A DNA stretch of 64,000 bases from Burkholderiaceae bacterium (lineage in GTDB: Bacteria; Pseudomonadota; Gammaproteobacteria; Burkholderiales; Burkholderiaceae_C): assembly GCA_031253955.1 (NCBI GenBank), contig JAIRVJ010000128.1, positions 1-64,000 on the forward strand. Direction: 5' to 3'. Shown here piece by piece: positions 1-64,000 of this stretch. The stretch's first letter is position 1; each line of letters begins with the position of its first letter. The position numbers were made by a program, and so were the translations under genes. The notes under the pieces were generated by a model, which worked only from the letters and a program-made list of their open reading frames with translations, did not search any database and had not been told where the DNA came from.

Positions 1-5
1 GGCGC

Positions 6-335
6 TCATGATGCAAGTTCTGCCGCGCCATCTTGCGGGCGCTTGCGCGCGCGCTGGCGTTGCACGGTTTGCGCCGCAGCCTCAGCCTGCGCAATGGTTT
101 GCTGCGGCAGCGCGAACAAAGGCTCTATGCCATCGGTGGCCTGTAATGCAACGGCGATGCGGGCCGCCAGATCGAGAGCGCCTTGCCCGCCGGATTCGAA
201 ACGCCGGATGGAAGACAGCGAAGCGCTCGCCATCCGCGCCAGTTCCTGTTGCGACAGATTGCGCGCCAGACGCAGCGCGCGGCTGCGCGCGCCGATCGTG
301 CGGCAGATGGATTTTGGTGATTCCAGGAACAACAT
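6..335 (-). CDS. XRE-family helix-turn-helix protein (HipB-like / antitoxin-type regulator)
   Basis: ORF with HTH motif LRLARNLSQQELARMASASLSSIRRFESG; stop codon overlaps an ATG (ATGA) of a minus-strand gene running off the window at base 1. Confidence 0.75.
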   Translation of the reverse strand: MLFLESPKSICRTIGARSRALRLARNLSQQELARMASASLSSIRRFESGGQGALDLAARIAVALQATDGIEPLFALPQQTIAQAEAAAQTVQRQRARKRPQDGAAELAS

Positions 336-411
336 TATGTGTTCAAATAAGAGCTATTAAACCACAAAATCAGACTTTATCGCTCGCAAAAGAACCATTG
401 ACTAAAGCCAA

Positions 412-1944
<1,533 letters not shown>

Positions 1945-1960
1945 GGTGTTTTCCAAAAAT

Positions 1961-2983
1961 TCAGGAAGCCATTGTCTCTTGCAAAGAAGCCGCCGCAAGC
2001 AGGTTGCGCGCCGCCGCTGAAGCAGGCAAGCGCCCTGCCGCCACTTGCCGCGTGATCCCCGGCAGCAGCGCGCGCACCTGCGGGTGTTGGTGGAAGGACT
2101 GCCGCAGCCCCGCATCGACGCGCTCCCACATCCACGCCAGCGCCTGCTGCTCGCGCCGCCGGGCCAGCTTGCCGCTGGCGGTCTGCCAAGTCTTGAATTC
2201 TTGCACCGCCGCCCAGAAGGTGTCGATGCCTGTGTTGGCCAGCGCGCTCAGTTGCAGCACCTTGGGGCGCCATTGACGCTGCTCCGCACCGGAATGGCCG
2301 TGCTGACCAAATAACCGCAGCGCCGAAGCAATCTGCGCTTGCGCGCGCGTGGCGGCAGCGGCATCCAGATCGGCTTTGTTGATGACCACCAGGTCGGCCA
2401 GTTCCATCACGCCCTTTTTGATGGCCTGCAAATCGTCGCCCGCGTTGGGCAGTTGCAGCAGCACGAACATATCGGTCATGCCCGCGACGGCGGTTTCCGA
2501 CTGGCCCACGCCGACGGTTTCGACGATCACCACGTCATACCCTGCCGCCTCGCACACCAGCATCGCCTCGCGCGTTTTTTCGGCCACGCCGCCGAGCGTA
2601 CCGCCCGAAGGGCTGGGGCGGATGTAGGCGCGCTCGCTGGTTGAAAGCCGCTCCATGCGCGTTTTGTCGCCCAAAATCGAACCGCCCGAAACGCTGGACG
2701 AAGGATCGATCGCCAGCACCGCCACGCGCTGGCCCTGGGCGATCAAGTGCAGCCCCAGCGCCTCGATGAACGTGGATTTGCCCACCCCCGGCACGCCCGA
2801 AATGCCCAGGCGCAGCGAGCGGCCCGTGTGCGGCAGCAGCGCGGTCAGCAATTCATCGGCCTGCGCGCGATGATCGGGCCGCGTCGATTCAAGCAGCGTG
2901 ATGGCTTTGGCGAGCGCGCGGCGCTGGGCGCTTGCCGGCTCTGTCACAAGCACTTGCGCTGCCAAAGCATCAGGCGAGTTCAA
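1961..2983 (-). CDS. meaB: MeaB/ArgK-family methylmalonyl-CoA mutase-associated GTPase
   Basis: [19 protein letters not shown]-loop, [32 protein letters not shown]; likely TTG start ([12 protein letters not shown]) after AGGAG; the supplied ORF extends to 3040. Confidence 0.9.
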
Positions 2984-2997
2984 CCCAACTCCTGCTG

Positions 2998-3396
2998 TCA
3001 GGCCGGGTGCCGTGAAAACTGATGGGCAACCACCTGCCACCGTTCGCCTCCCTTGACGAAAAAGAACATGTCTCTGCCGTCTGTGCGGGTGGCGCCGCCG
3101 CCCACGTCAAAGGACATGACGTAGGAGTACACGACCACCGCCGAGTTGCCGTGAACGCGGACGACGGGATCATGTTCCTCCCAGCCATGAATATGGGCCA
3201 TGTTGCAAAAGCCCTTCCATTGCGCGATGCACGCGGCCCGGCCATCCAGGCGGTGATGATCCGTGGGGGTGATGGTCACCATGTCCGGGTGAAAGAACTT
3301 GGCAAGATCGTCCGGGTTGCCCTTGGTCCAGGCATCGTTCATGGCGCGGACGGTGGCCCAGACTTCCTGTTGGATCGGGTCGGTGAAAGAAACCAT
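2998..3396 (-). CDS. NTF2/SnoaL-like domain protein, copy B
   Basis: 133-codon ORF strongly similar to the one at 3721-4119 ([19 protein letters not shown]..., GRDMFFFVK). Confidence 0.7.
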
Positions 3397-3495
3397 TTTC
3401 AAAACTCCTTGACCAAGTTTCGGTTGGATGGGTTGACCCGGTAAAAGTTGCGCGTCATGGAGGCCAAAGGGTTGTTCATCCGCATCGCCGATCCC

Positions 3496-3702
3496 TCACA
3501 AAATCTCGAAACCGCGCCCGTCGGGCAGGCGGTAGCGGGAAAAATCGCGCGCGTCCTGGGTCATGATGGTCGTCACGCCGGTTTCTTCAGCCAGCCAGAC
3601 CAGCGAGGCATCGACCAGGTCCATCTCGGTGGGCGGGTGTTCGGTGTAGCGTTGCATCAGCGGCACGAAGTCGAACAAAGCCTGTTGGTCGAACGGAAAC
3701 AC
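3496..3702 (-). pseudogene. C-terminal remnant of a PIN-domain (VapC-like) protein
   Basis: MDLVDASLVWLAEETGVTTIMTQDARDFSRYRLPDGRGFEIL resembles the PIN C-terminal half; the usual N-terminal acidic strand/helix is absent. Confidence 0.55.
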
Positions 3703-3720
3703 GGCAATTGTTGTGGTCCG

Positions 3721-4119
3721 TCAGGCCGGATAAGGCGAAAACTGATCGGCAACCGCCCACCACCTTTGGCCTTCCTTGACGAAGAAGAACATATCTCTGC
3801 CGCCCATGCTGACGGTGTTGCCGCCCATGTCAAAGGACATGTCGAAGTCATAGGCGACCACCGCCGAGTTGCCATAGACATAAATGACGGGATCTTTTTC
3901 TTCCCAGTAATGAATGCGCGCCGCATTGCAAAACCCCTTCCATGCGGCCACGCACGCGGCCCCGCCATTCAAGCGGTGACGGTCCGTGGGGGTGATGACT
4001 ACCATGTCCCGGTGAAAAAATTTGGCAAGATCGTCCGGGTTGCCCTTGGTCCAGGCATCGTTCATCGCGCGGACAGTCGTCCAGATTTCCTGTTTGGTCG
4101 GGTCGGTGAAGGAAGTCAT
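3721..4119 (-). CDS. NTF2/SnoaL-like domain protein, copy A
   Basis: 133-codon ORF starting MTSFTDPTKQEIW, tandem paralogue of 2998-3396. Confidence 0.7.
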   Translation of the reverse strand: MTSFTDPTKQEIWTTVRAMNDAWTKGNPDDLAKFFHRDMVVITPTDRHRLNGGAACVAAWKGFCNAARIHYWEEKDPVIYVYGNSAVVAYDFDMSFDMGGNTVSMGGRDMFFFVKEGQRWWAVADQFSPYPA

Positions 4120-4247
4120 TTTCAAACCACCTTGGTTTGGTTCTGGCGAAAAAAGCATTTTGCCGAGCAACGACGAAGCCGTCCGCCTTGAATGCAAGGT
4201 CAGGAGTTGTCGATCTGTTCATTATGCACAGCGTTTCGCGGCCCCGT

Positions 4248-5183
4248 TCAATTGCCTTTCGCTCGCTCTGCATCACCCATCTCCAACGCATTCTTAAGGA
4301 AAATGCGATTGCGGAGTTTAGACGGCAAGATACTGAACAGAGCGGCCAGCATGGCATGGCGCCAGTGCCCATGCGACGTGACACAGCGGCCAAGGTGAGA
4401 TAAGGCCGCATGAGCCGCTGCCTGCGGTGTGATGGTGATGGCTGCGGGTTCTGTGCCAGTGGCCATCGCCGTGGCCATAACCGTGGGCTGGAACGACAAC
4501 ACGTCAAGTTGTGCGCGGTACTCAAACGCCAGAGGAACCGTCAAGTGGTCGATAAACGCCTTGCATGCGCCGTAGAGCTGCGTGCCTGGCCAATAAAAGC
4601 GGCCAACAATGGAACCGACATTGAGCAAGGCACCGCGCCGGCCAGTTGTCGCGGTGTGGCGGAGCAACAATGGGAGCGTAGTGTGCGTGACGATGGCGGT
4701 GGTGTTGACGTTAAGGGAGAGCAGATGGCGGACAGTGGAGGAGGGAATATCGGCGTAAAGCTGGTGAACAGTGACACCAACACAGTTGATGACGATGGAG
4801 AGATCAACATCCTGCGCGGCAGCGGTAATGAGCGAGTATGTGGGTTCAGACGAGTTCGACAAATCGGCACATACCGTTCGAGCGTGGATGCCGAAGGTCT
4901 CAAGCTCCGTCTGCAATCGATTCAGCTTTTCTTGCGTGCGTGAAACGAGGAGCAGATTGAATCCGTACCGCGCGAGTTTCTGCGCAAATGCCTTGCCCAG
5001 CCCGTCGCTAGCGCCAGTGATGAGCGCCCAGCTCCCAGGGCCGTAGCGTTCAGCCAAGCGGGAACCTTGTAGCTGGCGCGGCAGCCACGTGTACTGCCAC
5101 AGCCATCGGGCAACATTTACTGCTGCGATGACAAGGAGAATAGCTCCAAGAACTTGAAACAAGAAGAGAGCAGCGAGAATCAT
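4248..5183 (-). CDS. Membrane-anchored SDR oxidoreductase, HSD17B12/3-ketoacyl-CoA reductase-like
   Basis: N-terminal TM helix, WALITGASDGLGKAFAQKLARYG, NVGSIVGR, YGACK catalytic motif. Confidence 0.8.
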   Translation of the reverse strand: MILAALFLFQVLGAILLVIAAVNVARWLWQYTWLPRQLQGSRLAERYGPGSWALITGASDGLGKAFAQKLARYGFNLLLVSRTQEKLNRLQTELETFGIHARTVCADLSNSSEPTYSLITAAAQDVDLSIVINCVGVTVHQLYADIPSSTVRHLLSLNVNTTAIVTHTTLPLLLRHTATTGRRGALLNVGSIVGRFYWPGTQLYGACKAFIDHLTVPLAFEYRAQLDVLSFQPTVMATAMATGTEPAAITITPQAAAHAALSHLGRCVTSHGHWRHAMLAALFSILPSKLRNRIFLKNALEMGDAERAKGN

Positions 5184-5221
5184 AGAAAGTCTCCATTGCG
5201 GAAATCAGCAATCCATAACAC

Positions 5222-7387
<2,166 letters not shown>

Positions 7388-7743
7388 GACGTGAAGCCCC
7401 TGCAAAGGGCTGAACCAAAGTCTGGAATGCGCAACGATACCCGAAGCTGTCGCCGGCGCTCGCAACGCGACTGACTTCGTCATTCCAGCGCGCACAGGCG
7501 CTATATCCTGTCGCTTGGAAATAGTTCTTGCACTCCTGAGTCGAGACCGAACCAATAAGTTTGCCGATCTTTTTACATAGTGTGTTCAGCTTGGTCTTTT
7601 CCCAGCCCAAAGGCGAACGCTTGTGGAGATGATGATTTCTCGAAATATGGACACCTGCATTCCCATCGGCTGTCGCCTCTGGCCGCTGCGCTGACACACT
7701 CTCATAGTTTTTTCATAGTTTTCATCTCACCGCATCAAGGAGG

Positions 7744-8730
7744 TTGACCGTGACTTTCATCCAGATTTGGAAACGTTTCTGCCTGATCGCCGTGGCCGCG
7801 ATCGGCATCGCGGCAACGGTGACGGCCCAGGCTCAGAGCTTTCCCAGCAGGCCGATTCAAATCATCGGGCCTTATGCGGCGGGCGCCAGCACCGATCTTC
7901 TGGCGCGCACGCTGCTGCCTTCGCTGACCCGGCAGTTGGGCCAGACGGTGCTGGTCAATAACAGGCCCGGAGCTGGCGGCATCATTGCTGCGCAAGAAGC
8001 GCTGCGCGCTCCGGCCGACGGTCACACGATCCTGCTTGTGTCGGCGGCCATGCTCACGGTCAATCAGAGCATCTACGCCAAGCTGCCCTACGACCCCCTC
8101 AAAGATTTCGCGCCGGTCACGATCGGCGTGCGTATGCCGATAGCCCTTGTAGTGAACCCGTCGGAGCCGATCAAGAATGTGCAGGAGCTGATCGCCTACG
8201 GCAAGGCCAATCCCGGCAAGCTGACTTTCGGTTCGGCCGGCACGGGCACCACGCAGCATCTGGCGGGCGAGCTGTTCAAGTCCATGACCGGTCTCGAAAT
8301 TACACATGTGCCATATCGCGGCGGTGCGCCGGCGATGACCGATCTGCTCGGCGGGCGGCTCAGCATGATGTTCGTGCAGGCGCCTTCCGCGTTGCAGCAG
8401 GTCAAGTCCGGCAAGATCCGCGCGATCGCGATAGATGGAACCAAGCGCGACCCCGATCTGCCCGACGTGCCCACGGTCGATGAATCGGGTGTGAAAGGGT
8501 ACGACCTGAACTCCTGGTACGGTTTTGTCGTGCCCTCTGGCGTACCGGAGCCAGTCGTGCGCAAGCTGCACGACGTCTTCGTGCAGGCGCTCAAGGAAAA
8601 CGAGCAAAAACTAGCCGAGCAGGGCTACAGCGTCGACGGCGGATCGGCCAGGGAAATGGCCGACGCCATTGCCGCCGAGTCGAAGAAGTGGGCGGCCATC
8701 GTCAAGGCCGCCAACATCAAGGCAGACTGA
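7744..8730 (+). CDS. Bug-family tripartite tricarboxylate transporter substrate-binding protein
   Basis: Signal peptide then FPSRPIQIIGPYAAGASTDLLAR; typical Bug architecture. Confidence 0.9.
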   Translation: MTVTFIQIWKRFCLIAVAAIGIAATVTAQAQSFPSRPIQIIGPYAAGASTDLLARTLLPSLTRQLGQTVLVNNRPGAGGIIAAQEALRAPADGHTILLVSAAMLTVNQSIYAKLPYDPLKDFAPVTIGVRMPIALVVNPSEPIKNVQELIAYGKANPGKLTFGSAGTGTTQHLAGELFKSMTGLEITHVPYRGGAPAMTDLLGGRLSMMFVQAPSALQQVKSGKIRAIAIDGTKRDPDLPDVPTVDESGVKGYDLNSWYGFVVPSGVPEPVVRKLHDVFVQALKENEQKLAEQGYSVDGGSAREMADAIAAESKKWAAIVKAANIKAD

Positions 8731-8749
8731 TTGGCCCTGGCTAGCAACC

Positions 8750-9973
8750 ATGCGCTACACGCATACGTTCCGGGCGGTCAGCCATCCGTTGCGCGTGGTC
8801 AGCGGCCAGGACGCGCTAGCCCAGTTGCCGGCGGAGCTTGCGCGTGCCGATGCTACGCGCGCCGTGGTGCTGTGCGGGCGCAGCGTGCACGATCGCAGCG
8901 ACCTGGTGAAGCACGTGCGCAAGCTTGCGGGCGGGCGCATCGCCGGGGTGTATGCGGATATTGGCGCCGGCGCGCCGCGCCACCAGGTCGAAGCGGCGGC
9001 CGGGTTCGCCGCCGGTCTGAACGGCGACGCGCTGGTCGCCATCGGCGCAGGCAGCGTCACAAAAGCGGCGCGCGTGGTGGCGGTGCGGCTGGCCGAATCA
9101 GGGCCGCTGGAGTCGCTGGCCACCCAATACGACACCCAAGGGCGCGGCAAAAGCACGCGCCTGTTCGCGCCCAAGCTGCCGATCTTTAATGTGCTGACGG
9201 CAGCCACCACGAGCCAGAACCGCGCTGGCGCGTCCCTGCGCGACGAGGCCGCCGGACACCAACTGGAGTTTTTCGACCCGAAGACGCGCCCGCGCGCCGT
9301 CTTCTGGGACGCCAAGGCGCTGCTGACCGCGCCACTGTCGCTGACGCGCGCGGCGGCGGGCATGGAGTACTGGTGGGCCATCGTCAACCTGGCCGGCGCG
9401 AGCGCAGAAAACCCGCTGGTGCGCGCCAGCCGCAATCAGTGCTGGGAAATCGCCCAGGCCGCCATGCCGCGCGTGGACGATCCAGGCGATTGGCGCGTGC
9501 GCGTGGAGCTTTGCGCGGCGTCGCTGCTGCGCACGCGCGATGAAGACGACGGCGGCGTGCCGCTGGGCGTGGCGCCGGGCACGCACGAGGTGCGCATGCA
9601 CCCCATCGCGCGCGCCACCTACATGCTGGCGCAGGGGCTGTTCAATACCTGCGCCGGCATGACCCAATCGCAAGCTACGCTGGCGCTGGCTGCTCCCGCA
9701 GTGCGCGCCTTCGGCGATCTGTGCCCGCAAGCGGTCGCCGAGATGGGCCGCATGTTGAACGCGCCAGACGCAACCGCGCCCGCCGTGGCCGACGCTTTTT
9801 CCGAAAAACTCCGCGGCTTCGGCTACGCCCAGGACTTGCGCGCGGCCAACGTGCCGCACGGCCACGCGCAGCGCGTGATCGACTACGCGCTGCGCACCTT
9901 CAACTGCAATGCGGACGGCTGGATGAACGACAAGAGCGAGCGCCTGCGCGCCATGCTCGACGCCGTCCTGTGA
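8750..9973 (+). CDS. Iron-containing alcohol dehydrogenase / maleylacetate reductase-like protein (divergent)
   Basis: VSGQDALAQLPAELARADATRAVVLCGRSV, VAIGAGSVTKAARVVAVRL; Fe-ADH fold motifs with atypical metal-site region. Confidence 0.7.
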   Translation: MRYTHTFRAVSHPLRVVSGQDALAQLPAELARADATRAVVLCGRSVHDRSDLVKHVRKLAGGRIAGVYADIGAGAPRHQVEAAAGFAAGLNGDALVAIGAGSVTKAARVVAVRLAESGPLESLATQYDTQGRGKSTRLFAPKLPIFNVLTAATTSQNRAGASLRDEAAGHQLEFFDPKTRPRAVFWDAKALLTAPLSLTRAAAGMEYWWAIVNLAGASAENPLVRASRNQCWEIAQAAMPRVDDPGDWRVRVELCAASLLRTRDEDDGGVPLGVAPGTHEVRMHPIARATYMLAQGLFNTCAGMTQSQATLALAAPAVRAFGDLCPQAVAEMGRMLNAPDATAPAVADAFSEKLRGFGYAQDLRAANVPHGHAQRVIDYALRTFNCNADGWMNDKSERLRAMLDAVL

Positions 9974-9998
9974 ATCTCAACTCAAGCATGGAGGCATC

Positions 9999-10988
9999 AT
10001 GAACCGTCAACACTTTCTGCGCGCTCTCGTTCTGGGCGCAACTTTCGCGCTGGGCGCTGGCGTGGTCAGCACAGCTGGCGCGCAGGATTTTCCGAGCCGG
10101 GCGATTCGCATGATGGTGCCCTTCAATCCCGGCAATTCGACCGACACCATCGCCCGCCGCATGGCGCAGCTGATGTCCAAAAAGCTGAATCAGCCGGTGA
10201 TCGTGGAAAACAAACCCGGCGCGAATGCCGCCATCGCGGCGCAAGCGGTGGTGAGCGCGCCGGCGGACGGCTACACGATCTTCTTCGCCTCCGATTCCGC
10301 GCTGGTGCTCAACCCCCTGCTGTACAAAAAACTGGCTTACAACCCCGAGCGCGATTTCACGGCCATCGCCCTGGCCGCCAACGTGCCGCAGGTCATGCTG
10401 GTGAATGCGTCGGTGCCGGCGAAAAACGTGCAGGAATTCATCGCCTATGCCAGGCACAATCCCGGCAAACTCAACTTCAGTTCCACCGGCACGGGCGGCG
10501 CTTTCCATCTGGCCGGCGAAATGTTCGACCAGGCCACCGGCGTCGAGATGACCCACATCCCCTACACCGGCGGCGCCCCGGCGCTGCAAGCCCTGCTGGC
10601 CGACCAGGTGCAGGTGATGTTCGGAGTTGTAGGCTCGGCCCTGCCTTACTTGCATTCGGGCAAACTGCGCGCCCTGGCGCTGGTCACCGGGGAGCCGGTG
10701 GCCGCGCTGCCGGGCGTTCCCACGCTGCACGACAGCGGTTATCCCGACGTCGAAGCCACGATACGCTACGGCCTGGTCGCCCGCAAACAGACGCCGCCCG
10801 AAGTTCTGGCCACTCTCAACGATGCCGCCAGCTACGCCTTGGCCGACCCGGACTACCGCAAAACCATGACCGACGAAGGCTACCTGGTACCCGAACCGCA
10901 CAAGCCGACGCAATACGACCAATGGCTGGCCGCCGACCGCGTGCGCTGGGCGGCGGTCATCAAGGCGCGCCATATAAGCTTGGACTAA
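9999..10988 (+). CDS. Bug-family TTT substrate-binding protein
   Basis: AQDFPSRAIRMMVPFNPGNSTDTIARRMAQLMSKKLNQPVIVENKPGANA. Confidence 0.9.
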   Translation: MNRQHFLRALVLGATFALGAGVVSTAGAQDFPSRAIRMMVPFNPGNSTDTIARRMAQLMSKKLNQPVIVENKPGANAAIAAQAVVSAPADGYTIFFASDSALVLNPLLYKKLAYNPERDFTAIALAANVPQVMLVNASVPAKNVQEFIAYARHNPGKLNFSSTGTGGAFHLAGEMFDQATGVEMTHIPYTGGAPALQALLADQVQVMFGVVGSALPYLHSGKLRALALVTGEPVAALPGVPTLHDSGYPDVEATIRYGLVARKQTPPEVLATLNDAASYALADPDYRKTMTDEGYLVPEPHKPTQYDQWLAADRVRWAAVIKARHISLD

Positions 10989-11866
10989 AAACCCGCATTT
11001 TTCGGCGGACGCTCTCCGCCGACAGCAGACTGAGGCAGCGCCACGGGGCCGCGTTCGGCCAACTCCGCTTCGATTTCGTCCACCGCCTGGCGCAAGATGC
11101 CGGCCACCGCTTGCGTGCGCTTGTCGGTCATGCGCGTCATGACGGTGGAGACGCTGATGGCCGCCACGCACGCCCCGCCAAGCCCGCGAATGGGCACGGC
11201 CACGGTGCGCACCTCCGGCAATTCCAGCACCTTGCTACATACATAGCCGCACGCACGCGCACGGGCAATGTCGCGGCGCAGCACGGCTTCGGAGTAGCGC
11301 GGGTAACGCTTGAGCGAGCGGTCGAGATTGGCGCGGCAGATGCGATCAAGCTCGACATCTTCCATGGCGCTCAGAATGGCGATGGCGCCGCCGCCCACGT
11401 TCAGCGGGCGATGCTTGCCCACTTCCAGCACGTAGGCCTTGATCGGCGCGTTGCCTTCGGCGCGGTCGGTGCAGACCGCGTCCAGCCCCGCGCGTTCGGT
11501 GAGGAACACGGTGTCCCCGGTCAACTGCGCGATGCGCTGCAAGTGCGGGTGGCAAATGTCGCGCAGCGCGACTTGCGGCGAAGCGGCCAGGCCCATCTCG
11601 TAGATCGCCTGCCCAAGAAAATACCGGCGGTTTTCCTTGTCCTGGCGCAGCAGCCGTTCGGTCACAAGCGCCTGCAACAGCCGGTGCGCGGTGGGGCGCT
11701 CCAATTGCGCGGCCCGATACAGGTCCGTCAGGCGCAGCCCGGTGCGTTGCGCGGCGGCCACCAGCCGCATCAGCAGCGCCGCGCGCTGCACCACCTGGCT
11801 GCCGGCGATGCGGCTGGCGGGAGAGCCTTCCTCTTGTTTCATTATGCGGACTTGTTTGGTAGTCAC
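10985..11866 (-). CDS. IclR-family transcriptional regulator
   Basis: VVQRAALLMRLVAAAQRTGLRLTDLYRAAQLERPTAHRLLQALV wHTH and IclR effector domain. Confidence 0.9.
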   Translation of the reverse strand: MTTKQVRIMKQEEGSPASRIAGSQVVQRAALLMRLVAAAQRTGLRLTDLYRAAQLERPTAHRLLQALVTERLLRQDKENRRYFLGQAIYEMGLAASPQVALRDICHPHLQRIAQLTGDTVFLTERAGLDAVCTDRAEGNAPIKAYVLEVGKHRPLNVGGGAIAILSAMEDVELDRICRANLDRSLKRYPRYSEAVLRRDIARARACGYVCSKVLELPEVRTVAVPIRGLGGACVAAISVSTVMTRMTDKRTQAVAGILRQAVDEIEAELAERGPVALPQSAVGGERPPKNAGF

Positions 11867-11964
11867 ATGACAACCGGTTTAGAGCACCGGTTTCTATGAT
11901 TGCCTGATCGCCGGCGCGGACATAGATGTCCACATGCCGGAATATCGACCGCAAGGAGCGTAGC

Positions 11965-13152
11965 ATGAATTTCGAGATGCCGGAGACCACCCGGATGATC
12001 CGCGACACGGTGCGCGAGTTCACCGAGCGCGAGCTTAAGCCGCTGGAGCCGCTGGTGATCCGGCGCGAATCCGAGCGCGGCATGAAGGACGATCCGATCC
12101 TGCCGCCGGAGGTGGAGCACGCGCTTGGGGAAAAAGCGCGCGCCATCGGCCTGTGGGGTATTGACGTGCCGGAAGAATTCGGCGGCCAGGCGTTCGGCAT
12201 GCTGGCCAAATGCGTGGTGACCGAGCAGTTGAAGCACTCCATCACGCCCTTCGTGCCGCCGCCGGACAGCCCCAACCTGTACCTGCTCAAAGAGCAATGC
12301 AAGGGCGCGCAGATCGACAAATACCTGATGCCCTACGTGCGTGGCGATAAAAAAAGCTGCATTGCCCTCAGCGAGGAAGGCGCGGGTTCGGACGCCGCCG
12401 GCATCCGCACGCGCGCCGAGCGGGTGAACGGCAAGTGGGTCATCAACGGCGCCAAGATGTGGATCAGCAACGCGCGCCGCGCGGATTTCATGATCGTGGT
12501 GACCATGACCGACCCCGCCAAAGGCTCGCGCGGCGGCATGACAGCGTTTCTGGTGGACCGCGACCATCCGGGCGTGAGCATCCCGACGTCGTACCCCATG
12601 ATCGGCGAGTACCACCCGTACCAGGTGTTCTTCGACAACGTGACGCTGGACGACGGCCAGTTGCTGGGTGAGGTGGGCAACGCCTTCGTGCCGATCACCA
12701 ACCGCCTGGGCGTGCGCCGGCTGGATATTGCATCGCGTTGCCTGGGCCTGGCCGAGCGCTGTCTGCAAATGATGATCGAGCAGGCCAAGACCCGCAAGAC
12801 TTTCGGCCAGTTTCTGGCCGACCGCCAGGCCATCCAGTGGATGATCGCCGACAGTTGGCAAGAGCTGGAACTGGTGCGCCTGAAGGTGTATCAGCTCGCC
12901 TGGAAGATCGACCAGGGCGCGAAAGACTTCCGCCGCGACGGTTCCATGGTGAAAGTGCAGGCCACCGAGCTGATCCAGCGGGTGGTGGACCGGGCCATTC
13001 AGCTTTTCGGCGGCATGGGCCTATCGAAAGAATTGCCGCTGGAGTACATCGCGCGTTCGGCCCGCGTGCTGCGCATCGTCGAAGGGCCGAGCGAAGTGCA
13101 TCGCTGGGTGATTGCGCGGGATCTGCTGAAAAACGGCCTGCCGGCCCAGTAA
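11965..13152 (+). CDS. Acyl-CoA dehydrogenase
   Basis: ALSEEGAGSDAAGIRTRAERVNGKWVINGAKMWISNA, QLFGGMGLSKELPLEYIARSARVLRIVEGPSEVHRW. Confidence 0.9.
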   Translation: MNFEMPETTRMIRDTVREFTERELKPLEPLVIRRESERGMKDDPILPPEVEHALGEKARAIGLWGIDVPEEFGGQAFGMLAKCVVTEQLKHSITPFVPPPDSPNLYLLKEQCKGAQIDKYLMPYVRGDKKSCIALSEEGAGSDAAGIRTRAERVNGKWVINGAKMWISNARRADFMIVVTMTDPAKGSRGGMTAFLVDRDHPGVSIPTSYPMIGEYHPYQVFFDNVTLDDGQLLGEVGNAFVPITNRLGVRRLDIASRCLGLAERCLQMMIEQAKTRKTFGQFLADRQAIQWMIADSWQELELVRLKVYQLAWKIDQGAKDFRRDGSMVKVQATELIQRVVDRAIQLFGGMGLSKELPLEYIARSARVLRIVEGPSEVHRWVIARDLLKNGLPAQ

Positions 13153-13160
13153 TATTCCTG

Positions 13161-13441
13161 CGTTATTCCCGCGCAGGCGCACAGGTGCTAACTGGGGGTG
13201 AGTGCACGGTTTTCTCCCGCCCCCGCGTGCGGGGGAGGGCTGGGGGGGGGGCGCAGGGCGCTGAAAGAAGTACCGCGTTTGCGATGCGTCGCGCTGCCCC
13301 CATCCCAACCCTCCCCCGCACGCGGGGGAAGGAGACCAGCTTCCCTCCTCCGTGTGCGGGGGAAGGTCAGGGCGGTGGAGAGCGGCGCAAAATCCTCTCG
13401 ATGCTCCAAGTTGGCGCCCACGCTCTTTCGCGGAAATGACG
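13161..13441 (+). repeat. Composite nested inverted-repeat element (REP-like), copy 1
   Basis: Outer arms CGTTATTCCCGCGCAGGCGC... / ...GCTCTTTCGCGGAAATGACG enclosing two CCCCCGC(G/A)NGCGGGGGA palindromes; collinear with 29295-29533. Confidence 0.8.
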
Positions 13442-13445
13442 AGAA

Positions 13446-14105
13446 TCAATTACGAATCACGTCCGCCCCCGCGGGCGGGTGGAACTGGAAGGTTTCTCGC
13501 GGTAGGGCAGCGTTGTTTTGAACGTCGGTGAAAGTGAGCGTCGAACGCTGGCCGAAGCTGTCGGTAATTTCCAAGGTAGTCAGCACGGCGGCGGCGTTTT
13601 CCGTGGCGGGTTTGAAGCCCACGCGCACGCTTTGAATTTGCGTGTCGCGCGTTTTGGGTGTGGCGCGTACCCATTGCAGGCCGTCCTGCTCTGGCTCGTC
13701 GGCCAGTGCGAAGCTTTTTTCCAGCGTTTTCAGATCGGGCGCGGCGGCGACGATGGCCGCCGGCGTGGAATCGAGCACCTGCTCCTGCCGGCGCGCGGTG
13801 ACCTGGTTCAGATCAACGTCGTACAGCCACAGCGTTTGCCCGTCGGCGACGATGGTTTGCTCGAACGGTTTTTCGTAGTGAAAGCGGAATTGGCCGGGGC
13901 GCAGAAACTCGAACGTACCGGAAGATGTTTTCTGCGCCGCCGCCCGCCCCTGTTTGGGCGGCTGGGTGACGACCTGGGTGAACGCGGCCTTGCCTGAGTG
14001 CGTGTCCTTGAGAAAGCGGTCCAGACTGTCCAAACCGCCGGCTTGGGCAAGCGGCGCGATAAGCGCAGCGGCAGCAAGCGGTGTCAATGATGCAAAAAGG
14101 TTCAT
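13446..14105 (-). CDS. lolA: Outer membrane lipoprotein carrier LolA
   Basis: Signal peptide, LDSLDRFLKDTHSGKAAFTQVV, FEFLRPGQFRFHYEKPFEQTIVADGQTLWLYDVDLNQV. Confidence 0.92.
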   Translation of the reverse strand: MNLFASLTPLAAAALIAPLAQAGGLDSLDRFLKDTHSGKAAFTQVVTQPPKQGRAAAQKTSSGTFEFLRPGQFRFHYEKPFEQTIVADGQTLWLYDVDLNQVTARRQEQVLDSTPAAIVAAAPDLKTLEKSFALADEPEQDGLQWVRATPKTRDTQIQSVRVGFKPATENAAAVLTTLEITDSFGQRSTLTFTDVQNNAALPRETFQFHPPAGADVIRN

Positions 14106-14146
14106 GGTTGAATCGAAAACGCTATGCCTTGGGCAAAATTTCTGAA

Positions 14147-14232
14147 TTGATAGCTGACTGCCAAGGTATAATATATGTTTTCTCATATTTTATATCACAA
14201 ATACATACAAAACTTTGGCAATTAGCTATCAA
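14147..14232. repeat. 86-bp AT-rich element with TTGATAGCT/AGCTATCAA ends (copy 1)
   Basis: Perfect 9-bp terminal inverted repeat, inner TGCCAA/TTGGCA. Confidence 0.85.
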
Positions 14233-14327
14233 ATAAAGAGTGTTTCCCTCCTGTCTGTGCTGCCTCTATTTCTCGCCAGGAAAGTTTTTCGGCCCATTGC
14301 TCCCAATAGAGTCCCCCAGCAAAAGCA

Positions 14328-15401
14328 TCAGCGCTCCACGCGATCCACCAATTCCGATTCCTTGGCTGCCGCATGTTTGCAAGCAATACGGATGGCTTTC
14401 AGTTTCGCCGGGCCAATTCCCTTGATCGACAGCAGTTCACCATCGGGCACGTTCATGATTTTTTCCGGCGTGGTCAGCCCATGCTCCCCAAAGTAATTCA
14501 CCATGGTTTTCGGAAGACCAGGTATGGTGTCGATGAATCTTGGAAAAAATGCAGCATGAATGGCCTGCCTGCCGCCGAGCTTGCCGCAAAAGTCCTGCCA
14601 TTCCGGCTTGGCGAGTTCATGCTCAAGCGCGGCCAGTCTCTCCTGTGTTGAATCCTCACGCTCCACGACGCGGCGCACGGCTTTGAGGAACATCAAATAA
14701 TCGCCGCCATGGGCTGGTATCTGGCCGATATCGGAGGGCATGGTTTCCATGGGCGCTTCGCCCGCATCACTGCCCAACTTGCGCAACGACTTTATTTTTG
14801 GCAGCCATACGCCCATCCAGATTTTTGTGGCGATGGCTGGCGGCGGCTCGTTGCCGTAATGCATTTCGCCGTGCCTGCGCAAGACGCGATAGGGTGTTCG
14901 CAGTTGCATGGTGGCCGCGAATTTCAGCCCCGATACCACATCCCCGGCTGCTTCCATGCCGCGCCGCGCCGAGTTTTTCGCGCTCGCATCCGCCTGCGCG
15001 TAATAGCCGGCCGCCGTGAACTCCGATGCCATCTGGTCGATGGCGGCCTTTACGCCTTCTTGGTTCTTGATGGTCAAGCCCGGGTTGTCCGCCGCTAGTT
15101 TCTGGAATTGCGCCAGTTTGGTGCGCGCAAACTCCAGCCGGAATACCTTGGTTTCCGGGTTGACGGAGTTGTGCGCGATTTTCAGGGATTCATTGATCTG
15201 TTCCGTCAATATCGCCGCCTGGCCGGCAATAAAATCAGCCCGCGCCCTGCGCTGTTTTCTTTCATCTGGCGTTGCTTTTTGCGGCTGGGCCGTTTTTTCG
15301 GATGGCGGCGTGCCTGCCGGCGGCGGCGCTGAAGCTCCCGATTTCTCTTGCTCGCTGGAGGACGGATCGAACAAGTGCAGAATGGATTTGAGAAATGACA
15401 T
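14328..15401 (-). CDS. Uncharacterised protein with C-terminal helix-hairpin-helix motif
   Basis: 357-aa ORF; C-terminal VPDGELLSIKGIGPAKLKAIRIAC resembles HhH; no family recognised for the rest. Confidence 0.7.
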   Translation of the reverse strand: MSFLKSILHLFDPSSSEQEKSGASAPPPAGTPPSEKTAQPQKATPDERKQRRARADFIAGQAAILTEQINESLKIAHNSVNPETKVFRLEFARTKLAQFQKLAADNPGLTIKNQEGVKAAIDQMASEFTAAGYYAQADASAKNSARRGMEAAGDVVSGLKFAATMQLRTPYRVLRRHGEMHYGNEPPPAIATKIWMGVWLPKIKSLRKLGSDAGEAPMETMPSDIGQIPAHGGDYLMFLKAVRRVVEREDSTQERLAALEHELAKPEWQDFCGKLGGRQAIHAAFFPRFIDTIPGLPKTMVNYFGEHGLTTPEKIMNVPDGELLSIKGIGPAKLKAIRIACKHAAAKESELVDRVER

Positions 15402-15464
15402 GTTTTACCAGCCGATGGGTGACATCATTTGTTCCAGCCGCGTCCTGGCTCTGCTGCGCCGCCC

Positions 15465-17789
15465 TCATTCCGCGCGCACGGGCACAAGGATTTCGCGCTG
15501 GCCGTTGCTGTTCATGCTGCTGACCAGCCCGGCCTGTTCCATCTCTTCCACCAGCCCGGCAGCGCGGTTATAGCCGATTTTGAGGTGGCGCTGCACCAGC
15601 GAAATGCTGGCCTTGCGGTTTTTGAGCACCACTTCGACAGCCTGATCGTAGAGCGCATCTTTTTCGCCGCCTTCGCCTTGCGCGCCGCCTTCGCCGTCCT
15701 CGCCGTCGGCGATGCCGCCTTCGAGCACGCCCTCGATGTAGTTCGGTTCGCCCTGGCTCTTGAGGTATTGAACGACGCGCTGCACCTCGCCGTCGCTGAC
15801 GAAGGCGCCATGCACGCGAATCGGCAGGCCCGCGCCGCTGGGCAGATACAGCATGTCGCCCATGCCCAAGAGCGCCTCGGCGCCCATCTGATCGAGGATG
15901 GTGCGGCTGTCGATCTTGCTGGAAACCTGAAAGGCGATGCGCGTGGGAATGTTGGCTTTGATGAGACCGGTAATCACGTCCACGCTGGGCCGCTGCGTCG
16001 CCAAAATCAGGTGAATGCCGGCGGCGCGCGCTTTTTGCGCCAGCCGGGCGATGAGTTCTTCGATCTTCTTGCCGATCACCATCATCAGGTCGGCCAGCTC
16101 GTCAATCACCACCACGATGTAGGGCATGCGCTCCAGCGGTTCCGGGTCTTCCGGCGTGAGGCTGAAGGGGTTGCCGATGAATTGGCCGCGCCCTTTGGCT
16201 TCGTCAATCTTCTGGTTGAAGCCGGCCAGGTTGCGCACGCCCACCTTGCTCATCACTTTGTAGCGGCGCTCCATTTCGCCCACGCACCAGTTCAAAGCGT
16301 TGGCGGCCTGCTTCATGTCGGTGACCACGGGCGCGAGCAGGTGCGGGATGCCCTCGTAGATGCTCATTTCGAGCATCTTCGGGTCGATCATCAGCAGGCG
16401 CACGTCCTTCGGCTCGGTTTTGTAGAGCAGGCTCAAAATCATCGCGTTCAGGCCGACCGATTTGCCCGATCCGGTGGTGCCCGCCGCCAGCACGTGCGGC
16501 ATCTTGGCCAGATCGACCACCACCGGCTGGCCGATGATGTCCTTGCCCAGCCCCAGTGTCAGCATCGACCTGGCGTCGTTGTACGCCTGCGACCCCAGAA
16601 TTTCCGACAGGCGGATAGTTTGCCGCCGGGCATTGGGCAACTCGAGGGCCATGTAGTTCTTGCCGGGAATGGTTTCCACCACGCGGATGGAAACCAGACT
16701 GAGCGAGCGCGCCAGATCCTTGGCCAGCCCCACCACCTGCGCGCCCTTGACGCCGATGGCCGGCTCGATCTCGTAGCGCGTAATCACCGGGCCGGGCGCG
16801 GCGGCAACCACGCGCACTTCCACGCCGAAGTCCCTGAGCTTTTTCTCGATCAGGCGGCTGGTCATCTCCAGCGTTTCGGCGGCCACGCCGTCCTGGCGCG
16901 CGGGCAGGCCATCGAGCAGGTCGATCTGCGGCAGGCGGCTGTCAGGCAACTCGGTAAAGAGGGGCTTCTGGCGTTCCTTGACGGCTCGCTCGCTCCGGGC
17001 CGCCGGCGCGGGCGCCAGCTCGATATCCACCGGCGCCGGGTGCGCTTTTTCGATCACCTCGCGCTCGTGGTGCAGCACCTGCTCGCGCTGACGGGCCGCT
17101 TCCTGGCCCAGTTTGGCGTCTTCGGCCCGCTCGCGCCGCTCGCGCCGCAGCCGCGCCAGCGCATCCAGCCCCCAGCCCAGCCGCTCGGCCAGCCGCACCC
17201 ACGAAAAACCGAACACCAGCGCCGCGCCCATCATGGCGGCGGCAAAGCCCAGCAGCGCCGAGCCGGTAAAACCGAGCCAGCCGATCGCCAGCGGCCCGAT
17301 CAGGCTGCCCACAATCCCGCCCGCAGGGCCGGGCAAACTGGCGTCCAGCCGGTACAGGCGCGACCATTCCAGCGCGCAACTGGCCGCCACCAGCAGCGCC
17401 AGCCCGCACCAGAACGCCAGCGGCGTGCGCGCCAGTGACGCCCCAGACTCGCTCAAGAAAAAGCGCGGGCGCTCGCGCCCGTGCACCCAGCGCCGCGCCG
17501 CCGCCAGCCACGCCGCCGCACCCGCGGCCACGCACCACCAGATCGAGTAGCCCAGCAGCGCGTAGCCCAGATCGCTGATCCACGCGCCCAGCGCCCCGCC
17601 CCAATTGCGCACCGGCCCGCCCGCGCCCGTGGTGGACCAGGCGGCATCGCCGGGGGCATGGCTGAAGAACGCCAGCGCCACAAAAATCAGCACCGCCAGG
17701 CCGCACACCAGCGCCACTTCCTGTGCGAAACGGCCCGCGCCGCCCTGCGGCGCGGGCGGTCTATTAAGCGTGTTGAGCGTATAGGCCAT
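15465..17789 (-). CDS. ftsK: DNA translocase FtsK
   Basis: N-terminal TM helices, [16 protein letters not shown] Walker [15 protein letters not shown]-terminal gamma winged-helix. Confidence 0.95.
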
Positions 17790-17802
17790 GAACCAAAGTT
17801 TA

Positions 17803-17827
17803 GCGTTTGGCGTTTGGCGTTGAGCGT
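17803..17827. repeat. GCGTTTGGCGTTTGGCGTTGAGCGT dispersed repeat
   Basis: Matches similar strings near other gene ends in the window. Confidence 0.6.
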
Positions 17828-17894
17828 GTGTAGCGTTGCTTGCCGTAAAAAAGTTCCCGTGCCAACCGCTCAACGCACCCCCCCTCAACCACGG

Positions 17895-18569
17895 TCAGTC
17901 GTAAGAAGTCAGCCGCTCTTTGGCCACGATGGAGCCGTCGGGCTGAATTTCGATGAGGCCGCGCTCTTGCAGACCCTTCATTACCCGGCTGACCATCTCG
18001 CGCGAGGCGCCCACCATCTGGGAGATATCGCGGTGCGAAATTTTTTCGCGGATCATCAGCACGCCATCGGGCGCCTTTTCGGCTGCATCCAGCAGCACAC
18101 GGGCCACCCGGCCATAAACGTCCAGCAGGGCCAGCGTCTCGATCTTGCGATCGGCCTGGCGCAGCCGCTGCACCAGGCCGCGCATCACGACGTAGGCAAG
18201 CGAGGTCTTCTCCGGCAGGTAGCGCAAGAACTCCGTGCGCCCCAGGATGAGCGCATCCGTTTGCATCTCGGCGCGCACGGTGGCCGAATGGGGCAAGCTG
18301 TCGATCAGGCTCATCTCGCCGATTGAGTCGCCCGGGCGCAAAATTGCCAAAATTACCTCATGCCCATCGCGGTCGGCCTTGACCACGCGCACCCGGCCAT
18401 TAACCAGGACGAATAGCGCGTCGGTTTTCTTGCCCTGCTCGACAATCGTCTCGCCGCGCTTGAAACGCCGCTTGACCACCGCGTTCGCGAATGCGGCGAT
18501 CTGCTCCTCGGTCAACATGGCAAACAGCGGCGCGCGCCGGATCAGTTCCAAGTTCGTCAGCATCATCAT
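17895..18569 (-). CDS. Crp/Fnr-family transcriptional regulator
   Basis: cNMP-binding fold plus HTH KISHRDISQMVGASREMVSRVMKGLQERGLI. Confidence 0.92.
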   Translation of the reverse strand: MMMLTNLELIRRAPLFAMLTEEQIAAFANAVVKRRFKRGETIVEQGKKTDALFVLVNGRVRVVKADRDGHEVILAILRPGDSIGEMSLIDSLPHSATVRAEMQTDALILGRTEFLRYLPEKTSLAYVVMRGLVQRLRQADRKIETLALLDVYGRVARVLLDAAEKAPDGVLMIREKISHRDISQMVGASREMVSRVMKGLQERGLIEIQPDGSIVAKERLTSYD

Positions 18570-18702
18570 GGGAATTAACCTCCTGCCGGTATGGCGGTTT
18601 TTCTGAAGCCGCCCGCTTTCAAATTTGAACGAACCCTCACCTCCGAATGGTAAGTATCGCATCTTCAGGAGTCGTTTTTTCAGCAGGTGCTACCCTCGCT
18701 CT

Positions 18703-19137
18703 ATGTTCAACCCCACACAAGAAGATGTACGCCGCTTTTTTTGCGGCGCCTGGGCCAAGTCGCGCGCCGGGCAGCCGATGCAGGCTATCGAAACCTTGGC
18801 CGCCGGCTGGATTGCCGAGCATCCACAATGGCATGGCGATCTGGCCGATGCCCAAGCGGCGGTGGCGCGCGTGTATCCCGAAGACAGTCCGGGAGGCAAT
18901 CCGTTCTTGCATCTGTCGATGCACCTGTCGATCAGCGAGCAGTGCGGCATCGACCAGCCGCGCGGCATCCGGCAGGCGGTGGAGCTGCTGGCGCACCGTC
19001 AGGGCGACTTGCACGCCGCGCATCACACCGTGATGGAATATCTGGGCCAGATGCTGGCCGACGCGCAAGCGCGCGGCCAGCCGCCCGACGGCGCGGCCTA
19101 CGTGGCGGCGGTGCAGCGGCGGGCCACGCGGGACTGA
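18703..19137 (+). CDS. DUF1841 family protein
   Basis: MFNPTQEDVRRFFCGAWAKSRAGQPM...HLSMHLSISEQCGIDQPRGIR pattern. Confidence 0.8.
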   Translation: MFNPTQEDVRRFFCGAWAKSRAGQPMQAIETLAAGWIAEHPQWHGDLADAQAAVARVYPEDSPGGNPFLHLSMHLSISEQCGIDQPRGIRQAVELLAHRQGDLHAAHHTVMEYLGQMLADAQARGQPPDGAAYVAAVQRRATRD

Positions 19138-19166
19138 CGCGAGCGCGCCATTTTGCGGGCGAAACG

Positions 19167-20051
19167 TCAGAAATCGAAAAACGCCTCGAACCCCTGTTCC
19201 GGCAGAAAGCGCTCGTTCTGGTAGCGCAGGCGCGTAGGGCAAGGCAGGGCGCGCTGGCGCACGCTGTGGCGTTCGTCGCCGGGGTAGGCGAGCACGCGCA
19301 CGCCGTGGTCGTCGAAGGGTTCCGGGGCAATCAGCGCCGGGGCGCGGCTGCGCGCGTCGGCCAGCGCCGCTTGCACGCTGGCAAAGCGCGCCAAGTGCGC
19401 CAGACTGACGATCTGCGGCGGGGCCAGATCGATGGCATGGTCGCGGTACGCCTCGAGCGCGGCGCGCGGGGTGCGCCACAGCAGCTCGGTGACTTCGTGA
19501 TCGTCTTGCACCGCTTCCTGCCCGGCGGGGGCGGCGGCCAGGAAAAAGCGCGTGTCGAAACGCTTGTTGATGACCGAAGGTTGGCGCGGCGTGATCCAGC
19601 GCGACCAGGGTGCCAGCGCGTCGCTGTCGAGCGTGAGGCCCAGCCGCGCCAGCAAGTGGCCAAAGGGTTCGCCCGCGCGCAGGCTGGCGGCGGCGGCGTC
19701 CATGCCGGACGATTCGCGGCGGCCTGCCTGCATGTAGAGCACGCCCACTTCCTCGAACGCCTCGCGCGCGGCGGCCGCGAAAAAGGCCGCCGCCGCGCGC
19801 GGCGCCAGCGCCGGCTCGGCCAGGCGGGCGTGCAGCTCGCCGGGCGTGCGGTCCAGCCGGTTCAGTACGGCGTCGCTGCTGTCATGCGCATCGAGCTTGC
19901 CGCCCGGAAACACGCAAGCGCCGCCCAGTACCGCCGTTTGCGCATGGCGGCGCACCAGCAGCACTTGCAGGCCGTCCTGACTGTCGCGCAGCATGACCAC
20001 GGTGGCCGCGTCGCGCGGGGGCGTATCCAGGGTCCCGGTATGCAGTTTCAT
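19167..20051 (-). CDS. NUDIX hydrolase-like protein
   Basis: DAATVVMLRDSQDGLQVLLVRR, CVFPGGKLDAHD, AAAREAFEEVGVL. Confidence 0.85.
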   Translation of the reverse strand: MKLHTGTLDTPPRDAATVVMLRDSQDGLQVLLVRRHAQTAVLGGACVFPGGKLDAHDSSDAVLNRLDRTPGELHARLAEPALAPRAAAAFFAAAAREAFEEVGVLYMQAGRRESSGMDAAAASLRAGEPFGHLLARLGLTLDSDALAPWSRWITPRQPSVINKRFDTRFFLAAAPAGQEAVQDDHEVTELLWRTPRAALEAYRDHAIDLAPPQIVSLAHLARFASVQAALADARSRAPALIAPEPFDDHGVRVLAYPGDERHSVRQRALPCPTRLRYQNERFLPEQGFEAFFDF

Positions 20052-20103
20052 GGCGGGCACATTGTAGGGTTGAGACACAGACCGCGCGGCTGTGATACCT
20101 TTA

Positions 20104-20262
20104 GAGCCTGCTTGCGATCCCGGCGCGGGCGGGCGCGGACTTGGGCGGTCTGCGGCGTTGCAATCCTTGCCAATGGCACAGGCCATTGGCAAGGATTGCG
20201 CCTTGCAGCCCATCCCAATGCAGCATCCCGCACACCTCGCGCCGGGATCGCAAACAGGCTCT
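20104..20262. repeat. 159-bp nested inverted-repeat element, MITE-like
   Basis: 25-bp terminal arms (24/25) and a perfect internal 18-bp hairpin GCAATCCTTGCCAATGGC-ACAG-GCCATTGGCAAGGATTGC. Confidence 0.85.
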
Positions 20263-20328
20263 TACACGTTTCCCGCGCCGCCGCTGCCCGCAACCGGCGC
20301 GCGGAACACCGGAAAGGGGGTCTCACCC

Positions 20329-21870
20329 ATGAACAACAACATGAACGCGCCGGGGCAACGGCTGGCCGCGCTGGCGCCAAGGTTTGCCGGAATGCGGCGC
20401 GGCATCGAGAAGGAAAGCCTGCGCGTGCAGCCCGACGGCCGGCTGGCGCTCACGCCGCATCCGGCGGCGCTGGGCGCGCCGCTGACGCACCCGCGCATCA
20501 CCACCGATTTCAGCGAAGCGCAGCTTGAACTGGTGACCGGCGCCCATGCCAGCGTGCAAGCCATGCTGGCCGAACTGGAGCAAATCCATCAGGTCGTCTA
20601 TCACGAGTTGCAAGCGCTGGGCGACGAGCTGCTGTGGGTGTCCTCCATGCCGTGCAAACTGCCCGCCGACGAGACGATTCCGATCGGCGTGTATGGCTCC
20701 TCCAACCACGGCCGCACCAAGAGCGTGTACCGCATGGGCCTGGGCCACCGCTACGGGCGGCGTATGCAGACCATTTCGGGTATTCACTACAACTGGTCGC
20801 TGCCGGAGCTGTCCAACGACGACTACTTCGGCCTGATCCGCAACTTCCGCCGCCGCGCTTTCGCGCTGCTGTACCTGTTTGGCGCCTCGCCCGCGGTGTG
20901 CCGCACCTTCGTGGCCGGGCGTGAACATGCGCTCATACCGCTGGGCGCAAGTGGCGTCATGCACCTGCCCTGGGCCACCTCGCTGCGCATGGGGCGGCTG
21001 GGCTACCAGAGCCAGGCGCAAGCCATGCTTGCCGTGAGCTACAACGGGCTGGAAAGCTACGCCGCCTCGCTGGAAGAGGCGCTCACCCGGCCCTACCCGC
21101 CTTACGAGGCCATCGGGATCCGCAATCCGGGGGGTGAGTACAACCAGCTTTCCACCACGCTGCTGCAAATCGAAAACGAGTTCTACGGCGCCATCCGCCC
21201 CAAGCGCGTGACCCGCCCCGACGAGCGCCCGCTGCACGCGCTGCGCGAGCGCGGCGTGGAAGACGTGGAAGTGCGGCTGATGGACCTGGACCCGTTCGAG
21301 CCGCTGGGCATCGGCGCCGATACCGCCCGTTTTCTCGATCTGTTCCTGCTGCACTGTCTGCTGGAGGACAGCCCACCCGATACCCCGCAAGAAATCGCCG
21401 CCATCGAGCGCAACCAGCAAGCCGCCGCCGCCCGCGGGCGCGAGCCGGGCCTGAAGGTGGAACTGCACGGCGGCCAGCAATTGCTGACCGGCGCGGTGGC
21501 CGCGCTGCTTGGCCAGTTGCCCCCCATCGCGCAGGCGCTGGACGCCGCGCTGGGCGGCGCGCACTACGCGCAGGCGCTGGCGCGCATTGGCGCGCTCCAG
21601 CAAGCGCCGCAGCGCCTGCCCTCGGCGCGGGTGCTGCAAACGGTGCGGCAGGAGCACGGCGATGACTTCGTCAGCTTCGTGCTGGCCCAGTCCCGCCAAG
21701 CCCAAGCCAGCCTCATGGCCCGTTCCTGCCCCGCGCGGCTGAAAGCCGAATACGACGCCTTGGCCGCCCAATCCGTGAGCGAACAAACCGCCCTGCAAGC
21801 CGCCGATACGCAGCCATTTGAAAGCTACCGGCGACAATACGTTTGCGCGGACCGGCTGCGGGTGGCGTGA
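20329..21870 (+). CDS. gshA: Glutamate-cysteine ligase
   Basis: GIEKESLRVQPDGRLALTPHP, QTISGIHYNWSLPE, SYNGLESYAASLEEALTRPYPPYEAIG. Confidence 0.93.
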   Translation: MNNNMNAPGQRLAALAPRFAGMRRGIEKESLRVQPDGRLALTPHPAALGAPLTHPRITTDFSEAQLELVTGAHASVQAMLAELEQIHQVVYHELQALGDELLWVSSMPCKLPADETIPIGVYGSSNHGRTKSVYRMGLGHRYGRRMQTISGIHYNWSLPELSNDDYFGLIRNFRRRAFALLYLFGASPAVCRTFVAGREHALIPLGASGVMHLPWATSLRMGRLGYQSQAQAMLAVSYNGLESYAASLEEALTRPYPPYEAIGIRNPGGEYNQLSTTLLQIENEFYGAIRPKRVTRPDERPLHALRERGVEDVEVRLMDLDPFEPLGIGADTARFLDLFLLHCLLEDSPPDTPQEIAAIERNQQAAAARGREPGLKVELHGGQQLLTGAVAALLGQLPPIAQALDAALGGAHYAQALARIGALQQAPQRLPSARVLQTVRQEHGDDFVSFVLAQSRQAQASLMARSCPARLKAEYDALAAQSVSEQTALQAADTQPFESYRRQYVCADRLRVA

Positions 21871-21914
21871 TGGTTTTTCCCCGGCCCGCTCGCGGAAAAG
21901 AGAAAACTACTGAA

Positions 21915-22000
21915 TTGATAGTTATATGCCTTGTTGTTTCATAGATTTAAAACACTTTTCTACATAAAAATTAAGTTACAACAAGGCAGTAAGCTATCAA
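21915..22000. repeat. 86-bp AT-rich element (copy 2)
   Basis: TTGATAGTT ... AGCTATCAA; inner perfect GCCTTGTTGT/ACAACAAGGC. Confidence 0.85.
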
Positions 22001-22085
22001 ATTAGTATAATCGGCAATCGCGGCACGGGCGTTCGGCCCGCGCCGCAGCCATACTCGCTACCCACCTTCTCCCAAACCCACCGCC

Positions 22086-22649
22086 GTGGCCACCGAACAG
22101 GAACTGTCGGACTTCCTCAAGAGCGTGGAAAAGCGTTCGTTCAAGCGGACGGTCTATCACGTGCAGAACGAAGACGCCGCGCTGGACATCGTGCAAGACA
22201 GCATGATGAAGCTGGCCGAGCGCTACGGCGACAAGCCGGCGGCGCAGTTGCCGCCGCTGTTCCAGCGCATCCTGTCCACCACCACACTGGACTGGTTTAG
22301 GCGTCAGAAGGTGCGCCGCGCCCGCTTTCCCAACATGAGCGAGCTGATATCCGACGATACGCAAAGCGATGCCGATCTGCTGGAAACCCTCGCCGGCGGC
22401 GGCTGGGAGCAAGCCGAAAGCGCCGAAAGCGCCGCCAGCCGGGCTGAACTTCTGCACCGGATCGAAGAACAGATCGCGCAACTTCCTTCCCGTCAACGCG
22501 AAGCGTTCCTGCTGCGTTATTGGGAAGAAATGGATGTGACCGAAACAGCGGCAATCATGGGTTGCGCGCAAGGCAGTGTCAAAACGCACTGCGCGCGCGC
22601 CATTCACACGCTCGCCAAAACGCTCAAATCCAAAGGATGGATATCATGA
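22086..22649 (+). CDS. ECF-type RNA polymerase sigma factor
   Basis: GTG start; DIVQDSMMKLAERYGDK, QLPSRQREAFLLRYWEEMDVTETAAIMGCAQGSVKTHCARAIHTL. Confidence 0.9.
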   Translation: MATEQELSDFLKSVEKRSFKRTVYHVQNEDAALDIVQDSMMKLAERYGDKPAAQLPPLFQRILSTTTLDWFRRQKVRRARFPNMSELISDDTQSDADLLETLAGGGWEQAESAESAASRAELLHRIEEQIAQLPSRQREAFLLRYWEEMDVTETAAIMGCAQGSVKTHCARAIHTLAKTLKSKGWIS

Positions 22650-23128
22650 AACCGCCCCAGGACTACCCGCCTTCCGCATCCCCGGCCACGCTGGAAAACC
22701 GTTTTGGCCTGTGGGTGGCTGCCCGCCTGTCGGCTGGCGCCCAGGAGTTGCCTTACGAAATTGCCGAGCGTCTGCGCGCCGCCCGCGTGCGGGCCGTGGC
22801 CCGGCGCAAGCAACCGGCCCCCGTCCGCGCACTGCGCTGGCGGCCCGGAGCGTGGGCGCAAGGCAACGGACGCACCGCCGTCCTGGGTTTTGGCGGCGAT
22901 GACGCGCTGGACTTCTGGGCGCGCCTGGGTTCCCTGGCCGCGCTGACGCTCTTGGCAGCGGCTCTGGTCACTATCCACATGGTGCAAAGCGACAGCCGCG
23001 CCGCCGACGAGGCCGAAGTGGACACCGCCTTGCTCACCGACGCACTGCCGCCGCAAGCCTACACCGACTCCGGTTTTCTGCAATTTCTCAAAACCGCCAG
23101 CGGCCAGCCGGCCACGCAAACCCGCTGA
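22646..23128 (+). CDS. DUF3619 family membrane protein
   Basis: ATGA overlap with the sigma factor; ENRFGLWVAARLSAGAQELPYEIAERLRAARVRAV plus one TM segment. Confidence 0.75.
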   Translation: MKPPQDYPPSASPATLENRFGLWVAARLSAGAQELPYEIAERLRAARVRAVARRKQPAPVRALRWRPGAWAQGNGRTAVLGFGGDDALDFWARLGSLAALTLLAAALVTIHMVQSDSRAADEAEVDTALLTDALPPQAYTDSGFLQFLKTASGQPATQTR

Positions 23129-23143
23129 TCCGCAAAAACCGCC

Positions 23144-23725
23144 ATGTCCCGCCCCGCGCCTTTGCTGACCCTGCTGATCGCCGCCGCCGTGGCCGCCGGC
23201 GCGGGAGCGATTTGGGCGCAGCCGTGGCCGCCCGCGCCCGGCACGCCCGCCGTCAGCCAGCCCGCGCCGCGGACGGGCGGCGGCATCCGTTGGCAAAAGC
23301 TCACCGCCGAGCAGAAAAACGCGCTGCAACCGCTGGCCGCCCAGTGGCCCACCCTCACCGGCCAGCAGCAGCGCAAATGGGTGGCGGTCACCCGCAATTT
23401 CCAGCGCCTGCCCCCAGCCGAGCAAGCCACCTTGCAAAGCCGCATGACCGCGTGGAGCACGCTCACCCCCGCGCAACGCACTCAGGCCCGCCTGAACTAC
23501 GGCGAAGCCCGGCGCGTGCCCGTCACCGAACGCAAGGCGCGCTGGGAGCAGTACCAGACGCTCCCTTCCGAAGAACGCCAGCGCCTGGCCGCCGGCCACC
23601 CCAAACCGCCCCACGGCATGGCCCCCGCGCTGCGTCCCACGCCGCGCGCAAAACTGGCGCGCCCCGTGCGCACAGGCGAAAACCGCCCCCTGCCGATCAA
23701 CGAAAATACGTTGCTGCCGCTTTGA
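23144..23725 (+). CDS. DUF3106 family protein
   Basis: WQKLTAEQKNALQPLAAQWPTLTGQQQRKWVAVTRNFQRLPPAEQATLQSRM. Confidence 0.8.
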   Translation: MSRPAPLLTLLIAAAVAAGAGAIWAQPWPPAPGTPAVSQPAPRTGGGIRWQKLTAEQKNALQPLAAQWPTLTGQQQRKWVAVTRNFQRLPPAEQATLQSRMTAWSTLTPAQRTQARLNYGEARRVPVTERKARWEQYQTLPSEERQRLAAGHPKPPHGMAPALRPTPRAKLARPVRTGENRPLPINENTLLPL

Positions 23726-23929
23726 GCGAGTGGCTGCGTTGGGCGTCAAAAATCGTTCACGCTTGCGCGGTTTTCCTCCCTCTCCCACGAGTGGGAGAAG
23801 GTTGGGGAGAGGGCCAGCGGCGCTGGTTGGAGTCACAACGCTTGTGCCGCGCACCCCCTCTCCCTAACCCTCTCTCCCAAGGGGGAGAGGGAACCATAAA
23901 CCCAAACCACTCTGAACACTCAACCCGAT

Positions 23930-24445
23930 ATGACCGAGCCATCCCCGGCCCAGCCCTTGGCCCCACCGCTGCGCCGGCGCATGGGGTGCTGGGTGTATGA
24001 GGGTTTTTTGACCGCCGGCATCGCGTTCGGCGTGGGTTTTTTGTCCATGCCCCTGGTGCAGCGAATGCCTCCCGAACCGGGACGGCACGCCTTCCAAGCC
24101 CTCTTGTTCATGGCGCTTGGCATCTATTTCGGCTGGTGCTGGTCGCGCGGACAGACGCTGGCCATGAAAACGTGGCGCATCCGCATCGTCGACCGCACCG
24201 GGCAGCCGCCCAGCCGGGCGCGCGCGCTGCTGCGTTACGTGTTGAGCTGGGTCTGGTTTTTGCCTCCGCTGGCTCTGGCCGCGCTCTGGCATCTGCCCGC
24301 CGTCCAGATCGCCGGGCCAGCCGTCATCTGGATCATTCTCTGGGCGCTGGCCAGCCGCCTGCACCCGCAGCGCCAGTTCTGGCACGACGCCTGGGCCGGC
24401 ACGCGGCTGATCGATACGCGCCGACCGCCGACAATCCCGCCATGA
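23930..24445 (+). CDS. RDD family membrane protein
   Basis: RRRMGCWVYEGFLTAGIAFGVGFL, GQTLAMKTWRIRIVDRTGQPPSRARALLRYVLSW. Confidence 0.85.
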   Translation: MTEPSPAQPLAPPLRRRMGCWVYEGFLTAGIAFGVGFLSMPLVQRMPPEPGRHAFQALLFMALGIYFGWCWSRGQTLAMKTWRIRIVDRTGQPPSRARALLRYVLSWVWFLPPLALAALWHLPAVQIAGPAVIWIILWALASRLHPQRQFWHDAWAGTRLIDTRRPPTIPP

Positions 24446-24846
24446 CAACGCCCCCCGATCCGCCTGCCCAGCCCCATCCGCAGAAAGCGCGCCGGGGCTT
24501 CTCGCGCCTGTGGTATGCCGCCGGCTATTCCGCCGCCGGGCTGCGCGCCGGCTGGCGCGAAACGGCGTTCCGGCAAGAGGTTCTCGCCGCCATCGTGCTG
24601 CTGCCGGCGGCGTTCTGGGTCGGGCGCGGCTGGGCCGAAATCGCGCTGCTGTGCGCCGTCACCCTGCTGGTGCTGGTGGTCGAGCTGCTCAACACCGGCA
24701 TTGAAGCGGCCATCGACCGCATCGGCCCGCAGTGGCACGATCTCTCCAAAAAAGCCAAGGACATAGGGTCCGCCGCCGTGCTGCTGGCCCTGCTGCTGGC
24801 CGGCGGCGTGTGGCTGGCGGCGCTTTACGCAAGGTTTTTCGCGTGA
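24442..24846 (+). CDS. dgkA: Diacylglycerol kinase
   Basis: AAGYSAAGLRAGWRETAFRQE, VVELLNTGIEAAIDRI. Confidence 0.9.
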   Translation: MTTPPDPPAQPHPQKARRGFSRLWYAAGYSAAGLRAGWRETAFRQEVLAAIVLLPAAFWVGRGWAEIALLCAVTLLVLVVELLNTGIEAAIDRIGPQWHDLSKKAKDIGSAAVLLALLLAGGVWLAALYARFFA

Positions 24847-25445
24847 CCTCCGCCCCGCCGCGCGCGCCCGCCTTTTCCCTCTGCGTCTATTGCGGCTCGC
24901 GCCCCGGCCACGACCCGCGCTTTGCCCAAGCCGCCGCGCAAGTGGGCCACTGGATCGGCGCGCGCGGCGGCCAACTGGTCTATGGCGGCGGCCGCGGCGG
25001 ACTCATGGGCGTGGCCGCCGACGCCGCGCTGGCCGCGGGCGGGCGGGTGCTGGGCATCATTCCGCGCGATCTGGTCGAGCGCGAACACGCGCACCGCGGC
25101 TGCACCGAACTGGTGATCGTGGACACCATGCACGAGCGCAAGCGCCTCATGGCCGAACGCAGCCACGCCTTTCTGGCGCTGCCCGGCGGCATCGGCACCT
25201 TCGAGGAATTCTTTGAAGCCTGGACCTGGCGCCAGCTCGGCTACCTGAACCAACCCATCGGCCTGCTCAACCTGCACGGCTACTACGACGCGCTGCTGGC
25301 CTTCATCGCCCACGGCATCGCCGCCGGCTTCATGGACCCAAGCTACCTGCGGCTGATCGAAGTCGGCTCCGAATGCCAACCCCTGCTCCAACACCTCGTC
25401 AGCGCCGCCGGCTGGCCCGCCCCGCAGCGCACGGACGCCATCTGA
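24843..25445 (+). CDS. LOG-family (TIGR00730) cytokinin riboside phosphohydrolase-like protein
   Basis: VYGGGRGGLMG and PGGIGTFEEFFE motifs; GTG start overlapping dgkA stop. Confidence 0.9.
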   Translation: MTSAPPRAPAFSLCVYCGSRPGHDPRFAQAAAQVGHWIGARGGQLVYGGGRGGLMGVAADAALAAGGRVLGIIPRDLVEREHAHRGCTELVIVDTMHERKRLMAERSHAFLALPGGIGTFEEFFEAWTWRQLGYLNQPIGLLNLHGYYDALLAFIAHGIAAGFMDPSYLRLIEVGSECQPLLQHLVSAAGWPAPQRTDAI

Positions 25446-25471
25446 TGCTGGTTTACCCGGATACTTAAATA

Positions 25472-25557
25472 TTTATAGCTAACTGTCATTTTTATATATA
25501 GTTTTTAGATATTTTCATATATAAAAAATATGTTTTACCTTGATGCGAAGCTATCAA
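25472..25557. repeat. 86-bp AT-rich element (copy 3)
   Basis: TTTATAGCT ... AGCTATCAA, intergenic between convergent genes. Confidence 0.75.
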
Positions 25558-25583
25558 TTCAATGGTTTGCATTGAGCGTCCCT

Positions 25584-26369
25584 TCATCCACCCGCCAAAT
25601 ACAACTCCGCCAGCCGCTGGCGCTCGCGCGGGCCGATGCCGAGTTGGCGGCTGAGGTACGAGTCGATGCCGCCGAAGTCTTCTTGCACCGCTTGCAGCGC
25701 GGCGCGCAGAAATTCTTCCTGCACGCCCCAGAGCACCTGGAGCGCGTCTTGCGGGGCGCGGCCTGCCGCGCCTAGGGCGGGCAGGCGGCAGCAGTCGTTG
25801 GTGAGCAGGTAATCTTGCATCACCATTGGCTCCGGCACGCCCAGGGCCAGCAGGATGAGCGCGGCGGCAAAGCCGGTGCGGTCTTTGCCGGCGGTACAGT
25901 GAAAGACCAGCGGCGCGTCGCTTTCCAGCATGTGGGCCAACAGCCCGGCAAAGGGCGCGGCGTTGTCATGCACGAAGGCGCGGTAGGTTTGCTGCATCAG
26001 CGCCACGGTGCGCGCGGGGGTGACGCGCTGGCCGGCATCCAGCAGATCTTTGATGTGCTGCACAACCGCAGGCTCAATCGGCAAAGCATGCTGCGCCACG
26101 CCCGGCAAGTCGTAGCGCAGCGCCGCGCGCTCGGAAACGCCGCGAAAATCGAACACCCGCGTCACCCCCAGCGCGCGCAGCGTGGCGGCGTCTTGGGGCG
26201 TGAGGCTGGCCAGATGACCGGAGCGGAACAGCCGCCGCCAGCGTACCGTGCGGCCCCGCGCGCCGGTGTAGCCGCCCAGATCGCGGAAATTGCTGACGCC
26301 CTTCAGGCGCAAGAGCCGGTCTGTCATGGATGGCCATTGGGAAGCGGCAAGCGCCGCGAATCGTTCCAT
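25584..26369 (-). CDS. Protein tyrosine/serine phosphatase
   Basis: NFRDLGGYTGARGRTVRWRRLFRSGHL; HCTAGKDRTG catalytic loop. Confidence 0.88.
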   Translation of the reverse strand: MERFAALAASQWPSMTDRLLRLKGVSNFRDLGGYTGARGRTVRWRRLFRSGHLASLTPQDAATLRALGVTRVFDFRGVSERAALRYDLPGVAQHALPIEPAVVQHIKDLLDAGQRVTPARTVALMQQTYRAFVHDNAAPFAGLLAHMLESDAPLVFHCTAGKDRTGFAAALILLALGVPEPMVMQDYLLTNDCCRLPALGAAGRAPQDALQVLWGVQEEFLRAALQAVQEDFGGIDSYLSRQLGIGPRERQRLAELYLAGG

Positions 26370-26406
26370 TGTCGGGCAACGGGGTTGTCTTTGGATTGAA
26401 TCGTCT

Positions 26407-26433
26407 TTAGCACTCTCCCCAAGAGAGTGCTAA
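26407..26433. promoter_or_regulatory. CIRCE element (HrcA operator)
   Basis: TTAGCACTC-TCCCCAAGA-GAGTGCTAA, perfect 9-9-9 CIRCE consensus upstream of rpoH. Confidence 0.95.
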
Positions 26434-26463
26434 AATTCCATCCATGACGAAAGGAATTCAGCC

Positions 26464-27414
26464 ATGACCCCTTCCGCTTCAAGCTCCGCCAACGCTCGCG
26501 CCGTGGCGCTGGTCAACCCGTGGGCCGTGGTGCCGGCGCTGGGCAATCTGGACGCCTACATCACCGCCGTCAATCGCCTGCCCCTGCTCACGCAGGAGGA
26601 GGAGCAGCGCTACGCCCGCGAACTGCGCGCCAGCGGCAGTCTGGAAGCGGCGGGCAAGCTGGTGCTCTCGCATCTGCGGCTGGTGGTTTCGACCTCGCGC
26701 CAGTATCTGGGCTACGGCCTGCCGCACGCCGACCTGATTCAGGAAGGCAACGTGGGTTTGATGAAGGCCGTCAAACGGTTCGACCCCGACCAGGGCGTGC
26801 GCCTGGTCAGCTACGCGCTGCACTGGATCAAGGCTGAGATTCACGAATACATCCTGAAAAACTGGCGCTTGGTGAAAGTGGCCACTACCAAGGCCCAGCG
26901 CAAGCTGTTTTTCAACCTGCGCTCCATGAAGCATGGCTTCAAGGCTGAAAGCGCGTTGCACGATGACCTGGCCCGCCGCGACGCCCTGACCGCCGAGCAG
27001 ATCGACGTGGTGGCGCGCGAGCTGAACGTCAAGCCCGAAGAAGTGCGCGAGATGGAAACGCGCCTGTCCGGCTGCGACGTGCAGCTCGACCCTTCGCCCG
27101 GCGAAGACGAAGATAAACCGGCCTTCGGCCCCATCGCCTACCTGGCCGACGAGCAGCGCGAACCCACGGCGATGATTCAGGCTGCCCAGCGCGAGGCGCT
27201 CGCCACCCAGGGCATCGCCAGCGCGCTGGAGGGCCTGGACGCGCGCAGCCGCCGCATCGTGACCGAACGCTGGCTTAACGTGCGAGACGACGGCTCCGGC
27301 GGCATGACTCTGCACGAGTTGGCCGCCGAATACGGCGTGAGCGCCGAGCGCATCCGCCAGATCGAGGCGGCGGCCATGAAGAAAATGAAAACCGCGCTGG
27401 TCAGCTACGCCTGA
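26464..27414 (+). CDS. rpoH: RNA polymerase heat-shock sigma factor RpoH (sigma-32)
   Basis: LDAYITAVNRLPLLTQEEEQRYAREL, NWRLVKVATTKAQRKLFFNLRSMK (RpoH box). Confidence 0.95.
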   Translation: MTPSASSSANARAVALVNPWAVVPALGNLDAYITAVNRLPLLTQEEEQRYARELRASGSLEAAGKLVLSHLRLVVSTSRQYLGYGLPHADLIQEGNVGLMKAVKRFDPDQGVRLVSYALHWIKAEIHEYILKNWRLVKVATTKAQRKLFFNLRSMKHGFKAESALHDDLARRDALTAEQIDVVARELNVKPEEVREMETRLSGCDVQLDPSPGEDEDKPAFGPIAYLADEQREPTAMIQAAQREALATQGIASALEGLDARSRRIVTERWLNVRDDGSGGMTLHELAAEYGVSAERIRQIEAAAMKKMKTALVSYA

Positions 27415-27453
27415 ACCAGGCGCGCCCGCCCCGGTAAAATCCCCGCCCTGCGT

Positions 27454-27530
27454 GGGCCGTTAGCTCAGTTGGTCAGAGCAGAGGACTCATAATCCTTTGG
27501 TCGTAGGTTCAAGTCCTACACGGCCTACCA
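27454..27530 (+). tRNA. tRNA with CAT anticodon (elongator Met or Ile2)
   Basis: Cloverleaf GGGCCGT...GGACTCATAATCC...GTAGGTTCAAGTCCTACACGGCCTACCA. Confidence 0.93.
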
Positions 27531-27559
27531 TGCTTAGGCGCTATAATATAAAGTTCTGC

Positions 27560-27636
27560 GCGGCTGTAGCTCAGTTGGATAGAGTACTTGGCTACGAACC
27601 AAGGGGTCGTGGGTTCGAATCCTGCCAGCCGCGCCA
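27560..27636 (+). tRNA. tRNA-Arg (ACG)
   Basis: GCGGCTG...CTTGGCTACGAACCAAG...GTGGGTTCGAATCCTGC CAGCCGCGCCA. Confidence 0.95.
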
Positions 27637-27650
27637 CTATCACACTCTCA

Positions 27651-27682
27651 GCCCTGCAAATCCACGGTTTGCGGGGCTTTTG
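27651..27682 (+). terminator. Rho-independent terminator after tRNAs
   Basis: GCCCTGCAAA-TCCACGG-TTTGCGGGGC followed by TTTTGTCTT. Confidence 0.8.
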
Positions 27683-27700
27683 TCTTGTAAGGTCGCAACC

Positions 27701-28318
27701 ATGTTCACCGGCATCATCACCGCCGTCGGCCGTATCGCCCACGTGCGCGATCTGGGCGCGGGCAGCGCGCACGGCAAGCGGCTGACGCTGCAAGCGCCCG
27801 CGGGCTATCTGGCCGATGCGCAGCCGGGCGAAAGCATCGCCATCAACGGCGCTTGCATGACCGTCACGGAGTTAGACGCACCCGCCGGGCGCTTTGCGGT
27901 GGACGTTTCCGCCGAATCGCTGGCGCGCACCGCCGGTCTGGATCGCTCCGGCCCGGTGAATCTGGAACGTGCACTGCGCGCCAGCGACCGGCTGGGCGGG
28001 CACATCGTCTCCGGTCACGTCGATGGCGTGGGCGCGGTTACGTGCATGGCGCCGGTGGGCGAAAGCTGGCTGCTGGCCGTGCAAGCGCCGCGCGAGCTGG
28101 GCAAGTTCCTGGCCTACAAAGGCTCCATCGCCGTCAACGGCGTGAGCCTGACGGTCAATCAAGTCACCGATACCGCCGACGGCGCGGAAATTCGCATCAA
28201 CCTCATCCCGCATACCGTGCAAAACACCGCCCTGCACACGCTGGCCGCGGGCGCGCGGGTGAATCTGGAAATCGACCTGATCGCCCGCTACGTGGAAAGA
28301 ATGCTCGCTTTCCCGTAG
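27701..28318 (+). CDS. ribE: Riboflavin synthase alpha chain
   Basis: MFTGIITAVGRI, GHIVSGHVDGVG, VNGVSLTVN; stop TAG lies in the GTAGGGG repeat. Confidence 0.93.
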   Translation: MFTGIITAVGRIAHVRDLGAGSAHGKRLTLQAPAGYLADAQPGESIAINGACMTVTELDAPAGRFAVDVSAESLARTAGLDRSGPVNLERALRASDRLGGHIVSGHVDGVGAVTCMAPVGESWLLAVQAPRELGKFLAYKGSIAVNGVSLTVNQVTDTADGAEIRINLIPHTVQNTALHTLAAGARVNLEIDLIARYVERMLAFP

Positions 28319-28405
28319 GGGTGCAAAATCTTTCGCCCTGCAGCGCCTCATTCTCAAAGCGCCGTTTTTCGTTCACCGCAAGGGCGAAAAATTTTTCGCC
28401 CCTAC
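28314..28405. repeat. Double-palindrome repeat GTAGGGG..TTTCGCCCTGC...AAGGGCGAAAAATTTTTCGCCCCTAC
   Basis: Homologous in layout to 63379-63467; overlaps the 3' ends of ribE and ogt. Confidence 0.85.
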
Positions 28406-28953
28406 ACATTCAACGCCAAACGCTCAACCCTGGCACGGGCGTCGGCGCCGTCAATGCGCCAGCCTTCCAGCCGCAGCAGCGCCGCCTTGCGCTCCAGGCC
28501 GCCGCCAAAGCCCGTGAGCGCGCCTTGGCTGCCCAGCACGCGGTGGCAGGGCACGATGATGATGAGCGGGTTGGCCCCCACCGCCGCGCCCACGGCGCGC
28601 ACCGCCGCCGGGCGGCCGATGCGCGCGGCCAGTTCGCTGTAGCTCATGCGCGCGCCGCGGCCGATTTCTAGCAGCGCGCGCCACACATCTTGCTGAAACG
28701 GCGTGCCCGCCGACAAATCTAGCGGCAGATCGAAGCGCGTGCGCCCGCCCGCAAAGTACTCGCGCATCTGGCGCGCGGCCTCGGCCAGCACGGGGTGGCC
28801 GGGCATGGCCGGGCCGCGTTCGGGCAGCGCCGGCGTATCGCGCTGGCCGTGGGTGAACCACGCCCCGGCCAAGCCCGCCAGCGTGGCTGCCAGCAACAGA
28901 TCGCCCAGCGGCGTGGGGCAAATAGTGTGAACGGCGGCGGAAGGGTTTTTCAT
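28402..28953 (-). CDS. ogt: Methylated-DNA--[protein]-cysteine S-methyltransferase
   Basis: TPFQQDVWRALLEIGRGARMSYSELAARIG, IIVPCHRVLGSQGALTGFGGGLERK. Confidence 0.92.
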   Translation of the reverse strand: MKNPSAAVHTICPTPLGDLLLAATLAGLAGAWFTHGQRDTPALPERGPAMPGHPVLAEAARQMREYFAGGRTRFDLPLDLSAGTPFQQDVWRALLEIGRGARMSYSELAARIGRPAAVRAVGAAVGANPLIIIVPCHRVLGSQGALTGFGGGLERKAALLRLEGWRIDGADARARVERLALNV

Positions 28954-29136
28954 GGGCTTTTCAAAGGTTTGCGCAAGCTGGAATTGTGCTTGATTGACCC
29001 ACCGCGCGCCACGCGATTTGCTCCCTCCTCCGCTTATTTCTATAGCCCAAAACGTGGGCCGGCCGCAGGCCAGTAGCAGCACATCGTCAAGCGCGGCGCA
29101 AGAACATGGGTGCACTGGGTTGAGGATGCGTCCTTC

Positions 29137-29196
29137 CAGCCTCCGGCTGGCCCTCTCCCCAACCCTCTCCCACGAGTGGGAGAGGGAGAAAAGCCG
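29137..29196. repeat. REP-like palindrome (CCTCTCCCACGAGTGGGAGAGGG family)
   Basis: Same family as 37034-37085, with CCAGCC..GGCTGG side hairpin. Confidence 0.75.
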
Positions 29197-29294
29197 CGCA
29201 AACGTCAACAACTCACCCAAACCGCGTCAAGTTAACGCCTGTGCGGGAATGAAGATGTGATTCCATTTCCACTTCAGGACAAGAAAAATACTTC

Positions 29295-29533
29295 GCCATT
29301 CCCGCGAAAGCGCATAGGCGCTAACTTGGAGTAAGTTACTGACGTTTGCGCGGTTTTCCCCCTCCCCCACGTACGGGGGAGGGCTGGAGATAGGGGCGCA
29401 CGGCGCTAGGAAAAGCACTGCGTTTGCGATATGCCGCCGCCCCCGTCCCAACCTTCCCCCGCACGCGGGGGAAGGGGCAAAACGCGAGCGATTTATTCTT
29501 AAGTTGGCGCCTATGCGCTTTCGCGGGAATGAC
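29295..29533. repeat. Composite nested inverted-repeat element, copy 2
   Basis: 33-bp outer arms (31/33) GCCATTCCCGCGAAAGCGCATAGGCGCTAACTT / AAGTTGGCGCCTATGCGCTTTCGCGGGAATGAC enclosing two GC palindromes. Confidence 0.85.
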
Positions 29534-29603
29534 GATTTTTTGGGCTGGTTTCTTATCATCTTGAACGCGAAATCGAATGAGAAGGTACGGATAAATTATG
29601 AAA

Positions 29604-29689
29604 ATAATAGCTGATAGCCAATTCATGAACTTATTTTTTAAATTTTTTATATATTAAAATCATGTTATACTTTGATATATAGCTATTGT
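29604..29689. repeat. 86-bp AT-rich element (copy 4)
   Basis: ATAATAGCT ... AGCTATTGT with the same 86-bp spacing. Confidence 0.75.
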
Positions 29690-29763
29690 TTTAAGAGCAT
29701 TGGCCCAACACGAGCGGGCGCCCCGCACATGGCGGATATGGTGTCTGCCTACAATCGCGGCCC

Positions 29764-31146
29764 ATGAAACCCTCGCCGTCGATCTTCAAGGCTTACGACA
29801 TTCGCGGCACGACGCCGGGCACGCTCAATGAGGCGCTGGCGCACGCGCTGGGGCTGGCCTTCGGCACGCTGGCGCTGGCGCAAGGCGAGCGCGCGGTGGC
29901 GGTGGGGCGCGACGGGCGCTTGTCCGGCCCGGCGCTCAGTAAGGCGCTGATGGAGGGGCTGGCCGCCGCTGGTGTGGAGGTGATCGACATCGGGCTGGCG
30001 ACCACGCCGATGCTGTACTTTGCCGCAAGCACGCTGTGCGCCAGCGGCATTCAGGTGACGGGCAGCCACAACCCGCGCGACGACAACGGCTTCAAGATGA
30101 TGCTGGCGGGCCGCGCGATTTACGGCGATGACATTCAGCAACTGCGCCGGATGATCGAGGCCGAAAGCTGGCAGCAGCGCGCCGGAGGCAGCGTGCGGCG
30201 GCACGATGTTTTTGCGGCCTACCGCGACCGCATCGCGGGCGGCATTGCGCTGGCGCGGCCCATGAAGATCGTGACCGATTGCGGCAATGGCGTGGCCGGG
30301 GCCAGCGCGCCGGCCATCTTGCGCGCGGTGGGTTGCGAGGTGCAGGAATTGCACAGCTGGGTGGACGGCAACTTCCCCAACCACCACCCCGACCCCAGCA
30401 AGCCCGAAAACCTGCGCGACGTAATCGCCGCGCTGCAAGCGGGCGATGCCGAGCTGGGCCTGGCCTTTGATGGCGACGGCGACCGGCTGGGCATCGTCAC
30501 CAAGGACGGCCAGAACATCTTTCCTGACCGGCAACTGATGCTGCTGGCCCGCGACGTGCTGGCGCGCGCGCCGGGCGGCGCGATTGTGTACGACGTGAAA
30601 TGCTCGCAGCAACTGGCCCCGGTGATTGAGGCGGCAGGCGGCGTGCCCGTGATTTACAAGACGGGCCACTCGCTCATCAAGGCCCGCATGAAAGAACTCG
30701 ACGCCCCGCTGGGCGGCGAGATGAGCGGCCACATCTTTTTCAAGGAACGCTGGTACGGCTTTGACGATGGCACCTACGCGGGCTGCCGCCTGCTCGAAAT
30801 TTTGAGCCGCTCGCCCGATGCGAGCGCGGTGCTCCATGCGCTGCCCGCCAGCTTTGCCACGCCCGAACTGAACGTGCCGTGCGCCGAGGGCGAGCCGCAC
30901 GCGCTGGTACAAAAAATCGTCGCCGCAGCCAACTTTCCCGCGCCCGCCAGGGTGCTCACCATCGACGGCCTGCGCGTCGATTGGCCCGACGGCTTCGGCC
31001 TGATCCGCGCCAGCAACACCACGCCGATGCTGGTGCTGCGCTTTGAGGGGCAGACCGAAGCGGCGCTGCGCCGCATCCAGGCCGACATGCTGGCGCTGCT
31101 GGCGCGCGTCAAGCCCGATGCGCGGCTGGATGCCGGCGCGCATTGA
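29764..31146 (+). CDS. Phosphomannomutase/phosphoglucomutase
   Basis: IFKAYDIRGTTPGTLNE, GSHNPRDDNGFKM, AFDGDGDRLGIV, GEMSGH. Confidence 0.93.
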   Translation: MKPSPSIFKAYDIRGTTPGTLNEALAHALGLAFGTLALAQGERAVAVGRDGRLSGPALSKALMEGLAAAGVEVIDIGLATTPMLYFAASTLCASGIQVTGSHNPRDDNGFKMMLAGRAIYGDDIQQLRRMIEAESWQQRAGGSVRRHDVFAAYRDRIAGGIALARPMKIVTDCGNGVAGASAPAILRAVGCEVQELHSWVDGNFPNHHPDPSKPENLRDVIAALQAGDAELGLAFDGDGDRLGIVTKDGQNIFPDRQLMLLARDVLARAPGGAIVYDVKCSQQLAPVIEAAGGVPVIYKTGHSLIKARMKELDAPLGGEMSGHIFFKERWYGFDDGTYAGCRLLEILSRSPDASAVLHALPASFATPELNVPCAEGEPHALVQKIVAAANFPAPARVLTIDGLRVDWPDGFGLIRASNTTPMLVLRFEGQTEAALRRIQADMLALLARVKPDARLDAGAH

Positions 31147-31188
31147 ATGGCGTGTCCGCGAATTTCATTTCAGCGCCGCAGTTCCATC

Positions 31189-32574
31189 ATGCGCCGGACG
31201 ACTGATTTCCGCCACTCGGTGGTGTTTCGCATGTCGGCGGGCTACGGCGTGCTGCTGCTGGTTTCGGCGGCGCTCATTTCCTCCGTGTTCTATGTCGGCA
31301 CCGCCGGCCTTATCAACCGCAACATCGACACGCAGCTGGGCACCATCGCGCGCCATCTGGCCGATGTGCACCGGCAACGCGGCATCGGCGCGCTCGCCTA
31401 CGAAATCAACAGCCTGCTGACCGACGACAAGGAAAGCGACACCGAAATCTATCTGCTGCTGGACGGCAGCGGCGGCAAGCTCGTCGGCAACCTCACCGCC
31501 TGGCCGCCGCCGGCTTCCATCGAGGAAGGCTTGCAGCCCATCGAGGTGCAGCGCCTGGGCAAACGCTCGCGCAGCCGCCTGCTGGCCACCCGCCTTGCCG
31601 GCGGCGGCCTGCTGCTGGTGGGCCGCGACATGGACGACGTGCGCAAGCTCGAACACATGATCCTGACGGCGCTGATGCTAAGCGGGGCGCTCACCCTGCT
31701 GTTGATCGGCCTGGGCGCGGTGCTGTGTCGCCGCCAGTTGCAGCGCCCGTTGCGGGCCATCCACCGCGCCACTGTCGAGGTGGCCGGGGGCCGGCTGGAC
31801 CGGCGCATCGCCATCGGCGGTTCACGCGACGAATTCGCCACGGTGGCGCGCGACATCAACGGCATGCTCGAACAGATCGAACGGCTGATGAACGCCGCGC
31901 ACAACGTCTCCAACGCGATTGCCCACAACCTGCGCACACCCCTGGGCCGCATCCGCGCGGCGCTGGAGCAGGCGCTGCGCTCGTCCGATGGCGGTCAACG
32001 GCTGCCGCAGGGCGCGCGCTACGCCATCGGCGAAATCGACGATTTGATCGTCGTGCTCGACAAGCTGCTGCAAATCGCCGAGGCCGAATCGGGCGTGCGC
32101 CGCCAGAGTTTCGAGCCGCTCCAGGTGCGCGAGTTGCTGGGCGACCTGGCAGAGCTTTACCAGCCCGCCGCCGAAGCCGGGGGCATCGTTCTAACCTGCG
32201 GCGTCGAGGGCGATCCCCGCATCCTGGCCGACCGCCACCTGCTGGCCGGCACGCTCGCCAATCTGCTGGACAACGCCTTCAAGTACGCGGGCGCGGGCGC
32301 GCACGTGGAACTGCGCGCGGCCGAGCAGGGCGGCCAAGTCGTCATCACCGTGCAGGACGACGGCCCCGGCGTTGCGCCCGCCGCGCTGCCGCGCATCACC
32401 GAGCGGTTTTTCCGGGCCAGCGCCGGCGACGCCCACCCGCGCGGCAACGGCCTGGGCCTGAGCATCGCCGAGGCCGTAGTGAGCCTGCACCGTGGCCAGT
32501 TGACGCTGGAAAACACCGCGCCCGGCCTCAAAGTCAGCCTGCTGCTGCCAGCGGCCAACCTTTCCAAACTGTAA
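31189..32574 (+). CDS. Sensor histidine kinase
   Basis: Two TM helices, HAMP, NAIAHNLRTPLGRIRAALEQ H-box, HATPase DDGPGVAPAALPRITERFFR, GNGLGLSI. Confidence 0.9.
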   Translation: MRRTTDFRHSVVFRMSAGYGVLLLVSAALISSVFYVGTAGLINRNIDTQLGTIARHLADVHRQRGIGALAYEINSLLTDDKESDTEIYLLLDGSGGKLVGNLTAWPPPASIEEGLQPIEVQRLGKRSRSRLLATRLAGGGLLLVGRDMDDVRKLEHMILTALMLSGALTLLLIGLGAVLCRRQLQRPLRAIHRATVEVAGGRLDRRIAIGGSRDEFATVARDINGMLEQIERLMNAAHNVSNAIAHNLRTPLGRIRAALEQALRSSDGGQRLPQGARYAIGEIDDLIVVLDKLLQIAEAESGVRRQSFEPLQVRELLGDLAELYQPAAEAGGIVLTCGVEGDPRILADRHLLAGTLANLLDNAFKYAGAGAHVELRAAEQGGQVVITVQDDGPGVAPAALPRITERFFRASAGDAHPRGNGLGLSIAEAVVSLHRGQLTLENTAPGLKVSLLLPAANLSKL

Positions 32575-32631
32575 CTGGCGGAAAGGCGTTTCCGCCCGCA
32601 TGATGCGCGCAGATTTTTGCGCACGTCACCC

Positions 32632-33801
32632 ATGAAATTCCCTCTTCGCCGCATGATTGCCGGCGGCTGCCTGCTAGCGGCCCTGCTGCCGATGCAGGCT
32701 TGCCGGCAACAGGAAAACGCTCCTGCGCCCGCGCCGCCTCCGGCCGCGCCGCCGCAAAGCGTCACGCTTGATGCCGGGCAGGCCGGGCAAATCCGCGTGG
32801 AGGCGGCCAGCGAGCGCGATTTCGCGCCGCAGGTGCAAGCGCCCGGCCATGTGGATTTCGATCAGGATCACCTGGCCCAGGTTTCCTCGCCGTGGGCGGG
32901 CCGCGTGCAGCAGGTGTTCGTCAAGGCAGGTGATGTGGTGCGCCGGGGCCAGCCGCTGTTTTCGGTTGCCAGCCCCGACTTGGCCCAGGCCGAAGGCGCG
33001 CTAATCGGCGCGCAAGGCACTTGGGCGCAAGCCAAGGCCGCGCTGCAACGCGCCCAGGGCCTGGCGCAGGCGCAGGCCAACGCGCCGCGCGATCTGGAGC
33101 AGGCCGTCTCCGACGAGCAGACCGCCGCCGGCAACTACCAGGCCGCGCGGCAGGCGCTGCGCCTGTACGGCAAGAGCGAGGCGGAGATTGACGGCATCGC
33201 CGCCGCCCGGCGGGTCGATGGCCTGCTGCGCATCGACAGCCCGATGGAAGGCCGCGTGGCGACGCGCGCCATCGCTCCCGGCGCGTTGGTGCAGCCCAGC
33301 GACAGCCCCGCGCCCATGAGCATCGCCCCGTCTTCCACTCTGTGGCTGGTGGCTGACGTGACCGAGGCCGATGCCGCGCAAGTGCGCGCCGGTCAGGTCA
33401 TGACGGCCACGCTGCCGGCGCTGCCCGGAGTGACTCTGGAAAGCAAGGTGGACTACGTGGGCAGCGCCTGCGACGCCGCCACGCACCGCGTGGCGGCGCG
33501 CGCCACGCTGCGCCAGGCCCCCGCCGGGCTGCTGCCGCAGATGCTGGCCGACATCACCATCCGCACCGCCGAACCCGTGCGGCAAGTGGCCGTGCCGATG
33601 GACGCGGTGGTACGCGAAAGCGACGGCACGCTGGTGATTTTCGCCACCGCGGACGCCCTGACGTTTACCCGCCGTCCGGTGCAACTGGACGAGCCGCAAG
33701 GCGGCTATTACCCGGTGCGCTCCGGCCTGCAAGCGGGCGAGCGCATCGCCGCCTCGGGCGCGCTGTTTCTGAGCAATGCGCTGGCGCTGCTGGCGCAGTA
33801 G
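32632..33801 (+). CDS. Efflux RND transporter periplasmic adaptor (CzcB/CusB-like)
   Basis: Lipobox-like LLPMQAC; membrane-fusion hairpin and VTEADAAQVRAGQVMTATLPALPG. Confidence 0.85.
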   Translation: MKFPLRRMIAGGCLLAALLPMQACRQQENAPAPAPPPAAPPQSVTLDAGQAGQIRVEAASERDFAPQVQAPGHVDFDQDHLAQVSSPWAGRVQQVFVKAGDVVRRGQPLFSVASPDLAQAEGALIGAQGTWAQAKAALQRAQGLAQAQANAPRDLEQAVSDEQTAAGNYQAARQALRLYGKSEAEIDGIAAARRVDGLLRIDSPMEGRVATRAIAPGALVQPSDSPAPMSIAPSSTLWLVADVTEADAAQVRAGQVMTATLPALPGVTLESKVDYVGSACDAATHRVAARATLRQAPAGLLPQMLADITIRTAEPVRQVAVPMDAVVRESDGTLVIFATADALTFTRRPVQLDEPQGGYYPVRSGLQAGERIAASGALFLSNALALLAQ

Positions 33802-33831
33802 CCGCTACGTCACCAGCAGGAAAAAACAGCC

Positions 33832-36800
33832 GTGTTCAGAGGTCTGCTCGCATTCGCGCTGTCGCGCCGCTCCATCGTGTTGATGGCGCTGGCCGCTTTT
33901 GCGGTGGGCGGGCTGGTGGCCTACGGCAAGCTCAACATTGAGGCGTATCCCAATCCCGCGCCGGTGATTCTGGAAATTACCGCGCAAGCGCCGGGCCTCT
34001 CGGCCGAGGAGATGGAGCGCAGCTATACGCGCCCGATGGAAGTGGGGCTGGCGACCACGCCGGGGGTGGATACGATCCGCTCGACTTCGTTTTACGGCCT
34101 CTCGTTCGTGCGCGTAACGTTCCGCTATGGCGTTGATTACACGCTGGCCTACACGCAGGCGGCGCTGAACCTGCAACAGAACGTCAGCCTGCCCGACGGC
34201 GTGCAGCCGCAGATTCAGGCGTCCAGCCTGGTCGGCGAAATCTATCGTTATCAACTGATAGGTCCGCCGCATTTGAGCCTGACCGACCTGCGCACCTTGC
34301 AGGATTGGGTGGTCACGCGGCGGCTGCTGTCGGTGTCCGGCGTCGCGCAGGTGGTGACCTGGGGCGGCACAACCAAGGAGTACGAGGTCGAGGCCGACGC
34401 GCGCAAGCTCCAGGGCTACAACATCACGCTGCCGCAACTGATCGCCGCCATAGCCAACGCCAACACCAACGTGGGCGGGCGCACCGTCAACATCGGGCAG
34501 CAGTCGGTCAACATCCGCGGCGTCGGCCTGATCCGCGACACGCAGGACATCGGCAACATCGTGCTCACGCAGACAGGCGGCACGCCGGTGCTGGTCAAGG
34601 ACGTGGCCAGGGTGTTCGTGGGCGCCACGCCGCGCTTGGGCAAGGCCGGGCGCGACGACGCGGACGACGTGGTCACCGGCATCGTGGTGATGAACCGCAC
34701 CATGCAGACCAACGAGGTGCTGGGCCGCGTCAAGGACGAAATCGAAAAGCTTAACCACGACGGCACGCTGCCGGCGGGCGTGCAGGCGGTGCCGTTTTAC
34801 GACCGCGCCAGCCTGGTCAACGTGACCACGCAGACCGTGCTGCATAACCTGATCTTCGGCTGCCTGCTGGTGTTCCTGATCCAGTGGATGTTTCTGGGCG
34901 ATCTGCGCAGCGCGATCATCGTCAGCGCGAACATTCCGGTCGCGCTGCTGTTTGCCATCATCATCCTGGTGCTGACGGGCGAATCGGCCAACCTGCTTTC
35001 GCTGGGCGCGGTGGACTTCGGCATCATCGTCGATTCGGCGGTGATCCTGATCGAGAACATCTTCCGCAATTTCCAGAAGCCCTTGGCCGAGCGCGAGCAA
35101 CTGCTCAACGACCAGGCGCAGCGGTCGTTCGGAATGTACGAGCAGGGCGGCATCGCCTACGGCTGGCCCAAGCGCCTGCGCTTACTGTTCACCAGCGCCA
35201 TCGAGGTGGATCGGGCGGTGCTGTTTTCCACGGCGATCATGGTGGCCGCCTTCATTCCCCTGTTCACCATGCAGGGCGTGGAAGGCCAGATCTTCGGTCC
35301 GATGGCGCGCACCTATGCGTATGCGCTGACCGGCGCGCTGATTGCCACGTTCACCGTCACGCCCGTGCTGGCCTCGCTGCTTTTGCCCGAGCATGTGGCG
35401 GAAACCGAAACCGTGTTCGTGCGCGCCATCCGCCGCGTGTATTCGCCGGTGTTGCGCTGGGCGCTGCGGCGGCGCAAGACCACGGTGGCCCTGGGCGGCG
35501 CGTTCCTGCTGGTGGCCGCGCTGCTGCTGCCGCGCATCGGCACCGAATTTCTGCCCGCGCTGGAAGAAGGCAACCTGTGGATCCGCGCCACCATGCCGGT
35601 CACGATCTCGCTGGAGGCGAGCATGGACAAGGCCAGCCGGATGCGGCAAATCGTCAAGTCGCACCCGGAGGTGATGACCGTCGTCTCGCAGCACGGCCGC
35701 CCGGACGACGGCAGCGATGCCGCGGGGTTTTACAACCTGGAGCTGTTCGCGCCGCTCAAGCCGCGCGAGCAATGGCCGGCTGGGCACACCAAGGAGGCGC
35801 TCGTCAGCGCCTTGCAAAAACAACTGGAAGGCGAGTTTCCCGGCGTGGAATTCAACTTCTCGCAGTACATCCAGGACAACATTCAGGAAGGGCTATCGGG
35901 CGTCAAGGGCGCCAATTCGGTGAAGATCATCGGCCCCGATCTGGCAGAACTGGAAAAACTGGCCGCCCAGGTGCTGCACGAGATCACGCAAGTCAAGGGC
36001 GTGCAAGACGCAGGCGTGTTCAGCGTGCTGGGCCAGCCCAACCTCAACATCACCATCGACCGCGCTAAGGCCGCGCGCCACGGCCTGAACACCGGCGACA
36101 TCAATGCCGTGGTGCAGGCCGCCGCCGGCGGCACGACAGCCACCACCGTGCTGGAGGACGACCGCCAGTTCGACCTGGTGGTGCGGCTGGCGCCCCGCTA
36201 CCGCTCCGACGTGCGCGCCATTGGCGACATTGCCGTCGGCACCTCCGCGCCATCGGGCGCGACCGCGTATGTGCCGTTGCGCGAGCTGGCGGCGATTTCG
36301 CTGGATACCGGCGCTTCGTACATCTATCACGAGCGCAACGAGCGGTTCATCCCGGTCAAATTCAGCGTGCGCGGGCGCGATCTGGGCAGCACCGTGCAAG
36401 AGGCGCAGGCGCGCATCGCCCGGCACGTAACGCTGCCCGCCGGCTATCACCTGGCCTGGGCCGGCGAGTTCGACAGCATGCGGCAGGCCGCGCAGCGGCT
36501 GGCGGTGGCGCTGCCGGTTGCGATCCTGCTCATCCTGGCGCTGCTCTACACCCTGTACGGCTCAGTGCGCGACAGCCTGCTCACGCTGGCGGCGATTCCG
36601 TTTTCCATTGCCGGCGGCATCATCGCGCTGTACGTTTCGGGCCTCAACTTGAGCGTGTCGGCGGGCATCGGTTTCATCTCGCTGTTCGGCGTGTCGGTGA
36701 TGAGCGGGATTTTGGTGATCTCCTGGTTCAATCACCTGCTGTTTGCCGGGCGCACGGCGGTCGATGCGATGACCCTCGCCGCCGAAGAACGCATGCGCCC

Positions 36801-37017
36801 GACGCTGATGATGGCGTTTTCAGCCTGCATCGGCCTGCTGCCCGCCGCCCTGTCCACCGGCATCGGCAGCCAGGTGCAGCGGCCGCTGGCTACCGTAGTG
36901 GTGGGCGGCATGCTGCTAGGCCCCATCATGCTGCTGATCGTGGCCCCGGCCTTGCAGGTGATGATGGTGCAGTGGTCGCTGCGGCGCAAGGAACGCCGTT
37001 TGGGAGCGGCGTCATGA
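33832..37017 (+). CDS. Heavy-metal-type RND efflux permease (CzcA/CusA family)
   Basis: 1061 aa; TM4 motif GAVDFGIIVDSAVILIENIFRN; NPAPVILEITAQAPGLSAEEMERSYTRPME. Confidence 0.93.
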   Translation: MFRGLLAFALSRRSIVLMALAAFAVGGLVAYGKLNIEAYPNPAPVILEITAQAPGLSAEEMERSYTRPMEVGLATTPGVDTIRSTSFYGLSFVRVTFRYGVDYTLAYTQAALNLQQNVSLPDGVQPQIQASSLVGEIYRYQLIGPPHLSLTDLRTLQDWVVTRRLLSVSGVAQVVTWGGTTKEYEVEADARKLQGYNITLPQLIAAIANANTNVGGRTVNIGQQSVNIRGVGLIRDTQDIGNIVLTQTGGTPVLVKDVARVFVGATPRLGKAGRDDADDVVTGIVVMNRTMQTNEVLGRVKDEIEKLNHDGTLPAGVQAVPFYDRASLVNVTTQTVLHNLIFGCLLVFLIQWMFLGDLRSAIIVSANIPVALLFAIIILVLTGESANLLSLGAVDFGIIVDSAVILIENIFRNFQKPLAEREQLLNDQAQRSFGMYEQGGIAYGWPKRLRLLFTSAIEVDRAVLFSTAIMVAAFIPLFTMQGVEGQIFGPMARTYAYALTGALIATFTVTPVLASLLLPEHVAETETVFVRAIRRVYSPVLRWALRRRKTTVALGGAFLLVAALLLPRIGTEFLPALEEGNLWIRATMPVTISLEASMDKASRMRQIVKSHPEVMTVVSQHGRPDDGSDAAGFYNLELFAPLKPREQWPAGHTKEALVSALQKQLEGEFPGVEFNFSQYIQDNIQEGLSGVKGANSVKIIGPDLAELEKLAAQVLHEITQVKGVQDAGVFSVLGQPNLNITIDRAKAARHGLNTGDINAVVQAAAGGTTATTVLEDDRQFDLVVRLAPRYRSDVRAIGDIAVGTSAPSGATAYVPLRELAAISLDTGASYIYHERNERFIPVKFSVRGRDLGSTVQEAQARIARHVTLPAGYHLAWAGEFDSMRQAAQRLAVALPVAILLILALLYTLYGSVRDSLLTLAAIPFSIAGGIIALYVSGLNLSVSAGIGFISLFGVSVMSGILVISWFNHLLFAGRTAVDAMTLAAEERMRPTLMMAFSACIGLLPAALSTGIGSQVQRPLATVVVGGMLLGPIMLLIVAPALQVMMVQWSLRRKERRLGAAS

Positions 37018-38537
37018 GCGGTTTTGTTTTTCTCCCTCTCCCGCTTGCGGGAGAGGGTTGGGGAGAGGGCCAGCCGAAGGCTGGCAGGCGCTTGTTTTTG
37101 CGCTGCTGGCCCACGCTCGCCATCGCCCTGGCCGCCCTCGCCGGCTGCGCCGTAGGCCCCGACTACCAGCGCCCCGAAACCCCCGCTCCGGCCCAATTCA
37201 CCCGCCAGCCGCTGGCGGCGACCAAGGGCAGCGAGCACGGCCCGGCGCAGCAGTGGTCGCCCGGCGCATCCATCAGCCAGACCTGGTGGCAAATGTTCGG
37301 CTCGCCTGCGCTCGATACCCGCGTGGAGCGCGCATTGGCCCATAACCCCGATCTGCAAGCGGCCACCGCCGCCCTGCTGCAAGCGCGGGAAAACGTCGCG
37401 GCCCAGCGCGCCGCGTTCTTTCCCACGGCGCAGCTTGGCTACACGCCGTCGCGCCAGCGCGAGGCGGTGGGCACGCTCTCGCCCAGCCTGGAGTCGGGCG
37501 CGGCAATTTACACGCTGCACACCGCCCAACTCACCATCAGCTACGCCCCCGACGTGTTCGGGCTGAACCGCCGCACGGTGGAAGCGCTCGCGGCGCAGGC
37601 CGATAACCAGCGTTATCAGCTTGAAGCGGCGCGGTTGACCCTGGCCACCAATGTGGTCAACGCCAGCATCGAGGAAGCCGCGTTGCGCGCGCAGATCGAG
37701 GCCATCCAGGCCGTCATTGACGCGCAAACGCACGCGCTGGCGATCCTGCACGATCAGTTTCGCCTGGGCCACGCATCAGCCTTGGACGTGGCCGCGCAGG
37801 AAGGCGCGCTGGCGCAGGCGCGGCAAGCCCTGCCGCCTTTGGAAAAACAGTTGCAGCAAAACCGCGACCTGCTGGCAATTTTGTGCGGCGACACGCCCGA
37901 TCAGGCCGGCGCGCCGCAGTTCGATCTGGAGCATTTCACCCTGCCGGTCACGCTGCCGCAAGGCGTGCCCTCGCAACTGGTCACGCAGCGTCCCGACGTG
38001 CGCGCCGCCGAAGAAAACGTGCGCGCCGCCAGCGCCCAGGTCGGCGTGGCCGTGGCCAACCGCCTGCCCCAGTTCACCTTGCAGGGCGCTTACGGTGGCA
38101 GTTCCACGGCGTTTGCCCGCATGTTCGCCGCCGACAACCTGTTCTGGTCCCTGGCCGGCAGCGTCAGCCAGACCCTGCTGGACTTCGGCGCGCTCGCGCA
38201 CCAGCAGCGCGCCGCCGAAGCGGCCTTGCGGCAGGCGGCGGCGCAATACCGCGGCGCGGTGCTCGCGGCATTCCAGAACGTGGCCGATGCGCTCTACGCC
38301 ATCGACGCCGACGCCCATGCGCTGGCCGCCGCCGATGACGCCGAACGCGCCGCCGCGCGCACGCTGGAACTTACCGGCAAGCAGCAGCAACTGGGCTACG
38401 TCGATGCGCTCACCCTCATCAACGCGCAGCAGGCGTACCAGCAAGCGCGCGTCGCCCGCATCCAGGCCCAAGCCGCGCGCCTGAGCGACACGGCGGCGCT
38501 GATCCAGGCGCTGGGCGGTGGCTGGCAGGATTCGTGA
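37015..38537 (+). CDS. NodT-family outer membrane efflux lipoprotein
   Basis: ALAALAGCAVGPDYQRPETPAPAQF lipobox and OEP repeats; the first ~25 codons include a REP-like repeat. Confidence 0.9.
37034..37085. repeat. 52-bp REP-like element within the 5' coding end of the nodT-like gene
   Basis: CCCTCTCCCGCTTGCGGGAGAGGGTTGGGGAGAGGGCCAGCCGAAGGCTGGC; 50/52 identical to the reverse complement of 38821-38872. Confidence 0.9.
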
Positions 38538-38684
38538 CACCCGCCAACCGCTGCCCTAGGCTTTACTATTCGCATTGTCGGCTGCTTGTCTTTCCGTCCA
38601 GGTATTTTGGCGAGCCGCGATAACTTTGGGATGTATCGCACGCAGCCCCATCGTCATGCGGCTGTTTTTGTGTACCCTTATCCC

Positions 38685-40031
38685 ATGATCGGCGCTTTGT
38701 ACGACCTGGCCATTTGGGCGGCGCAGCCGCTGTTGCGGAGCAAATTGCGCCGCCGTGGGCGGGCCGAGCCAGGATATCTGCACGCGGTGGAAGAACGCTT
38801 TGGGCATTACACGCAGCCCCGCCAGCCTTCGGCTGCCCCTCTCCCCACCCCTCTCCCGCAAGCGGGAGAGGGAGCAAACGCCAATCCGCATGATGGGCAG
38901 CCGCTGATCTGGATCCACGCCGTCTCGCTAGGCGAAACGCGCGCGGCGGCCATCCTGCTCCACGAATTGCGCGCGCGCTGGCCGCAGATGCGCCTGCTGC
39001 TCACGCACGGCACGGCCACCGGGCGGGCCGAAGGCGGCAAGCTGCTGCGCGCGGGCGACGTGCAGGTCTGGCAGCCGTGGGATACGCCCGCCGCCACGCG
39101 GCGCTTTTACGCGCACTTTAGGCCCGACGCGGGCGTGCTGATGGAAACCGAAATCTGGCCGAACCTGATCGGCGAAGGCCGACGCGCGGGCGTGCCTATT
39201 GTTCTTGCCAATGCGCGCTTGTCGGAAAAATCCCTGCGCGGCGCGCGGCGCGCGGCGGCTGTGTTGCGCCCGGCTTACGCGGCCTTGTCTGCCGTGTGGG
39301 CGCAAACCGAGGCCGACGCCGCCCGCCTGCACCAGGCCGGAGCGCACGGCGTGGCCGTGCTCGGCAACCTGAAATTCGACGCCGCGCCCGACGCCACCGC
39401 CGTCGCGCGGGGGCAGGCTTGGCGCGCGCGGTGCGGCAAGCCCGTCGTCATGCTCGCCAGTTCGCGCGAAGGCGAAGAAGTCATGCTGCTGCAAGCCCTG
39501 CGCGCCCAGCCGCCGCGCCTGCCCATCCAGTGGCTGATCGTGCCGCGCCACCCGCAGCGGTTTGACGCCGTGGCCGATTTGATTGGCACGGCGGGCTGGC
39601 CCGTGAGCCGCCGCAGCGGGTGGGCCGATGACGCGCCACCAGCCGATGCCGCCAACGCTATTTGGCTGGGCGACAGCCTGGGTGAAATGGCCGCCTGGTA
39701 CACGCTGGCCGACGCCGCGCTGCTGGGCGGCAGCTTCGCGCCGCTGGGCGGGCAGAACCTGATTGAAGCGGCGGCCTGCGGCTGCCCGGTGCTCATGGGG
39801 CCGCACACCTACAACTTCGACGAGGCCGCCCACCTGGCGCTGCAAGCAAACGCCGCGCTGCGCGCAGCCGGCATGGCCGACGCCGTGGCGCAAACCGCCG
39901 CCCTGCTGCAAGAGCGCGCGCAACACACCGCCATGACGCAAGCGGCCCGCGCCTTTGCCGCCAGCCAGCGCGGCGCAGCGCAACGCATGGCCGGGGCGCT
40001 GGCGCGGTTGCCTGGCATTGCGCGTTCGTAG
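38685..40031 (+). CDS. waaA: 3-deoxy-D-manno-octulosonic acid transferase
   Basis: IWIHAVSLGETRAA, METEIWPNLI, NARLSEKS, FAPLGGQNLIEAAACG. Confidence 0.93.
   Translation: MIGALYDLAIWAAQPLLRSKLRRRGRAEPGYLHAVEERFGHYTQPRQPSAAPLPTPLPQAGEGANANPHDGQPLIWIHAVSLGETRAAAILLHELRARWPQMRLLLTHGTATGRAEGGKLLRAGDVQVWQPWDTPAATRRFYAHFRPDAGVLMETEIWPNLIGEGRRAGVPIVLANARLSEKSLRGARRAAAVLRPAYAALSAVWAQTEADAARLHQAGAHGVAVLGNLKFDAAPDATAVARGQAWRARCGKPVVMLASSREGEEVMLLQALRAQPPRLPIQWLIVPRHPQRFDAVADLIGTAGWPVSRRSGWADDAPPADAANAIWLGDSLGEMAAWYTLADAALLGGSFAPLGGQNLIEAAACGCPVLMGPHTYNFDEAAHLALQANAALRAAGMADAVAQTAALLQERAQHTAMTQAARAFAASQRGAAQRMAGALARLPGIARS
38821..38872. repeat. 52-bp REP-like element translated in frame in waaA
   Basis: GCCAGCCTTCGGCTGCCCCTCTCCCCACCCCTCTCCCGCAAGCGGGAGAGGG. 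Confidence 0.9.
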
Positions 40032-40055
40032 GGGCGGAAAATTTTTTGCCCTTAC
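40028..40055. repeat. GTAGGGGCG palindrome at the waaA stop codon
   Basis: GTAGGGGCGGAAAATTTTTTGCCCTTAC; TAG at 40029-40031 is the waaA stop. Confidence 0.85.
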
Positions 40056-40069
40056 GCTACGCTAGATTT

Positions 40070-40155
40070 TCTATAGCTTGATACCTTGATTTATATTTTA
40101 TTTACCAGTATTTTATATGCCAAATATATACAATAAATTGGCTTAAAGCTCTCAA
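40070..40155. repeat. 86-bp AT-rich element (copy 5, degenerate ends)
   Basis: TCTATAGCT ... AGCTCTCAA, 86 bp. Confidence 0.7.
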
Positions 40156-40183
40156 ATTGAGAGTTACCACTTTCAAACGCCAA

Positions 40184-40326
40184 GGCGATCGCATCTAAAT
40201 TCCATGAGTTGAATTTCGACGCGACAAATAACACTTGTGCCGTCGTAGGGGCGAAAAATTTTTCGCCCCTACATCCGTGCTCCATCGCCAACTGGTTGAT
40301 TCTTAAGAAATTCAGATGCGATCGCC
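40184..40326. repeat. Nested palindromic element with GGCGATCGCATCT arms around a perfect 28-bp palindrome (40245-40272)
   Basis: Arms GGCGATCGCATCT / AGATGCGATCGCC; inner GTAGGGGCGAAAAATTTTTCGCCCCTAC. Confidence 0.85.
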
Positions 40327-40346
40327 CTGTTTCAAACGCTCAACGC

Positions 40347-41369
40347 TCAGGGTTCCCCCAAGCCCAGCCCTTTGGTGAGCTGCCGGTAGATGGGCCACGT
40401 GCGTTCGATGAACTTGCGGGCCGCCGCGCCTGTCAAGGGAGGCTGATCTTCCGCCATCAATTCATTGACCGACTTCATGCGGCTGGACTGGGTGAAGGAC
40501 TGCGCCACCAGTTCCGCCACGCGCTCAAGAATGCTGGCGGGCGTGCCGGCGGGCGCGAAGAGAACATTGGTTTCTTCCAGATCCTGGAACGCCGGCCCGG
40601 TGAACCCCACCTCGGCCCAGGTGGGAACCGCAGGCAGGCGCGGCGAACGCTTGCGCGTGAACACCAGCAGCGGGCGCACCGTGCCTTGCGCGATGGCGCC
40701 GCCAAGCGAGGTGAGCGAGGCCGCGCCGATGTCCACCGAGCCGGAGTAAAGATCGACCAGCATCGGTCCCGATCCCTTGTAATTGACGATGTTGAATTCC
40801 GCTCCGGTAGATTTAATGATTTCCGTGAGCATGATCTGCCAGCCGGAGCCGATGGCGTAATTGCCCGCGTTGACGGGTTTCTGCTTGGCGTAGGCAATCA
40901 GCTCTTCAAAAGAGCGGACGGGGAAATTCTTGTTGGCCGTCACGGTGATCGGCCCCACGCCCAGGGAAGCGATCGGCACCAGGTCCTTGTCCACATCGAT
41001 GGGCATCTTGCGCAGCATCACGGGCGCTTGCGCCAGTTGGCTGTTGAGCGAGATCAGCAGCGTGTAGCCGTCCGGGTTGGCCTTGGCGACGGCGGTGGCG
41101 GCAATCATGCTGACGCCGCCCGCCCGGTTTTCCACGATCACCGGCACGCCAAGCTGCTGCGAAAACCAGTCGGCCAGCGCCCGCGCCGTGGCGTCGTTGG
41201 ACGAGCCGGGCGCCTGCGCGGCGATGATCCGAATGGGTTTGGATGGCCACGCGGCCTCGGCCAAGGCACGCACGCCATACAGCCCGGCGGCGAGCGCCGC
41301 GCCGCAAAGCGCCGTTCGGCGAGAGATCATCCCATCGGCTGACGAGGGTGTGCGAACGGCCATGTTCAT
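40347..41369 (-). CDS. Bug-family TTT substrate-binding protein
   Basis: WPSKPIRIIAAQAPGSSNDATARALADWFSQQLGVPVIVENRAGG. Confidence 0.9.
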   Translation of the reverse strand: MNMAVRTPSSADGMISRRTALCGAALAAGLYGVRALAEAAWPSKPIRIIAAQAPGSSNDATARALADWFSQQLGVPVIVENRAGGVSMIAATAVAKANPDGYTLLISLNSQLAQAPVMLRKMPIDVDKDLVPIASLGVGPITVTANKNFPVRSFEELIAYAKQKPVNAGNYAIGSGWQIMLTEIIKSTGAEFNIVNYKGSGPMLVDLYSGSVDIGAASLTSLGGAIAQGTVRPLLVFTRKRSPRLPAVPTWAEVGFTGPAFQDLEETNVLFAPAGTPASILERVAELVAQSFTQSSRMKSVNELMAEDQPPLTGAAARKFIERTWPIYRQLTKGLGLGEP

Positions 41370-41447
41370 TGCTCCAAAAAACCGCAAAACCGTAAAACCG
41401 TAAACTGTAGCTGAGCCGGATTTCAAACCCCTTGCCGCTTTGCCGAC

Positions 41448-42251
41448 ATGAACGCCTTTCAACCCGCCTACGCCACGCTCCAGACCGCGCGAGCCGATGA
41501 GCATGTGCTCGTGGTCACGCTCAACCGCCCCGCCGTGGGCAACGCGCTCAACACGCAGATGGGGCACGACCTGCTCAATTTGTGGAGCCGTTTGACGGAA
41601 AACCCTGAAGCGGCGCGCTGCATCGTGCTGACCGGCGCGGGAGACCGGATTTTTTGCGCGGGCGGCGACTTGCGTGAGCGCAACGGCATGACCAGCCAGC
41701 AATGGCGCCAGCAGCACGAACTGTTCGAGCGCGCGCTGTGGACCATGGCCGATCTGCCCGTGCCGGTCATCGCCGCCATCAACGGCCACGCTTACGCCGG
41801 CGGGCTGGAAATCGCTCTGTATTGCGACTTTGCCTACGCCAGTGAGCAGGCCAGATTCGCCCTGACGGAAGTCACCATCGGCATCATGCCTGGCGGCGGC
41901 GGCACGCAGAATTTGCCGCGCGCCATCGGCGAGCGCCGGGCTAAGGAAATTTTGCTGACGGGCGCGCCGTTTTCCGCCGCGGATGCCCATGCGTGGGGGC
42001 TGGTGAACCGGGTCTGCCCGGCGGGCGAGGTGCTCGCGTGCGCCCTGGAAACCGCGCGCACGATTGCGCAAAACGCGCCGCTGTCGGTGCGGCAAATCAA
42101 GAAGTCGGTGCGCTTTGGCGGGCAGATGGAATTGCGCACCGCGCTGCGCTTCGAGGTGGAAGCCTACAACCACCTGGTCGGCACGCAAGACCGGCTGGAA
42201 GGCGTGCGGGCGTTCAACGAAAAGCGCAAGCCGGTGTTCCATGGCAGTTGA
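41448..42251 (+). CDS. Enoyl-CoA hydratase/isomerase family protein
   Basis: LTGAGDRIFCAGGDLRE, INGHAYAGGLEIALYCDF, GGGGTQNLPRAIGERRAKE. Confidence 0.92.
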   Translation: MNAFQPAYATLQTARADEHVLVVTLNRPAVGNALNTQMGHDLLNLWSRLTENPEAARCIVLTGAGDRIFCAGGDLRERNGMTSQQWRQQHELFERALWTMADLPVPVIAAINGHAYAGGLEIALYCDFAYASEQARFALTEVTIGIMPGGGGTQNLPRAIGERRAKEILLTGAPFSAADAHAWGLVNRVCPAGEVLACALETARTIAQNAPLSVRQIKKSVRFGGQMELRTALRFEVEAYNHLVGTQDRLEGVRAFNEKRKPVFHGS

Positions 42252-42356
42252 GCGTTTGGCGTTGAGTGTGCATGGCGTTACGTCCGCCCACGCCAAACGC
42301 TCCGCCTTCTTTACAAGCTGCTACATTCACGCCTGACCGCGTTTCGCCTGCTTGCC

Positions 42357-42878
42357 GTGTACCGCTTCTTCTTCATCTTTCTGACCGTTCTGGCCGTGCT
42401 GTTTGGCGTGGAAATGCTCAACCCGGTGCAGGAGGCGGTCGTAACCCCTTGGACCAGTTGGCTGGCAACGGTCAGCGCGGCCGTCGCGCGCCTGATTGAT
42501 CCCACCGTCATCTCGCATGGCCGGGTGCTGCAACAAAGCGCGCCGCCTTACTTTGGCGTTTCCATCGAAGCCGGCTGCAACGGCGTGGAGGCCACCATCG
42601 TGCTGCTGGGGGCAATGCTGGCCTTTCCCTCGAGCTGGAGGATGAAGCTGTGGGGCATCGGCCTGGGCTTCATCGCCGTGCAGAGCGTCAACCTGATCCG
42701 CATCGTCAGCCTGTTCTTTCTTGGGCAGTGGAGCTTCAAGGCGTTCGAGTTCGCCCACCTGTACATGTGGCAGGCGCTCATCATGCTCGACGTGCTGGTG
42801 GTCTGGCTGCTGTGGATGCGCATCGTCGCCAGGCGCGGCCCGCTGCCCGCGCCTGCGCCACAAACTGCCGCAGCCTGA
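42357..42878 (+). CDS. xrtH: Exosortase H (XrtH)-like membrane cysteine protease/transpeptidase
   Basis: GTG start; multi-TM protein with EAGCNGVEA (Cys), NLIRIVSL (Arg), EFAHLYMW (His) exosortase triad. Confidence 0.85.
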   Translation: MYRFFFIFLTVLAVLFGVEMLNPVQEAVVTPWTSWLATVSAAVARLIDPTVISHGRVLQQSAPPYFGVSIEAGCNGVEATIVLLGAMLAFPSSWRMKLWGIGLGFIAVQSVNLIRIVSLFFLGQWSFKAFEFAHLYMWQALIMLDVLVVWLLWMRIVARRGPLPAPAPQTAAA

Positions 42879-42895
42879 AAACGGAATTCCCCGCC

Positions 42896-43531
42896 GTGCG
42901 CGCCACCCTCATCGGACGCTTTCTGCTGATCGCCATCGCCGCCCTGGCGGCCCTGCTGCCGCTGTGGTACTGGGCCTCGCCTTGGCTGTCCACGCCGCCC
43001 ATCTGGCTGGCCGGCAAGGTGATGAAGCTGTGCTTTTCCTGGGTCGATGGCTTCGAGCAAAACGACATCATCGCCACGCTGGTCACCCGCGTGCAGGTGC
43101 GCATGGAGCACGGCGGCGCGCAGGTGCTGGGCGAACTGGCGCCCGAAGTGAGCTACCCCACCTATGGCTACGGCCTGGTGCTGCTGTGGGCCATGCTGAT
43201 CGCCTCGCGCCCGCGCCGCTGGTGGCTCAAGGGGCTGCTCGGCAGCGCGATTCTCATCCCCGTGCAAGCGTGGGGCATCTGCTTTCAGTGGCTGCGCGAT
43301 GTGGTGCTGCTCTCCGGCGCCAATGGCGCGGCGTACCTGAACTACTCGGTATGGGCGCAAAACGCCATCGCCTACGGCTACCAGTTCGGTTTCCTGATGC
43401 TCCCCCCGGTCGCGCCCATCGCCCTGTGGCTGCTGTTCGACAAACGCTTCGTCGCCGCCCTCTGGCTCGAAGCGGCGCTGCATGGCCAGCCCAACCAACC
43501 CGCCCCTGCCGCGCCCATGCACGAGAGGTAA
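42896..43531 (+). CDS. Exosortase H-associated membrane protein
   Basis: GTG start immediately downstream of xrtH; multi-TM protein of matching type. Confidence 0.75.
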   Translation: MRATLIGRFLLIAIAALAALLPLWYWASPWLSTPPIWLAGKVMKLCFSWVDGFEQNDIIATLVTRVQVRMEHGGAQVLGELAPEVSYPTYGYGLVLLWAMLIASRPRRWWLKGLLGSAILIPVQAWGICFQWLRDVVLLSGANGAAYLNYSVWAQNAIAYGYQFGFLMLPPVAPIALWLLFDKRFVAALWLEAALHGQPNQPAPAAPMHER

Positions 43532-43580
43532 ACCGGGCGTTTGGCGTTAAGTATTTCCCTCGAAGATGGAAAATTCAAAA

Positions 43581-43666
43581 TTGATAGCTGGATACCAGTA
43601 ATCTATCTAATTTTCATATATTTTTATACGTGAAAATCAGGCTATACTATGGCAACAAGCTATCAA
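43581..43666. repeat. 86-bp AT-rich element (copy 6)
   Basis: Perfect TTGATAGCT ... AGCTATCAA, 86 bp, between convergent genes. Confidence 0.85.
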
Positions 43667-43716
43667 ATTTGCAGGCTTGGATGAAATTCCAGCACGCTTG
43701 ACGCTTCGGCGATCCT

Positions 43717-44394
43717 TCAGAAGTGAAAGCGCGCAGGCTCGGAGAAACCTTGCAGCCTGGGAGCGTCGCAGTCCCAAGGCTGGGTTTCGGCCCAGGTATC
43801 TTCGCCAGTGCGCTGCGTCAGGCTCATGCGCATGACCGGCTCCTGGCCGGCGATGCCGATCAAGCGCCCGCCGGTTTTGAGCAGCGCCAGCAGGCGCTGC
43901 GGCACTTGTGCCACGGAGCCGGAGAGCACGATCACGTCGAACGGGCCGTCGCCTGAAAGATCGGCGCTGGCGCCGTCGGCCTGCCGCACTTCCACATTGA
44001 GCGCGCCGGCGCGTTGCAGGTTGGCGCGAGCGGTTTGGGCCAGTTCCGGGTCGATTTCCAGCGTGAGCACGCGCTGGGCGCGGTGGCCGAGCAGGGCCGC
44101 CATGAAGCCGGAGCCGGCGCCGATTTCCAGCACCCGCTCGTGCTTGGCCACACCCGCATCTTGCAGTAGGCGTGCTTCCACGCGGGGTTCAAGCATGACC
44201 TGGCCGAGCGCCACAGCCTGCGCGCCGCTTTTGAGCGGCACGCGCAGATCGGCAAAGGCCAGGTGGCGGTACGCGGCGGGCACGAAGTCTTCGCGCCGCA
44301 CGGCGGCCAGAAGCTCCAGCACACCGCCATCGAACACGTCCCAGGGGCGGATCTGCTGCTCGATCATGTTGAAACGGGCTTGTTCGACGTTCAT
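43717..44394 (-). CDS. pcm: Protein-L-isoaspartate O-methyltransferase family
   Basis: MIEQQIRPWDV, VLEIGAGSGFMAALLGHRAQRVLTLEID. Confidence 0.9.
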   Translation of the reverse strand: MNVEQARFNMIEQQIRPWDVFDGGVLELLAAVRREDFVPAAYRHLAFADLRVPLKSGAQAVALGQVMLEPRVEARLLQDAGVAKHERVLEIGAGSGFMAALLGHRAQRVLTLEIDPELAQTARANLQRAGALNVEVRQADGASADLSGDGPFDVIVLSGSVAQVPQRLLALLKTGGRLIGIAGQEPVMRMSLTQRTGEDTWAETQPWDCDAPRLQGFSEPARFHF

Positions 44395-44450
44395 GGCGCG
44401 CACCTTGGCATGGAGAGATGGAATTAAATGAAGAATTTTATCTGCCGCGC

Positions 44451-45629
<1,179 letters not shown>

Positions 45630-45659
45630 GATGCTTCAGTCTTTCGTGGATAAGTATTA

Positions 45660-47540
45660 ATGAGAAACGCGCAACTTTTCAGTTTACCTTGGCCCCAAAG
45701 CGAACCTGCCACGCGCTCTGGCGTCAATGCCCTGTGCGCGCTGCTGGCGCTGACGCTGCTGACGTTGCTGGCGGCGGTGTCGGTCTGGCTGTGGCAGGCG
45801 GGGCGGCAGCCGCTGCTGCTCGCCCCGGCCATCGGCGGGCTGAACGAATGCCTGCAACTGAGGGCGCTCACCGCGCCGCAAGAGCCGGCCTGCACGGGCG
45901 AGCATGGCTCGGCGGCGGCCCGCGTAAAGCAGGCGCTGGACGCGCTCGGCCCGCGCCGCAGCGCGGACGGCCATTTCGAGCTGGGCTACACGCTGGTGGT
46001 GCCCCTGCTCAATCTGTTCGAGCCGGACGCGCAGGGCGGTTGGCAGATCAACCGGGAGGCGCTGGGGCGCATCGCGCGCACTGTAGAGCAGGTCGATGCC
46101 CCGGTCGTGCTGTACCTGTTTTCCACCCATTTCTCCGAGCTGGCCCCCATCGAGCCGGCGCTGGCGCAAGACCCGCACAACATGGCCGAGACGCCCGCCG
46201 GCCCGCTGCCGGTGGACCATTACATGGGCCGCCCGCTCTACCCGTGGAGCGTGGCGCGGCTGGACAACGGCATCACGCAGCGGCGCGAGCAGGCCATGGA
46301 TGCCATCGCGGCGGCCCTGTGCCGCCTGCCGCCCGCCGCGCGCGGGCGCATCGCGGGCATCAATGTGTTGGGCGAGGCGCACCAGCTCTACCCCGATTAC
46401 GAAACCGGCATGGGCTATGGGTGGCCTTACGTGCTGACCGATTACTCCGCCGCGTCGCGCCAAGGATTTGCCGAGGATTTGCGCCGGCGCTTTGGCAGCG
46501 TGCAGGCGCTCAATGCCTGGCTGGGTTCGGATTTCACCGATTTCGCGCAGGCCGCGCCGCCGTCCAAAGACCCGCGCCGCGAGCCGCTGGATAACGACTG
46601 GCAGCACCTGGACGCCACTGCCGCCGGCGCCGTGCCGGTAAGCGGCTGGGTGCACGACGGCGCGCAGCCGCCCAGCGCTGCCACCTGGGTACGCGTGTAC
46701 CTGAATGGACGGCTGGCAGCCCGCGTGCCAGCGCATTCCGTGCGGCAAGACGTGGCCCAGGCGCTGCCCAATCTGGGCACGGCCAACGTGGGCTGGCGCT
46801 ACGACCTGCGCTACAGCGGCCTGCCGCCGGGCCGCCATCGCATCGACGTGGCGCTGGAGCGCGCCGCCGCGCACCTGATCCACTTGGGCACGCGCCACTT
46901 CACGGTCATGGAGCGCCAGTCAAGCGCCCCGCCCGCCGATCAGCCCATGCGCCAGCCGCTGCCGCCAATGGCTCTGCCCGATGCCGGTGTCGCATTCTGG
47001 ATTGACGCGCCGCAAGAAAACCAGGTGCTCCGGTATAACCCGCTGGTTCCGCTGTGGCACGCCTTCCGCGAACAGCAGGTGGTGAACTATCTGGAGCACT
47101 TCGACCACGTGCTGGACCAAAGCTGCCTAGCCGATGTGCCCCGCAACACGCAACAAATCTATCCAGCGGAGCAGGCCGGCTGGGACGAAAGCCGCTTTGC
47201 CAGCGCGCAATCGCTGCTGCCATTCGGCCACATGGGGCTGGGCATCAACCTGTACGGCGAGGCCACTTATGACGATTCGTTCTTCGACTGGCTGGCACGC
47301 TCACGCCAGCCGGACTACAGCATCACCGAATTTCATCCGCTGCGCGTCATGAGCGCGAGCGAACTGCGCCAAACGCTGGAACGCCACCGCGCGCGCGGAG
47401 CGCGCAGGCTGTCTTTTTTCCTGCACCCGCCGGATGCCGGTGGCCACATGGACAATCCCTTCGCATTCGACCCGGCCAACCCAGCCTACGGTTCCGACCA
47501 GCTTTACCGCGCAATGCGGGAGGTGTTGGGGGAACGCTGA
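45660..47540 (+). CDS. Uncharacterised membrane-anchored protein, glycoside-hydrolase-like (TIM-barrel-type motifs)
   Basis: N-terminal TM; SRQGFAEDLRRRFGSVQALNAWLGSDFTDF resembles the GH42-type F.xWL..RYGSI..LN..WG.. pattern; no closer family recognised. Confidence 0.6.
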   Translation: MRNAQLFSLPWPQSEPATRSGVNALCALLALTLLTLLAAVSVWLWQAGRQPLLLAPAIGGLNECLQLRALTAPQEPACTGEHGSAAARVKQALDALGPRRSADGHFELGYTLVVPLLNLFEPDAQGGWQINREALGRIARTVEQVDAPVVLYLFSTHFSELAPIEPALAQDPHNMAETPAGPLPVDHYMGRPLYPWSVARLDNGITQRREQAMDAIAAALCRLPPAARGRIAGINVLGEAHQLYPDYETGMGYGWPYVLTDYSAASRQGFAEDLRRRFGSVQALNAWLGSDFTDFAQAAPPSKDPRREPLDNDWQHLDATAAGAVPVSGWVHDGAQPPSAATWVRVYLNGRLAARVPAHSVRQDVAQALPNLGTANVGWRYDLRYSGLPPGRHRIDVALERAAAHLIHLGTRHFTVMERQSSAPPADQPMRQPLPPMALPDAGVAFWIDAPQENQVLRYNPLVPLWHAFREQQVVNYLEHFDHVLDQSCLADVPRNTQQIYPAEQAGWDESRFASAQSLLPFGHMGLGINLYGEATYDDSFFDWLARSRQPDYSITEFHPLRVMSASELRQTLERHRARGARRLSFFLHPPDAGGHMDNPFAFDPANPAYGSDQLYRAMREVLGER

Positions 47541-47605
47541 AAGAAGGTTGAGCGTTGCGCGTTTGGCGCGGGAACCGCCTTGCGGCAAGCGGTATCTTGC
47601 GCGTC

Positions 47606-47647
47606 CTAAAAAACAGCGCCCCCACCGCCAATGGCTGCGGGGGGTGC
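47606..47647 (-). terminator. Probable terminator downstream of the S41 peptidase gene
   Basis: On the minus strand GCGCACCCCCCGCAGCCATTGGCGGTGGGGGCGC then TGTTTTTT. Confidence 0.5.
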
Positions 47648-47676
47648 GCACGCTTGATTTCAGCTTCAGACCCGTT

Positions 47677-49182
47677 TTATTGCGTGGCCGTAGCCGGGCA
47701 CTGACCGGTTCTTATGTACTCCGTCGCGGCATTCAGCAGGGCTTCGCGGCCGTCGCCCAGCGGGTAATTGAAGTCGTCGTGAACGAGGCAAGTGGGCGCA
47801 AGGCCGCCCGTATAGTCGCCGAAACCCTTGTTGTTGAAGCCTTGGTATTCAATCGGATAGTACGCTTCGCCGCAGTTGTCGCGCCGGTTGGAACCGTAAG
47901 GTATGCCGGCGGTGAGGGTGCCGATCTGCACCACGTCCACGTCCACGCCGCGCAGAGCGTTGATGAGCGATTCGCTGGCCGAGGCCGTGAGATCGGTAGT
48001 CAGGATGTACACGCGCGACAGGTTCAGCGCCGGCAGCGGGTAGCCGATGGAGTATTTGACCCTGTTGCTGCTGTTGTTGTAGCCGGGGGGCAGCGAGGTG
48101 ATGCCAGGCTGCCAGGTCACCGTGGTGGTGAAAGGCAAAGTGACGTTGGGAACCTTGCCGTTATAGACTTGCCGCTCGAACGTGCGCACCATGCCGAAGC
48201 CGCCGACGGCATTGGAGCCAGCGATCATGGACGCCAGGCTTTGGGCCGCGTGGATGAAGCCGCCCTGGTTGTAGCGCAGATCCAGCACCAGCTCGTTCAT
48301 GCCTTGCACGCGCAAGCTGGTGATGGCGTCGATCAGCTTGTCCTGCGCAATGCTGGAATAGTCGAGGACCAGCAGATAGCCTATCTTGCGGTTGTTAACC
48401 GGGAAGGGGCTGGGAGTGACGATGCTGACGATGGGCACCGGGTCTTGCTGGAACGGCACGGTGGCAAGCGGGATGGAGCGCACCGCGCTGCCAGGGTCCT
48501 GATAGGAAAGGGTCGTGCTGTTTGCCCCGTAGGGGTACGTGCCGGCGCCATAGCTGTCGAACCCTCGCAACACGCCGCCGCGCCTCATGCCGGCCTGAGC
48601 GGCCGGGGAGCCAGGCGCGACGTACGCCACGCGCTGGAGGCCGTTGCGGTCAGTAACCCAACTGAAACCGTAGCCGCCGGGGCTGTAGCCGGTATCCATG
48701 ATGTCGGCCATGTACGTTGAGGTGACGTAGCTGTAGCTATCAACTGGGTGGGGAACGGGGTGAGCGCTGGTACCGGGTCTGTAGGACAGCAGAGCCTCAA
48801 AGTAACCCACCTCGTTGTACTGATCGACACTGGGCGGCACCATCTCGGAGTACCACAGATAGTTCTCGTTCATGTAAGTGAGCACGAAGGATTTTTCTGG
48901 ATACCAAGGCTGCCCGGTGCATATGTTGGCGTAGGAGGACGAAGGCGGCAGCGAGTTCATGTCGGGATCGACAATCGGGTAGGACGGGCTGGTGGTCGCG
49001 TCGCAGTCGCTGCCGCACCCTCTCGTATCGCTCCCGCCGCCGCAGGCGGTGAGCAGCAAGGCGGCCAGCAGGCCGGAGGCCGCGAACGTCAGATGGGAAA
49101 AAGATTTGGAAAACAACGCCGACTCCTGTTCTGGCGCAATGCGCCTTGCAGACCAAACTCCAGTGATGGTGGTAATTATCAA
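47677..49182 (-). CDS. S41-family (C-terminal processing-type) peptidase, lipoprotein
   Basis: Lipobox ALLLTACGGG; PDZ-like segment; LVLDLRYNQGG and TDLTASASESLINALRG. Confidence 0.85.
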   Translation of the reverse strand: MIITTITGVWSARRIAPEQESALFSKSFSHLTFAASGLLAALLLTACGGGSDTRGCGSDCDATTSPSYPIVDPDMNSLPPSSSYANICTGQPWYPEKSFVLTYMNENYLWYSEMVPPSVDQYNEVGYFEALLSYRPGTSAHPVPHPVDSYSYVTSTYMADIMDTGYSPGGYGFSWVTDRNGLQRVAYVAPGSPAAQAGMRRGGVLRGFDSYGAGTYPYGANSTTLSYQDPGSAVRSIPLATVPFQQDPVPIVSIVTPSPFPVNNRKIGYLLVLDYSSIAQDKLIDAITSLRVQGMNELVLDLRYNQGGFIHAAQSLASMIAGSNAVGGFGMVRTFERQVYNGKVPNVTLPFTTTVTWQPGITSLPPGYNNSSNRVKYSIGYPLPALNLSRVYILTTDLTASASESLINALRGVDVDVVQIGTLTAGIPYGSNRRDNCGEAYYPIEYQGFNNKGFGDYTGGLAPTCLVHDDFNYPLGDGREALLNAATEYIRTGQCPATATQ

Positions 49183-49392
49183 CGCCTCTTGGCGTTGCGC
49201 GCCAGTGGCGCGCGTTATTTTTGTTGCGTAAATGCTGCGTTATCGGCTTACAAGCGACATTGAACCAAGGTCTGTTCACGCTGTTTTCGTGGTCACACAG
49301 GGTAATTTTGGCTCGTCTCCTGGCGTTGAGCGACGAGCGCGAATACGGCTCGTTGTGGAGAAGTTCCCGCGCTAAACGCCCGACGTTCGATC

Positions 49393-50283
49393 TTATTGCA
49401 GCGTTTCCTTCGCGTATTCCACGAAGTTGTGCGCAAGTCGGCTGCCGCTGCCGCGCAACGTGACCGCGGCGATGCCGATGTGAAAGTTCCTGGGCGTGTC
49501 TGTCAGCTCCAGCAGCCTGACGCCGCGCTGCGCGTAATGTTTGGCCACGCCAGCTACTAGCGCTACGCCCAAGCGGCTGGCCACGAGGCTGAGAATGGTT
49601 TGCACCTGCATCGCTTCCTGCACCACGCGCGGCGCGAAGCCCGACTGGTGGCAGCGCATCATCGCCAGCGAAAACAGGCCGGGCACGCGCGCCTGTTCGT
49701 ACATGATGAAGGGTTCCGGCGCGGCGGCGGACAGCGCGATGCGCGCGCGGCGCGCCAGCGGGTTATCCGGCGGCGCGGCGAGCATGAATTGGTCCTCGTC
49801 GAGTGGCGTCATCTCGAACGGGCCGCCGTGCAGCATCGGATAGCGGATCAGGCCCACGTCAAGCCGGCGCTCGACCAGCGCGCCGAGCGCGTTTTGCGTC
49901 GTCACCTCGGTCAGTTCCAAGTCGATCCTAGGATAGCGCGCCCGAAAGCCCGGAATGATGCACGGCAACAATTCGCAAGTAGCCGTGCCGATGAAGCCCA
50001 CGCGCAGCAGGCCGCCAATGCCGTTTTGCGCCGCATGCACCGCCTGCTGACACTGCTCGGCGTGCAGCAGCGCCTGGCGCGCGTCGGCCAGCATCGCTTG
50101 GCCTGCGGGGGTCAGGTGCACGCCCGAAGGCGTGCGCAGAAAAAGCGCGCCGCCCAGTTCATCTTCCAGTTTGCGGATTGACACCGACAGCGGCGGCTGC
50201 GCCATGTGCAAACGTTCGGCGGCCTTGTGGAAGTTGCGCGTTTCGGCGAGGATGACGAATTGCTTGAGTTGGCGCAGGTTCAT
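49393..50283 (-). CDS. LysR-family transcriptional regulator
   Basis: MNLRQLKQFVILAETRNFHKAAERLHMAQPPLSVSIRKLEDELG. Confidence 0.93.
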   Translation of the reverse strand: MNLRQLKQFVILAETRNFHKAAERLHMAQPPLSVSIRKLEDELGGALFLRTPSGVHLTPAGQAMLADARQALLHAEQCQQAVHAAQNGIGGLLRVGFIGTATCELLPCIIPGFRARYPRIDLELTEVTTQNALGALVERRLDVGLIRYPMLHGGPFEMTPLDEDQFMLAAPPDNPLARRARIALSAAAPEPFIMYEQARVPGLFSLAMMRCHQSGFAPRVVQEAMQVQTILSLVASRLGVALVAGVAKHYAQRGVRLLELTDTPRNFHIGIAAVTLRGSGSRLAHNFVEYAKETLQ

Positions 50284-50387
50284 GTCGATAGCCGACAGAT
50301 ATTGGAAATGCAATTTTCAATATTAGACAAGAACAGCCTTCCCGGTTAAATTTATTAGTTTTCCAACCACATACGGGGAACACTTTC

Positions 50388-51380
50388 ATGGCTACAAGCA
50401 ATTGGAGACACGGCTGGCTTGGCGCGCTGTGCTGCGGCGTGGCGCTGCTGGCGGCAGCGGCGATGGGCGGCGTGGCGCGGGCGCAGGACTTTCCCTCCAG
50501 GCCGATCAGGTTCATCGTGCCCTTCCCGCCGGGCAGCGGCACCGACACCGAGGCGCGCCACTTTGCAATCAAGCTTTCGGAGATCATCGGCCAATCGGTG
50601 GTTGTGGAAAACAGGCCGGGCGGTAATGGTTTCATCGCGGTGCGCGCAGTGCTTGCGGCGCCGGCGGACGGCTACACGGTGTTTATCGGCAGCAACTCCA
50701 CGCTCGCGGTGAACGCGGCGCTGTTCAAGGCGCTGCCCTACGATCCGGTCCATGATTTCAAACCGCTCACGATGATGATGCGCTCGCCCGCGCTGCTCGT
50801 GGTGCCAGGCAACTCGCCCTACAAGACACTGCGGGAACTGGTGGCCGACGCTAAAGCGCACCCCGGCAAGATCGACTACGGCGCGGGTTCGGCGGGCTAT
50901 CAGCTCATGGCCGAGCTGTTCAACGTCATGGCCGATGTCAAAACCAACCACATCCCCTTCAAAGGCGCCAGCGAAGCCACCGCCGCCGTGACCGCCGGCA
51001 CGGTAGGTATGTCTTTCGCTGAGGTCACCAGCGCTGGGGAATTGGTCAGATCGGGCAAGGTGCGCGCGCTGGCGGTGGCCTCCGACAAGCGCGTGCCCTC
51101 GCTGCCCGACGTTCCTACTTCCGCCGAGGCCGGGCTGCCCGGCTTCACGGCCTACACTTGGGTGGCTGGCATGGTGTCCGCCAAAACGCCCCCGGACGTG
51201 GCCGACAAGCTCGCGCAACTTATGACACGCATCGAGAACATGCCCGAAACCCGCGCTTTCAATGATCGCCTTGGCATTGAAACGCTGCAAGGCGGCCCCG
51301 CCGAATTGCACGAGTTCCAGAACAAGGAAATCGAACTGTGGAAGCGCATCGCCAAACAAGCCAATATCGAACTGCTCTGA
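50388..51380 (+). CDS. Bug-family TTT substrate-binding protein
   Basis: AQDFPSRPIRFIVPFPPGSGTDTEARHFAIKLSEIIGQSVVVENRPGGNG. Confidence 0.9.
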   Translation: MATSNWRHGWLGALCCGVALLAAAAMGGVARAQDFPSRPIRFIVPFPPGSGTDTEARHFAIKLSEIIGQSVVVENRPGGNGFIAVRAVLAAPADGYTVFIGSNSTLAVNAALFKALPYDPVHDFKPLTMMMRSPALLVVPGNSPYKTLRELVADAKAHPGKIDYGAGSAGYQLMAELFNVMADVKTNHIPFKGASEATAAVTAGTVGMSFAEVTSAGELVRSGKVRALAVASDKRVPSLPDVPTSAEAGLPGFTAYTWVAGMVSAKTPPDVADKLAQLMTRIENMPETRAFNDRLGIETLQGGPAELHEFQNKEIELWKRIAKQANIELL

Positions 51381-51381
51381 C

Positions 51382-52635
51382 ATGAATACCACTGCCTCGA
51401 CTACCCTGTCCCCCGGCGCGCTTGAAGGCGTGCGCATTCTCGATCTTTCGCGCGTGCTGGCCGGCCCGTGGGCCACGCAGACGCTGGGCGACATGGGCGC
51501 GCAGGTTATCAAGGTCGAGCGCCCCGGCGGGGGCGACGACTCGCGCACCTGGGGGCCGCCCTTCCTGAAAGACGCCGCCGGCAATGACACGCGCGACGCG
51601 GCCTATTACCTGTGCACCAACCGCAACAAGCAGTCGATCGCCATCGACATCACCCGCCCCGAAGGGCAGGCGCTGATCCGCGAGCTGGCGGCCAAGTGCG
51701 ACGTGCTGGTGGAAAACTTCAAGGTCGGCGGCCTCAAACAATACGGGCTGGATTACGAAGCGGTGCGCGCGATCAACCCACACATCGTCTATTGCTCGAT
51801 CACCGGCTTCGGTCAGGACGGGCCTTACGCGCAGCGCCCCGGCTACGACTTTCTGATGCAGGGCATGGGCGGTCTGATGAGCGTGACAGGCCGCGCCGAC
51901 GGCGGACCCGGCGCCGGGCCGATGAAAGTGGGCGTGGCGCTGACCGACATCATGACCGGCCTGTATGCGGCCATCGCGATCCTGGCCGCGCTGCGCGCGC
52001 GCGATGCCGCCGGGCAGGGCCAGCAGATCGACTTGGCGCTGCTCGACGTGCTGGTGGCCTGCATGGCCAACCAGGGCATGAATTACCTCTACAGCGGCCA
52101 GGCGCCCCGGCGCATGGGCAACGCGCACCCCAACGTGGTGCCGTATCAGGACTTTCCGACGGCTGACGGGCACATGATCGTCGCCATCGGCAACGATGAG
52201 CAGTTCGCCCGCTTTTGCGTCGCGGCGGGCCGCCCCGAATGGGCTGCTGACGAACGCTTCAAGCGCGGTGTGGCGCGCGTGGCAAACCGCGACGTGCTGA
52301 TTGCGGCCATGCGCGAAGTCACCGCCACGCGCGCCACGCGCGAATGGGTCGCGCTGCTGGAGCGCGCCAACGTGCCCTGCGGCCCGATCAATACCTTGGC
52401 CGACGTGTTCGACGATCCGCAGGTGCGCGCGCGCGGCCTGCGCATCGAGGTGGAGCGCGCGGGCTGCGGCGCCATTCCGCTGGTGGCCAGCCCGATCCGC
52501 CTGTCGGCCACGCCAGTGCGCTACGAGAAAGCGCCGCCCGCGCTGGGGCAAGACACCGCTGCGGTCGCCGCGCAATGGCTGGACTTGTCGCCAGCGCAAA
52601 TCGACGAACTCATCAAGAAAGGGGTGCTGGCATGA
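51382..52635 (+). CDS. CaiB/BaiF-family CoA transferase
   Basis: LEGVRILDLSRVLAGPWATQTLGDMGAQVIKVERPGGGDDSR. Confidence 0.93.
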   Translation: MNTTASTTLSPGALEGVRILDLSRVLAGPWATQTLGDMGAQVIKVERPGGGDDSRTWGPPFLKDAAGNDTRDAAYYLCTNRNKQSIAIDITRPEGQALIRELAAKCDVLVENFKVGGLKQYGLDYEAVRAINPHIVYCSITGFGQDGPYAQRPGYDFLMQGMGGLMSVTGRADGGPGAGPMKVGVALTDIMTGLYAAIAILAALRARDAAGQGQQIDLALLDVLVACMANQGMNYLYSGQAPRRMGNAHPNVVPYQDFPTADGHMIVAIGNDEQFARFCVAAGRPEWAADERFKRGVARVANRDVLIAAMREVTATRATREWVALLERANVPCGPINTLADVFDDPQVRARGLRIEVERAGCGAIPLVASPIRLSATPVRYEKAPPALGQDTAAVAAQWLDLSPAQIDELIKKGVLA

Positions 52636-53789
52636 CTGCCATTGCCGACCTCGCCCTCACCCCCATCCCGCCGGAGGACGAGGCGCTGCGCGCCCCCGTG
52701 CGCGCCTTTTTGCGCGAGGCGCTGCGCCAGACGCCCGCGCACATCCGCGCGCGCTCCTGGGGCGGCTACAGCGCCGAATTCAGCCGCGAGCTGGGCCGCC
52801 GCGGCTGGCTGGGCCTGACGCTGCCCGTGCAGTACGGCGGCGGCGGGCGCAGCGCGTTCGCGCGCTACGTGCTGGCCGAGGAATTTCTGAACGCGGGCGC
52901 GCCCGTCGGCTCACACTGGATCACCGACCGCCAGAGCGGCCCGCTCATCCTCAAATACGGCAGCGAAGCGCAAAAATCCTTCTATCTGCCGCGCATCTGC
53001 AAGGGCGAAGCGTTCTTTTGCATCGGCATGAGCGAACCCAACTCCGGCTCCGATCTTGCCAGCGTGAAAACGCGCGCCACCCAAAACGGCAAGGGCTGGC
53101 TCTTGAACGGCCAGAAAATTTGGACCACCAACGCGCACCACTGCCACTACATGATCGCGCTGGTGCGCACCTCCGGCCAGGCGCAAGACCGGCAAAAGGG
53201 CCTGTCGCAAATCATCATCGATCTGCACAGCCCCGGCGTCACCGTGCGCCCGATCACCGATCTGTCGGGCGACAGCCATTTTTGCGAAGTTTTCTTCGAC
53301 AACGTGCAGTTGGATGCCGACGCGCTCATCGGCGCCGAAGGCAACGGCTGGGAGCAGGTCACGGCGGAACTGGCCTTCGAGCGCAGCGGCCCGGAGCGGC
53401 TGTATTCCAGCATTGTGCTGTTCGACGAATGGCTGGCTTTCGCGCGCACAAAAGCCGGGCGCACGCCGCAGGCCGAGCGGCTGGCCGGAAAAATCCTCAC
53501 GCAACTGGCGCCGCTGCGCGCCATGTCGCTGGCCATTCAGGACAAACTCACGCACGGCGAAAGCCCGGTGGTGGAAGCCGCGCTGGTCAAGGATCTGGGC
53601 ACGGGCGTGGAGCAGCTCATTCCCGCCGCGATTGCCGACGACCTGTTTTCGCGCCCGGCGCGCGGCGTGCCGCTGGAGCTTTTGCAAACGCTCGACTACG
53701 TCACGCAGGTGGCCCCTTCGTACTCGCTGCGCGGCGGCACGCGCGACATTCTGCGCGGCATGATCGCGCGCGGTCTTGGGTTGCGTTAA
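52632..53789 (+). CDS. Acyl-CoA dehydrogenase
   Basis: IGMSEPNSGSDLASVKTRATQNGKGWLLNGQKIWTTNAHHCHYMIALVRTS; ATGA overlap with the CaiB gene. Confidence 0.92.
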   Translation: MTAIADLALTPIPPEDEALRAPVRAFLREALRQTPAHIRARSWGGYSAEFSRELGRRGWLGLTLPVQYGGGGRSAFARYVLAEEFLNAGAPVGSHWITDRQSGPLILKYGSEAQKSFYLPRICKGEAFFCIGMSEPNSGSDLASVKTRATQNGKGWLLNGQKIWTTNAHHCHYMIALVRTSGQAQDRQKGLSQIIIDLHSPGVTVRPITDLSGDSHFCEVFFDNVQLDADALIGAEGNGWEQVTAELAFERSGPERLYSSIVLFDEWLAFARTKAGRTPQAERLAGKILTQLAPLRAMSLAIQDKLTHGESPVVEAALVKDLGTGVEQLIPAAIADDLFSRPARGVPLELLQTLDYVTQVAPSYSLRGGTRDILRGMIARGLGLR

Positions 53790-53857
53790 GCATTAAGCGT
53801 TGAGCGTATGAAGCGCCGTGCCCCTTCGCCAAACGCTCAACGCAAAACGCCAAACCC
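53784..53857. repeat. Inverted pair of GCGTTGAGCGT / AACGCTCAACGCAAAACGCCAAA repeats
   Basis: GCGTTAAGCATTAAGCGTTGAGCG ... CGCCAAACGCTCAACGCAAAACGCCAAA; provides the TAA stop of the upstream gene. Confidence 0.65.
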
Positions 53858-53876
53858 TTAAATAAAGGAAATCGCC

Positions 53877-54899
53877 ATGGACGACCTTTTCTCCGGCGCG
53901 CTGCGCCAACTGCTGGAAGGCCGCTGCACGCCGCAGGTGGTGCGCGAGATCGAAGGCGGCGCCTCGCCGCAACCCTTGCGGCAGGCCATCGAGGAATCCG
54001 GCTTTGCCGACGCGCTCGTGCCCGAAGCGCAAGGCGGCGCTGGCCTGGGGCTGTCGCAGGCTTTTGCGCTGCTGCAACTGTGCGGCGCTTTCGCCTTGCC
54101 CGTGCCGCTGCCTGAAACCATGCTGGCGCGCGCGCTGCTCGCGCAAGCAGACATTAAGCCGCCCAAGGGTTCGATGGCCCTGGCCGAAGAAGCCACGCAA
54201 AGCCAAGACGGCACGCTGCGCTGCGAGAGCGTTCGGCACGGCCGCACCGCCGACGCGGTGCTGGTTTCTCACCAAGGCCAATGCCGCCTGCTGCCCGTTG
54301 CTACCGCCGCGCGCGAGGCCGCCGTGTTCCCGCTCGACGCCGACCTGCAATGGCCCGCCTCCGCCTGGGCACAGGCCACACCACTGCCCGGTGCGCACGA
54401 TTTGCGCACGCTGCATGCCGTGCTCGCAGCGGCGCAGCTTGCCGGCGCGCTCATGGCGGTGTGCCAGCGCACCCTGCAATACGCCAACGAGCGGGTGCAG
54501 TTTGGGCGGCCTATCGGCAAGTTCCAGGCCATTCAGCACCAGCTTGCCGTGATTGCCGAACACGCCTTCGCCGCGCGCATGGCCGCGCAGATCGGCTGCC
54601 AGTGCGAGGGCCTTGCGCCTGACCCGCTGCGCGCGGCCATCGCCAAGGCGCGCACCGGCGAGGCGGCGGTCGAAGTGGCCGCGCTCGCGCATTCCATTCA
54701 CGGCGCCATCGGCTTCACCGCTGAGTTCGACCTGCAACTGTTCACCCGCCGCCTGCACCTGTGGCGGCAAACCGCCGGTTCCGAGTCGTATTGGCACGGT
54801 GTGGCGGGCGCCGCCCTGCTCGACAGCCCGGCAGCTCTGGCGCTGGACACCCTGCGCGCCGCCACCGACATTCACCCAACCTTGGAGACCACCGTATGA
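53877..54899 (+). CDS. Acyl-CoA dehydrogenase (short/partner-type subunit)
   Basis: LPEAQGGAGLGLSQAF-type N-terminus, RVQFGRPIGKFQAIQHQLAVIAEHAFAARMAAQIG, HSIHGAIGFTAEFDLQLFTRRLHLW. Confidence 0.88.
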   Translation: MDDLFSGALRQLLEGRCTPQVVREIEGGASPQPLRQAIEESGFADALVPEAQGGAGLGLSQAFALLQLCGAFALPVPLPETMLARALLAQADIKPPKGSMALAEEATQSQDGTLRCESVRHGRTADAVLVSHQGQCRLLPVATAAREAAVFPLDADLQWPASAWAQATPLPGAHDLRTLHAVLAAAQLAGALMAVCQRTLQYANERVQFGRPIGKFQAIQHQLAVIAEHAFAARMAAQIGCQCEGLAPDPLRAAIAKARTGEAAVEVAALAHSIHGAIGFTAEFDLQLFTRRLHLWRQTAGSESYWHGVAGAALLDSPAALALDTLRAATDIHPTLETTV

Positions 54900-55690
54900 C
54901 CGCCCCCTTCCTGAAAACCACGCGCGCGGGCGCCATCCTCACGCTCACCATGAGCCAGAGCGAAACGCGCAACGCCCTCACCGGCAACAGCGCCGTGGCC
55001 GAATTCGTCGCCGCGTGCGAAACCATCGCGCAAGACCGCTCGGTGCGCGCCGTCATCCTCACCGCCGAAGGGCCGGTATTCAGCTCCGGCGGCAACATCA
55101 AGGACATGGAACGCTTCGGCAACCCCGAGTTCACGCCCGACGCCCTGCGCGACTGGTACCGTCAAGGCATCCAGCGCCTGCCGCGCGCGCTCTATCAGTT
55201 GGACGTGCCCGTCATCGCCGCCGTCAACGGCCCGGCCATCGGCGCCGGGCTGGACCTGGCCTGCATGTGCGATCTGCGCATCGCCAGCGAAAAAGCCGGC
55301 TTTGCCGAGAGCTTCGTCAAGGTCGGCCTGGTTCCGGGCGACGGCGGCGCATGGCTGCTGCCGCGCGTGGTCGGCTGGGCCAAGGCCGCCGAAATGGCTT
55401 ATACCGGCGACATGCTCACCGCCCAGGAGGCGCTGGCCTGCGGCCTGGTCTCGCGCGTGGTGCCGCCTGAAAACCTCATGAGCGCCGCGCAAGAGCTGGC
55501 CGCCAAAATCGCCGCCAACCCCGGCACCGCCCTGCGCCTGACCAAGCGCCTGCTGCGCGAAGCGCAACTGAACTCGCTTGAATCGGTGCTCGAAACCTCC
55601 GCCGGCTACCAAGCCATCGCCCACAAAACCCCCGACCACCGCGAAGCCGTGCGCGCTTTCATCGAAAAACGCCCGCCAAGATTTGCGTGA
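54896..55690 (+). CDS. Enoyl-CoA hydratase
   Basis: LTAEGPVFSSGGNIKDM, VNGPAIGAGLDLACMCDLRIASE, LVPGDGGAWLLPRVVG. Confidence 0.93.
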   Translation: MTAPFLKTTRAGAILTLTMSQSETRNALTGNSAVAEFVAACETIAQDRSVRAVILTAEGPVFSSGGNIKDMERFGNPEFTPDALRDWYRQGIQRLPRALYQLDVPVIAAVNGPAIGAGLDLACMCDLRIASEKAGFAESFVKVGLVPGDGGAWLLPRVVGWAKAAEMAYTGDMLTAQEALACGLVSRVVPPENLMSAAQELAAKIAANPGTALRLTKRLLREAQLNSLESVLETSAGYQAIAHKTPDHREAVRAFIEKRPPRFA

Positions 55691-55734
55691 GGGCAGGTTT
55701 TGCGTTGAGCGATTGCAGAAGCAAAGCTCATGAA

Positions 55735-55820
55735 TTAATAGCTGCGTGCCATTGTACAGTGTATATATACTACATAAAACATGGATAAATACATACCACA
55801 CCATGGTGTAGAGCTATCGA
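55735..55820. repeat. 86-bp AT-rich element (copy 7)
   Basis: TTAATAGCT ... AGCTATCGA; inner GTGCCAT / ATGGTGT. Confidence 0.8.
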
Positions 55821-56020
55821 TTTTAAATTTCCCCTCCTCTCCGGTGCATGGGCGTCTCGCCTGCAATGGGTCTCGCGCGTGAGCAAGATACGAACGAGAC
55901 GCCCGCGCACCGAGATCACATCGTCGCCGCCTTAAAATTAATTGTTTTGCTTGCCCGGCGCATCTTCGCGCCGCGCGCGGATCCTGACCTTCCAAACCTC
56001 GGAAAGAAATGAAGCTCCCT

Positions 56021-56446
56021 ATGGCTACCGAACGCACCCTCTCCATCATCAAGCCCGATGCCGTCGCCAAGAACGTGGTCGGCAAGATCTACAGCCGCTT
56101 CGAGAGCGCCGGACTGAAGATCGTGGCGGCCCAGATGCGGCACCTCTCGCGCCGCGAGGCCGAGCAGTTTTACGCGGTGCACAAGGCGCGGCCCTTCTTC
56201 AAGGATCTGGTGGACTTCATGATCTCCGGCCCGGTGATGGTGCAGGCGCTCGAAGGCGAGAGCGCCATCGCCAGGAACCGCGAACTGATGGGCGCGACCG
56301 ATCCCAAGAAAGCCGCCCCCGGCACGATCCGCGCCGACTTTGCCGATTCGATCGACGCCAACGCGGTGCACGGCTCGGACGCGCCGGAAACCGCCGCCGT
56401 GGAAGTGGCGTTTTTCTTCCCCGCGCTGGCCATTCACAGCCGCTAA
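56021..56446 (+). CDS. ndk: Nucleoside diphosphate kinase
   Basis: [48 protein letters not shown]. Confidence 0.96.
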
Positions 56447-56469
56447 ACACAGCCGCTGATTCGCGCGCA

Positions 56470-57627
56470 ATGGCCGCCCCGCTCAACCTGCTCGATTTCG
56501 ACCGCCAGGCGCTGTCGGCGTGGTGCGGGCAGTTGGGCGAAAAGCCCTTCCGCGCCACGCAATTATTCCGCTGGATGCACCAGCGCGGCGCGGGTGATTT
56601 CGGCCAGATGAGCGATCTGGCCAAGCCGCTGCGCGAAAAGCTGACGGGCCGCGCCCAGGTGTGCGCGCTGCCGGCGCTTGGTGAGCAGGCGTCCAGTGAC
56701 GGCACGGTCAAGTGGCTGTTCGACGTGGGTGGCGGCAACGCGGTCGAATCGGTGTTCATTCCCGAAGATGACCGGGGCACGCTGTGCGTTTCCTCGCAAG
56801 CGGGCTGCGCGGTGGGCTGCCGCTTTTGCGCGACGGGGCATCAGGGCTTTGCGCGCAACCTCACGACCGGCGAAATTCTGGCGCAGCTGTGGTTTGCCGA
56901 GCACACGCTGCGCCGCCGCTTCAATTCACAGGAGCGCATGATTTCCAACGTGGTGCTGATGGGCATGGGCGAGCCGTTGCACAACTACGGCGCGCTGCTG
57001 CCCGCGCTGCGCGTCAGGCTCGACGACCACGGCTACGGCCGGTCGCGCCGGCGGCTGACGGTGTCCACGTCCGGCGTCGTGCCGATGATCGACCGGCTGG
57101 CCGCCGATTGTCCGGTGGCGCTGGCGGTATCGCTGCACGCGCCCGGCGACGCGCTGCGCGACCAGCTCGTGCCGCTCAACCGCAAATACCCGCTGGCCGA
57201 GCTGCTGGCCGCCTGCGCGCGCTATCTGGATGCCGCGCCGCGCGACTTCATCACCTTTGAATACTGCCTGCTGGGCGGCGTCAACGACGCGCCGGAACAG
57301 GCCCAAACGCTGGTCCGGCTGATGCAGACCTATCGCGCCGAGGGTCTGCGCGCCAAGTTCAACCTGATTGGGTTCAACCCGTTCCCGGCTTCGGGGCTGG
57401 TGCGCGCCGCGCCCGAGCGCGTGCGCGCATTCGCCGCCATCCTGAGCGATGCCGGCATCGTCACCACCGTGCGCAAAACGCGCGGCGACGACATCGCCGC
57501 CGCCTGCGGCCAGTTGGCCGGCGACGTGCAAGACCGCACCCGCGCGCGCGAGCGCATGGCGCGCCGGCGCGCGGCGGCGGCGGTGGCGTTCCATCGAAAA
57601 CAGCCGGCGGCTGCCGCGCCCGCGTGA
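56470..57627 (+). CDS. rlmN: 23S rRNA (adenine(2503)-C(2))-methyltransferase
   Basis: [34 protein letters not shown] radical SAM CxxxCxxC. Confidence 0.95.
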
Positions 57628-57640
57628 AAGGAAAGCTCCC

Positions 57641-58495
57641 ATGTTCGCACTGCGTCCGGTTTCCGATTTTTCCGTGCGGCGCTGCGCGGGTGCGCTGGCG
57701 CTCGCGTGGCTGCTGGCCGCCGCCGGTTTTGGCGCGCTGGGGGGCTTGAGCGGCTGCGCCAGCACGCAAGGCGCGTCGGGCGACGTGCCGCAAGAGCTGC
57801 GCACCGCCGCCGACGAAAGCGACGCGCGCAAGCGTGCCGGCACGCGCCTGGAGCTGGCCGCCCGCTACTTTCAGGACGGCAAGAACAGCATCGCCCTGGA
57901 CGAAGTGAAAAAGGCCATGCAGATTGACCCCGCGTTCGGCGATGCCTACGCCTTGAGCGGGGCGATCTACATGGCGCTGAACAACCTGCCGCAGGCGCAG
58001 GCGCACTTCGAGCGGGCGCTCTCGCTCAACCCGCGCGACGGCGGCGCCATGCACAACATGGGCCTGCTCAAGTGCCGACAAAAGCAGTACGACGCGGCCA
58101 CCGCATGGTTCCAGCGCGCCATTGCCCTGCCGGAGTACCCCGACAAGGCCAAGTCCTGGCTGATGCAGGGGGCGTGCGAGGCCGGCAGCGGCGAACGCGC
58201 CAAGGCCGAGGAAAGTTTCATGCGCTCTTTCCAGATTGACCCCGGCAACCCCGCCACCGAGTACAACCTGGCCAAACTGTTCTTCGGGCGCGGCGACCTG
58301 GAGCGCGCGCGGTTCTACATCCGCCGGCTCAACAACAGCGAGCAGGCCAACGCTGAATCGCTGTGGCTGGGCATCAGGGTGGAGCGGCAGCTGAACCACG
58401 CGCAGGCCGTGGAGCAGCTTGCCTTGCAACTGCGCCGGCGCTTTCCCGATTCCAGCCAGCTCGCCGCCTACGATCATGGAGCTTTCGATGACTGA
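57641..58495 (+). CDS. pilW: Type IV pilus biogenesis TPR lipoprotein PilF/PilW
   Basis: Lipobox GGLSGCAS; TPR repeats; between rlmN and rodZ. Confidence 0.88.
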   Translation: MFALRPVSDFSVRRCAGALALAWLLAAAGFGALGGLSGCASTQGASGDVPQELRTAADESDARKRAGTRLELAARYFQDGKNSIALDEVKKAMQIDPAFGDAYALSGAIYMALNNLPQAQAHFERALSLNPRDGGAMHNMGLLKCRQKQYDAATAWFQRAIALPEYPDKAKSWLMQGACEAGSGERAKAEESFMRSFQIDPGNPATEYNLAKLFFGRGDLERARFYIRRLNNSEQANAESLWLGIRVERQLNHAQAVEQLALQLRRRFPDSSQLAAYDHGAFDD

Positions 58496-59282
58496 GAGCA
58501 CGCCGCTGCCGGGCGCGCCGGAAAATCCGGCGCCCTCCTCCACCAACCTTGATTCCGCGGGCGCATCGGCGGGCGCGCTGCTGCGCCAGTTGCGCCAGGC
58601 CGCTGGCATGGATGCGGGCGCGCTGGCCGTCATCCTGAAAGTGCCCGTGCGAAAGATCCAGGCGCTGGAGGCTGACCGCCTGGAGCAGTTGCCCAATCTG
58701 CTTTTCGCGCGCAGCCTGGCCGGTGCCATTTGCCGCGCTTTGCGCGCGGATGCGTCCGCGGTGCTGGCGCGTATGCCGGCGGTGGCCATGACTGTGCCGC
58801 GCGAGCAAGCCGCGTCCATCAACCAGCCATTTCGCCGCAGTAGCGAGGGGCCGACGCCGATGCTTGCCGCAAGGCCGTCCAGTCCGCGGCTGATCCTCAT
58901 GGTCGTGCTGCTGGCGGGCGCGGCGCTGCTGATGCTGTGGCCAACCTTGCCGGTTCGTCCTGGCGCGCCGCTGCCGGAGACCGCCGATGAAGCGCAGCAA
59001 GACCCCGCCGCCGCGCCGTCATGGCCATCATTCGAGCAGGCCAGCGCGCCGGCGCTGGCCGCGTCGCAGGCCGGGGCGGAACCGGCAATGGCTCCCACAT
59101 CGGCCCCCGCCCCCGTTTCCACCTTCGCCCCGGCAAGAAGCGCGACAGCCTCTGCCCCGGCGCGAAGGCATGCGGCAGCCTCCGCCCCGGCGCGGAGCGC
59201 GCCTGCTTCCGCCCCCGCGCTTGGAGCGGCGGCGCCAGAGGCTTCGGCTTCGGCAGTGCACCAGGCCCACGGGCTGGATTGA
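58488..59282 (+). CDS. rodZ: RodZ-like HTH membrane protein lacking the usual C-terminal domain
   Basis: [44 protein letters not shown], one TM, then Ala/Pro-rich tail. Confidence 0.8.
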
Positions 59283-60541
59283 TGCAGGCGAACGCGCCCA
59301 CCGTGGCCGCACCCGCCGCGCCGCGCCGCACGCGCCGGGCGCGCGTAGCTTGGGGCGGGCATGTGGTGACGGTGGGCGGCGGCGCGCCGGTGCGCGTGCA
59401 GTCCATGACCAACACCGGCACGGCGGACGCAGCGGCCACCGCCGCTCAAGTGAAAGAACTGGCGCAAGCGGGCAGTGAACTGGTGCGCATCACCGTCAAC
59501 ACGCCCGAAGCCGCCGCCGCCGTGCCCGCCATCCGCGAGCTGCTCGACCGCATGGGCATCGCCGTGCCGCTAATCGGCGACTTTCACTACAACGGCCACC
59601 GGCTGCTCACCGAATTTCCCGGCTGCGCCCAGGCGCTATCCAAATACCGCATCAACCCCGGCAACGTGGGCAAGGGCGGCAAGCGCGACGCGCAGTTCGC
59701 GCAGATGATCGAGGCCGCGCTGAAGTGGGATAAACCCGTGCGCATCGGCGTCAACTGGGGCAGTCTGGATCAGGATTTGCTCGCCCGTCTGATGGACGAA
59801 AACAGCCGCCGCCCCCGGCCCTGGGACACGCGGCAAGTCATGGCCGAGGCGCTGATTGCGTCAGCCCTCGAATCGGCGCGCGCCGCCGAATCGCTGGGTA
59901 TGCGCGGCGAGCAGATCATCCTTTCCTGCAAGGTCAGCGGCGTGCAGGACTTGATCGCCGTCTATCGCGCGCTCGCGCGCCGCTGCGACTACGCGCTGCA
60001 CCTGGGCCTGACCGAAGCTGGCATGGGCGTCAAGGGCACGGTGGCATCGAGCAGCGCGCTGGCGATCTTGCTGCAAGAGAGCATCGGCGACACCATTCGC
60101 GTCAGCCTCACACCCCGGCCGGGCGAAGCGCGTGCGCAAGAGGTGGTGGTGGCGCTAGAGATTTTGCAGGCGCTGGGCCTGCGCGCCTTCGCGCCCAGCG
60201 TCACCGCCTGCCCCGGCTGCGGGCGCACCGCCAGCACGGCGTTTCAGCAGCTTGCCGCGCAAATCGACGACCATCTGCGCGCACAAATGCCGCTCTGGCG
60301 CGACCAATATCCGGGCGTGGAAACGCTCAAGGTCGCGGTGATGGGCTGCATCGTCAACGGCCCGGGCGAAAGCCGCCACGCCGACATCGGCATCAGCCTG
60401 CCGGGTACGGGCGAGCAACCCGCCGCGCCGGTGTTCATCGACGGCCAGAAAGCCATGACCCTGCGCGGCGAAAATATCGCCGCCGAATTTCAGGCGATCG
60501 TGCAAGGTTACGTCGAGAAAAAGTTTGGCAGCCCCGCCTGA
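59282..60541 (+). CDS. ispG: 4-hydroxy-3-methylbut-2-en-1-yl diphosphate synthase (flavodoxin)
   Basis: [63 protein letters not shown]. Confidence 0.95.
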
Positions 60542-60632
60542 TTTGCTATCGTAACAGTAGCTGTTATCTAAGGCACATCCTAGTTCATAGGCTGATTTGT
60601 CTTGTAATTCATAGTTATCCCACCCAACCAAC

Positions 60633-61925
60633 ATGCCCGACAAATTCACCGCCGTCAAAGGCATGAACGACATCCTGCCGCCGCAGTCGGCGCGCTGGGA
60701 GTGGCTCGAAAGCACGGTGCGCGAGCTGATGGCGCGCTTTGCCTATCGCAACATCCGCACCCCCATCCTCGAACATACGGCGCTTTTCGTGCGCGGCATC
60801 GGCGAGGTCACCGACATCGTGGAAAAGGAGATGTATTCCTTTCACGACCGCTCCGACAAGTACGGCGACAACGACCACCTCAGCCTGCGCCCTGAAGGCA
60901 CCGCCAGCGCCGTGCGCGCCGTGGTTGAGCACAACCTGCTGTACGACGGCGGCAAGCGCCTGTACTACATGGGGCCGATGTTCCGGCGCGAGCGGCCGCA
61001 GCGCGGGCGCTACCGGCAGTTTCACCAGATCGGCGCGGAGGCGCTGGGCTTTCCAGGGCCGGATGTCGATGCCGAACTCATCCTGCTGGCCGCCGCGCTG
61101 TGGCAGGCGCTGGGCCTGACCGATGTGCGGCTGGAACTGGGCAGCCTGGGCCAGGCAGACGAGCGCGCGGCGCACCGCGCGCAACTGGTCGCGCATTTCC
61201 AGCAGCACGCCGATCAGCTCGACGAAGACGCCCGCCGCCGCCTGCACAGCAACCCGCTGCGCATTCTCGACACCAAAAACCCGGCGATGCGCGAGGTGGT
61301 CGAATCCGCGCCCCGGCTGATGGACTTTCTCGGCCCCCAATCGCTGGCGCACTTCAACGCCCTGCGCGCCATTCTGGACGCGAGTGGCATCGCCTACACC
61401 ATCAACCCGCGCCTGGTGCGCGGGCTGGATTACTACAACCTGACGGTGTTCGAGTTCGTCACCGACCGGCTCGGCGCGCAAGGCACCGTGTGCGCGGGCG
61501 GGCGCTACGACGGCCTGATTGCGCAAATGGGCGGCAAACCTGCCCCGGCGGTTGGCTGGGCGCTGGGCGTGGAGCGCGTGCTGGAACTGCTCGGCGAGCA
61601 GGGCCGCGCGCCCGCCGCCCCCGCGCCGCACGCCTACGCCGTCGTGCCCGACGCCGCCGCCATGCCCCAGGCGCTGCACACCCTGCAACAGTTGCGCGCC
61701 GCCGGCGTGCGCGTGCAGATGCACGCGGCGGGCGCGGAAGGCTTGGGCAGCTTCAAATCCCAATTCAAAAAAGCCGACGCCAGCGGCGCTGCTCATGCGC
61801 TCATCTTCGGCGCCGATGAGCTTGCGGCAGGCGAAGTCACCATCAAGGCGCTGCGCGACGGCGCGGGCGCCCAACGGCGCGAACCGTTGGGCGACGCGAT
61901 CCGGTGGGCCATAACCTTGAAATGA
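60633..61925 (+). CDS. hisS: Histidyl-tRNA synthetase
   Basis: [69 protein letters not shown]. Confidence 0.96.
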
Positions 61926-61955
61926 GCAGCCCCGCCCGGGCATGAGCAATTCGCC

Positions 61956-63143
61956 ATGAAAAGCCGCCAGATGCCGCGCCTGGTGCTGGCGCAGGTGTGT
62001 GTGCACAGCGCCATGACGGGCTGCCGGCTGGCGGCGCCGTTGTTGGCGCTGCAACTGGGCTACAGCGCGGCGGCGGTGGGGGTGCTGCTAGCGCTGTATG
62101 CGCTTTCGCCGGTGCTGCTGGCGCTGCCCGCAGGGCGGCTGGCGGATCGTCACGGGCTGCACCGGCCGCTGGCGCTGGCGGTGGGCGCGGCCACGCTGGG
62201 GGCGGCGCTGGCGGCGATCTGGCCGGTGTATGCGGTGCTGTGCCTGGGCAGCGTGCTGGCGGGCGGGGCGGCGGGCACAGCGCAGATTGCGTTGCAGCGC
62301 CACGTGGGGCGGGCCGCCGCCAGCCAGGCGGAGTTGAAATCGGTTTTCAGTTGGCTGGCGATTGCGCCGGCGGCGGCCAATTTTCTCGGTCCGCTGCTGG
62401 CCGGGCTGCTGATCGACCACGCGGGTGCGCGGCCTGCGGATGAAACCGGCTTTCGCGCTGCTTACGTCGCGCTGGCCGTGTTGCCGCTGCTGTGCTGGGC
62501 GCTGGCGCGGCGTGCGTCGGCGCTGGCGGTGCAGGATGCGGGCAAGGCCGGCGCGCGCGGCCCGGTGTGGAATCTGCTGGCGCTGCCGCGCCTGCGACGG
62601 CTCCTCTTCGTCAACTGGATGCAGTCGGCGGCGTGGGATGCGCATACCTTCGTGCTGCCGATTCTGGGGCACGAGCGGGCGCTGAGCGCCTCGGCCATCG
62701 GCGCGCTGATGGGCGCTTTCGCGGTGGCGGCGGTGCTGGTGCGCATGGCGCTGCCGACGATTGCCAAACGGGTGGCCGAGTGGCGGGTGATTCTGACGGC
62801 CACGCTGATCGCCGCCGCCGCGCTGGCGTTGTATCCGCTGGCGCCGGGCGTGGCGGGCATGGGTCTGTGTTCGCTGGCGCTGGGTGCGGCGCTGGGCGCG
62901 GTGCAGCCGATGGTGATGAGCCTGCTGCACCAGATCGCGCCCGCCGCGCGCCAGGGCGAGGCGATGGCGCTGCGGGTGATGGTGATGAATCTGTCGAGCT
63001 TTCTGCTGCCGATGCTGTTCGGTTCGATTGGCGCTGTCACCGGCGTGGCCGGCCTGTTCTGGCTGGTGGCCGGCGCCCTGACCACCGGCGCGCGGGCAGT
63101 CGTGCCGCTGCGGGCGCTGGGCGAAAAAGAGGTTGAGCGCTAA
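61956..63143 (+). CDS. MFS transporter
   Basis: 12-TM-like protein; LPAGRLADRHG motif A. Confidence 0.88.
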   Translation: MKSRQMPRLVLAQVCVHSAMTGCRLAAPLLALQLGYSAAAVGVLLALYALSPVLLALPAGRLADRHGLHRPLALAVGAATLGAALAAIWPVYAVLCLGSVLAGGAAGTAQIALQRHVGRAAASQAELKSVFSWLAIAPAAANFLGPLLAGLLIDHAGARPADETGFRAAYVALAVLPLLCWALARRASALAVQDAGKAGARGPVWNLLALPRLRRLLFVNWMQSAAWDAHTFVLPILGHERALSASAIGALMGAFAVAAVLVRMALPTIAKRVAEWRVILTATLIAAAALALYPLAPGVAGMGLCSLALGAALGAVQPMVMSLLHQIAPAARQGEAMALRVMVMNLSSFLLPMLFGSIGAVTGVAGLFWLVAGALTTGARAVVPLRALGEKEVER

Positions 63144-63160
63144 ACGTGAATACTATATTT

Positions 63161-63247
63161 TTAATAGCTTGTTACAATTATATAATATGTGTTTGATATA
63201 TATTTTATTCTGCAAAACCATGTGATATATTGGCAAACAGCTATCAA
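63161..63247. repeat. 87-bp AT-rich element (copy 8)
   Basis: TTAATAGCT ... AGCTATCAA. Confidence 0.8.
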
Positions 63248-63273
63248 ATCAGGAATTTGACCCTGTAGGGGCA

Positions 63274-63373
63274 ATACGGTTCAGTCAAGGCGCCTCAAGT
63301 CGTCATTTCCGCGCAGCTCTCGCCTGCGCGGAAATGACGAAATCATGGACTCGTGTACTTGACTGGACCGTAT
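63274..63373. repeat. 100-bp MITE-like nested inverted repeat
   Basis: 16-bp ends ATACGGTTCAGTCAAG / CTTGACTGGACCGTAT (15/16), inner CGTCATTTCCGCGCAG/CTGCGCGGAAATGACG hairpin, flanked by CCTGTAGGGGC on both sides. Confidence 0.8.
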
Positions 63374-63378
63374 GGCCT

Positions 63379-63467
63379 GTAGGGGCGAAAAATCTTTCGC
63401 CCTGCGGCGTTTCGTTCAAAACGGCGTGATTTTTTGGGCACAAGGACGAAAATTTTTTCGCCCCTAC
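63379..63467. repeat. Double-palindrome GTAGGGGCGAAAAAT repeat (second full copy)
   Basis: GTAGGGGCGAAAAATCTTTCGCCCTGC...GGACGAAAATTTTTTCGCCCCTAC. Confidence 0.85.
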
Positions 63468-63565
63468 GATATTCCACGCCTCACGCCCCTCGCCACACGT
63501 TCAACTCTCAACGTTCCACGCCCAACGTAAAATATTTGATTGACCCAAAACGCGCGGCACCCGGC

Positions 63566-64000
63566 ATGGCTATTCAAATCCAGAATCTCGACCTCGAAGA
63601 GCAGGAACAGCTCGAACAGATCAAACACCTGTGGAACAAATGGGGCAACCTCATCACCTGGGTGCTGATCGTGGTGCTGGGCGCTTACGCGGCCTGGAAC
63701 GGCTGGCAGTACTGGCAGCGCCGGCAGGCGGCGCAGGCTTCGGTTTTGTGGGGCGAGCTGGAGCGCGCGGCCACCGCTGGCGAAACGGCGCGCGTGACGC
63801 AAAGCCTGGGCGATCTGCAAAGCCGCTTCGGCGGCACCTGGTATGCCGCGCAGGGCGCGCTGCTGGCGGCCAAGACGCTGGCCGACAAGGGGCAAAACGG
63901 CCCGGCCATGCAGGCGCTGGCGTGGGCCGCCGACAAGGGCGGCGACGCGGGGCTGCGCGCCGTGGCCCGGCTGCGGCTGGCCTCGCTACAAATGGGCGAA
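63566..64000 (+). CDS. YfgM/TPR-like tetratricopeptide membrane protein, truncated by the window end
   Basis: LEEQEQLEQIKHLWNKWGNLITWVLIVVLGAYAAWNGWQYWQRRQAAQAS; downstream of hisS. Confidence 0.85.
   Translation, partial: MAIQIQNLDLEEQEQLEQIKHLWNKWGNLITWVLIVVLGAYAAWNGWQYWQRRQAAQASVLWGELERAATAGETARVTQSLGDLQSRFGGTWYAAQGALLAAKTLADKGQNGPAMQALAWAADKGGDAGLRAVARLRLASLQMGE

Follow-up and report, generated by a model that had tools for sequence, protein, structure and literature searches.

The element at positions 14147–14232 raises the question of what holds an A/T-rich intergenic sequence at a single length while its interior diverges, for which the original prediction had offered mobilization or structural selection. 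That prediction claimed eight copies in the window (the whole 64,000-nucleotide stretch analyzed here), and all eight were located; the core measures 86 bp in seven of them and 87 bp in the eighth. We refer to this two-armed, dyad-symmetric form as type B; its copies, none of which is assigned to a strand, are as follows.

14147–14232, no strand: type-B dyad element, 86-bp core; conserved dyad at about 14136–14243; both ends exact
21915–22000, no strand: type-B dyad element, 86-bp core; 3′ of the glutamate-cysteine ligase gene
25472–25557, no strand: type-B dyad element, 86-bp core; between convergent LOG-like and tyrosine phosphatase genes
29604–29689, no strand: type-B dyad element, 86-bp core; outer ends degenerate; upstream of a phosphoglucomutase-family gene
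40070–40155, no strand: type-B dyad element, 86-bp core; between convergent genes; ends deviate from the consensus
43581–43666, no strand: type-B dyad element, 86-bp core; between convergent genes; both ends exact; top match to model R1 (E 1.4e-18)
55735–55820, no strand: type-B dyad element, 86-bp core; 3′ of the enoyl-CoA hydratase gene
63161–63247, no strand: type-B dyad element, 87-bp core

The copy at 14147 matched models R1 and R2 at E-values of 7e-18 and 1e-20, respectively, the copy itself being included in both models. Terminal inverted repeats, as in a MITE, are present as the consensus ends TTGATAGCT and AGCTATCAA. The window contains 18 occurrences of TTGATAGCT with at most one mismatch, compared with 4.5 ± 2.0 after shuffling (none of 100 shuffles reached 18). 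The ends are a consensus and not invariant, and both are exact only in the copies at 14147 and 43581. Conservation proved wider than first described, since mirrored conserved bases also occupy positions of about −11 through −1 on either side, extending the symmetry by about 11 bp beyond each end, so that the conserved dyad measures about 108 bp. In the window's genome, each arm carries T at −7, TTnATAGCT at 1–9, TGCCA at 13–17, YATG at 26–29 and TTT at 32–34, whereas the arm boxes of type B overall are TTnATAGCT at 1–9, TGCC or TGCG at 13–16 and TTT at 32–34 around an A/T center. Length varies by ±1 only, and the variation is located in that center.

Further repeats were noticed in the same DNA. 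A second family of intergenic palindromes, GTAGGGGCGAAAAATTTTTCGCCCCTAC, occupies 28305–28342, 28368–28405, 40018–40055, 40235–40272 and 63430–63467 of the window; GC-rich CCCTCTCCC..GGGAGAGGG repeats, often paired beside genes, lie at 13208, 13282, 23770, 23841, 29136, 29352, 29435, 37026 and 38822; and a 300-nt direct repeat, 78% identical, is found at 2997–3296 and 3720–4019 within or between coding frames. In the Ottowia genome G010, a very long CRISPR array with more than 120 repeats of CRISPR-DR4 extends from L137:17826 to L138:5422.

The window's genome, probably an Ottowia MAG, comprises 2.6 Mb in 167 contigs, of which about 1.13 Mb was sampled. Our first model, built from the sequences of the eight window copies and run on this genome, returned at least 150 scored matches and 739 first-look candidates; a strict gapped pattern, which was too exact, matched nowhere in the genome. 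Profile search of the 1.13 Mb revealed 137 copies, about one per 8 kb, a density that may be somewhat overestimated because the sampled contigs were picked for containing matches; by extrapolation, the genome would hold roughly 300. Of the genome and its relatives, for which the original prediction had proposed a search, the former thus carries hundreds of copies by extrapolation and the latter show the same length plan. When TTGATAGCT..AGCTATCAA pairs lying 20–400 bp apart were collected from the 1.13 Mb, with at most one mismatch per end and the interior unconstrained, 56 were spaced at 86 bp, 17 at 87 bp and 4 at 85 bp, and every other spacing occurred at most twice. The preferred 86-bp spacing, whose absence the original prediction had named as the outcome that would speak against it, thus held up in this sample. 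Aligned by their arms, 90 copies measured 86 bp, 32 measured 87 bp and 11 measured 85 bp.

Comparison of 133 type-B copies gave a mean pairwise identity of 0.567, against 0.564 when every column was shuffled; the copies therefore behave nearly as if each had been drawn independently from a single profile. None of them is a recent duplicate of another, the closest pair being only 75.5% identical, and since the copies show no relatedness beyond the profile, their constant length is not due to shared recent ancestry. The flanks, for which a check for target duplications had been suggested, yielded none belonging to type B itself: direct repeats of 4, 5, 8 and 9 bp showed no excess at 16 offsets around the elements. 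The mobile component is instead a separate MITE that inserts into the dyad elements. This MITE-like unit, with ends CCTGATTRGCAACATACCTCAGAT, was found as 15 paired copies across the sampled part of the window's genome, for example at the following sites.

L086:85-330, MITE-like unit
L077:9396-9698, MITE-like unit
L089:5847-6108, MITE-like unit
L095:16784-17040, MITE-like unit
L102:10619-10900, MITE-like unit
L103:3008-3260, MITE-like unit

The unit is mostly 94–309 bp long, often with internal GGATTCCCGC..GCGGGAAT inverted repeats. When the unit was excised in script together with one 8-bp duplicate, 7 cases yielded a type-B element of full length (E 6e-12 to 2e-21), and in these 7 the 8-bp duplication was centered no more than about 1.5 bp from the dyad axis; most of the remaining copies sit in type-A-like (see below) or half elements. 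The two duplicates shared at least 6 of their 8 bases in 60% of cases, compared with 5% for swapped partners.

The same 85/86-bp plan was found in Ottowia beijingensis (G002) and in a second Ottowia (G007), with arms TTGATAGCTGCTTGCGC..GATTTCAGAT, and an exact pattern joining both consensus types identified 54 stretches among 84,980 genomes, in Ottowia, Comamonas, Acidovorax and further Comamonadaceae or Pseudomonadota MAGs. Both of these Ottowia, as well as Comamonas and Acidovorax, combine the length plan with a different inner consensus, and TTT is fixed at 32–34 in both consensus types despite the differing neighboring boxes. A model built from the relatives only, with the window's genome left out (R3), recovered copies of the window's genome at 1.6e-9; among 150 genomes spread over the order, under strict filters and a threshold of 1e-7, it matched only the window's genome and C. 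testosteroni. Upstream of tlyA (S4 and FtsJ domains), an element occupies the same site in 15 Comamonas species and is exactly 86 bp in all of them. The alignment of these orthologs contains no gap runs inside the element, compared with 65 in the 150 columns to its left and 46 in the 80 columns to its right, and core columns were 0.89 identical versus 0.60 for free columns. Since the relatives retain the length in place while most bases change, the copies have the look of functional sites on the chromosome. In the window's genome, no TlyA scored above threshold. At site L151, the neighboring species contain no element and their flanks differ as well, so that this site does not bear on in-place evolution, and some species likewise lack the element at a given site.

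The tlyA site also accommodates a shorter relative, type A, in three Comamonas (L248, L256, L260) and in Ottowia G010 and G022, and neither form is present there in some species. Type A is a short asymmetric element consisting of ATAGCT, a hairpin and AGGCC-ATTT, whereas the window copies are of the two-armed form; the two types have the ATAGCT box in common and can hold the same orthologous site. TTT lies at 43–45 in type A, eleven bases further than the 32–34 of type B as read from the sequence, which would correspond to about one helical turn. Three Ottowia contained 128 type-A copies in 500 kb. Repeats of an ATAGCTG type in Comamonadaceae, which the original prediction had mentioned, are real: they are type A, pieces of which have been described from Acidovorax ebreus and Polaromonas (PMC5217627). 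That study left unexplained the spaced motif pairs GCTTAT(N)5AAGCG in A. ebreus and ATAGCT(N)22CAAAAG in Polaromonas naphthalenivorans; in A. ebreus the pairs were located in 44 convergent versus 4 divergent gaps, and they were kept after removal of duplicates. They resemble type A in sequence (L256 reads GCTTATCAGATAAGCG) and in convergent placement, but PMC5217627 covers two short words of the short form only, and describes neither the 86-bp two-armed form nor its conservation in place, its spacing rule or its use as a MITE target. The literature searched, which included few subscription journals and no supplementary tables, yielded no description of this two-armed form; searches on sequence words returned only unrelated sequences, those on Ottowia and MITEs nothing relevant, and the Comamonadaceae genera looked for appear in neither a GTAG-repeat paper nor a stem-loop catalogue.

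The position of the elements was analyzed relative to genes called with our own coding-model script, not a published gene finder. In none of the 133 copies did the overlap with a predicted gene exceed 20 bp, which bears out the intergenic placement described for the window. Convergent gaps were enriched (odds ratio 4.2, p 5e-8), holding about a third of the type-B copies, and divergent gaps were depleted (odds ratio 0.26, p 7e-6); between co-directional genes, 53 of 76 copies lay closer to the gene 3′ end, so that the placement in convergent gaps and at 3′ ends noted for the eight copies extends to the sampled genome. The elements also avoid one another: only 2 of 91 neighbor distances were below 2 kb (13.7–16 expected) and 7 of 91 below 3 kb (26–28 expected), with p <0.0005 at both thresholds when an equal number of copies was placed in real gene gaps under three weightings. 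In G007, which has the other inner consensus, none of 14 distances was below 3 kb (4.8 expected, p 0.0014), and mutual exclusion in this second species rests on these 14 distances and a uniform null. Type A showed no mutual exclusion in G036 and G002, and slight clustering if anything. Between the two sources offered for the constant length, structural selection is thus favored by the 15 indel-free orthologs, the equal length across genera and the non-random spacing, whereas mobilization is opposed by the lack of recent duplicates and of target duplication.

These observations point most strongly to a host-maintained DNA-level nucleoprotein site at the ends of transcription units, a candidate role with an inferred mechanism to which we give a probability of roughly 45%. 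A dedicated putative DNA-binding protein, probably binding symmetrically, would assemble on both arms and wrap or bend the A/T center, thereby fixing the arm-to-arm distance; complexes placed every 7–8 kb at transcription-unit ends might then organize the chromosome, for example as boundaries of supercoil domains, as loading sites for topoisomerase or a nucleoid protein, or as insulation. Type A would be a related shorter form able to occupy the same site, and the complex or its bent center could serve as the landing site of the MITE, whose position on the dyad axis would be a natural footprint of the presumed complex. In favor of the nucleoprotein site we count the fixed spacing with a free interior, the lack of relatedness among copies beyond the profile, the in-place conservation, the recurrence of the plan under a different inner consensus in other species, the placement in gene gaps with convergent ones enriched and divergent ones depleted, the mutual exclusion and the axis-centered MITE insertion, as well as the independent recovery by R3 and, from the analyses given below, the absence of a G·T excess over A·C and of intrinsic-terminator structure. 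Against it stand the modest covariation of the arms, which a pair of independent half-sites does not need, the lack of mutual exclusion in type A, the sense-strand preference of the central T tract (44 versus 18), which hints at a transcription-linked process, and the species without an element at a given site.

The arms covary modestly beyond independent half-sites, in the window's genome mainly at positions 20, 30 and 31, and the arm variants GTATTT and GATTTT favor like partners (86 like versus 27 mixed). The aggregate z was 6.0 in Comamonas and 8.4 in G007, compared with 1.1 in O. beijingensis; alignment A4 scored 0.219, versus 0.135 when shuffled and at most 0.106 when slid, a score inflated by shared ancestry because A4 mixes species. 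Such covariation could stem from hairpin or cruciform formation, from coupled symmetric binding, or from the correction of quasi-palindromes at replication. It is also counted in favor of an RNA-level element, in which the transcribed palindrome would fold at mRNA 3′ ends or between genes and set 3′-end processing, stability or termination. The 3′-end bias of the copies agrees with this reading, as do the single-strand folds, whose stability exceeds that of mononucleotide shuffles (mean z −3.8), the central T tract, found on the sense strand of co-directional neighbor genes in 44 cases versus 18 on the other strand, and the small number of intrinsic terminators between genes and elements, a comparison weakened by the rarity of such terminators in the window's genome. 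However, several window copies folded no better than dinucleotide shuffles, and RNA consensus folding of the eight window copies gave nine pairs with negligible covariation. G·T did not exceed A·C along the transcribed direction (216 versus 195), and when 119 elements were read from the neighboring gene, only 1 had the GC-rich hairpin and T run of an intrinsic terminator. At the Rfam 15 gathering score, the window matched tRNAs only and 140 kb of relatives matched riboswitches and CRISPR repeats only, with no match at the elements; type A had no clear orientation relative to genes (40 versus 25), and exclusion on a kilobase scale is not expected of an RNA element. We therefore consider the RNA-level reading unlikely. 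A promoter or operator for the neighboring genes is very improbable: the A/T-rich elements do contain TATAAT-like stretches and the tlyA copies lie upstream of the start codon, but about a third of the copies are between convergent genes, divergent gaps are avoided, the spacing rule is chromosome-wide, and the flanking genes share no common function, those adjoining the window copies encoding the functionally unrelated LolA, glutamate-cysteine ligase, LOG-like protein, tyrosine phosphatase, phosphoglucomutase, PCMT and enoyl-CoA hydratase.

The main rival is a REPIN- or MITE-like mobile family, that is, an inverted repeat pair with a constrained spacer, spread by a single-copy RAYT (Y1 transposase) or another transposase, that is by now old and persists in part by chance or through a secondary use. 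REPINs are inverted doublets in which spacer length and pairing are kept with compensatory changes (PMC3116915), which the modest arm covariation of type B parallels, and type B is likewise extragenic with hundreds of copies. A single-copy RAYT-type Y1 transposase gene is located upstream of gltB (named by eye from its N-terminal sequence) in Ottowia and Comamonas:

L283 to L292, e.g. G000:C153, G002:C1:1232604-1233413 and G164:C1:654990-655286: RAYT-like Y1 transposase gene, adjoining gltB

Around this gltB-linked gene lie GATCTGACCCCAATT-type repeats of its own. In G010, the RAYT gene is directly bordered on both sides by type-A copies in the same orientation; of 30 RAYT loci, however, 4 had an element within 250 bp on the upstream side, 6 on the downstream side and 2 on both sides, whereas two inverted copies invariably flank the known rayt genes (PMC2817692). 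RAYT flanking is inconsistent, and RAYT was not established as the driver of the element. The absence of recent duplicates and target duplications, the lack of any indel in place over 15 species and the mutual exclusion between copies also argue against mobile spread, and the half-sites have neither the GTAG/GTGG head nor an internal palindrome, their profile consisting of ATAGCT and A/T boxes. A mobile origin of this kind thus appears doubtful to us.

Whereas dispersed intergenic palindromes are usually read as relics of small transposons, the evidence here points the opposite way, namely saturated sequence, fixed length, genus-wide conservation in place and a spacing unlike random insertion. 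The host-maintained nucleoprotein site might, in a more tentative and rather speculative extension, belong to a Comamonadaceae-specific chromosome-organizing system: hundreds of 108-bp dyads at transcription-unit ends, mutually exclusive, with the arm distance fixed by a putative protein complex, inner boxes rewritten genome-wide between species and a single-armed version interchangeable at orthologous sites. If a protein binds, Comamonadaceae including the laboratory-friendly Comamonas testosteroni would offer a tractable system for the marking of transcription-unit ends or topological domains, and for the joint change of hundreds of sites and their binder.

Among known systems, type B shares with REPINs and BIMEs the inverted doublet of constrained length (86, 87 or 85 bp), the variable spacer, the extragenic location and the hundreds of copies, but its copies are saturated, with an identity equal to the column-shuffled expectation, rather than a population of closely similar sequences; type B resembles a REPIN in plan but is not classed as one. 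ERIC and Correia (NEMIS) elements are short, dyad-symmetric, intergenic MITE-like repeats in tens to hundreds of copies, derived from a mobile consensus. Type B is likewise short, dyad-symmetric, intergenic and numerous, but differs from them in having no target duplication, recent copies or length drift. matS, Noc sites and strong gyrase sites are dispersed, apparently static and position-selected, and are short or lack a sharp consensus. By analogy, type B may be of their kind in being dispersed, apparently static and position-selected, but its unit is a roughly 108-bp dyad, located at gene 3′ ends, in which each arm carries several boxes and whose binder is only presumed. Type B is a kind of dispersed intergenic palindrome, with a real chance of being a distinct chromosome-site system.
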